Shown piece by piece: positions 1 through 54,160 of a DNA stretch of 54,160 nucleotides (the first letter of the stretch is position 1; every line of letters begins with the position of its first letter). Position numbers and translations under genes: made by a program. The DNA is from Zetaproteobacteria bacterium CG_4_9_14_3_um_filter_54_145. GTDB taxonomy: Bacteria > Pseudomonadota > Zetaproteobacteria > Mariprofundales > Mariprofundaceae. The stretch is taken from positions 1-54,160 of the forward strand of contig PFXI01000083.1 of NCBI GenBank assembly GCA_002791575.1, written 5' to 3'. The notes beneath the pieces were generated by a model. That model worked only from the letters and a program-made list of their open reading frames with translations. It was not told where the DNA came from and made no database searches.

Positions 1-97
1 CCAGATCAGCAACAGGCTCCCAAAGGGGGTGTCGACTTCACCGGAATAGGGTGTCGCGTTCGACTGGAATCAGGTGCCGACTTCACCGGAATACGCA
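1..97. mobile_element. IS21-like insertion sequence terminus (left contig end)
   Basis: Positions 9-97 are an exact reverse complement of 54072-54160. Inside are two copies of a motif close to CGACTTCACCGGAATA (about 32-48 and 79-94), separated by an unrelated stretch. Repeated sub-terminal motifs and an outer end reading TG inward are typical of IS21-family ends. Sequence after 97 belongs to a group II intron, so the IS end sits in and truncates the intron. No transposase is visible because the contig ends here. The family call rests on motif style only. Confidence 0.6.
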
Positions 98-1415
98 AAA
101 GATCAAGACATTACAGAGAAAGCTATATGCCAAGGCCAAGCAGGAACCAGGCTATCGTTTTTATGCTTTGTACGACAAGGTTTATAGGGCTGATATATTG
201 CATCATGCCTATCGCCTTGTTCGGTCGAACAAGGGTGCGCCGGGAATAGACGGTGTGAGCTTTGCAGCCATCGAGGCAGAAGAAGGGGTGGAGACGTTTC
301 TTGAAGGGCTGGCAGAGGAAGTGAAGAGCAGGACGTATCGGCCTATGCCAGTACGCCGTGTGATGATCCCGAAAGCAGACGGGAGCCAGAGGTCACTGGG
401 CATTCCCACGATTCGTGATCGTGTGGTGCAGATGGCTGTGAAGCTCATGATAGAACCGATCTTTGAAGCGGACTTTTGTGATTCTTCGTATGGTTTTCGT
501 CCAAAGCGCTCAGCTCATGACGCCATGGGTGATATTTCCAGTGCGCTACGAAAAGGGCATTGTGAAGTGATTGATGCCGACCTTTCCAAATACTTTGACA
601 CCATACCACATGCCAAATTGATGGCTGTGGTTGCAGAACGCATAGCTGATAGTGGGATATTGCATCTCATCAAGCAATGGCTGAAAGCACCTGTGGTAGA
701 AAAAGGGAAAGATGGCAAAGATTCAACCAGTGGCGGCAAGGGTAATCGACGCGGGACACCGCAGGGTGGTGTGATCTCTCCATTATTGGCAAACCTTTAC
801 CTGCATCTTTTGGACAGGATATGGGAACGCCATGGTCTGGAGAGGAAATATTCTGCCCGTTTGGTACGCTACGCTGACGATATGGTGTTGCTATGTGCCA
901 AGGGAACAGCCAAACCGCTGGGCATGCTTATGCTTAGATACATTCTTGATCGTCTTGAACTCACATTGAACGAGACGAAAACGAAGGTGGTCAACGCATG
1001 GGATGAGAGCTTCGGCTTTCTTGGCTTTGAGGTTCGTATGAACCTAGGCCGCAGTGGTAAAGCTTATCCGCACATACAACCCAGTAAATCGGCAGTAAAA
1101 CGTATCAATGCGAAAGTAACCGCATTGACGCAAAGAAACCTGACACCAATTCCACTCCCAATCATAGTTCAGCGACTGAATCAGTCTCTACGTGGCTGGG
1201 CATGTTATTTTGATTACGCTAACAGCACGCAAATATTTGGTGATGTTAAACGACATGCAGAAGAGCGGATGCGGACACACTTACGCAGACGGCATAAAGT
1301 GAAAGCCCGAAGGGTTGGTCAGGGCAGGTTTCCAAATCGAGTGCTGTATGATCATCATGGACTGTTTAAACTTCCAACAACAGCTCCTTGGAAGAGGGCG
1401 CATGCGTTGGCATGA
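51..1415 (+). CDS. ltrA: Group II intron maturase/reverse transcriptase (5'-truncated)
   Basis: Multifunctional group II intron protein (reverse transcriptase plus maturase) that would splice and mobilise its host intron. Visible blocks are the fingers motif AKQEPGYRFYALYDKVYR, motif A VIDADLSKYFDTIPH (about 173-187), motif B RGTPQGGVISPLLANLYLH (about 234-252), the catalytic YADD at about 274-277, and the maturase signature LRGWACYFDY (about 380-390). The HNH endonuclease found in some relatives is absent. The natural N-terminus is lost: codons before base 98 come from the IS terminus, and the first real intron residues are about KIKTLQRKLYAKAK. The GTG at 51 is therefore only where the open frame happens to begin. 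The catalytic part is intact, but without its 5' intron half the element cannot be mobile as it stands. Confidence 0.9.
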   Translation: MSRSTGIRCRLHRNTQKIKTLQRKLYAKAKQEPGYRFYALYDKVYRADILHHAYRLVRSNKGAPGIDGVSFAAIEAEEGVETFLEGLAEEVKSRTYRPMPVRRVMIPKADGSQRSLGIPTIRDRVVQMAVKLMIEPIFEADFCDSSYGFRPKRSAHDAMGDISSALRKGHCEVIDADLSKYFDTIPHAKLMAVVAERIADSGILHLIKQWLKAPVVEKGKDGKDSTSGGKGNRRGTPQGGVISPLLANLYLHLLDRIWERHGLERKYSARLVRYADDMVLLCAKGTAKPLGMLMLRYILDRLELTLNETKTKVVNAWDESFGFLGFEVRMNLGRSGKAYPHIQPSKSAVKRINAKVTALTQRNLTPIPLPIIVQRLNQSLRGWACYFDYANSTQIFGDVKRHAEERMRTHLRRRHKVKARRVGQGRFPNRVLYDHHGLFKLPTTAPWKRAHALA

Positions 1416-1497
1416 AAAACATCGGAAAGCCGTGTACGGGAAAACCGTATGCACGGTTTGATGAGGGAGGGCAGGGAGATCTGCTCTCTACTCTACC
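1416..1497 (+). ncRNA. Group II intron 3' ribozyme end (domains V-VI)
   Basis: Directly after the maturase stop lies a hairpin beginning AGCCGTGTACGGGAAAACC and closing with GCACGGTTT (1428-1459). This is the conserved domain V with its AGC catalytic triad and GAAA-type tip. A second stem (about 1466-1490) with arms near AGGGAGA and GCTCTCT is the likely domain VI, ending near CTCTAC. The 3' splice site is estimated at about 1496. The 5' half of the intron is missing. Confidence 0.75.
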
Positions 1498-1791
1498 ATT
1501 TGCTCTCCAGGAGGAATCCCGCTATGCCAAACAAGTTGAATACGGTACATCACCAAGAAATTGGTAACCAAAAACGAAGTATGGAAATGCAAAACAAAAC
1601 TGCGTGGGCAACCCCCACCATAATTTGCGTAGCCTCGGAGAGACCGGAGGGTACCGCTAGAGCGGCCTCCCGCGGATGGCTGAACCCAACTATGACATGG
1701 ACCGTCCTAACGGCGCGCAGCGTCGCAGCGCCCGCAATTCCGCGTCGTTTTTGCACCGGGTAGTAGTCTCCACCTCGACGGCCTGCGGCCG
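1498..1791. other. Hairpin-rich non-coding stretch after the orphan RT
   Basis: No convincing gene is seen here. Two perfect hairpins stand out. One spans 1646-1670: GGAGG, three bulged bases, CCGC, loop TAGA, GCGG, CCTCC. The other spans 1777-1793: GACGGCC, loop TGC, GGCCGTC, lying on the stop codon of the reverse transcriptase that ends at 1792. A shorter one is GTGGGGGTTGCCCAC read on the minus strand. The plus strand at about 1527-1600 is A-rich. Without a T-tract these are not ordinary terminators. They could be part of an RNA linked to the reverse transcriptase; this is inference. Confidence 0.4.
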
Positions 1792-2694
1792 TCAGGTAGG
1801 GGCGATCCATCCACCAGTGTGTTTGATATGCGTTAAGACAGCTATCCATATTCGGGTGAATCGCCCGTAGGTGCTAACCCGGCCGCGCAAGCCCCCGTGC
1901 AGCCAGGCGTACCAACGCTGAACGTACTGCCGGAGCCGATCACGGTCGGCTCCTTGCTCATAAAGCCGGCGAGCACGTTGCAACAGTCGGTCCAGGCAAA
2001 GCTTGGAAGGTCGCAGTTTACGGCCGGGGTGCAGGCGATACCCCAAAAAATCAAACCCTCCGCTGGTTCTTCCAATATAGCGTTTGTCCGGGTGGAGGGT
2101 GAGTTTCAGCGCATCGAGAACCCTGTACATGCCGCGCAGGACCGCCCGTAGCTTGTGGCGGATCGGTGCGAAGATCACGAAGTCATCTATGAAACGCTCA
2201 TAGTATATACCGTATCGCTCCCGATAGTGCCCCATCAGCCGATCCAGTGGTGTCAGATAGAGCGCAGCCAGCAGTGGAGAGATGGCGCCACCTGCTACCA
2301 TGCCTCGGCCGCTTCGATGCGTATCGGGAAGGCTCAGATAGTCCCGGACTATCGCCTGAAGCGACGGGCCCACTTTGGCTGTTTGTAACTGATCCAGCAG
2401 GATGGTGTGATCGATGCTCTCGTAGTAGCTCCGGATATCAAAGCGGGCCACAAACGGGAATTGCCCGTTTGCCCTGTTTGCCCGGCGGATGGCCCCCTTG
2501 GCACCGCCTCGCCCCTTCAGGTGGGCACAGCTGCTACTGAGATGTGGTCTGAGTTCCACGCCCAGTCGATCTTTTACCCTGTGCAACAGCGCCTGAGTTT
2601 GGGGAGCCCAGCGAACGAAACACCGCCCTTCGGCAAGCCAGCTATTAGCCAGCGTCAGTAATGACGGCATCACCGCTGCCGAATTGTTGCTCAA
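1792..2694 (-). CDS. Orphan reverse transcriptase (group II-like, unclassified)
   Basis: A 300-residue reverse transcriptase with a minimal palm. Motif A is RFDIRSYYESIDH (about 84-96), motif B GGAISPLLAALYLTPLD (about 135-151), catalytic FIDD is at about 168-171, and motifs D/E are LHPDKRYIG and GGFDFLGYRL. The C-terminus is rich in Arg and Trp. No maturase X domain, nuclease or protease domain is present. Motif B resembles group II introns (GG..SPLLA) rather than the SQ form of diversity-generating retroelements. It is only distantly like the maturase at 51-1415. The frame overlaps the asparagine-synthetase-like gene by 50 bp, or 26 bp if the ATG at 2670 is used. Hairpins follow the stop. 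Function unknown: an orphan group II-like RT, a defence RT, or a diversification RT. Confidence 0.8.
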   Translation of the reverse strand: MSNNSAAVMPSLLTLANSWLAEGRCFVRWAPQTQALLHRVKDRLGVELRPHLSSSCAHLKGRGGAKGAIRRANRANGQFPFVARFDIRSYYESIDHTILLDQLQTAKVGPSLQAIVRDYLSLPDTHRSGRGMVAGGAISPLLAALYLTPLDRLMGHYRERYGIYYERFIDDFVIFAPIRHKLRAVLRGMYRVLDALKLTLHPDKRYIGRTSGGFDFLGYRLHPGRKLRPSKLCLDRLLQRARRLYEQGADRDRLRQYVQRWYAWLHGGLRGRVSTYGRFTRIWIAVLTHIKHTGGWIAPT

Positions 2695-4558
2695 TATCGA
2701 GCAATAACTGGTAACTACTCAGTAAAAAGAGGGCCGATTCGTGGCTGGCCAACTGTTGCAGGCGGTCAGGGTCACAGTAGGTTTGCGCAAGCCTGCTGTC
2801 GCGAAGCTGTTGAACCAGATTGTCTGACAGATCCTTTTTATTGTGATCGATTTGAGGATGAGATACATCCGCTTTCACACGCCATTGAATGCGCTCGGTG
2901 GTTACGCCCTCAAGTATACGGCGGAACATATAGCGTTCGATACCGTTGTAGACCTTCAGATGCGAAGGCATGTTGTAGGCCAGCTCCACCAGCGGTACAT
3001 CGAGCATCGGGTAGCGGTATTCGATGCGGAACATGCGTGCAGCCAGCTCCGAGCCGACCAGCCGATTTTCCACGCCGACATCGAAGAGCTCGCGGCGATG
3101 GTGCGCCTTGACCGAGTAGCGCTGGTAGTTGTCGGTGAACTGCCGGAGTTTATGGCGCAGCCGGTAGCGCGCGATGAACGCCTCTTTCAGCGGATGCATG
3201 GCGGCGCGCTCATGCTGCGCCCGCTCCAGCCCGCCGCGCCTGCGCAGCCGGCGACGATAGAGCGGCGGAGCCGCATGCTTGAGCAGCAGGTGAGCCCACG
3301 CTTTGGCCGGCCTGCCGCAGCGCTCGCGTGCGTACTTCTGCTTAAGTAATCGGTGCAGGGTAACGAGCCGGCCGGCTTTCAGCAGTTCGCTTTCGTAGAA
3401 GTCACCGTAGGTGGAGACGCAGTGGTCGCCACCCCAGCCGGAGAGCAGCACGCGGGCACCGGTTGCCGAGGCCAGGCGGCAGTGGTGGGTATTGCCGCCG
3501 ATTCCCACCGGCAGGCCACCCATGGCGTGGCGCTGGAGATTCTCCTGATCCTGCTGCTGTTGTCGACACTCCTCCTCGGTGGCGGTTCGCCATACCGGAC
3601 GGATATTGTCGTGCATCGCATGCATCCCGAAGATGTCCTCGTAGGTCTTCTCCCAGATGTGGCGATTGTCGTCGGTGAGTTTATCGCAGCCGTAAGAGAG
3701 GGTGTGGAGCGGCTGCTCGCCCAGCATGCGGGCGGCGAAACCGGCGATACCGTTGGAGTCGAGCCCCTCGCTGAGTTCAGCGGCCAGCGGATATTCGCTC
3801 TCCAGCCGTACCCGAACCGCCTGTTCGAAGCGCAATTTCAACGCCTCGATCAGCGCCTCGTCATCCACGCCATCCCAGTCTGATTTATCTTCCAGCGACC
3901 AGTAGCGGGATGGATTCGAGCCGCTTGCATCGATGATCATGCTATGGGCCGGCGCCAGCACCTCGATACCGACAAAGGGCGAGGTGAAGGCGGATGGTCC
4001 CACGCCCCACAGCTCTTCGGCCAGCCACGCCTCGTCAACCCGCTTCTCCATGGCCTGTTCGGCAAACAGGGCATTGTGCTCGTTGGTGACCATCCAGCCG
4101 AAACGGGTGCGGGCATAAAAGAGCACCTTCACACCGAAGTGGTCGCGGGCGCAGAAGAGGCGGCGCTTCGCCGCATCCCAAATGATAAAGGCGAAATCGC
4201 CGAGCAGGTGCGCCGGGCACGCTTCTCCCCACTGCCGGTAGGCGGCTAGGATCAATGCTCCATCCGACATTGCAGCAAGCGTGTCCACGTCAATACCGAG
4301 TGCCTCGGCCAGTTCGGCTCGATTATCCAGCCGCGCGTTGGCGCTGATCATGTTGCTCGCATCGTCGCTATGCACCGCCTCCAGTTTCGATTGGGCGGTG
4401 TTGAACAGGGCGGCGCGGGCCATGCGGCAGTGGCCGTCGGGGCTGGCGGCAAAGCTCCCGGCATCGGGTCGCCAGTAGTCGGAGGCGGTCAGCATGGCGG
4501 CAATCGTCGATTCGGCGACCGGCGTATCGGGATCGAAGCAGGCGAATATCGTGCTCAT
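2645..4558 (-). CDS. Asparagine-synthetase-like amidotransferase/ligase
   Basis: Relative of asparagine synthase (glutamine-hydrolysing), 637 residues. An Ntn-type glutaminase-like half covers about 1-205, including LGDFAFIIWDAAKRRLFCAR and FGVKVLFYAR. An ATP-pyrophosphatase half follows, with the loop ELSEGLDSNG at about 261-270. It starts MSTIF, so the catalytic Cys2 of true glutaminases is absent. The P-loop reads SEGLDSN in place of SGGLDSS. Such proteins commonly activate a carboxylate by adenylation for amide or lactam formation, as in lasso-peptide macrocyclases (C proteins) and exopolysaccharide-linked amidotransferases. The gene overlaps the upstream YkgJ-like gene by 4 bp (ATGA), so it is likely translationally coupled. 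Housekeeping asparagine synthesis is unlikely given the missing Cys and the operon partners. Confidence 0.85.
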   Translation of the reverse strand: MSTIFACFDPDTPVAESTIAAMLTASDYWRPDAGSFAASPDGHCRMARAALFNTAQSKLEAVHSDDASNMISANARLDNRAELAEALGIDVDTLAAMSDGALILAAYRQWGEACPAHLLGDFAFIIWDAAKRRLFCARDHFGVKVLFYARTRFGWMVTNEHNALFAEQAMEKRVDEAWLAEELWGVGPSAFTSPFVGIEVLAPAHSMIIDASGSNPSRYWSLEDKSDWDGVDDEALIEALKLRFEQAVRVRLESEYPLAAELSEGLDSNGIAGFAARMLGEQPLHTLSYGCDKLTDDNRHIWEKTYEDIFGMHAMHDNIRPVWRTATEEECRQQQQDQENLQRHAMGGLPVGIGGNTHHCRLASATGARVLLSGWGGDHCVSTYGDFYESELLKAGRLVTLHRLLKQKYARERCGRPAKAWAHLLLKHAAPPLYRRRLRRRGGLERAQHERAAMHPLKEAFIARYRLRHKLRQFTDNYQRYSVKAHHRRELFDVGVENRLVGSELAARMFRIEYRYPMLDVPLVELAYNMPSHLKVYNGIERYMFRRILEGVTTERIQWRVKADVSHPQIDHNKKDLSDNLVQQLRDSRLAQTYCDPDRLQQLASHESALFLLSSYQLLLDIEQQFGSGDAVITDAG

Positions 4559-5070
4559 GGGCGATCCTTTTTCCTGTTTCGAGGGCCGATGATTTCGAGG
4601 ATCAGCGGAAACAGCCTGATCCCGGTCAGCAGCAGCGGGGCATGCTTCTTGCGCATCTCAATCTGCTGCTCCTGTGGCATTTCATTGAAGTTCAGTGCAT
4701 TGCGGATTTGAAGGATGCTCATATCGGCAAATTCCGGAAAGTTCGCGCGGGCACGATTGAACTGCCGATTGAGTTTAACGGCTCTGACGATCATCTCGCT
4801 CGCTTGCTGTAGTGAAATCCGTTGCTGTTTCACTTCACGAACAGGGTTGCAGAAGTATGCGCCGCAGACGTGCGGCCGCTCGCTGTCATAGATCGTGCAT
4901 TGTTGATGGAAATGCTGCTGCTCTTTCTTCATCCCGGTTGTCAGTCCCAGCGTTTCGGCCAGAGCCTTGTCATCGTCATGCTTGATGTTGGCATGGCGAA
5001 ACAGCGTGCCGTCGCAACACATGCCGCAACTGGTGCATATCCCGGAGATCTGTTCGATTGAGGCGCTCAT
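4555..5070 (-). CDS. YkgJ-family cysteine-cluster protein
   Basis: 171-residue protein with cysteine spacing typical of the YkgJ/zinc- or iron-chelating family (PF03692). GICTSCGMCCDGTLF is near residues 10-24, then CTIYDSERPHVCGAYFCNP at about 58-76. These cysteines probably bind a metal or Fe-S cluster; the family's reactions are mostly unknown, although some members are implicated in protein N-methylation. A C-terminal stretch is basic (RKKHAP, PRNRKKDRP). ATGA overlaps on both sides place it tightly between the sulfotransferase and the asparagine-synthetase-like gene, arguing that it acts on the same substrate. Specific function unassigned. Confidence 0.75.
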   Translation of the reverse strand: MSASIEQISGICTSCGMCCDGTLFRHANIKHDDDKALAETLGLTTGMKKEQQHFHQQCTIYDSERPHVCGAYFCNPVREVKQQRISLQQASEMIVRAVKLNRQFNRARANFPEFADMSILQIRNALNFNEMPQEQQIEMRKKHAPLLLTGIRLFPLILEIIGPRNRKKDRP

Positions 5071-5957
5071 GCGGCGATCTGCTCCAGCGGCAGCGCGGGA
5101 ACCGGATTGCCATCTGCATCGAGATAACCGAATCGCTGCATCACCGCATGGTGATCATTGATAATGCGATCAATCTGTTCGGGCGAGAGCGTTTCCTGCC
5201 AGTCGCCGACTTTACCCTTGCGAAAGAATGCCTCGTGCTTCGGCGACTTTTCGCAGAAGCCCTTCTCCTGTTCCTGAGCCTGCAACTTCTCGAAGGCGCA
5301 TTTGTCCAGTGCCGCCTGCACCGAAGCAGCATCATCGGGCAGTTGCAGAAAACTGCAGATGCGGGTGAAGGTGGCAAGCGAATCGTGGCGCATATCCTCG
5401 TAGCGTACGACGAGTCGGTCGATCTCATCGGCATCGGCCCAGCTCTCCACGTGAGCGGACCAGGAGAGCAGCTTCTGGCGCAGCTGGTTGTCCATTCGTT
5501 TGGTGGCTCGAGAGAAGGCGAAGTCGGGATTGCCCATGTTCGCGATCGACTGATCGATTGTGCAGTGGTTGTGGTGAGCGAAGGAGATCGCCACGTCGAG
5601 CGGATTGCGGATGATACAGAGGGCACCGGCGGTGCACGCAGCCGGGAATAGCGGTTCGCCGTTGGCGAGATATGTGTAGGCGTCGTGCACCTTGTGATAG
5701 CCGTGCTCCTCTGCCTCATCGGCATGCCAGCGATAGACGGCCGGGCGCAGCAGGTCGATCTCGTCGTGATCGAGATCGGCGGAGTCGAAGCCGAGAACCT
5801 CATCGATCCAGCCACGGTCGCTGGCGATGGCGCCGGTGTGCAGGGCGTTGATATCGACCTCCTCCGGCTCCTCGTGACGCAGACTGGCAATAAAGGCGCG
5901 TGTCCAGGTGTTGCCCGATTTCGGATAGGAGGCGAGCCAGAAGATGCCGGCGCTCAT
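5067..5957 (-). CDS. PAPS-dependent sulfotransferase
   Basis: Sulfotransferase-domain protein (PF00685 type), 296 residues, expected to move sulfate from PAPS to a hydroxyl or amine acceptor. The 5'-phosphosulfate loop is SYPKSGNTW (about 10-18). The 3'-phosphate motif is IIRNPLDVAISFAHHN (about 115-130), and the C-terminal GKVGDWQETLS matches the family's G.GDW signature. No signal peptide or membrane segment is seen, so it is cytoplasmic. The start codon overlaps the stop of the HprK-like kinase gene by 4 bp, and its own stop overlaps the next gene by 4 bp. The acceptor is unknown; operon context suggests a peptide or glycan tailored with the kinase and the asparagine-synthetase-like enzyme. 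Confidence 0.9.
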   Translation of the reverse strand: MSAGIFWLASYPKSGNTWTRAFIASLRHEEPEEVDINALHTGAIASDRGWIDEVLGFDSADLDHDEIDLLRPAVYRWHADEAEEHGYHKVHDAYTYLANGEPLFPAACTAGALCIIRNPLDVAISFAHHNHCTIDQSIANMGNPDFAFSRATKRMDNQLRQKLLSWSAHVESWADADEIDRLVVRYEDMRHDSLATFTRICSFLQLPDDAASVQAALDKCAFEKLQAQEQEKGFCEKSPKHEAFFRKGKVGDWQETLSPEQIDRIINDHHAVMQRFGYLDADGNPVPALPLEQIAA

Positions 5958-6871
5958 GCCGCCACGATCCCCTTGTTGCGCAGGTCGCCCATGATCATCT
6001 CCACCAGCTCGTCCAGCTTGAAGCCGTGGTTGGGGCGGGTGATGCGCGAGAGGTGGATACGGCCGGCGAGTTTACTGCATAGCCCCAGATGCTCCGCCTT
6101 CAGCCCCAGACCGTCGAGGTAGCCGACGCGGTAGGTGTTGTTCTTCAGCGGATTGAACTTCTGCATGCCTCTGATCGATTCGATCTCGAACTCATCGCGA
6201 TTGTGGCTGTTGAGAATATAGATCGCAGCGACGGGCAGATGCTCCATGGCCGGATTATCGAGCGGATAGGCGTACTTCTCCACCTGCAGCCGGATGCGGT
6301 TGAGCTCGTCGGTATCGATCGAAAGCCGTTTTGCGGCATCCTGCCAGAGCTTGAGCTGTGGAAAGCTCGGTGCCACATGCCCCTCGGCATCAATGGCGCA
6401 GACATCATCGGCCAGAATCTCGTGGCCGCGTTTATGAAAGGCGGCGGCGAGTGTCGATTTGCCCGCCCCCGAGTGGCCGGCGAACACCACGCAGCGATCG
6501 CCGAAGCGCACGGCATTGCCGTGCATCACCAGCACGCCGCGCTGATGCAGGATCGCCCCCATGCAGGAGCCGAGCAGATAGAGCCGGATGCTCTGCTCAT
6601 CGCTGCCGGAGTATGGATCGACAACAATGCTGTTGCCGTCCCGGACCAGAAAGCGGGCAATATCGGGCACATTCAGCCACAGGATGTTTTCAGCGCTCTG
6701 GTAGAACGGGGTTGCCTTGTTTGGTTTTTCCAGGCCGCTGGCCGATACCGGGCCGATGCTGATAAAGACATCTGCAGTGACTTCGCCGATTGCCGGAGGT
6801 AGTGCAGGCAACTCGATATGACTGTGAATATTCAGGCCGAAGGCGTTATATCGATAGGCGGGGCTATTCAT
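5954..6871 (-). CDS. HprK-related kinase
   Basis: 305-residue protein whose C-terminal half carries the HPr kinase/phosphorylase fold: Walker A GHSGAGKST at about 132-140, followed by ILADDVCAI (about 152-160), the usual spacing for HprK-type P-loops. The N-terminal half (VFISIGPVSAS, NVPDIARFLV) resembles the leading domain of HprK-related kinase A proteins. No HPr or PTS gene is nearby, so the substrate is unlikely to be HPr. Relatives phosphorylate lasso-peptide precursors in paeninodin-type clusters, or occur in exopolysaccharide loci beside PqqD-like peptides. The start ATG overlaps the stop of the broken nucleotidyltransferase reading frame by 4 bp. Confidence 0.8.
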   Translation of the reverse strand: MNSPAYRYNAFGLNIHSHIELPALPPAIGEVTADVFISIGPVSASGLEKPNKATPFYQSAENILWLNVPDIARFLVRDGNSIVVDPYSGSDEQSIRLYLLGSCMGAILHQRGVLVMHGNAVRFGDRCVVFAGHSGAGKSTLAAAFHKRGHEILADDVCAIDAEGHVAPSFPQLKLWQDAAKRLSIDTDELNRIRLQVEKYAYPLDNPAMEHLPVAAIYILNSHNRDEFEIESIRGMQKFNPLKNNTYRVGYLDGLGLKAEHLGLCSKLAGRIHLSRITRPNHGFKLDELVEMIMGDLRNKGIVAA

Positions 6872-7160
6872 GACGATGCTTTCCTTTGTGTCGGAGTCAG
6901 GCGCCGGAGCAGGAACGAGAAGGGGCGCATCAGGTAATATGCAAAAAAGAGCGAGTCGGGCAATGGGAATCGCTTGAAATCGTTGATGGCAATCGGCGCA
7001 TGGACAAGAAAATATTTGATCAGGCTGGTCCGTGGCGCCCAGAAGCCTATACGGCGGATATAGGCCATGCCGCTCACCGATTGCATATTGAGCAAGCGGG
7101 CAGCTGACCAGTTTATCTGGCGCTGAATGGTGAAATGATTGTCGATATGAGGCTGAACGG
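6868..7160 (-). pseudogene. C-terminal fragment of the frameshifted nucleotidyltransferase
   Basis: This frame carries the missing tail of the preceding gene: HIDNHFTIQRQINWSAARLL, then WAPRTSLIKYFLVHAPIAIN and LPDSLFFAYYLMRPFSFLLR. The 'LPdsLfFaYYLmRP' ending is typical of this nucleotidyltransferase family. No Shine-Dalgarno site or own start was found in front of it. Its stop overlaps the ATG of the HprK-like kinase, so the original gene was coupled to the operon like all the others. The junction position is approximate. Confidence 0.65.
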
Positions 7161-8057
7161 CTCTACCGGCACGGGCATACGATAAAACGCGCATGCCAGA
7201 CCGACCGCTTCCAGCAGGCTGTTGCGGCAGTGGTATTTTTTCGCCTGTTGCAGCAGCGCATGCCACGCGGGCGGGTGGTCGTGCATCAGCAGCGCGATAT
7301 CGCAGAGCCAGCGCAGGCGATACCAGCCGGAGACCGAACCGTGCAGACACTGGTAGAGCCAGAGCAGCGGGCCAGAGAGTGTCGGGATCGATTCGCCGTG
7401 GATGCTTACCCACTCGGCATCAGCCAGCAGCTCTTTCAGCGACGGGTTGAACGGGTGGGCCACATCGATCAGGCGCCAGTGCAACTCCACCCGCGTTCGA
7501 TCCCGGCCATGAATATATTCGCGATCCTTCTTGTGGCGATCGAGAAAACGCAACTGTTTCGGCGTCGCCTCCGCATGCGGCATGGTGCGCATGAATCCGG
7601 CCGCGAACAGGATGGCCTCGACCCGGTCGACGTTTTCGGCATCCACCATGATATCGATATCCCGGCACTGCCTGTAGCCCTGGTTGCCATAGAGCCGCTG
7701 CGATAGTGCCGCTCCCTTGGGAACAATGAATGCGACCCTGTCGGTGCGCAGGGCTCGCGCAATACCAGCCAGCCATGTCGCCTGCCGCAGGTGCTGCTGA
7801 CGGCAGTGCATGTTTTCCGCTTGCAGGCGTTGAAAAAAATCGGCGGGCAGATCGCTTCCGGCAGCGGCAAGCCGCTGATAGACCTGCGGCGTGACCCGGT
7901 GCCACCGCACCATCTGCAGGAATGTATGCTGATTAAAATGCGGATCATTCACTGCCGCTACCATCTCCGGAGCCTGCATGGCGCCATTCGGATGGGTCAG
8001 TTCAAGCAGCAGGTTGAAGGCGGCGGCATCAGGAGCCGCAGGCAGTGTCGTTTGCAA
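7113..8057 (-). CDS. Nucleotidyltransferase-family protein, N-terminal part (frameshifted)
   Basis: First gene of the operon. It matches the uncharacterised nucleotidyltransferase family (PF14907): IVPKGAALSQRLYG at about 111-124, then the metal-binding CRDIDIMVDAENVD (about 131-144). It starts at TTG (8057), five bases after a strong AGGAGG ribosome site. The frame ends early with VEPFSLISTIISPFSAR. The family's normal C-terminus, with the signature LPDSLFFAYYLMRPFSFLLRR, continues in a different frame down to 6868. One frameshift around 7115-7160 therefore splits a protein of roughly 390 residues. It is either a pseudogene, a sequencing error or programmed. Relatives occur in lasso-peptide and exopolysaccharide loci. 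Confidence 0.8.
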   Translation of the reverse strand: MQTTLPAAPDAAAFNLLLELTHPNGAMQAPEMVAAVNDPHFNQHTFLQMVRWHRVTPQVYQRLAAAGSDLPADFFQRLQAENMHCRQQHLRQATWLAGIARALRTDRVAFIVPKGAALSQRLYGNQGYRQCRDIDIMVDAENVDRVEAILFAAGFMRTMPHAEATPKQLRFLDRHKKDREYIHGRDRTRVELHWRLIDVAHPFNPSLKELLADAEWVSIHGESIPTLSGPLLWLYQCLHGSVSGWYRLRWLCDIALLMHDHPPAWHALLQQAKKYHCRNSLLEAVGLACAFYRMPVPVEPFSLISTIISPFSAR

Positions 8058-8291
8058 GTTCCCCTCCTGGCCATTTCACCTTATCGCGTTTGAAATCTAA
8101 TATACTCGTCCTGTAGAAGACGATCATTTTTGGCCAAGCGACACTAGTCTATGGGCCTTTTAACTGCCACCTATCTTTGCTGACAGCTTCTGCTTATGTT
8201 TGACCATTCTCTCTGCGCATATCGATCGTCAGACCGGCCAGCAGTCAGAAGCGGGTGAATCCCGGCGGGTACACATAAGGAGCGCAAGCGC

Positions 8292-9281
8292 ATGTTAAAA
8301 AAAACAGCCCTGGTATTTGTTGCCGTAGTGATTGCGCTTGCGGCTGCGGAGATCGCTCTGCGCGCCTGGTTTCCACTCTACCTGACCGGAGCGGTTGATT
8401 CCTATCGCTATGATGCGGAGACAGGTATCACGCTGAAGAGCGATCTCAACAGCCTGAAGATGACAGACTACCTGCAGGAGATTGTCACCAATAGACTGGG
8501 TACGGTGAATTATCAGCAGAGCTTTGATCACTACGCCAGGCTGGTCTTTGCCGCAGGTGACTCCTATACGCAGGGCAGCGGCCTGCCGGCCGATGCTGCC
8601 TATCCGTTTCAACTGGATCTGCTGCTGAATAACGAACATGGCCATTATCAACCGGCGTACGGGGTTGTGAATCTCGGCGTGGCATCTTATGGCGGCAGGC
8701 AATCGCTTTTGCGGCTGCAACATTTTATCCACGCTGTCGGCAGGCCGGATTACATCCTCTATCTGGTCAGCAGCAACGATGCCATGGATGACCGGCTGTT
8801 TGAGCAGGGCTACCGGCATCGCCATCTGGTTGATGGCAACCCCTATTGGGGTGTCTGGTTGAAACCGTTGCAGTGGCTGGGGCACGAGTGTGAAATCGGC
8901 AAGCGCGTCCGTTTGGCCTGGACCATGTTCAAACGCCGCGCTGCCACAAATCACAAGCCAGCTACCGGCAAGCCGCGCATCAGTGTCGCCGAACAAGAGC
9001 TGCCGGTGCTCAGGCAATTGCAGCAGATCGCTACGCATAACCATGCCCGCCTGATTATCGGCTGGTCAGGTCCACCCATGCATGATGACGGCTCCTATGG
9101 CTGGATGAAGCAGTGGGCGGCCGAAAACGGCACAGGCTTTGCCGACTGGCAACCGGCAGTAGCGGCAGATCAACAGGCCATGCCCTCCCTCGCCATGGCC
9201 AATCCGCACTCAGGCGGACATTATCGTAGCTGGGTACAGCGCCGGATTGCAATGGCGTACGCTGAAGCTATGCGCCGTTAG
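8292..9281 (+). CDS. SGNH/GDSL hydrolase-like exported protein
   Basis: 329-residue protein with an N-terminal signal anchor (MLKKTALVFVAVVIALAAAE). An SGNH-like core follows: block I FAAGDSYTQGSGLP (nucleophile Ser in GDSYT), the GVVNLGVASYGGRQ block with the conserved Gly, LYLVSSNDAMDD (Asn block), and a C-terminal MANPHSGGHY that could supply the D/N-x-x-H dyad. Relatives in surface-polysaccharide loci are esterases or acetyltransferase-like modifiers. A ribosome site AAGGAG precedes the ATG. It is divergent from the operon at 2645-8057 and convergent with the membrane protein that ends at 9278 (4-bp overlap). The substrate is unknown. Confidence 0.75.
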   Translation: MLKKTALVFVAVVIALAAAEIALRAWFPLYLTGAVDSYRYDAETGITLKSDLNSLKMTDYLQEIVTNRLGTVNYQQSFDHYARLVFAAGDSYTQGSGLPADAAYPFQLDLLLNNEHGHYQPAYGVVNLGVASYGGRQSLLRLQHFIHAVGRPDYILYLVSSNDAMDDRLFEQGYRHRHLVDGNPYWGVWLKPLQWLGHECEIGKRVRLAWTMFKRRAATNHKPATGKPRISVAEQELPVLRQLQQIATHNHARLIIGWSGPPMHDDGSYGWMKQWAAENGTGFADWQPAVAADQQAMPSLAMANPHSGGHYRSWVQRRIAMAYAEAMRR

Positions 9282-10609
9282 CAGGCGGGGCTTGCTGCAC
9301 TGCTGCTTTTATCTGCTTCAGAGACAGGCATCAGGAACAGACTGCGCGCCAGCACTAGCCCCAGTATCACATTCACTGGAAACAGTTCGGTGACGATCGT
9401 CGTCAGGCTGGCAATGGCAATGGCCAGATAGAGTGGTGCGGCTGTTTCATCCCGCCATGCCGCATAGGCCAGCAGCAGATAGAAGGCGAGCAGGCCTGTT
9501 ATGCCAAGCTGTGCCAGCAGTGCCAGCGGGGTAGAGTCTGCAGTAAACAGCCTGCTGCTTATCTTGACCTCCTGAAAACCACCTTGCCAATTCATCATTA
9601 TATTCAGTGCAGCATTGGTGCCTGCACCCAGTCCCTGGCCAAAGAGAAGTGTATACACATCAGGCAGGCCAGACACATAGCCTTCAAATGTATAAAGTCG
9701 TCCCCAGAGTGAGTCATATACATCCGGCCGCTGCACGATGCTGGGCAGCATGGTGACCAGCAGAATAAAGGCGGTTCCACCCCATAACAGAAGTCCTACT
9801 CGGTATCGCACGGCCAATAGCAAGTATACTTTTGCAGAGAGCAGAATCAGTAACAGCAACAAGGCAGCTGCCGATTGTGAATATACAACGAGTATGGCCG
9901 TGGCAATAAAGGCAGGAACAGCCAACATTCGGTGACTGGAAAATTGCAGGTAGAATACAAAGCCGATCACGGCCATCAGGCCAAGGCTGCTTGGCTGTAG
10001 CATGGTGCCTGCAGCCCTGGCACCGAAATAGGTACCAAACAAATGCACGCCATGGTGTATTTCTGTCGGCACAAGCAACACCTGCAGCAGTAGAAACAGC
10101 AGCAGACACTGAGCCAAGAAATGCAGGCTCTTCTGTTGTACAGCCCAGTAACCAAGCGTGGCAATGATCAGGAATGAGAAGAAACGTATGCCGCCGAGCA
10201 GCATGGCCGGCCCGAACTGGATTAGTGAAACCACACTGCCGATCGCGGTCACAGCGATCATCACAGTCAGTGGCCATGGCGGTTTGCGCACAGGCAGATC
10301 CGGTGAGCGCCACAGCAGTAGCAGTGAAATGATCAGAAAGGCTCCGATCCACAGCACTTTGCCCAGTTTCAGCAGACGCTCATTGCCAACAGACTGGTAA
10401 ACATTATGGGTAAAATCACCCAGCTGCTTCCGCTCTTCATCGGTCCACTGGTGGCCGAGACCCACAGAAAAGTTGTTCATATAATACTGATGCAGTTGTG
10501 GTTCATACCAGCCGACACGCTTGAGCCAGAAGGAGGCGCCATTGAATATGGCTGCCATCATCAGCATGACAAACAGGAAACGGACAAGCGATGTTGCGGA
10601 ATGATTCAA
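9278..10609 (-). CDS. O-antigen polymerase/ligase-like membrane protein
   Basis: Integral membrane protein of about 443 residues with roughly ten to twelve hydrophobic helices. A larger loop (TFEGYVSGLPDVYTLLFGQG and following) lies before the last helices, as in Wzy/WaaL-type O-antigen polymerases and ligases. The FGQGLGAGTNA segment resembles the 'G.G.G..N' turn seen in that superfamily. The likely start is a TTG at 10609 behind GAGAGG; the frame is open further upstream to 10723 but that part is Arg-rich and unlike a membrane-protein start. No motif fixes the precise substrate. The neighbouring SGNH protein and sulfotransferase support a role in cell-surface polysaccharide. Confidence 0.65.
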   Translation of the reverse strand: MNHSATSLVRFLFVMLMMAAIFNGASFWLKRVGWYEPQLHQYYMNNFSVGLGHQWTDEERKQLGDFTHNVYQSVGNERLLKLGKVLWIGAFLIISLLLLWRSPDLPVRKPPWPLTVMIAVTAIGSVVSLIQFGPAMLLGGIRFFSFLIIATLGYWAVQQKSLHFLAQCLLLFLLLQVLLVPTEIHHGVHLFGTYFGARAAGTMLQPSSLGLMAVIGFVFYLQFSSHRMLAVPAFIATAILVVYSQSAAALLLLLILLSAKVYLLLAVRYRVGLLLWGGTAFILLVTMLPSIVQRPDVYDSLWGRLYTFEGYVSGLPDVYTLLFGQGLGAGTNAALNIMMNWQGGFQEVKISSRLFTADSTPLALLAQLGITGLLAFYLLLAYAAWRDETAAPLYLAIAIASLTTIVTELFPVNVILGLVLARSLFLMPVSEADKSSSAASPAC

Positions 10610-10845
10610 AGGTACCTCTCGTGTTGCACAACCTAATGCAACAGAGCAGTGGCGAACAGGGAATCGTCTGTGCACTGGCAATGGTGAGCGGTGTCGCAGG
10701 CGATAGGTGGCTGTAGTATTCACGACCGCCGTTGCGGTTTCACATTCGCTTTAACATGTTTGATGCATGCTTCCGTCTGCTACGGCTGTTATCATGCCGC
10801 GCCGGTGGCCCCTCTTCCCACCATGAATTCACCCTGGAGGTCCAT

Positions 10846-12210
10846 ATGAATACGCTGGAGCGCAAGGCGGTTTTTCCGCTCGCCGGTATTTATGGTCTGC
10901 GTATGCTCGGCCTGTTTCTTATTCTGCCTGTGTTTGCCCTGTATGCCGATGGTCTCGAAGGCGTGACGCCGGCGCTGATGGGACTGGCACTCGGTGCCTA
11001 CGGTTTTACCATGGCCATGCTACAGATTCCATTCGGCTGGTTATCCGATCGTATCGGGCGAAAACCGGTGATTGCCGCCGGTCTGCTGATCTTTTTTGCC
11101 GGTAGTATTGTTGCGGCGATGGCTGATTCGATCTGGGGCGTGATTCTCGGGCGTGCCATCCAGGGGGCCGGCGCTATTGCCGCGGCCATGATGGCATTGC
11201 TGGCCGATCTGACGCGTGAAGAGGTGCGCAGCAAGGCCATGGCTGTTGTTGGTATGACCATCGGCCTCTCTTTTACCGTGGCGCTGATTGCAGGCCCATT
11301 GCTGGACACATGGATAGGTGTGCAGGGCATCTTCTGGCTGACTGCAGTACTGGCGTTGCTCAGTATTGTGGTGCTCTATGTCATGGTGCCCAACCCGGGG
11401 CGTATCGGCATGCATCGCGATGTGGAATCCAGACCGGGCGAATTCGGCCGTATTTTGTCCAACCCGCAGCTGCTGCGTCTGGATATGGGTATATTGATAC
11501 TCAATGCGATCATGACCTCGCTGTTTATTGCCTTGCCGTTTGTGCTGCGCGATCACCTGCATATTGTTGCCAATCACCACCCATGGGTTTATCTGCCCGT
11601 ACTGCTGGTGGCAATGGCGGTGATGATACCGCTGATTATCATGGCCGAGAGCAAGGGCAAGATGAAACAGGTATTCCTGATCAGTATCAGTATGATCGCG
11701 ATTGCCTGTGCGCTGCTGGGTGGTTTGCACGATTCGCTGACCAGTGTGATCATCGGTCTGTTTCTCTTCTTTGTTGCCTATAATGTGCTGGAAGCCACGT
11801 TACCCTCGCTGATCTCCCGTATGGCTCCGATCGATGCCAAGGGTACAGCGATGGGGGTCTACTCCTCATCGCAGTTTTTCGGCGCTTTTCTGGGTGGCGC
11901 CGTGGGCGGCTGGTGCTACGGCCATTATGATGTGCAGGGCGTCTTTTTTGGAGCCGCTACACTGGCCCTGCTCTGGTTACTGGTGGCATCGGGCATGCGC
12001 ATGCCCGCCATGCGCTCGGCGATTATGCGTTATGTGAAATCCGATGCGGATGCAGCCGCGCTGGAAGCAGAGCTGCTGCAGCTTGCCGGTATCCATGAAG
12101 CTAAAGTCGTACCGGAAGAGAATACCGCTTTTTTGCGTGTAGATAAAAAAATACTGGATCTTGCCGCCCTGGATGCCCTGCTGGGTAGTTCGGCCGAGGA
12201 AACCCTATGA
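10846..12210 (+). CDS. yajR: YajR-type MFS transporter with C-terminal YAM domain
   Basis: Twelve-helix major facilitator with motif A GWLSDRIGRKPV after helix 2 and an RAIQGAGAIAAA segment in helix 4/5. A C-terminal soluble extension of about 65 residues (LLQLAGIHEAKVV, TAFLRVDKK) looks like the ferredoxin-fold YAM domain of E. coli YajR. Transport substrate is unknown for the family; proton-driven efflux is usual. The ATG at 10846 is chosen because CTGGAGG lies just upstream and MNTLERKAVFPLAGIYGLRM begins the first helix; the frame is open from 10732 but not membrane-like there. It overlaps gpmI by 4 bp (ATGA), suggesting co-translation. Confidence 0.85.
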   Translation: MNTLERKAVFPLAGIYGLRMLGLFLILPVFALYADGLEGVTPALMGLALGAYGFTMAMLQIPFGWLSDRIGRKPVIAAGLLIFFAGSIVAAMADSIWGVILGRAIQGAGAIAAAMMALLADLTREEVRSKAMAVVGMTIGLSFTVALIAGPLLDTWIGVQGIFWLTAVLALLSIVVLYVMVPNPGRIGMHRDVESRPGEFGRILSNPQLLRLDMGILILNAIMTSLFIALPFVLRDHLHIVANHHPWVYLPVLLVAMAVMIPLIIMAESKGKMKQVFLISISMIAIACALLGGLHDSLTSVIIGLFLFFVAYNVLEATLPSLISRMAPIDAKGTAMGVYSSSQFFGAFLGGAVGGWCYGHYDVQGVFFGAATLALLWLLVASGMRMPAMRSAIMRYVKSDADAAALEAELLQLAGIHEAKVVPEENTAFLRVDKKILDLAALDALLGSSAEETL

Positions 12211-13862
12211 GTGCAACACCGAATACCAAACAGGTTATATTAAGCCCGGCCGAAGGCCCGGTACTGCTGCTGATTATGGATGGCTGGGGCATTGGCACCG
12301 GTGGCCCTGAAGATGCCATTGCGCAGGCCAACACACCGGTTTTTGACCGGCTCTGGTCCGGCTATGCGCATACCGAGCTGATGACGCACGGTCACTTTGT
12401 CGGCCTGCCTTCCGGTAAAGATATGGGGGGCTCGGAAGTGGGGCACCTGACCATGGGGGCAGGTCTGATTCTTGATCAGGGCCCAACCCGTATCAACAAG
12501 GCCATCGAGGATGGTTCGTTCTACGCCTCCGATGCGCTGGAGCAGGTGCTGTCGATTGAGCCGGGCAAGGCGCTGCATCTGGTCGGTCTGCTCTCCGATG
12601 GCAACATCCACTCCCATCTGACGCATTTTCGCGCGCTGATCAATGCGGCCTTCGAGCGCGGTATTCATCACCTTTATGTGCATGCATTGCTGGACGGGCG
12701 TGATGTCGGTATCCAGACCGCTCAGCAGTATGTGGGTGAACTGGAAGCAGATTTTACCCGCATCAACGATCATCAGGGCTTCCATTACGCCTTTGCCTCT
12801 GGCGGCGGTCGTGAGCGCATTATTATGGATCGGGATGGTGACTGGGCGAAGGTGGAAGCCGGCTGGAACCTGATGGTGCATGGTGAGGGCGAATACCACT
12901 TTCCATCAATGATGGCGGCCATTACCCATTTTCGTCAGCAGGATGCGGATCTGGTGGATCAGGATATGCCCGGCTTTGTCATTGTCGATGGTCAGGATGC
13001 GCCGATTGGCAAAATCAGCGACGGTGATGCGGTTGTTATGGTTAATTTCCGTGGTGACCGCGCCATTGAGATCACCGAGGCATTCGAACTAGATGATTTT
13101 TCCGGTTTTGATCGCGGTGTGCGCCCCGATATCATCTATGCCGGCATGATGGTCTATGATGAGGATCGCAATCTGCCGGCCCTGCAGTTGATGGGGCCGA
13201 CCAAGGTGGATGAGCCGTTCGGTAAGCGCATACTGGAGCTGGGCATCAAGCAGTTCCGCCTGACCGAAACACAGAAGTATCCGCATGTGACCTTCTTCTT
13301 TAATGGTGGTTATCGCCAGCCGCTGGATGCCAGCATGGAAGACTATATCCTGATCCCCTCGGACAAGAGGGTATCGTTTGCCGACGAGCCGCAGATGAAA
13401 TCTGCCGAAATTGCCGCCAGGGCGGTTGAGTTGATTCAATCCGGTGAATATGGTTTCGGCCTGATTAACTTTGCCAATGCCGATATGGTGGGCCATTGCG
13501 GCAAGATCAAACCGGCGATCATCGCTGTTGAGGCAGTGGATGCGGCGGTTGGCAAGATCATTGATGCGCTGCAGGCCTGTGGTGGTCGCGCCCTGATTAC
13601 GGCCGATCACGGCAATGCCGAAGAGATGCAGGTGTATGACAAGTCGGGTCGTGCCGAAGCCTGTACCAAGCATTCAACCAACCCCGTTCCCTGTATCCTG
13701 TTCGATCCCTCTTATGATGGCAGCTATCGTCTGCATCAACCGCGCAGCGGTGATGACAAGGCATTGATGCCGGGTCTGTCGCATCTGGCAGCGACCTTGT
13801 ATGCGATGATGGGTAAGGAGCCGCCGGCCGATCTCAATAGCTCACTGATCGAGGCGATCTGA
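12207..13862 (+). CDS. gpmI: 2,3-bisphosphoglycerate-independent phosphoglycerate mutase
   Basis: Cofactor-independent phosphoglycerate mutase, a glycolytic Mn-dependent enzyme of the alkaline-phosphatase superfamily that interconverts 3- and 2-phosphoglycerate. Seen: the metal site LLIMDGWGIG near the N-terminus, the phosphorylated-Ser loop GGSEVGHLTMGAG, the substrate loop VHALLDGRDVG, ASGGGRERIIMDRDGDW, and the C-terminal metal site ITADHGNAEEM with TKHSTNPVP. At 551 residues it is somewhat longer than the usual 510-515. The extra length is spread over an N-terminal extension and loops such as DLVDQDMPGFVIVDGQDAP. The start overlaps the yajR stop. Confidence 0.95.
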   Translation: MSATPNTKQVILSPAEGPVLLLIMDGWGIGTGGPEDAIAQANTPVFDRLWSGYAHTELMTHGHFVGLPSGKDMGGSEVGHLTMGAGLILDQGPTRINKAIEDGSFYASDALEQVLSIEPGKALHLVGLLSDGNIHSHLTHFRALINAAFERGIHHLYVHALLDGRDVGIQTAQQYVGELEADFTRINDHQGFHYAFASGGGRERIIMDRDGDWAKVEAGWNLMVHGEGEYHFPSMMAAITHFRQQDADLVDQDMPGFVIVDGQDAPIGKISDGDAVVMVNFRGDRAIEITEAFELDDFSGFDRGVRPDIIYAGMMVYDEDRNLPALQLMGPTKVDEPFGKRILELGIKQFRLTETQKYPHVTFFFNGGYRQPLDASMEDYILIPSDKRVSFADEPQMKSAEIAARAVELIQSGEYGFGLINFANADMVGHCGKIKPAIIAVEAVDAAVGKIIDALQACGGRALITADHGNAEEMQVYDKSGRAEACTKHSTNPVPCILFDPSYDGSYRLHQPRSGDDKALMPGLSHLAATLYAMMGKEPPADLNSSLIEAI

Positions 13863-13969
13863 TAGCGGAAAAATCGCCCCGGCTGTTGTCATGATCACGA
13901 GAATTTGCCATTGCGTCGATACATGGCCGGTGTGAGATTGGCAGGGTGTCATCACGACAGGAGTGAGCC

Positions 13970-14677
13970 ATGGAACAGTTAGACCAGATTTCACAGACCC
14001 TTGCCCTGGCAATGGGGGCGGCATGGGGTAGCGGCATCAACCTCTATGCCACGATTCTGATGCTCGGCCTGTTGGCTACGACCGGTAATATCCAGCTGCC
14101 GCCGGGTCTGGATATCCTGACCGATCCGGTGGTGCTGTTTGCCGCCGGCGCCATGTATATCACTGAATTTGTGGCTGACAAAATCCCCGGTGTCGATACC
14201 GGCTGGGATGCGCTGCATACCTTTATCCGTATTCCTGCCGGTGCGCTGCTGGCAGCAGGTGCGCTTGGTGATGTGACGCCGGCCCTGACTCTGGCGGCAG
14301 CACTGATGGGCGGTGGTCTGGCAGCCGGCACACATGCCACCAAGGCCGGCTCGCGCGTGCTGATCAATACCTCGCCCGAGCCGTTCAGCAACTGGACGGC
14401 ATCGGTGAGTGAAGATATCGCTGTTGTTGCCGGCCTGTGGACGGCACTGAATCATCCGACCCTGTTTCTGGTGCTTTTGTTTGTATTTATCCTGCTGATG
14501 ATCTGGTTGTTGCCGCGTTTGTGGCGTGGAATCAAGACCGTGTTCCGTAAGCTGGGCGAATGGTTCGGCGGCAAGAAAGGGACGCCTGCGGATGCACCAC
14601 CATCGGTCCCGATCGCTGTAGCATCTGCAAGCGACACCGACGACATCAAACCGAAGCCGGATAACAGGGCACGCTAA
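13970..14677 (+). CDS. DUF4126-family membrane protein
   Basis: 235-residue membrane protein with about five or six hydrophobic segments: ALAMGAAWGSGINLYATILML at the start, then LFAAGAMYITEFVADKIPGVD, a glycine/alanine-rich central pair, and LFLVLLFVFILLMIWLLPRLW. The tail is basic and then disordered. The 'GINLYAT' and 'EFvADKIPgvD..WD' signatures match DUF4126. AGGAG lies six bases before the ATG. No function is known for the family; a role in membrane transport or envelope maintenance would be a guess. Confidence 0.75.
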   Translation: MEQLDQISQTLALAMGAAWGSGINLYATILMLGLLATTGNIQLPPGLDILTDPVVLFAAGAMYITEFVADKIPGVDTGWDALHTFIRIPAGALLAAGALGDVTPALTLAAALMGGGLAAGTHATKAGSRVLINTSPEPFSNWTASVSEDIAVVAGLWTALNHPTLFLVLLFVFILLMIWLLPRLWRGIKTVFRKLGEWFGGKKGTPADAPPSVPIAVASASDTDDIKPKPDNRAR

Positions 14678-14749
14678 GGCGCAGCTATTAACAATCCGGC
14701 CAATATACCCGGCAACTACGCAATCGGTCCCGGATGATTTAAGCGGTCT

Positions 14750-16036
14750 TTATAAGCTGGAATAACGTTGTGGCAGCGTGGCGGACTTGTTGACCGGTTG
14801 CGGGCTGTCCGATCCCGTCACCTGTCGTATGCGCTTATCCAGCACTTCGGCAAGAAATGTATTGGGTACGTCCAGGTGATGCAGGCTGTCCAGCTGGCGG
14901 ATTTTTTCCACCGCTGCCTGGGCCTGTTGAATGTCGCCTCTGTTCAACCATGTTTCGCCGGCACGGAAATACCAGTTGGCCGCATCGCTGCCGCTGGGTT
15001 TGATGCCTCTTGTTTCGCTGTAGATACGAGCCAGATTGAACTGGACTTCGGGATCGCCTTGCTCGGCCTCTCTGAGGAACCAGTTCAGGGCGGTCTCACT
15101 GTCGCTGTCGATGCCGCCGCCCTTGAGGTAGAGCACCGCGAGATTATGCTGGGCCTGAGCATGGCCCTGTTTGGCCGCCTTGCGCCACCATGCGGCGGCC
15201 TGCGCCATATCCTTGTGCTCACTACTCTCGGCATAGAGCAGGCCCAGACAATACTGTGCGTTGGCCTCACCGCGTTGTGCGGCTTTTTCCAGCCACTGTT
15301 TTGCCTTGTTTTCGTCGCGATCGATCCCGGTGCCCTGATAGTAGATCAGCCCGAGTGTATACTGGGCTTCGGTCAGCCCCTGACCGGCGGCCATGGTAAA
15401 CATGTCTAATGCCTGCAGGTCATCTTTTTCGACACCTACCCCTTCATGAAACATCAGTCCGAGCAGGTAGCGGGCATGGCTGTCGCCGGCTTCGGCATCG
15501 GTCATATATTGGCGGAACAGCAGTTCATCGGCGCTATAATGGACAGGTAATACGGGCCTTGCGGGGGTGGCAGGGGGAGCAATGGCTTCTGCTGCCGGTG
15601 CGGCTGGTGTGCTGATTTTTTCTGCAACAGGAGGCATGCTTATCGCAGCTGGAGGCTCTGAGCGGGTGATCTCCTGCGCTGTTTTGCCGCTTGTCTGCTT
15701 CCGGCTTTCCAGATACTTCTGTTGCCAGTCATCAGTCGCTTCGTCCTGCAGGATTTGCAGTTTGTAGCTGGCTGCTGCATAACCTTGCTTTGCAGCCTTG
15801 CTGTACCACACTCTTGCCTGTTTACTATCTCTTTTTACGCCATGGCCTTTGTCAAACATCAGGCCCAATACATATTGAGCCTGGTTGTCACCTGCATCCG
15901 CCGCCTGGCGACAGGGCTCAACGGCATGCAGATAGTCTTTAATATAAAACAGTTTCAGACACTGACCTGCACTGTCGGCCACAGCCGGCGTAGCGGTCAG
16001 CAGGCAGGCCAGTGCCAGCAGCAGGCGAGCACTCAT
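14750..16036 (-). CDS. Exported Sel1-repeat protein
   Basis: 428-residue protein with a signal peptide (MSARLLLALACLLTATPAVA, cleavage likely after VADSA). About seven Sel1-type repeats follow, marked by units such as AQYVLGLMFDKGHGVKRDSK, ARYLLGLMFHEGVGVEKDDL, AQYTLGLIYYQGTGIDRDEN and AQHNLAVLYLKGGGIDSDSE. A Pro/Ala-rich linker at about 135-165 separates the first repeat pair from the rest. Sel1 repeats form alpha solenoids used for protein-protein contacts; a periplasmic scaffold is likely. The partner is unknown. The next gene upstream on the same strand is an exported histidine phosphatase. Confidence 0.8.
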   Translation of the reverse strand: MSARLLLALACLLTATPAVADSAGQCLKLFYIKDYLHAVEPCRQAADAGDNQAQYVLGLMFDKGHGVKRDSKQARVWYSKAAKQGYAAASYKLQILQDEATDDWQQKYLESRKQTSGKTAQEITRSEPPAAISMPPVAEKISTPAAPAAEAIAPPATPARPVLPVHYSADELLFRQYMTDAEAGDSHARYLLGLMFHEGVGVEKDDLQALDMFTMAAGQGLTEAQYTLGLIYYQGTGIDRDENKAKQWLEKAAQRGEANAQYCLGLLYAESSEHKDMAQAAAWWRKAAKQGHAQAQHNLAVLYLKGGGIDSDSETALNWFLREAEQGDPEVQFNLARIYSETRGIKPSGSDAANWYFRAGETWLNRGDIQQAQAAVEKIRQLDSLHHLDVPNTFLAEVLDKRIRQVTGSDSPQPVNKSATLPQRYSSL

Positions 16037-16048
16037 ACGTCTGCCTGT

Positions 16049-16744
16049 TTAACGATGTTGATTGAGCAGATCAAAGGTGCCATTCGGTTGTTCGACAAGG
16101 TGGGATATGCTGGTGTTGGATAATTTGTAACGACCGACTGGCTCCATTCCCTGCAGGATTTCCAGCAGGCGTGATCCTGCATGATAATGACCGACAACCA
16201 GAATGGTTTTATCCGATTGACCAAAACGTTTTTTCAACCGGTCTGCAGCCATCAGGGTTTGCAGGATGCCTTCCGAATAGTTACGTGTGTCGTAGCTGTA
16301 ATGTGAATCGCCAGCGGCAAATGAGAACCAGGGTGCCATCCCGGATGTCAGTTCGATTTTTTCTCCACGCTTCAGGTCGAAGGCGGATGATTGCCTGTGC
16401 TCTTTCTGCCAGCAGCACTCTGCCAGCTCCGGCCATATCTCTGCCGTGAGCCGGTGTTTCTTCAGGTAGGGGAGAATGGTTTTCAGGGCGCGCTGTTTGG
16501 GGCTGACTACGATGTAGTCAATGTTCAGTTGTTCCAGGCTGCGCGTGAGCTCCTCCACCTGTCTGATGCCTTCGGGGGAGAGTGTGCGGTCATCCTGTTT
16601 GCTGTGGCTATGGGTGAGGTTACCCATGGTTTCGGCGTGACGGACAAAATATACTTCGGTCTGGCCGGCGGTAGCACTCTGCGCCACGGCAATCAGCATG
16701 GATGGCAGGAGCAGTACAAGTGTAGTCATAAGCTTGATATGCAT
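16049..16744 (-). CDS. Exported histidine-phosphatase family protein
   Basis: About 231 residues with a signal peptide (MHIKLMTTLVLLLPSMLIAV...) and a phosphoglycerate-mutase-like fold. The phosphohistidine motif is YFVRHAETMGN and the second catalytic His lies in LVVGHYHAGS. The start ATG at 16744 is preferred because GGAGG stands five bases upstream and the signal peptide begins there; the frame is open to 16810 but reads non-hydrophobic. Family members hydrolyse varied phosphoesters, so the substrate cannot be named. It lies 12 bp upstream of the Sel1 gene on the same strand, so the two are probably cotranscribed. Confidence 0.75.
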   Translation of the reverse strand: MHIKLMTTLVLLLPSMLIAVAQSATAGQTEVYFVRHAETMGNLTHSHSKQDDRTLSPEGIRQVEELTRSLEQLNIDYIVVSPKQRALKTILPYLKKHRLTAEIWPELAECCWQKEHRQSSAFDLKRGEKIELTSGMAPWFSFAAGDSHYSYDTRNYSEGILQTLMAADRLKKRFGQSDKTILVVGHYHAGSRLLEILQGMEPVGRYKLSNTSISHLVEQPNGTFDLLNQHR

Positions 16745-16829
16745 GGTATCCTCCGACCGGCTCGCTCCGGTATATGCGTCAACAATATGCGCATCACGGT
16801 GCGTTGGCAAAGGGGATCGTGTACGCCAG

Positions 16830-17186
16830 TCACGCTTCTGTACGCATTGATGGCTGGCAAAACAGGGCCAGCCAGACGGTATCCTGATCCGGGTCGGTCC
16901 ATGCCACCCTGTGGCGTATCCCGGCCGGAATCATCAGGTGATCGCCGGCCCGCAGTGGCTGTGGTGGTTTCCCATCATCAAATGCCACGCTTGCAGCGCC
17001 TGCGAGCAGTATCACCCATTCATCCTCATGCTGATCATACCAGAAACCGGCCGGTGAGCACTGACCATGGGATACAATACGCTCAACGCGCATGCCGGCC
17101 GCGCGCAGCAGTGTGGTGATCTGTTCGGTATCATCCGCTGTGCCGGGCAGCGGGAAGATGTTCTCTATCTGACCATTAATCGGCAT
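16830..17186 (-). CDS. Small cupin-domain protein
   Basis: 118-residue single-domain cupin. Motif 1 is around WYDQHEDEWVILLAGAASV (His/Glu metal ligands), and motif 2 is GDHLMIPAGIRHRVAWTD. Start at ATG 17186, which overlaps the stop of the upstream DUF2726 gene by 11 bp; longer frames upstream look like antisense of that gene. Cupins of this type bind a metal and may be sugar or amino-acid modifying enzymes or sensors; nothing here fixes the substrate. The overlap suggests translational coupling with the upstream gene. Confidence 0.7.
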   Translation of the reverse strand: MPINGQIENIFPLPGTADDTEQITTLLRAAGMRVERIVSHGQCSPAGFWYDQHEDEWVILLAGAASVAFDDGKPPQPLRAGDHLMIPAGIRHRVAWTDPDQDTVWLALFCQPSMRTEA

Positions 17187-17799
17187 ACGGTTCGATGTGA
17201 CGGCAGTCGGGGTATTGTTCACATACCCAGAACAGTGTTCCCTTCTGTGTGCCGCTGTTGGCCCGTTTGATGTGCATGCGCGACTGGCAACGCTGGCACA
17301 GGTAGAGGGCCTCCATGGATATGGTTGCCACCATCTCATCCGGTGTGGGGAGCGGCTTTTTCAGCAGAGGTGCGAGCAACTGGCGCATCTCGAGAATACT
17401 ATAGCTTGTTTTCCGTTGCAGGCGGAATACAGGGATGCCCGCCTGTTCGGCGCTTTTCTGAAGTTGCGCCTGCAGTTTATGCCCAGGCTGCTGCAACCAG
17501 ATAGCAGCAGCTGTCTGATGTTGCACATCATCATAGAGAATGAAATCAACTATCTGATCGGCCTGCTTGCCATAGCCTGCTGTCAGCTCAGCTATGGGGG
17601 CTTTGCAGATGATGCGGTATTCACCGGCGACAACCGTCTGCAGCGTTTGCAGACAGGCTTGCTCCATCTCATTCAACGGGGGGGCGACGGCTGTAGCCGC
17701 TGTGGGTCGGTCATGCCGCAACATTCTGATGGTATAGAGCACAAGCAGCAGTACCGCGGTACTCAGTACAATAGCAATCCAGGCGGTTTGATCGGGCAT
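17176..17799 (-). CDS. DUF2726 protein with C-terminal C4 zinc finger
   Basis: 207 residues. An N-terminal membrane anchor (IAIVLSTAVLLLVLYTIRML) is followed by a DUF2726-like nuclease-fold domain with CKAPIAELTA, IVDFILYDD and GIPVFRLQRKTSYS, the pattern of restriction-endonuclease-like proteins. The C-terminus is a topoisomerase-I-type four-cysteine finger, LCQRCQSRM then FWVCEQYPDCRH. Together these suggest a membrane-associated nucleic-acid-binding or processing protein. No experimental role is known. It shares 11 bp with the downstream cupin gene. Confidence 0.7.
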   Translation of the reverse strand: MPDQTAWIAIVLSTAVLLLVLYTIRMLRHDRPTAATAVAPPLNEMEQACLQTLQTVVAGEYRIICKAPIAELTAGYGKQADQIVDFILYDDVQHQTAAAIWLQQPGHKLQAQLQKSAEQAGIPVFRLQRKTSYSILEMRQLLAPLLKKPLPTPDEMVATISMEALYLCQRCQSRMHIKRANSGTQKGTLFWVCEQYPDCRHIEPYAD

Positions 17800-17855
17800 G
17801 AAACCTCCTTCTTTCGGTTGAAGCCTGCGCGCAGGCGACCGGTTACTTCCTGTGC

Positions 17856-20618
17856 TTATAAACCGTGCGCATCATACCAGCTGTGGCCAGTGCCGATGTC
17901 CACGGTTAGTGGCACGCTTAGTGTGACTGCCTGTTCCATGGTCTGTCGCATTATAGCTGAAACGGCATCGATCTGGTCAGCAGGGGCTTCCACGATCAAC
18001 TCATCATGCACCTGCAGGATAATGACAGCTGCCGGCGCCTCCTGTTGCAGGCGCCGGTGTAGATTGATCATGGCCACCTTGATGATATCTGCGGCAGAGC
18101 CCTGCAGCGGGGCATTGATCGCCGTGCGTTCGGCATAAGCGCGGCGCATACCGTTACTGCTGGTGATTTCCGGCACATAGACCCGGTGACCGAGCAGGGT
18201 TTCCACATAGCCCTGCTCACGCGCCAGAATCAGCGTCTCATCCATAAAGCCGCGCACCGACGGGTAGCGTTCAAAATAAGTGTCGATGAACTGCTGTGCT
18301 TCACCACGCGCCATGTTTAACTGCTTGGCCAGTCCGAAGGCGCTCATGCCGTAGAGAATGCCGAAATTGATGGCTTTGGCGCGCCTGCGCATTTCACCGC
18401 TGACATCGGCCAGTGCAATGCCGTTAACGGTGGCGGCAGTGGCGGCGTGAATATCCTCGCCATTGGCAAAGGCGGCACAAAGGGTGGCATCACCGGAGAA
18501 GTGCGCCATCAGCCTCAGCTCGATCTGCGAGTAGTCCGCCGCCAGCAGCATGCATCCATCTTCGGCAATAAAGGCCTTGCGTATCTCACGTCCTTCGACG
18601 CTGCGAATGGGAATGTTCTGCAGGTTCGGATCGGAGGAGGAGAGGCGGCCTGTGGTGGTGATTGCCTGATTGAATGAGGTGTGTACGCGGCTGGTTTTCG
18701 GATGGATCAGTTTGGGCAGAGCATCGCTATAGGTGGATTTCAGTTTGGCCAACTGGCGAACCTGCAGGATAAGACTGGGTACTTCATGCTCATCAGCCAG
18801 CTTTTCGAGCACCTCCTGACCGGTCGCCCACTGCCCGGATTTGGTTTTTTTGCCGCCGGGAATAGCCAGAGTTTCAAACAGCAGTACGCCAAGCTGTTTT
18901 GGCGACTGGATATTGAACACCTCGCCTGCGGCGGCATGGATCTGCGATTCCAGCTCGGCAATGCGCAAGCCGAAACGACTGGACAATTTTGCCAGCATCT
19001 CTGCATCGACACGTGCGCCGGTCCACTCCATATCGGCCAGCACCAGTGACAAAGGGAGTTCGATATCGTCATGACGCGGGAGACGATTCTCCTGTTGCAG
19101 CAGATCGCCGAGATGGCGGGTCAGGCGCAGGGATACTTCCGCATCCTCGCAGGCATAGGGGGCCGCGACGGACACAGGCACCTCATCAAAGCAGACCTGT
19201 TTCGCGCCTTTTCCTGCTACTTCCGCATAAGCCGTACAGTGATGGCTGAGATAATCCTCAGCCACGCTATCCAGCTTGGGTGGGTATTTGGCGGGATAGA
19301 GGCAGTAGGCCAGCAGCATGGAATCAGCGCTGATACCGGCAAGCACAATGCCTGCCCGGCGCAATACCTGTGCATCATATTTCAGATTATGGCCGCATTT
19401 TGGGCGGCTGCTCGCTTCCAGAATGGGTCGCAGGCTGTCGAGCACATGGGCAAGCGGCAGCTGTGTAGGCGCCGGTACAAGCAGATCGGTGCTGCGGTGG
19501 CCTACCGGGATATACCACGCCTCACCGGGCCGGGTGGCAAAGGAGAGGCCGACCAGCTCGGCATCATGGGTTTGCAGTGAGGTGGTTTCAGTGTCCAGTG
19601 CAATCATGTCGGCACCGGCCAGTACGGCCAGCAGTGCCTGCAGACTGCTTTCATTGTCGACAAGGTGATCGATGCGCGGGGCGTTATCGACTACGGCAGG
19701 AATCGTTTCAGGCGTAGAAACTGGCGCCTGTTTGACTGCCTCACCAGCCGCTTCGGCGGCGGCCGGCAGGTCGCTGAACTCGGCCAGCATGCGGCGGAAC
19801 TCCAGCTGCGTGAATAACTCGGCCAGCCGTTCGCGATCCGGCGCCATGACGGCCAGATCATCCAGCGAAATGGCCAGTGGTACCTGTTCATCGAGAGCGA
19901 CCAGTCGGTAGGAGAGGCGCGCATCTTCGGCAAATGCAATCAGATTCTCACGCCGCTTCTGCTGTTTTATCTCTGCGGCATGGTTTAGTACGCCTTCCAG
20001 GTCGCCGTAAGCCTCCAGCAGTGTTACGGCTGTTTTCGGGCCGATGCCCGGCACACCCGGGATGTTATCGGCACTGTCGCCGGCCAGAGCCAGCAGATCC
20101 TGAATACGATCAGGCCCGACACCCCAGCGCTCTTTCACCTCTTCCGGGCCGTAGTCTTTGCGCTTCATGGTATCGAGCATCCATACCCGCTCGCCAACGA
20201 GCTGCATCAGATCCTTGTCGGTTGACACGATGCTGACATCCCAGCCTCTGGCCTCAGCCTGACGGGCCAGTGTGGCAATCACATCATCGGCTTCATAGTC
20301 CTCAACACAGATGCGGTTCAGCCGGAAGGCATCGGTGATATCGAACACGGTCGGCCACTGTGCAGCCAGATCTTCGGGCATCGGCGGGCGGTGTGCCTTG
20401 TAGTCGGCATACATGCGATTGCGAAATGTGCCGCCCTTGGGATCAAAGGCTACAGCAACGTGGGTTGGTCCCAGCTCCTTGAGAATGCTGCGCAGCATCT
20501 GCACATAACCGAACACGGCATTGGTCGGCTCTCCTTTTGAGTTGGTGAGGTTATGGCGCACGGCATGAAAGGCGCGAAATACGTAATTGGGTCCGTCGAT
20601 CAGAACAAGATGTGGCAT
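17856..20618 (-). CDS. polA: DNA polymerase I
   Basis: 920-residue family A polymerase for Okazaki-fragment processing and repair. The N-terminal 5'-3' exonuclease carries LIDGPNYVFRAFHAV, VSIVSTDKDLMQLV and the helix-hairpin-helix GDSADNIPGVPGIGPKTAV. The middle 3'-5' exonuclease retains the first catalytic DxE in IALDTETTSLQ, so proofreading is probably active. The polymerase palm has LAADYSQIELRLMAHFSGD (motif A), RRAKAINFGILYGMS (motif B) and ILQVHDELIVEAP (motif C). Its length fits the E. coli enzyme (928). It is transcribed alone, divergent from the SEC-C gene. Confidence 0.97.
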   Translation of the reverse strand: MPHLVLIDGPNYVFRAFHAVRHNLTNSKGEPTNAVFGYVQMLRSILKELGPTHVAVAFDPKGGTFRNRMYADYKAHRPPMPEDLAAQWPTVFDITDAFRLNRICVEDYEADDVIATLARQAEARGWDVSIVSTDKDLMQLVGERVWMLDTMKRKDYGPEEVKERWGVGPDRIQDLLALAGDSADNIPGVPGIGPKTAVTLLEAYGDLEGVLNHAAEIKQQKRRENLIAFAEDARLSYRLVALDEQVPLAISLDDLAVMAPDRERLAELFTQLEFRRMLAEFSDLPAAAEAAGEAVKQAPVSTPETIPAVVDNAPRIDHLVDNESSLQALLAVLAGADMIALDTETTSLQTHDAELVGLSFATRPGEAWYIPVGHRSTDLLVPAPTQLPLAHVLDSLRPILEASSRPKCGHNLKYDAQVLRRAGIVLAGISADSMLLAYCLYPAKYPPKLDSVAEDYLSHHCTAYAEVAGKGAKQVCFDEVPVSVAAPYACEDAEVSLRLTRHLGDLLQQENRLPRHDDIELPLSLVLADMEWTGARVDAEMLAKLSSRFGLRIAELESQIHAAAGEVFNIQSPKQLGVLLFETLAIPGGKKTKSGQWATGQEVLEKLADEHEVPSLILQVRQLAKLKSTYSDALPKLIHPKTSRVHTSFNQAITTTGRLSSSDPNLQNIPIRSVEGREIRKAFIAEDGCMLLAADYSQIELRLMAHFSGDATLCAAFANGEDIHAATAATVNGIALADVSGEMRRRAKAINFGILYGMSAFGLAKQLNMARGEAQQFIDTYFERYPSVRGFMDETLILAREQGYVETLLGHRVYVPEITSSNGMRRAYAERTAINAPLQGSAADIIKVAMINLHRRLQQEAPAAVIILQVHDELIVEAPADQIDAVSAIMRQTMEQAVTLSVPLTVDIGTGHSWYDAHGL

Positions 20619-20780
20619 CGGCGCAGCATGCCCGAGTCACGCTTCTTTGGGTAGCGCTAACGCTGTTGCAGGCTGCTTGTCGGAGGGCATGGCAAGCTGG
20701 TGGTAAATTTACTATCATCGCCCACTTGGGAAGCGTCCGGGCTATATGGGGCGTAGAAAAACTCAGCAAGGGGAGGCCCC

Positions 20781-21497
20781 GTGGCCCGCAAAGTTCAACG
20801 TAATGAATCATGCCCGTGTGGCAGTGGCAAGAAATATAAAAAATGCTGCATGATCAATGAGCGTGATCAGGCTGTAGCCAGCATGGGGCGGCGCGAAGGT
20901 GTGCAGCATGCCCTCTCATGGGTCAGCCAGCACTACAATGAAGAGATTACCCGTTGGGTGGAAGACGTCTGGCTGGCTGATATTTCGGATGAGGAGCGGC
21001 AGGGCATTGCCAGTGCTGATGCAAGAATCCGCAGTATCCATGATGTGAACCTGCTGGAATATCTTGTGGCCGAAGGGCGCTTTGCCGATATGGCAGGTGA
21101 AAACAGTCCGCTGCAGTTGATTCTGAACACGGATGAGCTGGAACTGAATCAGGCTCAGCGCGACTATCTGACACAATTGCCCACGCGCTCGCTGCGCCTC
21201 TTCACGGTGGATCACTGCCTGCCCGGTGTGAGTTTCAGTGTTCGCGATATTCTGGCAAGTGACAGTGAGGTGATTGATATTGCCGATGCATATGGCAGCC
21301 GCATGTTTGATGCCGGCGATACAGTCGGCCTGCGTCTGCTCGAAACACCGGCCGGTTGGGAGACCTCCGGCGCGATATATCACATTCCTGCAGAGTACCT
21401 CTCCGAGCTGGAGCAGCTGTTGCAGCAGACTGATGCGGATGAGCGAGCCGCCGTGTTGACTCACTACTGGTTGAAGCTGGTGGCTGCGCATGTGTAG
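20781..21497 (+). CDS. SEC-C motif protein
   Basis: 238-residue protein beginning with a SecA-like zinc motif, ESCPCGSGKKYKKCC (about 9-23). The remainder is acidic and unlike any enzyme I recognise (YNEEITRWVEDVWLADISDEE; LPGVSFSVRDILASDS). SEC-C motifs bind zinc and often mediate contacts with SecB-like or ribosomal partners. GTG start at 20781 with GGGGAGG close upstream. It precedes the TPR-sulfotransferase gene by 18 bp, so the pair is probably one operon. No specific role can be assigned. Confidence 0.75.
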   Translation: MARKVQRNESCPCGSGKKYKKCCMINERDQAVASMGRREGVQHALSWVSQHYNEEITRWVEDVWLADISDEERQGIASADARIRSIHDVNLLEYLVAEGRFADMAGENSPLQLILNTDELELNQAQRDYLTQLPTRSLRLFTVDHCLPGVSFSVRDILASDSEVIDIADAYGSRMFDAGDTVGLRLLETPAGWETSGAIYHIPAEYLSELEQLLQQTDADERAAVLTHYWLKLVAAHV

Positions 21498-21515
21498 TAC
21501 AGCAGGAGATCGTTA

Positions 21516-23159
21516 ATGGCACAGGTGACGAAGAAGGTCTCCAATAGTAAGAGGCGACAGATCGATGCACTGGTTGAGCAGTCGGCGAAAGCGCTGAATC
21601 AGGCCCGCCCTGATCTGTGTGAGCAGCTTTGTATGCGTATCGACCAGATACAGCCCGGCAATGCCGATGCTGCCAGTATGCGTGGCGTGATAGCCAGCCG
21701 CAGAGGGTATTTGCCACAGGCTGTGCAACTGTTTCGCCAGGCTGTTGCTGTGGCACCACGCCGCTGCGAGTTCCATGCAAACCTGGCCGCTATCCATCTG
21801 ATGCAGGGCGAGGCTGTGGCTGCACTGGAGTCATATCGCCGTGCACTGGCGCTCAAGCCGTATCAACTGCAGATCCAGATGGGTTGTGCCAGTGCTCTGG
21901 TTGCGCTGTCCCGGTTTGATGAAGCCGTGTCGCTGATGCAGTCGGCCCACAAGCAGAAGCCGCGTGATACCGCTGTGCTGATGAAGCTGTTTCATATCTG
22001 CCATGCGGCTGATCGTATGCCAGATGCCGAGGCAGCGTTGCAGCAGCTATTAGCGATCGATCCTGCCCATGTTGAAGCGCACTGCCGTTATGGGGAGTTG
22101 TTGCTGGAGGCAGGGCGTAAGCCGGAGGGCGAGCGTGAAATCAGGGAAGTGTTGCGCCTGGATCCCGATTATGCCGATGCCGCACGCCCTCTGTCAGTGT
22201 TGAAGCGCTATAGCGAGTGTGATGCGGATGTGACGCTGCTTGCCGGTATGTATGAGCGCTCATCGGAGGGCTCGCCTGAGCAGCTCAAGCTGGCCTTCGC
22301 CTATGGCAAGGTGCTGGATGATCTGGGTGAATATGACGCCGCTTTCGATTGCTTTGCACAGGGTAATGCGATTCTCGCCGCTGAGCGTCATTACGATCAG
22401 GATCAGGAGTTGGCCCATCTGCAGATGGTGATGCAGACCTACACGCCGGCGGTAGTGCAGCAGCAGGCAGCTATTGATGATGCTTCGCCGCTGTTTATTG
22501 TCGGCATGCCGCACAGTGGCGGTGCGCTGGTTGAGCAGCTTTTAGGGGCGCATCCTGATGTGGCGGTGCGTGGCGAGTGCGGTTGTCTGGAAGAGGCGCT
22601 GCAGCGTTGCAGTTCACAGGATGCCCCGCTGTCGCTGGAAGCGATGGCTGACTGGCAACCGGAGCAGTGGCAGGCACTGGGCCAGCGCTACCTGGAGTTG
22701 CTGCATAGCGATTCTGCCACCTGTTATACAGACAGTACGCTGTCGAATATCCGCCTGATCGGCGCCATCCATTGCGCGCTGCCGAAGGCGCGGATTATTC
22801 ATGTGCGTCGCGATCCATTGGATACCTGTCTCTCCATCTACCGCAATAGCCTGTTTGGCAGCGCATCCGGTTATGAGAATAACCTTGGCCAGTTGGGCTA
22901 TTACTATCGGATGTACTTGCAGTTGATGCAGCACTGGCGTGATGTTTTGCCGACGGGCGCGATCTGCGAGGTGGAGTACGCGTTACTGGTCAGCGATCCG
23001 GAGACGGAGATGCGCAAGTTGCTGGACTACTGTGGCCTTGAGCCGAATGACGCATGCCTGCAGCCGGATCATGGCGACCTTGCTGATGCCGTGGCGGCAT
23101 GGAAACATTATGAGAAGCAGCTACAGCCGCTGGTTAAAATTCTCGGCGTGACAGCATAA
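21516..23159 (+). CDS. TPR-repeat sulfotransferase
   Basis: 547 residues. The first 240 or so are tetratricopeptide repeats (QPGNADAASMRGVIASRRGY, PRRCEFHANLAAIHLMQGEA, DTAVLMKLFHICHAADRMPD, HVEAHCRYGELLLEAGRKPE). The rest is a sulfotransferase: the PAPS loop is FIVGMPHSGGALVEQLLGAH, followed by IIHVRRDPLDTCLSIYRNSL as the 3'-phosphate motif. The Lys usual in P-loops (xxKSGTT) is replaced by H in PHSGGA, a change common in this TPR-linked subfamily. The acceptor is unknown; TPRs may recruit a protein substrate. AGGAG lies seven bases before the ATG. This is the second sulfotransferase in the window. Confidence 0.85.
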   Translation: MAQVTKKVSNSKRRQIDALVEQSAKALNQARPDLCEQLCMRIDQIQPGNADAASMRGVIASRRGYLPQAVQLFRQAVAVAPRRCEFHANLAAIHLMQGEAVAALESYRRALALKPYQLQIQMGCASALVALSRFDEAVSLMQSAHKQKPRDTAVLMKLFHICHAADRMPDAEAALQQLLAIDPAHVEAHCRYGELLLEAGRKPEGEREIREVLRLDPDYADAARPLSVLKRYSECDADVTLLAGMYERSSEGSPEQLKLAFAYGKVLDDLGEYDAAFDCFAQGNAILAAERHYDQDQELAHLQMVMQTYTPAVVQQQAAIDDASPLFIVGMPHSGGALVEQLLGAHPDVAVRGECGCLEEALQRCSSQDAPLSLEAMADWQPEQWQALGQRYLELLHSDSATCYTDSTLSNIRLIGAIHCALPKARIIHVRRDPLDTCLSIYRNSLFGSASGYENNLGQLGYYYRMYLQLMQHWRDVLPTGAICEVEYALLVSDPETEMRKLLDYCGLEPNDACLQPDHGDLADAVAAWKHYEKQLQPLVKILGVTA

Positions 23160-23176
23160 GGCCAAGGCCATCGCTG

Positions 23177-23629
23177 TTACCGGGGGTCATGCAATGTTTC
23201 CGGCGACAGCAATGGCGGCTGGCTCCTTTTCTTACGCATGGCATTTACCGCCTGCAGAATCAACGGGCGATGAATGAGCCAGCGCTCCAGCCGGTATTTG
23301 CCGGGATAGTTCATAATCATCAGGCCGACCAGCATGCAGATAAGCCCCGGTCCGGGTGTAAACAGCATGATAAAACCTGTCAGCAACAGAATTGAGCCCA
23401 GTATGTTTTTCAACACAACGATGGCCATTTCGATGACAGGATGGCGCCGGTCTCCCTTTATATGCTGGCGCCTGTCGTGGATAAAATAGTCGACCGGGAT
23501 GCGAGCGACGATAAATGGCATCGATATCAGACCGATGATGAATATGGCGACGGACCCTATGGCCAGCCACAGTCCCCATGCATGCATGAGCGCTATCAGG
23601 TCTGTCCAGGCGGCTTGCATGACGCTCAT
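23177..23629 (-). CDS. PGPGW-family membrane protein
   Basis: About 150 residues with an N-terminal helix (LWLAIGSVAIFIIGLISMPF) and a hydrophobic pair ending in the signature LLTGFIMLFTPGPGLICMLV. The TPGPG turn marks the 'putative transmembrane protein PGPGW' family. The C-terminus is basic (AMRKKRSQPP). Start at ATG 23629, which overlaps the stop of the TRIC-type gene in an ATGA junction, so the two are co-translated. No function known. Confidence 0.7.
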   Translation of the reverse strand: MSVMQAAWTDLIALMHAWGLWLAIGSVAIFIIGLISMPFIVARIPVDYFIHDRRQHIKGDRRHPVIEMAIVVLKNILGSILLLTGFIMLFTPGPGLICMLVGLMIMNYPGKYRLERWLIHRPLILQAVNAMRKKRSQPPLLSPETLHDPR

Positions 23630-24231
23630 TTGGGCAGATTCAGATGCAGGCGCCACGCCAACAGACGCGTGCCGGTGGTCACCAGCATCACCGACCAGAT
23701 GATGACTGTATTTGAACTATCCAGTGCGTTCATGGCCAAATAGGTCAAGGCACCGAACAGGCTGGCAGAGGCGTAGATCTCTTTTTTCAGAATGAATGGT
23801 ATTTCGGCAACCAGCATGGCCCGGAGCACGCCGCCGCCGGTGGCTGTCAGCATGGCGATAAACAGGATGCCGACACTGCCGAGTCCCGCCTGATCTGCTA
23901 CCCATGCGCCGACCAGTGTGAACACACCAAGTCCTATGGCATCAAAGGCAATCAGCCAGCTCTCCTGTTCCCTGATGGTGCGGCCCCAGAAAAACACGGC
24001 AATACCAACGATGATGGCAATCAGCAGATAGGTCTGATCGGCAAATGCTGCAGGCGGGTGCCGGCCGAGCAGTGCATCGCGCATCATGCCACCGCCCATT
24101 GCTGCGACCACGGCCAGCACGACCGCGCCCATCAGATCGAGCTTGCGGGTCAGCGCTCTGAGTGCGCCGGTAAGGGCAAACACAGCCGTACCGAACAGAT
24201 CGAGCGCGTGAACGACAGGCGGTAGTGTCAT
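23626..24231 (-). CDS. TRIC-type cation channel family membrane protein (YicG-like)
   Basis: About 201 residues with six to seven helices in two homologous halves. The UPF0126/TRIC signatures are VHALDLFGTAVFALTGALRA and VVAAMGGGMMRDALLGRHPP in the first half, with FDAIGLGVFTLVGA and MLTATGGGVLRAMLV in the second. These match prokaryotic trimeric intracellular cation channels. Start chosen at MTLPPVVHAL (24231) because homologous helices begin directly after it; the frame is open to 24282. It overlaps the PGPGW gene by a few bases. Confidence 0.8.
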   Translation of the reverse strand: MTLPPVVHALDLFGTAVFALTGALRALTRKLDLMGAVVLAVVAAMGGGMMRDALLGRHPPAAFADQTYLLIAIIVGIAVFFWGRTIREQESWLIAFDAIGLGVFTLVGAWVADQAGLGSVGILFIAMLTATGGGVLRAMLVAEIPFILKKEIYASASLFGALTYLAMNALDSSNTVIIWSVMLVTTGTRLLAWRLHLNLPK

Positions 24232-24429
24232 GGTTGAAATCAATGCAGGCCTCGCTGTTGCAGGTTTTATCAAGCACGGCACATTGTCATCAGCCGCTCT
24301 ACTGTCAAGTAGTTGCCGAATCCTGATATGGGCCGTTGATTGGCAGTGTGGTGATTGGAAGTAAGTGCCCTGTCATGCTTTGCGGAGCGGAGAAGATCAA
24401 GCAGACGCTGGAATATGATGAAGTATAAC

Positions 24430-24617
24430 GGTGCCGGTTTTGCTTTCTGCGCGATCTTAAGTTATTGCCGTTTGATGGCTTGAAGATTGATTGCAGTCTT
24501 GTCGAGTTCATGGATCAGGATAATGAACAGGTTGTGCTGGTGAAGGCGATGATAGCGCGGGCGCATAATCTGAAGGTGGCGGCCGAAGATGTGGCGCGTG
24601 CTCCTGTTGTGGATTAG
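24430..24617 (+). pseudogene. Remnant of an EAL (c-di-GMP phosphodiesterase) domain
   Basis: The plus strand encodes LRDLKLLPFDGLKIDCSLV followed by LVKAMIARAHNLKVAAEDVA, ending at a TAG at 24615-24617. This aligns with the central and C-terminal part of EAL domains (LPvD.LKID.sFV ... ii.lAh.L.l..vAEGVE). The E-x-L active-site part and any GGDEF partner are absent, and the stop cuts before the final helices. It is a decayed fragment, not a functional gene. The surrounding 24283-24752 contains nothing else recognisable apart from a terminator. Confidence 0.7.
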
Positions 24618-24705
24618 TTCAGGGTAATCTGCCGGGCTGGCCACCAGCGCCCTGCTGAAGAGTAACCTGAGCAGCTGCAACAGCGACAGTATAAACGCTA
24701 AAAGC

Positions 24706-24731
24706 AAAAGCCGGGCTGAAGCCCTGCTTTT
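24706..24731 (-). terminator. Intrinsic terminator after csrA
   Basis: AAAAGC-C-GGGCT-GA-AGCCC-T-GCTTTT forms a strong hairpin with an A-tract on one side and a T-tract on the other. On the minus strand it lies about 22 bp past the csrA stop. It probably ends the exbB-exbD-lysC-csrA transcript. Confidence 0.8.
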
Positions 24732-24752
24732 CAATCAGTCAGATCAGTTAAA

Positions 24753-24932
24753 TCAGGCTGAAGCGGGAATTGCAGCGGCACCGCCTTCCAGACGCTCTTC
24801 CCTGTTTACCTGTACTTCTCGCGGCGCTTCAATGCCAATGCGAACCTGTCCGCCTTTTACATTCAGTACCTGAATCTGGATGTTATCCCCGATCGCGATG
24901 GATTCACCTTTTTTGCGTGTCAAAATAAGCAT
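24753..24932 (-). CDS. csrA: Carbon storage regulator CsrA
   Basis: 59-residue global post-transcriptional regulator that binds GGA motifs in mRNA leaders. The protein begins [20 protein letters not shown] and contains [17 protein letters not shown], the strongly conserved RNA-binding strand and Arg44-equivalent region. Only the last few residues ([12 protein letters not shown]) vary. Start at ATG 24932, with GGGAGA close upstream; that GGA could itself be a CsrA autoregulation site. The gene follows lysC at 58 bp, a common arrangement in proteobacteria. A perfect palindrome TATCTTCGAAGATA sits in the gap at 24962-24975. Confidence 0.95.
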
Positions 24933-24990
24933 GAGATCTCCCGTTGCTACCAGTTAAAGACTATCTTCGAAGATAATGCAAGGAGGAGCG

Positions 24991-26220
24991 TTAGCTCTCC
25001 TCCGCTTCAGTATCCAGTCCGAAGGCTGTGTGCAGTGAGCGCACGGCCAGTTCGATATATTTCTCCTCTATGACGACGGTGATCTTGATTTCACTGGTGG
25101 TGATCATCTGGATGTTTACGCCCTCTTTGGCCAGCGCGTCGAACATCGTCTTGGCGACGCCCGCATGGGAGCGCATGCCCACACCAATGACCGATACCTT
25201 GGCCACACCATCATCTCCGCGCACATCTCGCCCGTGCAGGGATTCGCACAGCTCGCGCATCAACTGCATGGTTGCGCGGTAGTCGCTGCGCGGCACGGTA
25301 AAGGTGAGATCGGTGAATCCCTGTGCCGATACATTCTGCACGATAACATCGACATTGATGCCTGCATCAGCCACCGGCCCGAATACATTGGCGGCAATGC
25401 CCGGGTGATCGGGGATGCCCAGGATCGTTATTTTGGCCTCGTCACGGTTGTAGGCCACACCGGAAATAGCGGCTCTTTCCATTGTATCATCCTCTTTTAC
25501 TACCATTGTGCCGACAACGTCCCTGAAACTGGAACGCAGGTGTATCGGCATATTATAACGCATTGCCATCTCCACCGAGCGTGTCTGCAAGACCTTGGCG
25601 CCCAATGAAGCGAACTCGAGCATCTCCTCATAGGCGATGCGGTCAATCTTGCGCGCGGACTTCACAATACGCGGGTCGGTGGTGTAGATGCCATCGACAT
25701 CGGTATAGATATCGCAGACATCGGCCTTGACTGCTATGGCCAGTGCTACAGCCGAAGTATCCGAGCCGCCACGCCCCAGCGTGGTGATATTACCATTGTC
25801 ATCCACACCCTGAAAGCCGGTCACTACCGGCACTTCACCGGCCTGCAGATGGCGCTGCAGATGCTCGCTGCGGATATCCCTGATGCGGGCGCGCTTGTGC
25901 TCGCTGCTGGTCATGACCCCGGCCTGAGCGCCGGTGTAGGAGTAGGCCTTGATGCCGCGGTGCTGCAACTCAATGGCCAACAGGGCCGCGCTGACCTGCT
26001 CACCGGTTGCCACCAGTGCATCCATCTCCCGTTCGCACGGGGATTCATCCATGTCCATGGCCATGGCAATCAGGCGGTTGGTCTCTCCGCTCATGGCGGA
26101 GACCACGACGGCAATCTGATTGCCGCGCGCCAGCTCTGCCTGTACCAGATCAGCTGTGGCGCGAATGCGCTCGATTGAGCCGACCGATGTGCCGCCGAAC
26201 TTCTGTACAATGCGCATCAC
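24991..26220 (-). CDS. lysC: Aspartate kinase
   Basis: 409 residues, first enzyme of the aspartate pathway to Lys, Thr and Met. The kinase half has [16 protein letters not shown] at the start, [14 protein letters not shown], and [15 protein letters not shown] for ATP/aspartate binding. Two C-terminal ACT domains follow ([40 protein letters not shown]), indicating allosteric feedback. Length matches monofunctional aspartokinase. The first codon is GTG at 26220, overlapping the exbD stop; an ATG at 26217 is equally possible since AGGAG fits both. Downstream is csrA. Confidence 0.95.
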
Positions 26221-26636
26221 TGATTCTCCTGTGCGTCGGAAGAGATAGTGGCAATACCAATTTTACTCATGTTCAGTCCTTGCAGGGTATCGAGTACATA
26301 AACCACGCGCTTGTGGTGCGACTCTGAATCGGCACGCAACACCACGCGTATGTTCGGGTCGCCATGGGTGGCATTGAGGATGCGCGGACGCAGCTCTTCA
26401 TCGGTCACCGCCTCATCCTGTACAAACAGTTTGCCATCAGCACTGATGGCGATCGTGACCTGCTTGATCTCCTTCTGCTGAGCGGTGGCATGGCTGGATG
26501 GCAGTTCCAGTTTGAGGCTGGATGTGACATTGAAGGTGGTGGAGACCATGAAGAAAATCAGCATCAGAAAAACGACATCGACCAGTGGGGTAATATCCAC
26601 CAGAAAATCCGCACGCTTTTTCTGACGCAGTTTCAC
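26217..26636 (-). CDS. exbD: ExbD/TolR-type biopolymer transport protein
   Basis: 139-residue energy-transducing protein with one N-terminal helix containing the essential Asp (DITPLVDVVFLMLIFFMVST). A periplasmic domain follows (LPSSHATAQQKEIKQVTIAI ... LRADSESHHKRVVYVLDTLQ). With the adjacent ExbB-like protein it would form the proton-driven motor that energises TonB-type or related transport. Overlaps exbB and lysC by 4 bp on either side, so all three are probably co-translated. TolR is the alternative, but no tolA/tolB/pal is nearby. Confidence 0.85.
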   Translation of the reverse strand: MKLRQKKRADFLVDITPLVDVVFLMLIFFMVSTTFNVTSSLKLELPSSHATAQQKEIKQVTIAISADGKLFVQDEAVTDEELRPRILNATHGDPNIRVVLRADSESHHKRVVYVLDTLQGLNMSKIGIATISSDAQENQ

Positions 26637-27241
26637 GTACGCTCTCCTTTGAGCAGCTCAACAAAGCGCAGCGCATGATGCTCGATCTCGAGCACGAAAC
26701 TATCCACACGTGATTCATAATAACGGTAGGCCACAATGGAAGGGATGGCCACTGAGAGACCGAAGGCCGTGGTGTTCAGGGCCTTGGAGATGCCGCCGGC
26801 CAGTACATCGGCCTTGCCGACACCAACCAGTGAAATTTGCTGAAATACCTCAATCATACCGATGACTGTACCCAGCAGGCCAAGCAGCGGTGCAACGGCG
26901 GCGATGACGCCGAGTATGGCAACAAAACGCTCCAGATGAGCGACCTCCTGACGGCCGGACTCTTCCAGGATCTCTTTCATCACGGAGCGGTTTACGCCGC
27001 GGTTGGCCAGTGCGATCCACAGGATGCGGCTCATGGCGGTATTGTGATTCTGACAGAATGTCATGGCGGATTTAACATCGCCGTCGCGTACGGATGTCTC
27101 CACTTGCTGGACGACTTTCAGTGGAATGACTACGGAGCGACGCAGGCTCCAGGCTCGTTCGAAAATGATCGTTAACGACAGGACAGATGCTGCCAGCAGG
27201 AAGTACATCACCGTACCGCCCTGTTGAATAAATTCTATCAC
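26633..27241 (-). CDS. exbB: ExbB/TolQ/MotA-type proton channel protein
   Basis: About 203 residues with three membrane helices: GGTVMYFLLAASVLSLTIIF, ILGVIAAVAPLLGLLGTVIGMI, and ISKALNTTAFGLSVAIPSIVAY. The second and third carry the conserved Thr/Gly/Pro pattern of the MotA/TolQ/ExbB family. Start preferred at GTG 27241 because CGGAGG lies five bases upstream and the protein then begins IEFIQQGG, the typical ExbB N-terminus; the frame is open to 27289. It partners with the next gene, exbD. It follows comEC, an arrangement seen in several proteobacteria. Confidence 0.85.
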   Translation of the reverse strand: MIEFIQQGGTVMYFLLAASVLSLTIIFERAWSLRRSVVIPLKVVQQVETSVRDGDVKSAMTFCQNHNTAMSRILWIALANRGVNRSVMKEILEESGRQEVAHLERFVAILGVIAAVAPLLGLLGTVIGMIEVFQQISLVGVGKADVLAGGISKALNTTAFGLSVAIPSIVAYRYYESRVDSFVLEIEHHALRFVELLKGERT

Positions 27242-27312
27242 TTCTGCCTCCGTCCTGTTTCCGATGAAAATAATAAACTGTTGCGGCAATTATCATGATG
27301 AGCGGGCAAATG

Positions 27313-29775
27313 TCACCCGGCTACTTTTTTCAGCCATTGCCAGTAGTGCTGCGCCTGTTCGCGCCGGGAGGGGCTCGGCGCTGACCAGTAACGGGCCTGC
27401 GGCTGGCTGTCGCGCCATGTTACCATTACAGCACCCTCGGCCGTATTGCGGATCTCTGCACCGATGCTGCGATAACGGGCGACAACCTTTGCGGCCGGAA
27501 ACCGGTAATGATTATGCGCACCCGTCTGTGCCACGGCCAATGCAGGCGCCAGCCGTCTGATAAAGCTGGCCGTGCTGGATGTGCGGCTGCCATGATGCGG
27601 CATCAGCATGGCACCTACAGCCTCTATGTCGCTGGCAAGCAGTGCCCGCTCACTTGCCGTTTCAATATCGCCCGGCCACAACAGATGTATCGCGTCGCTC
27701 AATGCCACGGATACCACCAGAGAGGTGTTGTTTTCATTGTTCGGGGCAAAACCGCGCGGCGGCCACAGGATGGTAAGCGCTGCGGCGGTTTTGCTACCGG
27801 GGTCTTCTAGCCGGTGACTGTCGCCTCTGGCCAGCCAGCGCACGCGCGTGCCCTGTGCTGCTGCCTGCGCGATGATACTGTGCACCTGTTGGTCTCTGCG
27901 CGCTGCCGGCGCATCCGGTAGCCAGATCTCATCAATGTGATTGACCGCTTGCAGCAGGGAGAGCGCACCGCCGAGATGATCGGCTTGCGCATGACTGAGA
28001 ATCAGCAGATCCACATGGGTAAAGCCCAGGGTGCGCAGGCCGGCAGCTACCGTGGTGCCGCCGTTATAGCGGCTGCCGGCCCGACCCGGCACATCCACAA
28101 CGATAACCCTGCCACCGGGCAGCAGCAGGGTGGAGGCTGCTGCCTGACCGACATCCCATGCCACCCAGAGCGGTGCATCCACATCGCGCTCGTGCAGTAC
28201 TGCTGCCGTATAGAGGCCGACAACCAGAGAGGCCAGCAGTGCTGCGCGCGCATACGATCTGTGCAACAGCAGCCAGCCGGCGAACAGCATGCCGGCGAAA
28301 TAGAGGCCGCCCAGCCATAACGGCGGATGCACGGCCCATACCACGCCGGCAGGCAGGGTCATCAGCCAGTGCAGCACGACCAGGCCGATCTCTACAGCGA
28401 AGCCTGCCGCCTGCATCAGCAGTGCCGCCAGCGTCGGCAGATTGAACAGGGCGGCCAGCTCCGCCAGCACGCCCATCGGCATGACCAGCAGCCCGTAGAT
28501 CGGCACCAGCATCAGGTTGGCCAGCAGCGTATAGACGGGCAGCCGACCGAAAATCGCCAGTGTGATGGGCAGTGTCGCCAGCGTGGCAACCAGCGATACC
28601 CAGAGCAGTGTTCTGGCCGCCGGGATCAACTGCCGCACGGAGAGTGTGGCGCGGCTCTCTGTTTTCATATCTGTCGCCCAGAGCAGTAGTGCGGCGGTTG
28701 CGGTAAATGAGAGCCAGAGGGAGAGCGAGGCAACCGAGGCAGGATCAAACAGCAGGATCAGCCCGAGGGCCGCCAGCAGGATGTTCAGCGGTGCATGACG
28801 TGCCGACAGGCTTAATGCCAGCACGCCTGCTGCCAGCATGATGGCGGCACGCACGGCAGGCAGCGGCCAGCCGGCGATCAGCGCATAGGCCATGGCCGCC
28901 ACGATCCCGCCCAGCATGGCCAGCGTACGCACAGGCAGCGTGACGATCCAGGCCTCCCTGCGCGTTAACAGCCACCAGAGCAGGGCCATGCCTGATGCCG
29001 CCACCATGCCGACATGCATGCCGGAGATAGCCAGCAGATGCGCGGTTCCTGTTGCCGCGAAGGCCGTGTTGACGCTATCAGCTACAAGTGAGCGCTCGCC
29101 GAGCAGTAGCGCCCGCAGCACGCCAGCCGGCGCTTGGATCACTCCTGTCAAAGCCTTGCTGATGCGCTCTCGCCCCTGTTGCAGTGCGGAGTTGCCGGGC
29201 GAGAGCAGCTGCAACGCTCCGCGTATGCTGCCGATCAGGGCAATATGGTGATCAAAACACCATGCGCGATAATCAAAAGCACCCGGATTGTACCTGTTTT
29301 CGGGTCGGTGCCAGCGGGCAGAGAAATGAATGCGGTCACCGGCATGCAGCTCTGTGTGGCCGGATGGATTGTGGTAGATATAGAGCAGCGCCTTGCCGGC
29401 GAGAGCCGCACCATCATCGCGAAGCATCTCATGCAGTTGCAGGCGGGTAAAAGCGGGGGTCTGTACTATCTGCTGAATACGGGCCGAGCTGCTTGCGGGG
29501 GTTGCCAGCCAGCTCTGATCCACGTTTACGCTGCCGGCATCCAGCAGCAGATCGCCCGTGCCCCAGAGGAAGGCCAGCAATAATAGCAGGGCAGGGGTGC
29601 GGCGGCGCAGGATCAACAGAGACAGTGCCAACAGAGGCAGCAGTAGAGCAGAGGAAAGCAGCGAAACAATATCGCTGCGTGCCAGAGCTACTCCGGCTGC
29701 CCATGCGCATACCGGCCATAGCATCGGCAGGCTGTCGGGTTGTATATACGCAGCAAACCGGCCGGTTTGTGTCAT
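27313..29775 (-). CDS. comEC: DNA internalisation competence protein ComEC/Rec2
   Basis: 820 residues, the inner-membrane channel for single-stranded DNA uptake in natural transformation. Three parts are visible. An N-terminal OB-like DUF4131 region includes the NRYNPGAFDYRAWCFDHHIA segment. A competence membrane domain has HLLAISGMHVGMVAASGMAL and many following helices. A C-terminal metallo-beta-lactamase-like domain has DLLILSHAQADHLGGALSLL, LWPGDIE and MLMPHHGSRTSS. The metal motif retains H...DH. Length is typical. Upstream of exbBD on the same strand with a 71-bp gap. Confidence 0.92.
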   Translation of the reverse strand: MTQTGRFAAYIQPDSLPMLWPVCAWAAGVALARSDIVSLLSSALLLPLLALSLLILRRRTPALLLLLAFLWGTGDLLLDAGSVNVDQSWLATPASSSARIQQIVQTPAFTRLQLHEMLRDDGAALAGKALLYIYHNPSGHTELHAGDRIHFSARWHRPENRYNPGAFDYRAWCFDHHIALIGSIRGALQLLSPGNSALQQGRERISKALTGVIQAPAGVLRALLLGERSLVADSVNTAFAATGTAHLLAISGMHVGMVAASGMALLWWLLTRREAWIVTLPVRTLAMLGGIVAAMAYALIAGWPLPAVRAAIMLAAGVLALSLSARHAPLNILLAALGLILLFDPASVASLSLWLSFTATAALLLWATDMKTESRATLSVRQLIPAARTLLWVSLVATLATLPITLAIFGRLPVYTLLANLMLVPIYGLLVMPMGVLAELAALFNLPTLAALLMQAAGFAVEIGLVVLHWLMTLPAGVVWAVHPPLWLGGLYFAGMLFAGWLLLHRSYARAALLASLVVGLYTAAVLHERDVDAPLWVAWDVGQAAASTLLLPGGRVIVVDVPGRAGSRYNGGTTVAAGLRTLGFTHVDLLILSHAQADHLGGALSLLQAVNHIDEIWLPDAPAARRDQQVHSIIAQAAAQGTRVRWLARGDSHRLEDPGSKTAAALTILWPPRGFAPNNENNTSLVVSVALSDAIHLLWPGDIETASERALLASDIEAVGAMLMPHHGSRTSSTASFIRRLAPALAVAQTGAHNHYRFPAAKVVARYRSIGAEIRNTAEGAVMVTWRDSQPQARYWSAPSPSRREQAQHYWQWLKKVAG

Positions 29776-29796
29776 GGTTCAGCCGGTTGCACGGGA

Positions 29797-30876
29797 TCAG
29801 TCCGGGTAGACTATCCGGCCACGAATCATCTGGTCCGAATCCAGCATCAGGCGCTCTACCTGCTCGAGGTGCGGTGCCTCCGCCATGGTATCCACCCCCC
29901 GGCCGGACCAGAGGGAAACGGCATCGCGCCCGCCGATCAGTATAGGTGCCTGATAGAGGACAAGCTCATCGGTGCAGTGTGCTTCAAGAAAAGAGGCGTG
30001 CAGCTCGCCGCCGCCCTCAAGCAGTAGCTGCAGTCGACCATCGCGGGCCAGATGTTTGAGCGCATCGCCCAGACTGCCGACCTGTTCGATTGCGACACCC
30101 GCCTGCCGCCATTGCTCCGTATGTGCATTGATGCTGCGCACATAAAATCGAGCCGGCGCCTCTGCTGACAGCAGCTTGCAGTCGGCAAAGAATTTAGGCG
30201 TTTCAAAGCACATGACGACGCGAAGCGGCACATCGCCGATGATAGGAACCCCGCGCACGGTCAACGATGGATTATCATGCTTCAAGGTGCCGGCGCCAAC
30301 GATAATGGCATCGCTGGCGGCTCGCAGTCTCTGCGCATGCAGGCGTGATGCTTCACCGCTGATCCATTGTGACTGGTGGGTGCGCGTGGCCATTTTGCCA
30401 TCCAGAGAGATGGCCGCTTTGGCGGTGACATAGGGTCTGCCTGTGCGTAGATAGTGGAAGAACGGCAGATTCAGCCCCTCGGCCTGCGCGCGTAGTACAC
30501 CGGCAGTCACACTGATGCCTGCGGCTTCCAGTATTTTATGGCCGCCGGCCATTTTCGGGTTAGGGTCGGATGAAGCATAGACCACATGGCGAATGCCGGC
30601 GCGCCGGATGGCTTCGGTGCAGGCGGGTGTGCGTCCGTGCGAGGCACAGGGCTCAAGCGTGACGTAGAGTGTGCCGCCACGCGCTCTTTTGCCGGCCACC
30701 TGTAGTGCCACGGCTTCGGCATGCGGGCCGCCCGCGCGCTTGTGCCAGCCCAGCCCGACAACCTCCCCGTTGTTGACAACAATAGCGCCAACACGCGGGT
30801 TCGGATGCGTTGTACCGCCGCCTTTCTTGGCCAGCTCAATGGCCTGCTGCATCAATACTTCATGTGGGTTTGACAT
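29797..30876 (-). CDS. ribD: Riboflavin biosynthesis deaminase/reductase RibD
   Basis: Bifunctional enzyme of riboflavin synthesis. The N-terminal cytidine-deaminase-like domain has the zinc site GGPHAEAVAL and LEPCASHGRTPACTEAI. The C-terminal reductase domain has AISLDGKMATRTHQSQWISG, DAIIVGAGTLKHDNPSLTVR and LLLEGGGELHASFL. About 359 residues from the start MSNPHEVLMQQAIELAKKGG at 30876; an ATG at 30891 is also possible and neither has a strong ribosome site. The frame is open to 31050, but that part is antisense to yaaA. It is divergent from yaaA with a short gap. No FMN riboswitch was seen upstream. Confidence 0.92.
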   Translation of the reverse strand: MSNPHEVLMQQAIELAKKGGGTTHPNPRVGAIVVNNGEVVGLGWHKRAGGPHAEAVALQVAGKRARGGTLYVTLEPCASHGRTPACTEAIRRAGIRHVVYASSDPNPKMAGGHKILEAAGISVTAGVLRAQAEGLNLPFFHYLRTGRPYVTAKAAISLDGKMATRTHQSQWISGEASRLHAQRLRAASDAIIVGAGTLKHDNPSLTVRGVPIIGDVPLRVVMCFETPKFFADCKLLSAEAPARFYVRSINAHTEQWRQAGVAIEQVGSLGDALKHLARDGRLQLLLEGGGELHASFLEAHCTDELVLYQAPILIGGRDAVSLWSGRGVDTMAEAPHLEQVERLMLDSDQMIRGRIVYPD

Positions 30877-30943
30877 CTCTTCTGGCACCATCCCATTAAG
30901 CTGGCGTTTTCTTTTCCGCAAATCAAGCCATAGCATGCGGCTC

Positions 30944-31708
30944 ATGCTGATGATGATCTCTCCCGCCAAGAAGCTCGATAGTGCTACCTGTGCCGAAACG
31001 ACCCGTTTCAGCGAAGCGGAGTTGCTGGAGCACGCTGCCGAGCTGGCCACATTGATGCGCGATATGGACAGTTTTCAGGTGGCCGGCCTGATGAAGCTGT
31101 CGATGAATCTGGCCGACCTGAATGTGCAGCGCTTTCAACGCTGGCAACGCCCGTTTACCGCCGCCAATGCCAGAGAGGCGATCTTCAGCTTTCGCGGCGA
31201 TGTCTATCAGGGCATGGATGCCGATTCGTTCAGCAGCGATGAGTTGAGCTTTGCCCAGTCTCACCTGCGTATCCTCTCCGGCCTCTATGGTTTGCTGCGC
31301 CCGCTGGATCTGATGCAGCACTACCGGCTGGAGATGGGCACGAAACTGGCCAATGCCCGCGGGCCTGATCTCTATGCCTTCTGGGGATCCATCATTACCG
31401 ATGCAGTGAATCGGGCACTGGCGGGGCAGGGTGATGATATCCTGATTAATCTGGCTTCCGGCGAATATTTCAAGGCTGTGCAGCAGCAGGGTATTCGCGG
31501 ACGTATCATAACGCCGGTGTTCAAGGAGTGCAGGAACGGGCAGTATAAAATTATCAGCTTCAACGCCAAGCGAGCACGCGGCCTGATGTGCCGGTATATC
31601 ATTCAGCATGCGCTGAGTGAGCCAGAGCAGCTCAAGGATTTTGATTTGGCCGACTATCGCTATTCAGCTGAGCTGAGCGCAGGCGATCAGTGGGTTTTCA
31701 TCCGCTGA
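30944..31708 (+). CDS. yaaA: YaaA/UPF0246-family peroxide-stress protein
   Basis: 254 residues, matching the YaaA/DUF328 family: start MLMMISPAKKLDS, then FSFRGDVYQGMDADSFS, HLRILSGLYGLLRPLDLMQHYRLEMG, ILINLASGEYFKAV, and the closing FDLADYRYSAELSAGDQWVF. E. coli YaaA limits intracellular iron during peroxide stress and binds DNA. Start at ATG 30944, the usual 'MLxxISPAK' beginning; the longer open frame upstream is antisense to ribD. Single gene, divergent from ribD. Confidence 0.9.
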   Translation: MLMMISPAKKLDSATCAETTRFSEAELLEHAAELATLMRDMDSFQVAGLMKLSMNLADLNVQRFQRWQRPFTAANAREAIFSFRGDVYQGMDADSFSSDELSFAQSHLRILSGLYGLLRPLDLMQHYRLEMGTKLANARGPDLYAFWGSIITDAVNRALAGQGDDILINLASGEYFKAVQQQGIRGRIITPVFKECRNGQYKIISFNAKRARGLMCRYIIQHALSEPEQLKDFDLADYRYSAELSAGDQWVFIR

Positions 31709-31885
31709 GGCAGTGCCCGACCGGGATGCGTCTACTCTATTCCGCGGAAATATGGGCCGGGTAAGTGAGCCCTCGGCCGAGCGGGGAGCAGACGGGTGGT
31801 ACGCACATCGCTTCGATGGGTTGATATATTTTAAATAATTGTAATAATCATTTGTTTGCTTCAGCACGGCAGGAGGGCAGCCAGC

Positions 31886-33382
31886 GTGGTTGATAAGTGG
31901 ACCGACAGATTCAGCATAGAAGATAAAAGGCTCAGCGATCAGTTTCGTATTTTCGCTATCCTGCTGCTGCTTACCCCTACGGCTGTATTTCTCTATATCG
32001 CCAGTGACCTGGCCTCTTTGTCCGAACTGCTGCAGGCCCGGTATATTGTCCCTTACCTCTTCTCGTTTATCATCACGCTGGGTGTGCTGGCCCTGCTACA
32101 GAGCATGTTTTCGCAACTCTCCTCCATTTCGTCGGCGATGATGAGCCGGGTGGAACATCAGCCGGGCGCGCTCGAGGATGTGCAGGGTGCATATGAGCTG
32201 CGTGGTATTGTCGGCAGTTTCGGTACACTGCTCGAGCAGTACCAACGCGCCACCACCGACCTCCAGCGCAGGGCGCTTGAACTGCTGTTGATCAAGGAGC
32301 TGTCCAACGAAGCCAGTGCTAATCTGGATATGCTGACACTGCTCAATATCCTGCTCGACAAAATCATGCAGGTGAACAAGGTCAATATAGGTTCTGTTTT
32401 TCTCGTTGAGGAGGATGGTGAACATTTCCGTATTATTGGTTGCCGGGGCATTGAGGGTGACAACATCATTGGCAGCACCGTTGCGATCAAAGACTCCATA
32501 GCCCACTCGCTGGTTGAGCAGGGCAGCAAGTCATTGCTGGTGGATGATATCGAAACAGATCTGCGCTTCGGAAAAAAGAATGATCCGAAATATGGTTCGC
32601 CATCGTTTCTGTCACTGCCGGTGCGTTGTGGCGAGGATCTGGTTGCGGTTATTAACCTGGCTCACAAGGATAATGATGAGCTCTTTCAACAGGAAGATGT
32701 CGAACTGGCAACGATCATGATTCATGAGATCGGTTTTGCACTGGAGAATGCCCGTGCCCATTCCGAAATCAAACACCATGTCGAGCTTCTTGAGCAGCAG
32801 ACCATTGTGCTGAAGGAGGAGATTCGTCGGCGCAAGCTGGCAGAGAAAGAGCTGGAAAGCCTTGCTCTCAAGGACACGCTGACGGGGATTTCCAACCGCT
32901 ATATGTTTATTGATCGGCTGGAAGTGGCGGTAGCGCATGCGCAGCGGCGCAGGGCAAAGCTGGCCGTGATGTTTGTTGATCTGGATCGGTTCAAGTTTAT
33001 CAATGATACATATGGCCATGCGGCCGGTGATGAGGTGTTGCGCAATGTTGCCACGCGCATGACATCCTGCCTGCGTGAGATTGACCTGATTGCCCGCTAC
33101 GGCGGGGATGAGTTTACCGTTACGCTGATGGATGTGACCGATAGAGCCGGGATCATGCACGTTGCCAATAAGATTATTCAGGCCCTGCAGCAGCCGATCA
33201 GGCTCAATAGTGTTGAGCTTGCTGTAGGGTGCAGTATCGGCATCACTATTTATCCTGACGATTCGGAGAACTTTGAAGCGCTGATCCGCAATGCTGATGC
33301 GGCCATGTATGTTGCCAAGCAGGATCGCGATGCCAGTTTTCACTTTTATACACCGCCACTACCCGAGACTGAAGCCGGCTGA
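31886..33382 (+). CDS. Membrane GAF-GGDEF diguanylate cyclase
   Basis: About 498 residues: two N-terminal helices (IFAILLLLTPTAVFLYIASD; IVPYLFSFIITLGVLALLQS) and a short coiled linker. A GAF domain (LLNILLDKIMQVNKVNIGSV to ELATIMIHEIGFALENA) is followed by a coiled coil EEIRRRKLAEKELESLALKD leading into GGDEF. The active-site loop is intact as RYGGDEFTVTLMD. The Mg site is VMFVDLDRFKFINDTYGHAA, and there is no RxxD inhibitory site directly before GGDEF. It should make c-di-GMP in response to a GAF-bound signal. Start at GTG 31886 with AGGAGGGC upstream. Convergent with yihY, 11 bp apart. Confidence 0.9.
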   Translation: MVDKWTDRFSIEDKRLSDQFRIFAILLLLTPTAVFLYIASDLASLSELLQARYIVPYLFSFIITLGVLALLQSMFSQLSSISSAMMSRVEHQPGALEDVQGAYELRGIVGSFGTLLEQYQRATTDLQRRALELLLIKELSNEASANLDMLTLLNILLDKIMQVNKVNIGSVFLVEEDGEHFRIIGCRGIEGDNIIGSTVAIKDSIAHSLVEQGSKSLLVDDIETDLRFGKKNDPKYGSPSFLSLPVRCGEDLVAVINLAHKDNDELFQQEDVELATIMIHEIGFALENARAHSEIKHHVELLEQQTIVLKEEIRRRKLAEKELESLALKDTLTGISNRYMFIDRLEVAVAHAQRRRAKLAVMFVDLDRFKFINDTYGHAAGDEVLRNVATRMTSCLREIDLIARYGGDEFTVTLMDVTDRAGIMHVANKIIQALQQPIRLNSVELAVGCSIGITIYPDDSENFEALIRNADAAMYVAKQDRDASFHFYTPPLPETEAG

Positions 33383-33393
33383 CGCTGGCCGGG

Positions 33394-34764
33394 CTAGCGG
33401 TTCTTCTCTCCGCCGGTTCTGGCGCTGTTTTTCTCCAGTCCTGCAAGTACCATCTCCTTGAGTGTCTGGTGCTGCATGGCCTGATCCATTGCTTCATCCC
33501 GCGCCTGCAACAGCCGGTCAACCGCAGGCTCTGCCGGCAGTCGCCACAGCATCATGCCATCGCCTTCGTTGCCGGAGCGGATGGCTTCGAGGATATGTCG
33601 GGTTTGCAGGGTATCCATATCCCGGGCCGGCACATAAGGCGGCTTCCCCTCGCTGGTAAGAAGAATGAGCTCAGCGCTGTGCAGTTTATCCAGTATGGTC
33701 TCCGACACATTTAACGGCACGCCGAGCCAGCGCGCCATTTCGTCGAGTTGCCAGTCGCTCTGCTGCCGGTAGTAGTGGCGACCGATATAGAACATGGCCA
33801 GCAGGGCCAGCTTTTCTGTCATGCGGGCGCTCAGTTGCTGTGTGCCGTGCCGGACAGCCAGATGTTCGGGATGCTGGCAGTAGAAAGCGATGCTGGTGCC
33901 CAGCAGTAAAATCAGCCAGCTGACAAACAGCCAGATCATGAACATGATCAGGATGGCAAAGCCGGAATAGATGGCCGTGTAGTTGCCTGAATTGGCAACA
34001 AAGGTGCCGAATGCCCAGCCGGCGGTCTCCCAGGCAATGCCGGCGACAGTGCCACCGATCAGTGCCGGACCGATCTTCACACGGGTGTTCGGCATGAATA
34101 TATAAACAAAGGTAAAGGCGATGATCACCAGCACATAGGGGATGATCTGGCCGATGGAGTGCACAAGCAGGCCGAGAACAGGCATGCCGGCCAGGGTGTC
34201 AACCACGGTCGAGTTCATCAGTGATGCTGTCATGCCGAGTGCGGAGAAAATCAGCAATGGTCCGACGAGAATCACGCTCAGGTACTCGCTGAAGCGTTGG
34301 CCCAGTGGTCTGGCCTGTTCGATGTGCCAGATATAATTGAAGGACTTCTCGATCTTGTGCAGCAGCGAGATGACCGTGTAGATCAACATGCCTAGTCCCA
34401 ATGAGCCCAATACGCCGACCTTGATGTTATCGACAAAGCCGACAATCTGCCGGGCTATCTCTTCGCCCTTGTCGCCGAGCGCCGACAGGGTACTCACCAG
34501 CATCGGTTCAAGCTGGTTCTGGACGCCAAAGCCTTTGAGTACCGAGAAGGTGAGTGCCAGCAGTGGCACCAGCGACAGCAGCGTTGTGTAGACCAGGCTC
34601 ATCGAACGCAGGGTGAGCTGGCCTTCGAGGAAATCGCGCACCACGGCAAAGCTTACCTGCAGCATGCGCGTAAGCAGCACCTTCCAGCTTGGAAATGATT
34701 CGATATCTTCCGGCCAGAGCATCTGCAGCAGGTCGGTTTTCCATTTCAATATCTGATTGTACAT
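33394..34764 (-). CDS. YihY/BrkB-family membrane protein with C-terminal winged helix
   Basis: 456 residues. The membrane half has six helices with the YihY signatures LRSMSLVYTTLLSLVPLLAL and PALIGGTVAGIAWETAGWAFG, then ILIMFMIWLFVSWLILLLGT. The family was once called ribonuclease BN, but that activity belongs to another protein, and a role in envelope transport is more likely. From about residue 300 a cytosolic domain (QLSARMTEKLALLAMFYIGR, LDEMARWLGVPLNVSETILD) looks like an Rrf2-like winged helix, as in the longer members of this family. Single gene. Confidence 0.85.
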   Translation of the reverse strand: MYNQILKWKTDLLQMLWPEDIESFPSWKVLLTRMLQVSFAVVRDFLEGQLTLRSMSLVYTTLLSLVPLLALTFSVLKGFGVQNQLEPMLVSTLSALGDKGEEIARQIVGFVDNIKVGVLGSLGLGMLIYTVISLLHKIEKSFNYIWHIEQARPLGQRFSEYLSVILVGPLLIFSALGMTASLMNSTVVDTLAGMPVLGLLVHSIGQIIPYVLVIIAFTFVYIFMPNTRVKIGPALIGGTVAGIAWETAGWAFGTFVANSGNYTAIYSGFAILIMFMIWLFVSWLILLLGTSIAFYCQHPEHLAVRHGTQQLSARMTEKLALLAMFYIGRHYYRQQSDWQLDEMARWLGVPLNVSETILDKLHSAELILLTSEGKPPYVPARDMDTLQTRHILEAIRSGNEGDGMMLWRLPAEPAVDRLLQARDEAMDQAMQHQTLKEMVLAGLEKNSARTGGEKNR

Positions 34765-34938
34765 AGCACCTTCAGGCTGCCTGAGCAGCGGGTATCTCGC
34801 GTTATTGTAGCTTTTATATCACCCACGACAGCATGATGCAATCCGGTCTGCTCTGCAATCGCCGGGGCAAAGGCGGTGTTAGTGGTTTACCCGTCACTTT
34901 TGCATGGACGGATTTGAAGCCCCGCCTATAGTGTGACT

Positions 34939-35136
34939 ATGAATAATACCATGTATATAATCTATGCGCTTGCCGCACTCCTGCTGGTGGTCATCCTGAT
35001 CAGAGGGTTGGTTAAAGGCTATGCGATGAAAAGGATAGCCGGTGAGCTGGCCAGGCCGCTGCGCTATATCATAATCTCACTTGCTGTCTGGTTCTCTTAT
35101 ATATACGTGGTCAGGGAGTTCGGGAGCAGGTTCTGA
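34939..35136 (+). CDS. Small two-helix membrane protein, unknown
   Basis: About 65 residues from ATG 34939 (GTG at 34933 is the alternative). Two hydrophobic segments: MYIIYALAALLLVVILIRGL and PLRYIIISLAVWFSYIYVV, separated by a basic stretch (KGYAMKRIAGELARP). No clear ribosome site. I do not recognise a family. The spacing and hydrophobicity look real, but a chance open frame cannot be ruled out. Confidence 0.45.
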   Translation: MNNTMYIIYALAALLLVVILIRGLVKGYAMKRIAGELARPLRYIIISLAVWFSYIYVVREFGSRF

Positions 35137-35268
35137 CTGCTTCCGTGCTGCAATCTCCGAAGCGGAGGGGCTGTATGTGGTTTACCTGGAAAAGAGACTC
35201 TCTTGTTGATAGTAGCTATTATGCCTATAATGGCTGCAGTTAATTATGAATCCAGAGAGGTGCTGATC

Positions 35269-35553
35269 ATGAAAGCCATTGCAGCAAGAGAGGCCAAGAA
35301 TCGTTTTGGCGTATTGATTGACGCGGCCCAACGGGAGCCGGTGGCTATTGAAAAGCATGGTCGGGCTGTTGCTGTGATGATGTCGGTTGAGGAATACAGG
35401 AAAATCAAGCTGGAGCGCTTGCGCAAAGAGGTAAATCAGGGGCTGAATGAACTCGATAATGGTGAATATATAGCCATTGAGCGGGGGCACCTTCAGTCGC
35501 TGTTTGCTGACCTTAGGGCCAGTGGTGATGCAAGAAGAGTGGCCGGTGACTGA
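35269..35553 (+). CDS. Phd/YefM-type antitoxin
   Basis: 94 residues beginning MKAIAAREAKNRFGVLIDAA, followed by REPVAIEKHGRAVAVMMSVE. This is the Phd/YefM DNA-binding N-terminus, which represses its own operon, with a flexible C-terminal toxin-binding tail. Start at ATG 35269 with AGAGG eight bases upstream. Its stop overlaps the GTG of the toxin gene by 8 bp. A type II toxin-antitoxin module. Confidence 0.85.
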   Translation: MKAIAAREAKNRFGVLIDAAQREPVAIEKHGRAVAVMMSVEEYRKIKLERLRKEVNQGLNELDNGEYIAIERGHLQSLFADLRASGDARRVAGD

Positions 35554-35836
35554 GATCCGGTTTTCAAACGCCTCTCTGGTCGACCTGGCGAATATTGAAG
35601 AATACACCACAATAACCTGGGGAATTGAGCAGACGAACAGGTATCTCAAGCAGCTTGAGTCGCGTCTGTACTGGCTAGCGGAGCAACCGCAACGGGGTCG
35701 AATGCGCGGCGAAATAGCAGAGGGGTTATTCAGTTTTCCTGAAGGCAGACATATGATCTACTATCGTGCTTATGATGGCGTAATGGAAGTTGCCCGTATC
35801 TTGCACTGCAATATGGATGTCGATCAGCAACTGTGA
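35546..35836 (+). CDS. RelE/ParE-type toxin
   Basis: About 96 residues: IRFSNASLVDLANIEEYTTI, then YWLAEQPQRGRMRGEIAEGL and IYYRAYDGVMEVARILHCNM, the layout of ParE (gyrase-inhibiting) toxins with 'RxxxH..MD' at the C-terminus. GTG start at 35546 overlaps the antitoxin stop by 8 bp, with AAGAAGAG upstream. An alternative ATG at 35528 adds six residues. The toxin looks complete. Confidence 0.82.
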   Translation: MTEIRFSNASLVDLANIEEYTTITWGIEQTNRYLKQLESRLYWLAEQPQRGRMRGEIAEGLFSFPEGRHMIYYRAYDGVMEVARILHCNMDVDQQL

Positions 35837-36034
35837 CGTGAATGGCCCGAATTCCCGGCAAGATTAAGGGTGACAAACTAAGATGCGCGAAGCGAGTCCT
35901 GACCCCTCCATGACCCATGGTGAAGGTGACTGAAAACTGAGTATATATCAATCCTATTTCGATTTTCTTCTGCCTCCATGTGGTTTATACTGCTAACAAG
36001 AATGTAGCAGACCTTTCGGGGTAAGGAGTATTTC

Positions 36035-36637
36035 ATGCCATCTTCTGACAATGTTTACGAAGCCCTGTTCAAATACACCAAAGCCTTGACCGTAGCGCTG
36101 GGATACCGGGATTCTATGACCCGGTTGCATTCAGATCGGGTGCGCAGCATCTCCATGTTGATCGGAAAACATCTTGGATTGGTTGGTGATGATTATAGCG
36201 CACTGAAAATGGGCTCATCCTTTCATGACATCGGCAAAATCGGCATACCGGACACGATTTTACTCAAGCCTGCGAGCTTGGATGCGGATGAGTGGAAAGA
36301 GATGAAAAGGCATTCAGAGTATGGTGAAGCGATCATCGCCGCATCCGGCTTTGAAGGCTCAGATCGGGCGGCCAAGGCGATTCGCCACCATCATGAGCAC
36401 TTTGATGGTGGCGGCTATCCGGATGGTCTTGCAGGTTCGGAGATTCCCTTATGCTCACGGATCATGGCGCTGGCTGACAGCTACGATGCCATGGCTGTAA
36501 CACGCTCTTATCACCGAGCTAGAAACCATCAGGAAATCATGTCTGTCATGCTTGGTGAAAGAGGCACAAAGTTTGAGCCTCGGCTATTTGAGGCATTTTG
36601 CGAATGTATCGAAAGGAGCCCGATGAAGGTCAGGTAG
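36035..36637 (+). CDS. Stand-alone HD-GYP domain protein
   Basis: 200 residues consisting almost entirely of an HD-GYP domain, a c-di-GMP phosphodiesterase class. The metal motif is SSFHDIGKIGIPDTILLKP, and the signature is HHHEHFDGGGYPDGLAG; both are intact. H at YRDSMTRLHSDRVR supplies the first metal ligand. No receiver or sensor domain is attached. AAGGAG lies six bases before the ATG. Single gene after the toxin-antitoxin pair. It could counteract the GGDEF protein at 31886-33382. Confidence 0.88.
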   Translation: MPSSDNVYEALFKYTKALTVALGYRDSMTRLHSDRVRSISMLIGKHLGLVGDDYSALKMGSSFHDIGKIGIPDTILLKPASLDADEWKEMKRHSEYGEAIIAASGFEGSDRAAKAIRHHHEHFDGGGYPDGLAGSEIPLCSRIMALADSYDAMAVTRSYHRARNHQEIMSVMLGERGTKFEPRLFEAFCECIERSPMKVR

Positions 36638-36799
36638 GTGCAAACCCTGTCATCCGAAGAGACAAGTGATGGTGTCAGGTATGATTTGTTGGCTTCCAGT
36701 GAGTGGGGGCATTGTTATGCAGCATTTTTTGGTAGGAGAGTGCAGTGCTGGATTTGTTGATTGGGAGTTATGCTTTTTCTCCGAGTGCGCTTTACCGGC

Positions 36800-36840
36800 T
36801 TGACTGGGCGGGGGTGTATCAATATTGTTCGCCGCCCTCG
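36800..36840 (+). promoter_or_regulatory. tRNA promoter with GC-rich discriminator
   Basis: -35 TTGACT (36800-36805), 17-base spacer, -10 TATTGT (36823-36828), then TCGCCGCCCTCGC. The same layout and discriminator precede two other tRNA units (48920 and 52964). GC-rich discriminators are the hallmark of stringently controlled stable-RNA promoters. Confidence 0.7.
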
Positions 36841-36858
36841 CAAGAGGATTACCCATAT

Positions 36859-36933
36859 AGGCTCGTAGCTCAGGGGTAGAGCACCACCTTGACATGGTGG
36901 GGGTCGGCGGTTCGAAACCGCCCGAGCCTACCA
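36859..36933 (+). tRNA. tRNA-Val (GAC)
   Basis: Acceptor AGGCTCG pairs with CGAGCCT; anticodon stem CCACC/GGTGG with loop TTGACAT gives anticodon GAC. T arm is GGCGG TTCGAAA CCGCC. CCA is encoded. A strong terminator follows. Confidence 0.95.
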
Positions 36934-36959
36934 TTTACAGATAGATCGATTAAACAGCA

Positions 36960-36988
36960 GGCCGGACTGATTCAGTCCGGCCTTTTTT
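36960..36988 (+). terminator. Intrinsic terminator after tRNA-Val
   Basis: GGCCGGACTG pairs with CAGTCCGGCC across a 3-base loop, followed by six T. It separates the tRNA from thrS. Confidence 0.9.
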
Positions 36989-37060
36989 AATCAGGCTCTT
37001 GGCGTATGTCGTTGCAGCGCTAGGATGCAGACCTTTCAAAGCCGGAGGAAGCGCATCGCC

Positions 37061-38965
37061 ATGAATATTTCACTGCCAGACGGCTCAAGCCGCACGCTCA
37101 ATGAAGGCGCAACCGCCTATGATCTGGCTGCCGATATCGGTGCCGGTCTTGCGCGTGCAACGATCGCCGCCACCGTTAATGGCAAACAGGTGGATGTTTC
37201 GCATCTGCTCAATGATGGCGATACCGTATCCCTGATTACCGAAAAGTCCGATGAGGGGCTGGAAGTTATCCGCCACTCGATGTCGCATCTGATGGCCATG
37301 GCTGTGCAGGAAGTGTTTCCCGGCGCACAGGTAACGATCGGTCCGGTGATTGAAGATGGTTTCTATTATGATTTTGCCTATGAGCGTGCATTTACACCGG
37401 ACGATCTGACCAAGATTGAAGAGAAGATGCGTCAGCTGGCCAACCGTAAGCTGCCGATTACCCGTGAAGAGTGGGACCGCGATGCGGCGATTGCCCACTT
37501 CGAGGGGATTGGCGAAATCTACAAGGCCAAGCTGATCGGCCGTATTCCGGCCGGCGAAACTGTGAGCCTCTACAAGCAGGGTGAGTGGTCTGATCTCTGC
37601 CGTGGCCCGCATGTGCCGAATACCGGCGTACTCAAGCACTTTAAGTTAATGAAGGTCTCCGGCGCTTACTGGGAAGGCAACTCGGACAACGAGCAGCTCT
37701 GCCGCATCTATGGCACGGCCTGGGCCTCCAAGGGCGATCTGAATGCTTATCTGACCCGGCTGGAAGAGGCGGAGAAGCGCGATCATCGCAAGCTGGCCAA
37801 AACACTGGATCTGTTTCATCTGCAGGAAGAAGCACCCGGCATGATCTTCTGGCATCCGAAGGGGTGGACCGTCTGGCAGCAGGTGGAGAACGAGATTCGC
37901 GGCGTGATGCGCGATAACGGCTATCAGGAGATCAAGACACCGCAGATGGTGGATCGCAAGCTGTGGGAGAAATCCGGCCACTGGGACAAGTTCCGTGCCG
38001 AGATGTTCACCACCAGTACCGAGAATCGCGACTATGCGATCAAGCCGATGAACTGCCCGTGCCACATTCAGGTGTATAACCAGAACCTGCACTCCTATCG
38101 TGAGCTGCCGCTGCGTCTGGCCGAATTCGGCTCCTGCCACCGCAATGAGCCATCCGGCACGCTGCACGGCCTGATGCGTCTGCGTAACTTTGTACAGGAT
38201 GATGCGCATATCTTCTGTACCGAAGCGCAGATTCAGGACGAGGTATGTGACTTTATTGATCTGACCTATGATGTGTACAAGCGCTTCGGCTTTGAAGAGG
38301 TGATTATTTTCCTCTCCGATCGGCCGGAAAACCGGGTTGGTACCGATGAGCAGTGGGACAAGGCTGAAGCTGCGCTGCATCAGGCGCTGGGTTCCAAGGG
38401 GATTGAATACGGCCTGAATCCGGGCGAGGGCGCGTTTTACGGGCCGAAGATCGAGTTTTCACTGAAGGATTGTCTGGGTCGTGTATGGCAGTGTGGTACC
38501 ATTCAGGTGGACTTCTCGATGCCGGGCAAGCTGGGTGCTGAATATGTGGCAGAAGACTCTTCCCGTCAGACGCCGGTAATGCTGCATCGTGCCATTCTCG
38601 GTTCAATGGAGCGTTTTATCGGCATCCTGATCGAACATCATGAAGGCAAGTTCCCGTTCTGGCTGGCGCCGGTGCAGGCCGTGGTGTGTAATATCACTGA
38701 TACACAGAGCGAATATGTGACTGAAGTGACCAATTCTATGCATGCTGCGGGCTTTCGTGTAGAAATGGACTTGCGAAATGAGAAGGTCGGCTATAAAGTG
38801 CGCGCCCACACCCTGGCGAGGGTGCCGTACATCCTTGTTGCCGGAGATCGGGAACGTGATGAACGAACCATCAGTGTGCGTGATCGCAGTGGCCAGAATT
38901 TGGGTACATTCAGTGTTGATGACTGGATTGCCGAAATGGCCGACATGCAGTTACGTCATGCCTGA
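37061..38965 (+). CDS. thrS: Threonyl-tRNA synthetase
   Basis: Class II synthetase, about 634 residues: N-terminal TGS domain ([20 protein letters not shown]), editing domain with [18 protein letters not shown] and [13 protein letters not shown] (the HxxxH and C/H zinc-like sites), catalytic core with [20 protein letters not shown], the [12 protein letters not shown]-like region ([17 protein letters not shown]), and a C-terminal anticodon-binding domain. Start at ATG 37061 with GGAGG twelve bases upstream, longer than usual; an ATG at 37025 is the alternative. Leads the thrS-infC-rpmI-rplT cluster. Confidence 0.97.
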
Positions 38966-38993
38966 GTGTGGAATGTGATATTGCTTGCTGAGC

Positions 38994-39000
38994 AAGGGGG
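38994..39000 (+). promoter_or_regulatory. Shine-Dalgarno site selecting an AUU start for infC
   Basis: AAGGGGG lies five bases before ATT at 39006 and can pair with the anti-SD over seven bases with one G-U pair. The in-frame TTG at 38985 has no such site. Confidence 0.65.
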
Positions 39001-39005
39001 CTCGT

Positions 39006-39521
39006 ATTAAAAAGGATTTACCAATCAATTTCGAGATTAACGCGGATTCAGTGCGTGTGGTCGTTGATACAACAGGCGAACAGTTAGGTGTTCTCTCTTT
39101 AAGAGAAGCAGTTGCTGCCGCAGAAGCTAATGGGCTAGATCTGGTGCTGATGGCGGCCAAGAGTAATCCGCCTGTTTGCCGCATCATGGACTATGGTAAA
39201 TACAAGTACGAGCAGAGCAAAAAAGCAAATGCTGCCAAGAAACGTCAGCATGTGATGCAGATCAAGGAAGTGAAGGTACGTGCCAGCACGGACAAACATG
39301 ATCTTGATGTGAAGCTGAAGCGATCAATACAGTTTTTGTCCGAGGGCAACAAGGTGAAAGTTACACTGCGTTTCCGCGGACGTGAAATGGCTCATACTGA
39401 ACAGGGTTTGGCGCAGATGAAACATGTTGCCGAACAGGTTGCTGAGTATGGTAAGCCGGAAAAAATGCCAAATATGGAAGGGCGTCAGATGATCATGGTT
39501 CTGGCCCCTCTGAAAAAGTAA
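39006..39521 (+). CDS. infC: Translation initiation factor IF-3 (probable AUU start)
   Basis: Initiation factor 3, which keeps 30S subunits free and checks start codons. The N-domain has INADSVRVVVDTTGEQLGVL and PPVCRIMDYGKYKYEQSKK; the C-domain has IKEVKVRASTDKHDLDVKLK and VKVTLRFRGREMAHTEQG. There is no ATG or GTG in frame near the expected start. ATT at 39006 is followed by AAA, as in E. coli infC, and stands five bases after AAGGGGG, so an AUU start giving about 171 residues is the best choice. TTG at 38985 gives 178 residues but lacks a ribosome site. AUU starts let IF-3 repress its own synthesis. Confidence 0.93.
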   Translation: MKKDLPINFEINADSVRVVVDTTGEQLGVLSLREAVAAAEANGLDLVLMAAKSNPPVCRIMDYGKYKYEQSKKANAAKKRQHVMQIKEVKVRASTDKHDLDVKLKRSIQFLSEGNKVKVTLRFRGREMAHTEQGLAQMKHVAEQVAEYGKPEKMPNMEGRQMIMVLAPLKK

Positions 39522-39536
39522 GGAAGGTCCAGGACA

Positions 39537-39737
39537 ATGCCTAAGATGAAATCAAACAGTGGTGCTGCCAAGCGCTTTTCCAAGACGGGAAGCGGTAAAT
39601 GGAAGCGCAACAAGGCTTTCGGGAGTCATATCCTGACCAAAAAGTCGCCCAAGCGTAAGCGCAATATGCGCGGAACAGAACTGGTATCCGGTTCTGATGC
39701 GAAGTCACTGGAACGTTTAGTTCCAGGCCGCGGCTAA
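39537..39737 (+). CDS. rpmI: 50S ribosomal protein L35
   Basis: 66 residues: [40 protein letters not shown] and a typical basic C-terminus, the full length of L35. It sits 15 bp after infC and 26 bp before rplT. In enterobacteria rpmI and rplT are translationally coupled and repressed by L20; the same gene order here makes that plausible but unproved. Confidence 0.97.
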
Positions 39738-39763
39738 GACAGTTATTAGGTTAGGAGAGATAT

Positions 39764-40117
39764 ATGCCTCGCGTTAAATCCGGAGTACAGGCGCACGCGC
39801 GCCACAAGAGTGTTATCAAGGCAGCCAAAGGCTACCGTGGTCGTCGTAAGAGCTGTTTTCGTGTTGCCACCCAGGCAGTCGATAAAGCACGCCAGTACGC
39901 CTACCGCGACCGTAAGGTCAAGAAACGTGACTTCCGCAGCTTGTGGATTGTCCGTATCAATGCAGCTGCCAAACTGAATGGCCTGAGCTATTCACGCTTC
40001 ATGCACGGTCTGAATCTGGCCGGCATCGAGCTGGATCGTAAGGTACTGGCTGATATGGCTGTGCTGGATGCAGCAGGTTTTGCAACGCTGGTAGAAGCAG
40101 CGCGCGCACAGCTTTAA
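39764..40117 (+). CDS. rplT: 50S ribosomal protein L20
   Basis: 117 residues: [60 protein letters not shown] and [20 protein letters not shown], all characteristic of L20, a large-subunit assembly protein and, in several bacteria, a repressor of its own operon. AGGAGAG lies just before the ATG. A strong terminator at 40166 ends the unit before pheST. Confidence 0.97.
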
Positions 40118-40165
40118 GTAATAGTCTCTGATCCGGTTTTTACCGGCTCTGAATGATGAAATACA

Positions 40166-40198
40166 AAGGCAGGGCTGTTCACACAGTCCTGCCTTTTT
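40166..40198 (+). terminator. Intrinsic terminator between rplT and pheS
   Basis: GGCAGGGCTGT pairs with ACAGTCCTGCC (one G-T) over TCAC, followed by five T. Confidence 0.9.
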
Positions 40199-40239
40199 CG
40201 TGGCTAACTGTTTGGTCAAAAGTTTTTGCCGTAGCGGAT

Positions 40240-40375
40240 GTACAGTTACGCAGAGAAAAGGCGTCATGAAGATATGACATGGGTTTATGCTTGCGCTCGC
40301 ACGCTCTCATCCGCCCGGGATTCAGTTATCTATCATGCTTTTGCTTTGCATCAATCTGCATCCTCTGTGGTGAGA
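40240..40375. repeat. Intergenic inverted-repeat element, degraded copy 1
   Basis: The right arm at 40341-40374, read on the minus strand, is TCACCACAGAGGATGCAGAT followed by TGATGCAAAGCAA. It matches the arm of the copy at 49571 at most positions. The left arm near 40247-40260 (TTACGCAGAGAAAAGG) is weak. The element ends right at the pheS ribosome site. Confidence 0.5.
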
Positions 40376-40389
40376 AAAAAGGGGTATGT

Positions 40390-41475
40390 ATGAGCGAGAT
40401 AGATTCGCTGAAAGCTCAGCTTGAATCATTGCAGTCCGAGGCGTTGAGTGCTTTTGACTCCGCTGCGGATTCGGCTGCATTGCAGTTGCTGCGTGTTCAC
40501 TATCTGGGCAAGAAGGGTGCATTGACTGAGGTGCTCAAGGGGGTCGGCAAACTGCCGCCACAGGAGCGACCGGTGATCGGTCAGTATGTCAATCAGGCCA
40601 AAGCGGTACTCTCGGCGGCACTCGACAGGTGTGAGGCTACGCTCTCGGCACAGGGAAAAAGCGCCCGCATCGAGGCTGAACGGATCGATGTGACCCTGTC
40701 CGGCCGCAAGCTTCCTGCCGGCGCACTGCATCCGGTGCAGCAGGGGCTGGATGAGATTACCGCCATCTTCGCTCAGATGGGCTTTGCCATTGCTGAAGGA
40801 CCTGAAATCGAGGATGAGTTTCACAACTTCGATGCGCTGAATATTCCGCCGGAGCATCCGGCGCGTGCCATGCACGATACCTTCTTCCTCAAGGATCTGA
40901 CGCATGGTGATGCTGCCGAGCCTATGCTGCTGCGCACGCATACCTCGCCTGTACAGATTCGTACGATGAAGCGCTTTCTGGCCGAAAACGGTGAGCCGCC
41001 ACTGGCTGTGGTTGCGCCGGGCCGTGTCTACCGCTGCGATTACGATGTGACCCATTCACCGATGTTTCATCAGGTGGAGGTGTTCAAGGTCGATCGCGAT
41101 GTATCGATGGCGCATCTCAAGGGTGTACTCAAACATTTTCTCTCCACCTATTTTGAAAAGGATGTCGGCATTCGCCTGCGTCCGCACTATTTCCCGTTTA
41201 CAGAGCCCTCCGCGGAAGTGGATATCTCCTGCGTCTTCTGTGCAGGCAAGGGTTGCCGCATCTGCAAGGGCAGTGGCTGGATTGAGGTGCTGGGCTCGGG
41301 CATGATCCATCCCAATGTAATGCGCTCTGTTGGCGTGGATTCATCTGAATTCTCAGGCTTTGCCTTCGGCCTCGGCGTGGAGCGACTGGTCATGCTCAAG
41401 CAGGGTATTCCGGATTTAAGACTGTTCTTTGAAAATGATGTCCGATTCCTGCGCCGGATGGGGGTCCCGCTATGA
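40390..41475 (+). CDS. pheS: Phenylalanyl-tRNA synthetase alpha subunit
   Basis: 361-residue class II catalytic subunit of the alpha2-beta2 enzyme. Seen: LHPVQQGLDEITAIFAQMGF, EDEFHNFDALNIPPEHPARA, LLRTHTSPVQIRTM (motif 2 region), VYRCDYDVTHSPMFHQVEVF, and GLGVERLVMLKQGIPDLRLF (motif 3). Residues 1-90 form the tRNA-binding coiled coil. Start at ATG 40390, where homology begins; the frame is open upstream to 40279 through a degraded repeat element. No Phe-rich leader peptide or attenuator was found. Overlaps pheT by 4 bp. Confidence 0.97.
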   Translation: MSEIDSLKAQLESLQSEALSAFDSAADSAALQLLRVHYLGKKGALTEVLKGVGKLPPQERPVIGQYVNQAKAVLSAALDRCEATLSAQGKSARIEAERIDVTLSGRKLPAGALHPVQQGLDEITAIFAQMGFAIAEGPEIEDEFHNFDALNIPPEHPARAMHDTFFLKDLTHGDAAEPMLLRTHTSPVQIRTMKRFLAENGEPPLAVVAPGRVYRCDYDVTHSPMFHQVEVFKVDRDVSMAHLKGVLKHFLSTYFEKDVGIRLRPHYFPFTEPSAEVDISCVFCAGKGCRICKGSGWIEVLGSGMIHPNVMRSVGVDSSEFSGFAFGLGVERLVMLKQGIPDLRLFFENDVRFLRRMGVPL

Positions 41476-43826
41476 AAATTCCATTCTCCTGGCTGAAAGC
41501 TTATGTGCCGCTGACGGCAACACCGGCGCAGATTGCCGATGATCTGGTGCGCTTGGGGCATGAGGTTGAGGCGGTGGAGTTGCCGCGCGCCGCCGTGCAC
41601 GGGGTACGCGTTGGCCTGATCACCGCAAAGCAGCCGCATCCGGATGCCGATAAACTGAGTCTGTTGAAGATCGATATCGGCGAGACGGAAGAGCTGGCGA
41701 TCGTTTGCGGCGCCGCCAATATGGGCGAGGGTGACAAGGTGCCTGTCGCCACAATCGGTACCACGCTGCCGGGCGGACTGGTGATCAAGCAGGGTAAAAT
41801 CCGCGGCGAGACCAGTTTCGGCATGTGCTGCTCGGAAGTAGAGCTGGGGCTGGCTGATGAATCGGCCGGCCTGCTGATTTTGCCGGCTGATGCGCCGGTT
41901 GGTGCACAGGTGGGTGAATATCTGACGCTGGAAGAGGCGGTGTTTGATCTCTCCATTACCCCGAATCGTGGTGACTGCATGAATGCGCGCGGTATTGCGC
42001 GCGATCTGGCGGCTGATGCAGGCTTGCCGTTCACCGATATCAGCGTGGCGGAGATTGCTGTTGATACAGCGGTTACGACGCCGCGCGTCACTGTCAGCGC
42101 CGGGCAGGATGCGCCGGTCTATATGGCCAGACGCATCGACGGCATCACGCTGGCCGACTCACCGGCCTGGATGCAGGCGAGCCTGCTGATGGCCGGTATG
42201 CGCCCGATCAATGGCGTGGTTGATATATTGAACTATGTGATGCTGACGCAGGGGCAGCCGATGCATGCCTTTGATGCCGATACGCTGCACGGCGATATCA
42301 CTGTCAGATCGGCAGTCGATGGCGAGGATTTTGCCGCACTCGACGGACGCGAATTGAAGCTGCATACGGGTGATCTGGTGGTCAGCGATGAGCGGAGCGT
42401 CATTGCACTGGCCGGTATCATGGGCTCGGCAGCATCGGGTGTCAGTGAAGGCACGGTCAATATCGTGCTGGAGTCTGCATTCTTCCGGCCTGCCCGCGTC
42501 AGTGAGACGCGCCGTACCTATGCGATGGTTTCGGAAGCATCGATGCGCTTTGAGCGCGGTGTTGATCCGGCTGTTGTGGCCATGGCCATGCAGCAGGCGA
42601 CTGCCCTGATTATCGACCTCTGCGGTGGTACATCCGGTGAGATCGCCGTCTGCGGTGATGCCGGAGCGATCAATGCCGGACGCACGGTGAGCTGTTCGCT
42701 CTCCCGTATCGAATCGAGACTGGGTGTGGCTGTACCTGCGGCACTCGATGTCGTGCTGGCTCGTATGGGCTTTGTTATGCAACGTGACGGTGATCTGCTG
42801 ACGGTCCATGTACCGTCATTTCGTCACGATGTAACGATTCCCGAGGATCTCTCCGAGGAGTATGCGCGCGTGATCGGCTTTGATGCGATTCCCACGCTGC
42901 TGCCGCCGCTGGCAACCACGGCACCCGTCAGGCCGGATCGATTTATTCATGATGCCGTAGCGGGTGGTTTCCTGCAGGCGGTAACCTACGCCTTTATCTC
43001 AGCCGATGAGCAGCGGCTGTTTGTTGCCGATGACGGGCTGGATATTGCGCTGGCCAACCCGATCTCGGATGCGATGAGCGTGATGCGCAGATCTGTCTGG
43101 CCGGGTCTGCTCAATGCCGCAAGGCGGAATCTGAACCGGCAGCAGCCGGGTGTGGCGCTGGCAGAACAGGGGCGTGTCTATCTGCGTACGGATGCCGGCC
43201 ATGATGAGAATAATGTACTGGCCTGGCTGATGACCGGCGAGGTGGAGCAGGATCAGTGGTATGGTGATGCGCGCGCTGCTGATTTCTTCGATCTGAAAGG
43301 GGCTGTGGAAACATGGCTGCAAGTGCGCGGCCTGAACGGACGCTTTATTGCCGATGACAGCATGCAGGGCTTGCAGGCAGGTCAGAGCGCAAAGATCATG
43401 GTTGGGCGTGCCGAGGCCGGCCGTATTGGGCGTGTGGATACCGATCTGGCAGAGCAGTTTGATATAGATGCACCGGTCTTTGTGGCCGAGCTGAATCTGG
43501 ATCTGCTGCCGCAGGGGAAGCAGGCGAAGTTTGCGCCGCTGGCTGAATTTCCTGCTGTAGAGCGCGATCTGGTCTTCCTGTTTGACCGGGGCGTCTCATC
43601 GGAAGCGGTGCTCAATGCTGTCAGAAGTGGTGGCGGCAAGCTGCTGACCGATGCGCGTATTTTCGATCGCTATGATGGCAAGGGTGTACCCGACGGTAAG
43701 GTGAGTCTTGGTATCCGCTTCGGCCTGCAGGATGCCAAACGCACCCTGACTCAGGCTGATTCCGATGCCGCTTCCAGCGCCATTATCGCTGCTATGGACA
43801 AGCGTTTCGGAGCAGCCCTGCGCTAG
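41472..43826 (+). CDS. pheT: Phenylalanyl-tRNA synthetase beta subunit
   Basis: 784 residues. N-terminal tRNA-binding OB domain (VGLITAKQPHPDADKLSLLK, ACGAANMGEG-like IVCGAANMGEGDKVPVATIG), B3/B4 editing region (FDLSITPNRGDCMNARGIAR), B5 (SCSLSRIESRLGVAVPAALD; VPSFRHDVTIPEDLSEEYAR), the catalytic-like core, and a C-terminal ferredoxin fold (FPAVERDLVFLFDRG ... SLGIRFGLQDAKRTLTQ). Length and order are canonical. ATGA overlap with pheS. The usual neighbour ihfA does not follow. Confidence 0.97.
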   Translation: MKIPFSWLKAYVPLTATPAQIADDLVRLGHEVEAVELPRAAVHGVRVGLITAKQPHPDADKLSLLKIDIGETEELAIVCGAANMGEGDKVPVATIGTTLPGGLVIKQGKIRGETSFGMCCSEVELGLADESAGLLILPADAPVGAQVGEYLTLEEAVFDLSITPNRGDCMNARGIARDLAADAGLPFTDISVAEIAVDTAVTTPRVTVSAGQDAPVYMARRIDGITLADSPAWMQASLLMAGMRPINGVVDILNYVMLTQGQPMHAFDADTLHGDITVRSAVDGEDFAALDGRELKLHTGDLVVSDERSVIALAGIMGSAASGVSEGTVNIVLESAFFRPARVSETRRTYAMVSEASMRFERGVDPAVVAMAMQQATALIIDLCGGTSGEIAVCGDAGAINAGRTVSCSLSRIESRLGVAVPAALDVVLARMGFVMQRDGDLLTVHVPSFRHDVTIPEDLSEEYARVIGFDAIPTLLPPLATTAPVRPDRFIHDAVAGGFLQAVTYAFISADEQRLFVADDGLDIALANPISDAMSVMRRSVWPGLLNAARRNLNRQQPGVALAEQGRVYLRTDAGHDENNVLAWLMTGEVEQDQWYGDARAADFFDLKGAVETWLQVRGLNGRFIADDSMQGLQAGQSAKIMVGRAEAGRIGRVDTDLAEQFDIDAPVFVAELNLDLLPQGKQAKFAPLAEFPAVERDLVFLFDRGVSSEAVLNAVRSGGGKLLTDARIFDRYDGKGVPDGKVSLGIRFGLQDAKRTLTQADSDAASSAIIAAMDKRFGAALR

Positions 43827-43840
43827 CCGTTTTTGGAAAC

Positions 43841-43864
43841 AGGGCGGATTACTCTCCGCCCTGA
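43841..43864 (+). terminator. Probable terminator after pheT
   Basis: CAGGGCGGA and TCCGCCCTG form a perfect 9-bp stem around TTACTC, 14 bp after the pheT stop. The following ATCTTCC has only a weak T-run, so termination may be partial. Confidence 0.5.
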
Positions 43865-43938
43865 TCTTCCGAGCTGAATTTGCGCAAGTCTGTACGCTCG
43901 TCTATATCTCCCTGTAAACAATCAGGGGGAGGCAGGCG

Positions 43939-46131
43939 ATGGGCAAACCTGAACAACATGACAGTGCAAATGGTCCCGGCGATTATATTCGCGGGGATGA
44001 GTTCGATGAAAAACTGCTGCAGGCAGAGCTGGAGCGCATTCAGCAAAGAGCCGGTGTGGAGCAGGATGTTGAAAGGCTGAAGCGGAATCTCTTCGGTCTG
44101 GCTTTTTCCGGCGGCGGCATCCGCTCGGCTACATTCAGCCTCGGCGTGATGCAGGCACTGGCCGAGAAGGGGTGGCTCAAGCAGTTTCACTACCTCTCGA
44201 CGGTATCCGGAGGCGGCTATATCGGGTCATCCCTGACCTGGCTGCTGCATCGCAGCTGGCGTGACGGTAGCGGCAAGCAGCTGCAATTCGATGTTGACCA
44301 GCATTTTCCCTATGCCCGTTTCAATGACCAACCCAAGGCGCCGGACAAGGCGGCCGCCGAGCGCGACAAGTATGACCGGGCCAAACGGCTGCTGCGCTAT
44401 CTGCGCCAGCACAGCAAATACCTGACGCCCGGCCACGGTATCTCGATGGCATCACTGCTGGCGGTGATCCTGCGCGGCGCTTTTTTAAGTCTGCTGGTCT
44501 TTGGCGGCCCGCTTGTTGTGCTGATGGGCGCACTCTCCCTGCTTTGCCTGCTCTATAATGGCATAAACCCGGTTCTGTGGGGATCCGGTTTGCTGCTTGC
44601 CGCCATGCTGTTGATCAATATCTACTTTGGCATACGCAGCGGCAAAAAGCGCGACAGTGCCGCGGCCTACGACTTGCGTCGTCGATACGACAAGTATGCG
44701 GGCAAGCTATTGTGGCTGACCGGCCTGCTGGCTGTGCTCGGCACTGTGCCGCTAGCCACCCATTATCTGGAGCTTCAGACCTCCTCATCGGTAACCGCTG
44801 CCGGTATTGCCAGCTCGATCTACGCGATTATGAAATCCCAGAGCAAGGATACCGGCAAGATACCGTTGGGGCTGCTCGGGCCGCTTGCAGCGACGCTGTT
44901 TATCTACGGAATCCTGCTGGTGAGTTATCTGGGAGGAGTGGCGCTCGCTTGCTCGCTTGCCGACTGGATGCAGGCACCCGTCGGGGTGCCTGTTGCACTG
45001 CTGGTCACGCTGTTTCTGGTGGTCGTGCCGGCCTGGCTTGGCTGGTATGCCAATATCAATCATATCTCCATTCATCGATACTACCGCGATCGGCTGATGG
45101 AGTTGTTCCTGCCCGATATCGAGGCGCTGTTTCAGAATGGCCCGCTGGATCGGGCCGACCTTGCCAATGGTGCGATGCTCTCGGATATGTGCCGCTTCGG
45201 CGCGGTACCTGATGTTGATGGCCCCTATCATATTATTAATAGCAATATGGTGACCAAGGGTTCGAGCTATATGAAACTCAGTGCCCGTGGTGGTGATAAC
45301 TTCATCTTCTCTCCGCTCTACTGCGGCAATGCGGTGACCGGCTGGCGCGGTACAGCAGAGTATATGGCCGGCATGATCTCGCTGCCGACTGCGATGGCTA
45401 TTTCGGGGGCGGCAGCCGATCCTCATGGTGCACCGGGCGGCGAAGGGCTGTTGCGCAATGTGAGTGTGGGCCTGCTGATGGCGTTGTTCAATGTGCGGTT
45501 GGGTTACTGGGCAGTGAATCCGGCGCGCTTTGACAGGCAGTGTCGCGACTGCTCGCCGAACTGGTTTATGCAGGGGTGGCGCGAGTTGACAGGTTCACGT
45601 ATGGATGAAAAGGGGCCCTTTGTGCATCTGGCCGATGGCGGCCACTTTGAGAATCTCGCGGTGTATGAGCTGATCCGGCGCCGGGTGAAAACCATCGTGG
45701 TCTGTGATGGCGGGGCGGATGCGGATTACAGCTTTAGCGATTTCAGTAATCTGGTGGAAAAGGTGCGCGTTGATTTCGGGGTGGATATCATCATGGACAG
45801 CTCTTTTCTGAAGATGTGTCCGAAACCGCGCTTTGATGAGCACGGCAATCTGGCTAATCCATATGCTGTTGCAACCGCGGAGCAGGGTTATATCAAGGGC
45901 AATATCCGCTATGATGATGGCTCAATCGGTACGCTGGTCTATATCAAGACGACGATGATTGAGGGGTTACCCAAGGATATTTATGGCTACAAGAGCGGCC
46001 ATGCGGATTTCCCGGATGAAACGACGGCCGATCAGTTTTTTGACGAGAAGCAGTTTGAGGCCTACCGGGAGCTGGGCTACCGGATCGGGCTGCGGGTGAC
46101 CGAAGACAAGGGGTTGGAGGTGCCGTTTTAG
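43939..46131 (+). CDS. Patatin-like phospholipase with internal membrane domain
   Basis: 730 residues. A patatin hydrolase is split around a membrane insert. The first part has the oxyanion loop LAFSGGGIRSATFSLGVMQA (about 55-74) and the nucleophile region HYLSTVSGGGYIGSSLTWLL (Ser in TVSGG). The catalytic Asp lies far downstream in FVHLADGGHFENLAVYELIR (about 555-575). Between them are about six helices, for example LLAVILRGAFLSLLVFGGPL, LLWLTGLLAVLGTVPLATHY and LLVTLFLVVVPAWLGWYANI. A membrane-anchored lipid acyl hydrolase is likely. GGGGGAGG lies six bases before the ATG. Single gene; substrate and role unknown. Confidence 0.8.
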   Translation: MGKPEQHDSANGPGDYIRGDEFDEKLLQAELERIQQRAGVEQDVERLKRNLFGLAFSGGGIRSATFSLGVMQALAEKGWLKQFHYLSTVSGGGYIGSSLTWLLHRSWRDGSGKQLQFDVDQHFPYARFNDQPKAPDKAAAERDKYDRAKRLLRYLRQHSKYLTPGHGISMASLLAVILRGAFLSLLVFGGPLVVLMGALSLLCLLYNGINPVLWGSGLLLAAMLLINIYFGIRSGKKRDSAAAYDLRRRYDKYAGKLLWLTGLLAVLGTVPLATHYLELQTSSSVTAAGIASSIYAIMKSQSKDTGKIPLGLLGPLAATLFIYGILLVSYLGGVALACSLADWMQAPVGVPVALLVTLFLVVVPAWLGWYANINHISIHRYYRDRLMELFLPDIEALFQNGPLDRADLANGAMLSDMCRFGAVPDVDGPYHIINSNMVTKGSSYMKLSARGGDNFIFSPLYCGNAVTGWRGTAEYMAGMISLPTAMAISGAAADPHGAPGGEGLLRNVSVGLLMALFNVRLGYWAVNPARFDRQCRDCSPNWFMQGWRELTGSRMDEKGPFVHLADGGHFENLAVYELIRRRVKTIVVCDGGADADYSFSDFSNLVEKVRVDFGVDIIMDSSFLKMCPKPRFDEHGNLANPYAVATAEQGYIKGNIRYDDGSIGTLVYIKTTMIEGLPKDIYGYKSGHADFPDETTADQFFDEKQFEAYRELGYRIGLRVTEDKGLEVPF

Positions 46132-46209
46132 GCGCTGCGTATGCATGGTTGTCAGCCGGTTGCTGTCGCATAGATTGCCTGTGGCCATAGTAATCCGGGG
46201 GAATGATCC

Positions 46210-46767
46210 ATGTTAGCAGGTGTCGATGAAGTAGGGCGGGGCCCATGGGCAGGGCCCGTGGTGACAGCGGCGGTGATTCTGTCGCCGCATGATCCCTATC
46301 TCGGGCAGTACCGCGACTCCAAGCGGGTAGCCGAGAAGAAGCGGCTGAAGCTCTATCACCATATCCGCAAACATGCCGTGGCCTATACGGTGTCGATGGC
46401 GACGGTGGAGGAGATTGATCATCTGAATATATTGCATGCGACGATGCTGGCCATGCGCCGATCTGTCGAAGGGCTGGCTGTGCGCCCGCTTAGCGTGCTG
46501 GTCGATGGTAATCGTATTCCCGATCTGACCATGCCTGCCGAAGCGATTGTCGGCGGCGATGATCTGGTGCAGGAGATAGCCGCAGCCTCGATCATTGCCA
46601 AGGTGGTGCGTGACCGGTTGATGGCCATGCTCGATGTGCGCTACCCCGGCTATCAGTTTGCCAGACACAAGGGGTACGGCACGAAAGTGCATATGGAGGC
46701 GCTGCACGCGCAGGGGCCGTGTGATGCTCACCGCCGCTCCTTCGCGCCGATCGCCAAACTCTTATAG
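46210..46767 (+). CDS. rnhB: Ribonuclease HII
   Basis: 185 residues, cleaves RNA in RNA-DNA hybrids and single ribonucleotides in DNA. Active-site motifs: [20 protein letters not shown] (Asp-Glu), [10 protein letters not shown] (Asp) and [20 protein letters not shown] with the later Asp in the same helix, then [13 protein letters not shown]. Trp replaces the usual Leu/Cys in GRGPWAGP, which is also seen in other RNase HII proteins. Convergent with hslU across an inverted-repeat element. Confidence 0.95.
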
Positions 46768-46771
46768 GCAT

Positions 46772-46914
46772 TTTACCGCAAAGGTCGCAAAGGTACGCAA
46801 GGGGAGATGTTAGCGGTTTTTATACCGTCACATCTCTATGAACAGTGGACAGGAAATAGCGCTTCATTCTGTTTCCATGTTTTCCTTTGCGTACCTTCGC
46901 GCTCTCTGCGGTGA
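46772..46914. repeat. Intergenic inverted-repeat element, copy 2
   Basis: The left arm at 46775-46804 (ACCGCAAAGGTCGCAAAGGT then ACGCAAGG) and the right arm at 46883-46914 read the same on opposite strands with about five mismatches. They enclose roughly 78 bases. It lies in the convergent gap between rnhB and hslU, contains no gene, and could fold into one long hairpin. The same arm sequence recurs at 49571 and 40341. Confidence 0.7.
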
Positions 46915-46920
46915 GTCGCT

Positions 46921-48261
46921 TTAAAGTATGTAGCGGGAGAGATCCTCGTCGGCGCTGATTTCACCCAGTTGTGCAAGTACATAAGGTGCATCGACTTCGA
47001 TGGCTTCGCCACTGCGATCGGAAGCCTCAAAACTGATATCCTCCAGTACACGCTCCAGCAGTGTATGCAGGCGGCGGGCGCCTATGTTTTCGGTCTTTTC
47101 ATTCACCAGTACGGCGATACGGGCCAGCTCCGCAATGCCCTCATCGGTAAAGCTGATCGTGACATTCTCCGCCTGCAGCAGAGCTGCATACTGCCGTGTC
47201 AGTGACGATTCCGGCTCGACCAGAATACGCCGGAACTCGTTTTCTCCGAGTGCCGTCAGGTTAACACGAATCGGAAAACGTCCCTGCAGTTCCGGTATCA
47301 GGTCGGAAGGCTTGGCCAGATGGAAGGCGCCGGAGGCAATAAACAATACATGATCGGTGTTGATGTGGCCGTAGCGGGTATTAACAGTTGTGCCTTCAAC
47401 CAGTGGCAGCAGATCCCGTTGTACACCCTCACGGGAGACATCGCCGCCGGTACCGCCGCGGTGGGTGATCTTGTCCATCTCATCGAGAAAGACGATGCCA
47501 TCATTTTCAGCGCGCTTGATCGCCTCATCCTTGATCGCTTCCTGATCGAGCAGGCCATCTGCCTCCTGTTGCTGAATGATCTTCATGGCATCAGCCACAC
47601 TCATGCGCTTGGGTTTGCTCTGCTTGCCCATGATGCTGCCCAGCATCTCCTGCAGATCCATGCCGTTGTCGCCGCCCTGATTGGGGAAGACCTGCATCAT
47701 TGGCATGGCTGAAGGCTGTTGTTCCACCTCGATTTCCACCTGCCGGTTATCCAGTTCGCCCAGGCGCAGTTTGTGGCGCATCTTTTCGCGCGATTCACTG
47801 TTGGCGGCCGGCGTTGTGGCGACGGGTCCGTTGGTATTGACCGAGTGTGGAATCAGGATGTCGAGCAGTCGCTCTTCGGCCATCTTCTCGGCCCGGGTTT
47901 GTACGCGCGTCAGATGCTCTTCGCGGACGATCTTGATCGATGTGTCGACAAGATCGCGGACAATGGTTTCAACATCGCGACCGACATAACCGACTTCGGT
48001 GAACTTGGTCGCTTCCACCTTGATAAACGGTGCATTGGCCAGGCGTGCCAGCCGGCGTGCGATCTCGGTTTTGCCGACGCCGGTCGGGCCGATCAGCAGG
48101 ATATTCTTCGGCGTGATCTCCTCACGCATCGGTGAGGCAACCTGCTGGCGCCGCCAGCGGTTGCGCAGGGCAATAGCCACCGCCCGTTTGGCATCGCTCT
48201 GGCCAACGATGTAGCGGTCCAGTTCGGAGATAATTTCGCGTGGTGTCATCGTCTGGCTCAA
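46921..48261 (-). CDS. hslU: HslU, ATPase subunit of the HslVU protease
   Basis: 446-residue AAA+ unfoldase that feeds HslV. Walker A is [20 protein letters not shown]; Walker B is [16 protein letters not shown]; the pore loop region has [16 protein letters not shown] (GYVG); sensor/arginine residues are in [18 protein letters not shown]. The C-terminus EDLSRYIL is the conserved HslV-activating tail. The first codon is probably TTG at 48261, overlapping the hslV stop (TTGA), with ATG at 48249 as the alternative; E. coli HslU begins with a similar MTPREI segment. Confidence 0.96.
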
Positions 48262-48815
48262 GGCTGACTCTCCTCGGGAATAGATTTGATGGTGATATTA
48301 TCATTGGTATAGATGCAGATGTTGGCGGCAATCAACATCGCCTCGCGGGCAATAGCGCTGGCTCTGAGTTCACTGTGATGAACAAGGGCCGTAGCAGCCG
48401 CCTTGGCATAGGCGCCACCGGAGCCGATAGCGGCTATGCCGTCATCCGGCTCCAGTACATCACCGTTGCCGGAAATAATCAGTGTATTGTCGGCATCGGC
48501 CACAATCATCATCGCTTCCAGCTGGCGCAGGTATTTATCCGTACGCCAATCCTTGGCCAGACCCACCGCTGCGCGCATCAGACTGCCGCCGTGTTCATCC
48601 AGCTTGGCTTCAAAGCGCTCAAACAGATTCATCGCATCGGCAGTTGAGCCGGCAAAACCGGTCAGTATGGCGCCGTTACGAATCGAGCGGACCTTGCGCC
48701 CGCCGTGTTTTACAACCGTGTCGCCCAGTGTGACCTGACCGTCGCCGCCTATGGCGACTTCGTTATGCTTACGTACGCAGCAGATGGTTGTACCACGCAT
48801 GGAAATTCCAGCCAT
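48258..48815 (-). CDS. hslV: HslV, proteolytic subunit of the HslVU protease
   Basis: 185-residue Ntn-hydrolase related to the proteasome beta subunit. The core starts at [20 protein letters not shown], where a Thr becomes the N-terminal nucleophile after processing; [19 protein letters not shown] and [20 protein letters not shown] follow. GAGAGG eight bases before ATG 48815 supports that start, giving a short leader (MAGISMRG) removed by autoprocessing. The ATG at 48800 would shorten it. Co-translated with hslU. A heat-shock promoter would be expected upstream but I could not define one. Confidence 0.95.
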
Positions 48816-48919
48816 ATATATTACCTCTCATGGTCGACTTCTGCACTCAATGCTAGCCATGAACAGGTGGCTAGTCAGTAGCTATAGCAGTGGTTTTTTT
48901 TCGAATGCAAATTAAGGGA

Positions 48920-48960
48920 TTGACGAACGCTGTGCGGATGCCTATTGTCCGCCGCCTTCG
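48920..48960 (+). promoter_or_regulatory. tRNA-cluster promoter with GC-rich discriminator
   Basis: -35 TTGACG (48920-48925), 17-base spacer, -10 TATTGT (48943-48948), then CCGCCGCCTTCGC, 36 bases before tRNA-Pro. Nearly identical in layout to the promoter at 36800. Confidence 0.75.
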
Positions 48961-48978
48961 CATGAAGGTCTGAATAAA

Positions 48979-49055
<77 letters not shown>

Positions 49056-49101
49056 TTCAAACTTCTGCGAAGTTTTTTTTTGTACAAAGCGTGACTGGCG
49101 A

Positions 49102-49178
49102 GCGTCTGTAGCTCAACCGGATAGAGCAACGGCCTTCTAAGCCGTAGGTTGCAGGTTCGATTCCTGCCAGGCGCACCA
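49102..49178 (+). tRNA. tRNA-Arg (TCT)
   Basis: Acceptor GCGTCTG/CAGGCGC; anticodon stem ACGGC/GCCGT with loop CTTCTAA, anticodon TCT. CCA is encoded. Confidence 0.95.
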
Positions 49179-49187
49179 CTATAGTAT

Positions 49188-49263
49188 GGTGGACGTAGCT
49201 CAATGGTAGAGCCCCGGCTTGTGATGCCGGTGGTTGGGGGTTCGAGTCCCCTCGTCCACCCCA
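49188..49263 (+). tRNA. tRNA-His (GTG)
   Basis: Acceptor GTGGACG/CGTCCAC with an extra G at -1 (49188) and discriminator C, both typical of tRNA-His. Anticodon loop TTGTGAT gives GTG. CCA is encoded. Confidence 0.95.
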
Positions 49264-49305
49264 GTTGCATGGACGCGATGATTCGCTATGATTCGCATCC
49301 CGCAT

Positions 49306-49381
<76 letters not shown>

Positions 49382-49412
49382 TGCAAAGCCTTGTTTTACA
49401 AGGCGACTAAAG

Positions 49413-49439
49413 AGGAGTCCTTCGGGGCTCCTTTTTTTT
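49413..49439 (+). terminator. Terminator of the tRNA cluster
   Basis: GGAGTCC-TTCG-GGGCTCC followed by eight T: a stable UUCG-capped hairpin. Confidence 0.9.
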
Positions 49440-49570
49440 GGTTCTTCGCGTATTTTCGGGAAGAATCCATTGCCTTGCAGCAGGTAGTCATGATCTGTTT
49501 TGCACGCGCATACATGCAGTTGTTCTTTCCTGACCATTCACTGCTGCCAAGAATCAGAGTCACAAGCATT

Positions 49571-49713
49571 TCACCGCAGAGGACGCAAAGGAGCGCAAAG
49601 GCAAAGCAAAACAATGAAGGGAAATGCCAGTAATACTGCGTCGCCCTTGGTCGGGTGTACCCTCGCCGTACCAGAGACGCTATTCATATACATCGTCTTT
49701 CCTTTGCGGTGAG
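49571..49713. repeat. Intergenic inverted-repeat element, copy 3
   Basis: The left arm at 49571-49601 reads TCACCGCAGAGGACGCAAAG then GAGCGCAAAGG. A shorter right arm at 49697-49713 (TCTTTCCTTTGCGGTGA) is its inverse. It is part of a gene-free stretch, 49440-49911, in which I see nothing else beyond weak A/T tracts. Confidence 0.6.
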
Positions 49714-49911
49714 GCCTGTGACCATCACTGGATTAGCTGCCTGCCAGGAGGGGATCAAGGCTTGAAGGTACAAACTCAGGCATGCATGGGTGCATTTCCC
49801 GCTAACCCGCGATGAACCTTTTTTTGCGGTACGGATGGCCCTCAACGGGAATCAGGGCGTGGCCCGGCTGACCATAGCAATGCTGTCTGCGTTCATGCTA
49901 GCTTAGCGGCT

Positions 49912-50343
49912 ATGGGGCATGCGGAGACAAATATCATCGAGGAGCTGACACTTCTGGCGGAGCGACTGCCTGAAGAGCGGTCACGGCAACTGCTTGATCT
50001 GATTTCAAGCTGGCGTGAAGATGTCCGCCGCTCGCCGCGCGAGTCCTACAATGAGCTGCTTGGCTTTGTCTCCTCAAAGGGTTCGCAATATGGCCATGCC
50101 CGTGATATCAGCGGTACCGGTGTATTTATCGAAACGCTGGCCGATTTTGAAATCGGCGACCGCATCACTCTTGAGTTAACCTTTATCTCCGCGCCCAACC
50201 CGGTGAAGTTGAGTGGTGAAGTGGTACGCAAGGAAGCCTACGGTGTCGCTGTTGCTTTCGATCAATGTAGTCGTGATCAGGTGGCGAAGCTGGATGACAT
50301 TATCAGCAAGCACGCGCTGATTATGCACCCGCCACGCGGCTAG
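49912..50343 (+). CDS. PilZ-domain c-di-GMP-binding protein
   Basis: 143 residues. A helical N-terminal part (EELTLLAERLPEERSRQLLD) is followed by PilZ. The binding arginines lie in VRRSPRESYN (RxxxR), and the second motif is ARDISGTGVFIETLADFEIG (DxSxxG), then ITLELTFI and LSGEVVRK strands. Both motifs are present, so c-di-GMP binding is likely. No effector domain is attached. No clear ribosome site precedes ATG 49912. Confidence 0.85.
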   Translation: MGHAETNIIEELTLLAERLPEERSRQLLDLISSWREDVRRSPRESYNELLGFVSSKGSQYGHARDISGTGVFIETLADFEIGDRITLELTFISAPNPVKLSGEVVRKEAYGVAVAFDQCSRDQVAKLDDIISKHALIMHPPRG

Positions 50344-50393
50344 ACTCCGGCTCCCGCAGCCACCACGGTTTTAGTGCCGGCTTCGTTTTACAT

Positions 50394-51182
50394 TCAATAG
50401 TGATCTTTCTGCTGTCGGATATGGGTAAATACCGAGAGAGCATCAGCATCAATACCTTTACTGGCCGCATAGGCGGTTACAAAGCTGCTATCAAGCGGTC
50501 GCAGGAACGGATTGGTCGCTTTCTCAGTCCCGATAGTGGAGGGGATCGTGGGCAGCTCCCGTTGTCGTTTTGCCTTATCCTGCTGCATACGATCCTGCAG
50601 CGCGCCGTTATGCGGGTCAACGAACATGGCAAAATCGAGGTTGGCCAGTGTGTATTCGTGGGCACAGTAGACGCGGGTCGCCCCATCCAGCAGCGCAAGC
50701 TGTTGCAGGCTGTGCCACATCTGTGCATGTGTGCCCTCAAACAGGCGGCCGCAACCAGCGCCAAAGAGCGTATCACCGCAGAACAGCGCGTCATCGAGCA
50801 GGTAGGCGATATGGCCGCGGGTATGCCCGGTAACATCAATGACGCGGATATCCAGCCCCTCAATAAGTGGCGGGGACGTTTCACTGACCCGTATATCGAT
50901 AGCCGGAATGCGCGCTGCATCATGGGCGGCTCCGATAACAAGACAGCCAAAATCATTTTTTAGCGGCACATTGCCATCGGTATGGTCCCAGTGGTGATGG
51001 GTATTGAGAATATGGGTCAGCGGCTTGCCCAGCTGACGGCAGGCGCGACGTACGGAAACGGCTTGGGCAGGATCAATGGCAATCATGGCATCTGATGCAT
51101 GCGCCTCGATCAGATAGATGTAGTTATCCTTGAGTGCAGGCAGCTGGTGTACGGTGAAATTGCTGTGATTGTATGAGAGCAT
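50394..51182 (-). CDS. gloB: Hydroxyacylglutathione hydrolase (glyoxalase II)
   Basis: 262-residue metallo-beta-lactamase-fold enzyme that hydrolyses S-lactoylglutathione. Metal motif THHHWDHTDG, then DVTGHTRGHIAYLL, ALFCGDTLFGAGCGRLFEGT and YCAHEYTLANLDFAM; the C-terminal glutathione-binding helix part has PTIPSTIGTEKATNPFLRP. Length fits GloB. It is head-to-head with the cation-efflux gene with only 29 bp between the start codons. Confidence 0.94.
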   Translation of the reverse strand: MLSYNHSNFTVHQLPALKDNYIYLIEAHASDAMIAIDPAQAVSVRRACRQLGKPLTHILNTHHHWDHTDGNVPLKNDFGCLVIGAAHDAARIPAIDIRVSETSPPLIEGLDIRVIDVTGHTRGHIAYLLDDALFCGDTLFGAGCGRLFEGTHAQMWHSLQQLALLDGATRVYCAHEYTLANLDFAMFVDPHNGALQDRMQQDKAKRQRELPTIPSTIGTEKATNPFLRPLDSSFVTAYAASKGIDADALSVFTHIRQQKDHY

Positions 51183-51211
51183 GCGGGGAGTTTAACCCGC
51201 TGGAGGGTGAT

Positions 51212-52183
51212 ATGTCACATGGTACAACAAAGACTGTATTAACGGCGCTGGCCGGCAACAGCCTGGTTACACTGGCCAAGTTTTTCGGATTCTTTGTCTC
51301 CGGATCCAGTGCGCTGCTGGCAGAAGCGGTGCATTCGCTGGCGGATACCGTGAATCAGGGGATGCTTTATCTGGGGTTACGCCGATCCATGCGCAAGGCC
51401 GATAATGAACACCACTTCGGCTACGGGCAGGAGCGCTACTTCTGGAATCTGGTTTCGGCCGTTACGATCTTCTTTCTCGGCTGCGGTTACACGATTCTGC
51501 ATGCGGTGGAGCAGTTGCAGGTTGCGCACCAGCCGGAGTTGTCATGGATACCATTCATGATTATCGGCGTGGCATTCTGTGCAGAGGGTTATTCGCTGAG
51601 TGTGGCGCTGACCGAGTTCAGGAAGCAGGCCGCCGGGGCAGGCAAGACTCTGCGTGTCTATTTTGTCGAAACACGTGATCCGACCACGCTTGCCGTGCTG
51701 GTCGAGGATGCGGTGGCTGTGCTTGGTCTGGTGGTGGCGCTGATCGGTATGGGTTTGGCGGCATGGACAGGCTCAGCCGTGTTTGACGGTATTGCGGCTA
51801 TCTGTATCGGCCTGATGATGGGAGCGTTGGCGCTATTTTTAGCCTCAATGAATCGCAAATACCTGCTTAACCGCTCCGATGATGAGGTGAACGCAATTGC
51901 CGCCCGCCTGTGGCAGGCTGATGAACGGGTTCAGCATGTGCCGCGGGTGAACAGTATTGTGCTCTCACCGGGCGATACCTTGCTGATGGCAGAGGTGGAG
52001 CTCAGGGAAGAGGCTATTTTTGCCGATATGAGTGCCGAGGAAGTGGCCCACGCTGTGCATTTTATGCGTAAGCTTGATGTGATCCGGCGCGGCCTGGAAG
52101 ACCAGGTGAGTCAAAATGCACCGGAAACCCGGCATATTTTTATTGAGTTTGCCCCGCCTGCGGATAAACCAGATAAAGACTAG
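51212..52183 (+). CDS. Cation diffusion facilitator-family transporter
   Basis: About 323 residues with six helices. The first helices carry LTALAGNSLVTLAKFFGFFV and LLAEAVHSLADTVNQGMLYL, the metal-site HxxxD pattern of the cation-efflux family, and HHFGYGQERYFWNLVSA follows. The second half has TLAVLVEDAVAVLGLVVALI, with an E/D pair where many members have HxxxD, and a C-terminal cytosolic domain (VNSIVLSPGDTLLMAEVEL). Metal specificity, probably Zn, Mn or Fe, cannot be read from sequence. Start at ATG 51212, with GGAGG five bases upstream. Confidence 0.85.
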   Translation: MSHGTTKTVLTALAGNSLVTLAKFFGFFVSGSSALLAEAVHSLADTVNQGMLYLGLRRSMRKADNEHHFGYGQERYFWNLVSAVTIFFLGCGYTILHAVEQLQVAHQPELSWIPFMIIGVAFCAEGYSLSVALTEFRKQAAGAGKTLRVYFVETRDPTTLAVLVEDAVAVLGLVVALIGMGLAAWTGSAVFDGIAAICIGLMMGALALFLASMNRKYLLNRSDDEVNAIAARLWQADERVQHVPRVNSIVLSPGDTLLMAEVELREEAIFADMSAEEVAHAVHFMRKLDVIRRGLEDQVSQNAPETRHIFIEFAPPADKPDKD

Positions 52184-52247
52184 GGTGGTGCTTGCCCCGA
52201 CTTTCTCTTAACATTGCATTTCAATTTTAACCCCCAAGGAGAGTTCC

Positions 52248-52895
52248 ATGAGTGTATTGGTTGGCAAACAAGCCCCTGATTTTACCGCTGCAGCAGTAAT
52301 GGCAGATGGTTCTATTAATGAAGAATTTACACTGTCCGATTATGACGGACAGTATGTTGTACTATTTTTCTACCCGCTGGATTTCACCTTCGTATGCCCG
52401 TCGGAGTTGATCGCATTCGACCACCGTATCAAGGAATTTGAAGCGCGTGGCGTTCAGGTGATCGGCTGCTCGGTTGATTCCCAGTTCACACACGCCGCAT
52501 GGCGCAACACGCCTGTAAATGCAGGTGGTATCGGTCCTGTTGCTTATCCGCTGGTTGCTGATCTGACCAAGACGATCGCTGCCGATTACGATGTGCTGAT
52601 CGATAACGACGGTATCCAGGATGAAGACGGCGATATGGTTCACCTGCTGGGTGGCTCGATTGCCCTGCGTGGTTCATTCCTGATTGACCGCGATGGTACT
52701 GTGCAGCATCAGGTGGTGAACAATCTGCCACTGGGTCGCAATATCGATGAAATGCTGCGCATGATTGACGCGTTGAAGTTTACCGAAGAGCACGGCGAAG
52801 TATGTCCTGCCGGCTGGAACAAGGGTGAGAAGGGCATGGTTGCCGATGCAGCCGGTGTTGCTTCCTACCTGGCAACCGAGGCCGACAAGCTTTAA
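52248..52895 (+). CDS. Typical 2-Cys peroxiredoxin (AhpC/Prx1 type)
   Basis: 215 residues. The peroxidatic Cys lies in PLDFTFVCPSELIAFDHR, the resolving Cys in EEHGEVCPAGWNKGEKGM. VIGCSVDSQFTHAAWRN and GSIALRGSFLIDRDGTVQHQ are also typical. An electron donor (thioredoxin or AhpF) is not nearby. AAGGAGAG precedes the ATG, and a UUCG-type terminator follows at 52921. A single-gene unit, probably highly expressed. Confidence 0.93.
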   Translation: MSVLVGKQAPDFTAAAVMADGSINEEFTLSDYDGQYVVLFFYPLDFTFVCPSELIAFDHRIKEFEARGVQVIGCSVDSQFTHAAWRNTPVNAGGIGPVAYPLVADLTKTIAADYDVLIDNDGIQDEDGDMVHLLGGSIALRGSFLIDRDGTVQHQVVNNLPLGRNIDEMLRMIDALKFTEEHGEVCPAGWNKGEKGMVADAAGVASYLATEADKL

Positions 52896-52920
52896 TTCGC
52901 AAGCTTTGCATGGTTGATAG

Positions 52921-52948
52921 AGCGGTCCTTCGGGGCCGCTTTTTTTTG
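52921..52948 (+). terminator. Terminator after the peroxiredoxin gene
   Basis: AGCGGTCC-TTCG-GGGCCGCT followed by eight T; strong hairpin. Confidence 0.92.
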
Positions 52949-52963
52949 TGCGTGTAATTGCCA

Positions 52964-53005
52964 TTGCCTTATGCTGAACTCATGTTTATCTTTCGCCGCC
53001 CGAAC
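52964..53005 (+). promoter_or_regulatory. tRNA-Ser promoter with GC-rich discriminator
   Basis: -35 TTGCCT (52964-52969), 17-base spacer, -10 TATCTT (52987-52992), then TCGCCGCCCGAAC. The CGCCGCC discriminator is shared with the promoters at 36800 and 48920. Confidence 0.6.
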
Positions 53006-53038
53006 AAAGGCATCAGGCCTGTGTTTGGTTAATAAAAC

Positions 53039-53126
<88 letters not shown>

Positions 53127-53149
53127 TTTATTTTAGTTTCACAACGTAT

Positions 53150-53239
53150 GGAGAGATGGCTGAGTGGCCGAAAGCGCGCCCCTGCTAAGGGTGTATAGGC
53201 GAAAACCTATCGAGGGTTCGAATCCCTCTCTCTCCGCCA
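53150..53239 (+). tRNA. tRNA-Ser (GCT)
   Basis: Acceptor GGAGAGA/TCTCTCC, anticodon loop CTGCTAA within CGCCC/GGGTG gives GCT, with a long variable arm. CCA is encoded. Followed at once by a terminator. Confidence 0.95.
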
Positions 53240-53243
53240 TACA

Positions 53244-53278
53244 ATAAAAAAGCGCGCCTTATGGTGCGCTTTTTTATT
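53244..53278 (+). terminator. Terminator after tRNA-Ser (GCT)
   Basis: AATAAAAAAGCGC pairs with GCGCTTTTTTATT around a short loop, giving a bidirectional terminator. A second nearly identical hairpin stands at about 53405-53434 as part of a direct repeat. Confidence 0.9.
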
Positions 53279-53469
53279 GTACGGCTGAAGAGGTGCGATG
53301 CTATTCCTGTGGTTCGACAAAATCGCAGGAGCGATTTTGAACATCACGAAGTGATGGCCCCGCAGGGGCGAGGGCTAGGACGGCCCGAGTAATCCTTTTA
53401 TTTGAAAGCGCGCCTTTATGGTGCGCTTTTTTATTGTATGGCTGAAGAGGTGCGATGCTATTCCTGTGG
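53249..53469. repeat. 64-bp direct repeat flanking a four-hairpin array
   Basis: 53249-53312 and 53405-53469 are the same sequence with one substitution and one inserted T. Each holds a terminator hairpin and the tail GCTGAAGAGGTGCGATGCTA followed by TTCCTGTGG. Between them lie four hairpins in a row: CAAAATCGC-AGGA-GCGATTTTG (53318-53339), CATCAC-GAA-GTGATG (53342-53356), GCCCC-GCA-GGGGC (53357-53369), and a weaker GGGC/GCCC stem (53372-53386). No gene is seen in 53240-53567. Confidence 0.8.
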
Positions 53470-53567
53470 GTTCATGTCGCACATCCATGTGATTCGGGGC
53501 ATCCAAGCCCCTCAAGCTTTTATACTAATAGCGCCATAAGTCTGAACGGCGACTTTCGGCTGCCACT

Positions 53568-54095
53568 TCAACCGGTCGACGCAACACATGCATTAAATCT
53601 CTCTGCTGGTGTTTCAAAATTCAAGGTCTGCCTTGGCCGCTGATTGAGCCGTCTGGCGATCATGTCCAGATGCGCCTGCGAATGAACTGATAAGTCGGTT
53701 CCTTTAGGGAAATACTGGCGCAGCAATCTGTTGGTGTTTTCATTGGAACCGCGTTGCCAGGGACTGCTCGGATCACAGAAATATACTTTGATATCAGTTG
53801 CCAGCGTAAAACGCTTATGGTCTGACAGCTCCTTGCCCCGATCCCATGTCAGGGATTGATATACCTCATCAGGCAATTTTTTGGCGTGCTGGATCAATGC
53901 ATCAATAACCGTTTCTGTTTTTCGATCAGCAACCTTGATCAGCATGACATAGCGCGTATATCTCTCCACGAGAGTGGCGATATAACTGTTGTTGGAGCCA
54001 GCAATCAGGTCACCTTCCCAGTGCCCGGGGAGTGCCCGATCTTCAACGGAGGCAGGACGATCACGGATGGATGCGTATTCCGGTGAAGTCGGCAC
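53568..54095 (-). CDS. IS30-family transposase, C-terminal part (truncated)
   Basis: Carries the DDE integrase core of IS30 transposases: [20 protein letters not shown] (first Asp), [36 protein letters not shown] (second Asp), and the Glu helix with [20 protein letters not shown]. The C-terminus [19 protein letters not shown] is intact. The N-terminal helix-turn-helix half, roughly 150 residues, is missing. Bases from 54072 outward are the IS terminus, so the first eight codons, MPTSPEYA, are foreign. The catalytic residues remain but the protein is not functional as an IS30 transposase. Confidence 0.9.
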
Positions 54096-54160
54096 CTGAT
54101 TCCAGTCGAACGCGACACCCTATTCCGGTGAAGTCGACACCCCCTTTGGGAGCCTGTTGC
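54072..54160. mobile_element. IS21-like insertion sequence terminus (right contig end)
   Basis: Exact reverse complement of 9-97, reading TGCGTATTCCGGTGAAGTCG from the inner edge. It holds the same paired motif. It interrupts the IS30 transposase, so the same IS is present at least twice in this genome in opposite orientation relative to this contig. Confidence 0.6.

Follow-up and report, generated by a model that had tools for sequence, protein, structure and literature searches.

A conserved four-hairpin element behind a tRNA-Ser gene of a Zetaproteobacterium is a probable relative of tRNA-linked repeats

Results

The locus behind tRNA-Ser(GCU)

The window analysed here is the whole 54,160-nucleotide contig PFXI01000083.1 of Zetaproteobacteria bacterium CG_4_9_14_3_um_filter_54_145, a marine iron oxidiser. 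Towards its 3' end, a tRNA-Ser(UGA) gene lies upstream of tRNA-Ser(GCU), and a first terminator stem starts directly after the end of the latter gene. A core of four hairpins and a second terminator follow (Table 1). Further small hairpins stand 3' of the second flanking block, which by eye resemble a stretch further along an array in the sister genome G003, and then an ORF with an rve integrase-core domain close to the contig end. A 21-nt motif occurs twice beside this ORF, and a group II intron match is found at the other end of the window.

Table 1. Positions of the tRNA genes, repeat parts and other features in the window
Feature	Position	Strand	Evidence
Group II intron match	1425..1496	+	Rfam RF00029, 55 bits
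csrA	24753..24932	-	Pfam PF02599, 83 bits
tRNA-Ser(UGA)	53039..53126	+	ARAGORN, Rfam RF00005
tRNA-Ser(GCU), host RNA gene of the repeat	53150..53239	+	ARAGORN, Rfam RF00005
Terminator T1: 19-bp stem, 4-nt loop, T-run inside the stem	53240..53281	+	fold, direct repeat
Direct repeat, copy 1 (64 nt)	53249..53312
5' arm of the window unit	53282..53309	+	weak likeness to reverse complement of tRNA 3' end (score 7)
Conserved core: T-loop-like TGGTTCGA, four hairpins, ..CGAGTAATCC	53310..53395	+	model R1, DNA match
Hairpin 1, loop AGGA (53327-53330)	53318..53339	+	fold, covariation
Hairpin 2, loop GAA	53342..53356	+	fold
Hairpin 3, loop GCA	53357..53369	+	fold
Hairpin 4, loop AGGAC (53377-53381)	53372..53386	+	fold, covariation
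Site of the duplicated tRNA 3' end in sibling copies; TTTTATTTG here instead, copy lost	53396..53404	+	score 5
Terminator T2, within second copy of the block	53405..53430	+	direct repeat; terminator scan 53404-53430
Direct repeat, copy 2 (65 nt)	53405..53469
Beginning of a decayed second unit, with the repeated spacer followed by small hairpins (..GGGGCATCCAAGCCCC)	53431..53511	+	sequence
ORF with rve integrase-core domain	53568..54095	-
21-nt motif TATTCCGGTGAAGTCGRCACC, present twice, near contig end	54076..54141

A single substitution and an indel of one base separate the two direct repeats, in agreement with the sequence-only reading, which had described near-identical, terminator-containing flanks of 64 bp. 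The longest exact repeat within 52800-54160 is 30 nt, compared with at most 14 nt in 200 shuffles. Each flanking block contains a terminator, and folding together with the terminator scan gives two terminator stems at the element; the intrinsic-terminator scan reported the one in copy 2 and not the one in copy 1, the T-run of which sits inside its stem. A promoter scan of the window unit found no promoter-like site. The four back-to-back stem-loops that the same reading had placed between the flanks were recovered by folding at 53318-53386. The 92-nt hairpin block folds with a z-score of -4.3 and the wider stretch 53240-53480 with -8.5, none of 200 shuffles being equally stable in either case.

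Spread of the element and its position behind tRNA genes

A first DNA search covered 100 genomes, the own genome and 99 others, and returned copies in congeners and in other genera of the same family; the window core matched genome G017 with E=6.5e-24. Among 20 copy regions that were fetched, 19 contained a tRNA gene, in most cases immediately 5' of the repeat and on its strand. A covariance model, R1, was then built from 17 units including the window copy, which as one of the training rows scores 87.7 bits over model positions 1-85. With R1, the own genome yielded 19 matches at E≤1 (ten with E<1e-5), and within the family 46 of 74 genomes were matched at E≤0.01. Across the phylum, 80 of 299 drawn genomes were matched (46 of the same family, 2 of the same order and 32 beyond). 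The hairpin array, which the sequence-only reading had proposed to seek elsewhere, therefore recurs both in the own genome and in relatives. A private single-copy feature was rejected: the DNA search had given one own copy (E≤0.001), yet R1 finds 19 (E≤1).

The window core starts 70 nt behind tRNA-Ser(GCU). For the position of the family copies, 94 listed matches with E<1e-9 were considered, 85 of which have at least 150 nt upstream. A same-strand tRNA ends 48-98 nt before the core in 50 of the 85 and lies within 450 nt upstream in 63 (22 have none there); an opposite-strand tRNA was the nearest other neighbour within 450 nt in 0 of 85. The host tRNAs of these copies are Ser, Asp and Gln. Outside the family, 36 matches were available, 33 with sufficient upstream length: 11 stand behind a tRNA, one of the 33 has an opposite-strand tRNA nearby, and 22 follow no tRNA within 450 nt. 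Two further matches outside the family lie behind 5S rRNA (L113 and L114).

We also searched with a pattern of the hairpin 1 stem that holds no tRNA information. It matched 105 named-genome stretches; the 80 that were examined contain 89 matches, 85 of them with upstream length. Among these listed matches, 70 of 85 follow a same-strand tRNA at a distance of at most 450 nt, the tRNAs representing 16 anticodons, and in none of the 85 was the nearest tRNA on the opposite strand. Named hosts among the matches listed include Pectobacterium, Brenneria, Serratia, Alteromonas, Kangiella, Rhodanobacter and Mariprofundus. The element thus recurs behind tRNAs across the family and in named Gamma- and Zetaproteobacteria.

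Copies and forms of other kinds were seen as well. In the own genome, core copies away from any tRNA (L066, L069-L071 and L073-L075) occur, some of them in runs with a short spacer ..GAATCACAA. Other proteobacteria carry the core pattern in intergenic stretches that have no tRNA (L115, L116, L123 and L190, in genomes G148 and G129); as each of these two genomes holds several near-identical copies, a REP-like offshoot may exist. Inverted or nested forms are present in some arrays, and a related hairpin block stands inverted, with CATCC loops on the plus strand, inside the tandem arrays L042 (G003), L056 (G018) and L058 (G022).

A conserved and covarying structure

In a 17-row MAFFT alignment, 97.9% of the cells pair, compared with 28-44% when the partners are slid, and 55 cells carry double changes, compared with 15.2 in shuffles. 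Hairpin 1 shows both-side changes in seven of its eight pairs in this alignment. Double-change cells number 415 against 83 in shuffles for 117 own-family rows, and 317 against 85 for 105 rows from named genomes, counts that lean towards R1 because these rows were fitted to the model, as those of the 17-row alignment were not. The 105 rows come from 76 of the 80 named loci, the four titled Zetaproteobacteria or Mariprofundus being excluded. The four-hairpin core is a conserved, strongly covarying structure.

T-loop boundaries and the complete unit

TTCGA precedes the core and ATCC follows it, each being one half of a tRNA T-loop. In nine loci (L204, L223, L231, L235, L253, L256, L264, L269 and L271), the left half lies in a longer tRNA copy that is interrupted at this point, and an intact copy of the same tRNA follows shortly downstream; eight of the nine are among the 15 named-genome matches that had been counted as lacking an upstream tRNA. 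The joined flanks of L204, L223, L235, L269 and L271 are read as a tRNA by ARAGORN. In L269, L256 and L231, the intact tRNA copy is followed by another unit. A spliced tRNA intron was considered and rejected: with an intact tRNA close downstream in all nine loci, splicing is not needed.

The core (..TAATCC) is often followed directly by the host tRNA's 3'-terminal sequence. An exact copy of at least 15 nt was found in 23 of 62 units, 51 of which are of the own family. Among the listed matches in named genomes, 37 of 57 units have at least 15 nt and 41 have at least 12 nt, compared with at least 12 nt in 16 of 2978 control pairings with hosts of other anticodons. The arm upstream of the core resembles the reverse complement of the same host tRNA end. 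In both sets of units, none of 1000 permutations was as high for the 3'-end copy or reached the observed sum for the arm, results that are not probabilities because neither tandem copies nor related genomes are independent samples. Compared by anticodon, the own host beats all others in 12 of 16 for the 3' copy and in 9 of 16 for the arm, so that the arm signal, although real, is uneven. In many single folds, pairing between the arm and the 3' copy closes the hairpins.

In the window, the core and both terminators are present; the tRNA 3' copy is absent, TTTTATTTG standing in its place, and the arm is weak. This copy thus lacks the terminal 18-19 bp in which tRNA-linked repeats (TLRs), according to PMC8144298, repeat exactly the 3' end of the RNA gene before them. 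Having lost the tRNA 3' copy and retaining only a weak arm, it may be decaying, and we regard it as one unit of a tandem array that has partly decayed.

The Ser-GCU site in congeners

Ser-GCU loci were compared in 17 congeners, as classed by the search tool (18 loci, two in G004); the element was matched in 11 genomes and not in six (L305, L306, L307, L308, L311 and L314). In G003, the same tRNA is followed by the same order of terminator, hairpins and second terminator, with 95% identity to the window over the tRNA and first block and 78% over 211 nt. The G003 array has three same-strand units and one inverted unit. The sequence-only reading had looked to empty sites with a single 64-bp block: occupied and empty sites do both exist, but by eye the six empty ones show no single block, the block being absent altogether. 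Its emphasis on the duplicated flanks and the neighbouring tRNA was well placed. The 64-bp flanks are best read as the trailer and terminator part of a tandem repeat unit.

A recent IS or phage insertion was rejected, with no phage record at E≤1e-5, one weak match at E≤1, and the same order in G003. A plasmid-borne element was likewise rejected, the search giving three weak partial matches only (E 0.2-0.7). Nothing was found that ties the hairpin element to the rve-domain ORF, the putative IS30 remnant of the sequence-only reading.

Relation to tRNA-linked repeats

TLRs have been known since 1978, and the 2021 description introduces them as having no known function and counts 22 in E. coli K-12 (PMC8144298). 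In E. coli, R1 recovers each of the three RtT RNAs annotated at one locus, with 45.1, 41.0 and 40.6 bits, and, in an rrn operon, the element that lies between 5S-T1 and T2, with 64.0 bits (E=1.5e-15). As a model built from the family alone finds both RtT and an RrB-type RNA, which share a homologous structured core with it, the window element is a divergent TLR. A relative of it is the stretch between the rrn terminators T1 and T2, with R1 scores of 60-64 bits (L113 and L114; L353 in E. coli). Rfam does not place it as a plain RtT, a membership that we rejected: against RF00391, the window scores 21.5 bits (E=0.15), below the curated cut-off of 45. Sibling loci reach 41.3 (L061), 36.1 (L057), 34.5 (L044) and 32.3 bits (L054), that of L061 being the best own-family score among the loci scanned. 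The best match of an sRNA family over the window core is AaHKsRNA22 (RF02902; 30.9 bits, E=0.001), also below its cut-off (39.8).

A close likeness exists to RrA, RrB and RrF of E. coli rrnA, rrnB and rrnD. These RNAs have the four-hairpin core with GGA in loops 1 and 4 and occupy the same place, between two terminators (T1 and T2) behind a stable-RNA gene. They differ from the window element in their host, which is 5S rRNA instead of tRNA-Ser, and in carrying a duplicated 3' end of the host RNA, which the window copy lacks. RtT of E. coli tyrT-tyrV has the layout seen in the family (an arm resembling the reverse complement, GGTTCGA, hairpins, TAATCC and the tRNA 3' end), whereas GGA is nearly absent from its loops 1 and 4. 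The conservation of RrB is described within Enterobacteriales (PMC8144298), and RtT relatives beside tRNA genes of a Pasteurellaceae species are reported to give Northern signals (PMC4986893).

GGA loops and CsrA

Loops 1 and 4 of the window element carry GGA, as the hairpin loops of CsrA-binding RNAs do. Among the 117 own-family rows, GGA is present in loop 1 of 88 and loop 4 of 102, compared with 23 for loop 2 and 2 for loop 3; the corresponding counts in the 105 named rows are 95, 93, 15 and 11. Loops 1 and 4 exceed shuffled loop letters by a factor of 2.5 to 4.2; GGA in loops 2 and 3 stays close to this background or falls under it. Distinct enterobacterial rows of the RtT type have GGA in loop 1 in 2 of 32 and in loop 4 in 0 of 32. 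GGA loops as a trait of the whole family were accordingly rejected, and CsrA binding would not be universal in it.

The genome encodes csrA twice, once in the window and once on contig C86. The window copy adjoins an ORF that by eye reads like an aspartate kinase.

According to PMC8144298, RrA, RrB and RrF are made by read-through of T1 and bind CsrA and Hfq, RrB doing so with CsrA through GGA motifs, and the remaining 19 K-12 TLRs have CsrA prediction scores below 0.01. Loss and overproduction of RrB in E. coli are reported there to have shifted CsrA phenotypes only modestly and both in the same direction. Sponges of the CsrB/CsrC type share with the window element GGA motifs in hairpin loops; CsrB has about 18 and CsrC nine motifs according to PMC8144298, compared with two GGA loops per unit here. 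From their sequence, the hairpin loops of the element suggest a fit to a CsrA sponge.

Discussion

The comparison shows a covarying four-hairpin core behind a stable-RNA gene, lying between two copies of the predicted terminator of that gene. We consider it probable, at about 0.68, that the block descends from a divergent TLR, that its RNA is a by-product of tRNA-Ser transcription whose GGA loops bind CsrA, and that the flanks are tandem-unit copies. A minority of tRNA-Ser transcripts would read through T1, and the hairpin RNA would arise as a 3' by-product ending at T2. CsrA may bind to the GGA loops of hairpins 1 and 4, and the amount of free CsrA would thereby be adjusted to how fast tRNA is made, as has been proposed for E. 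coli RrB. The 64-bp repeats would be copies of the unit trailer and terminator, kept by tandem duplication and recombination between units, and not the scar of a recent insertion.

The sequence-only reading had proposed such a scar, left by an insertion that duplicated its target, or else a recombination product. Near-identical flanks and the absence of the element from some congeners would fit a recent insertion with a 64-bp target duplication, but this origin is very improbable: the flanks are copies of a tandem unit and occur in the sister species too, where G003 repeats the terminator-hairpins-terminator order, the structure recurs behind many tRNAs, the duplicated flanks of other copies vary in length down to little beyond the tRNA 3' end, and the empty sites hold no single block. 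A small non-autonomous DNA element, or an att-like scar, might target the T-loop or 3' end of tRNAs and duplicate its target, the hairpins serving mobilisation or being mere palindromes and the RNA being incidental. One core stands behind tRNAs of 16 anticodons among the matches listed, occupies the orthologous Ser-GCU site in 11 of 17 genomes and is missing from it in six, is bounded by TTCGA and ATCC with an interrupted tRNA and an intact downstream copy in nine loci, exists in inverted and nested copies, and in the own genome also lies away from tRNAs. We nevertheless hold this explanation unlikely, as the unit is short and noncoding with no linked recombinase seen, no phage record matches at E≤1e-5 (one weakly at E≤1), compensatory changes conserve the hairpins, and a mere palindrome leaves unexplained why GGA is enriched in two of the four loops.

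The block might instead be a fail-safe termination or 3'-processing module that stops read-through from a strong tRNA promoter and makes no trans-acting RNA. Two strong terminator stems would suit such a role, and the duplicated tRNA 3' end of the siblings could be a processing site, as PMC8144298 suggests for RrB. This account is quite unlikely, however; it explains neither the GGA enrichment in loops 1 and 4 nor the covariation of four specific hairpins, and by eye some units (e.g. L313 and L304) have no terminator between tRNA and core.

Extending the preferred reading, that of a divergent TLR with CsrA-binding loops, to all its relatives is more tentative. Gamma- and Zetaproteobacterial TLRs might together be a single ancient RNA module. 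It would enter (duplicated) tRNA genes at the T-loop, form its closing stem anew as a reverse complement of the 3' end of each new host, and serve as a distributed CsrA sponge through which the Csr network is coupled to the synthesis of tRNA and rRNA. In E. coli, where the family was defined, the tRNA-linked copies would then be exceptions that lost their CsrA loops. In the open-licence literature searched, the spread beyond Enterobacterales, the T-loop position and the conserved GGA loops are unreported.

A relative of the window element is carried by the rrnB T1-T2 cassette of E. coli, which is common on plasmids according to PMC8144298. The T-loop position and the host-matched arms offer a clue to how one repeat comes to stand behind many tRNA genes, and with GGA enriched in tRNA-linked copies of many bacteria, the idea of a CsrA sponge becomes testable well beyond E. 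coli.
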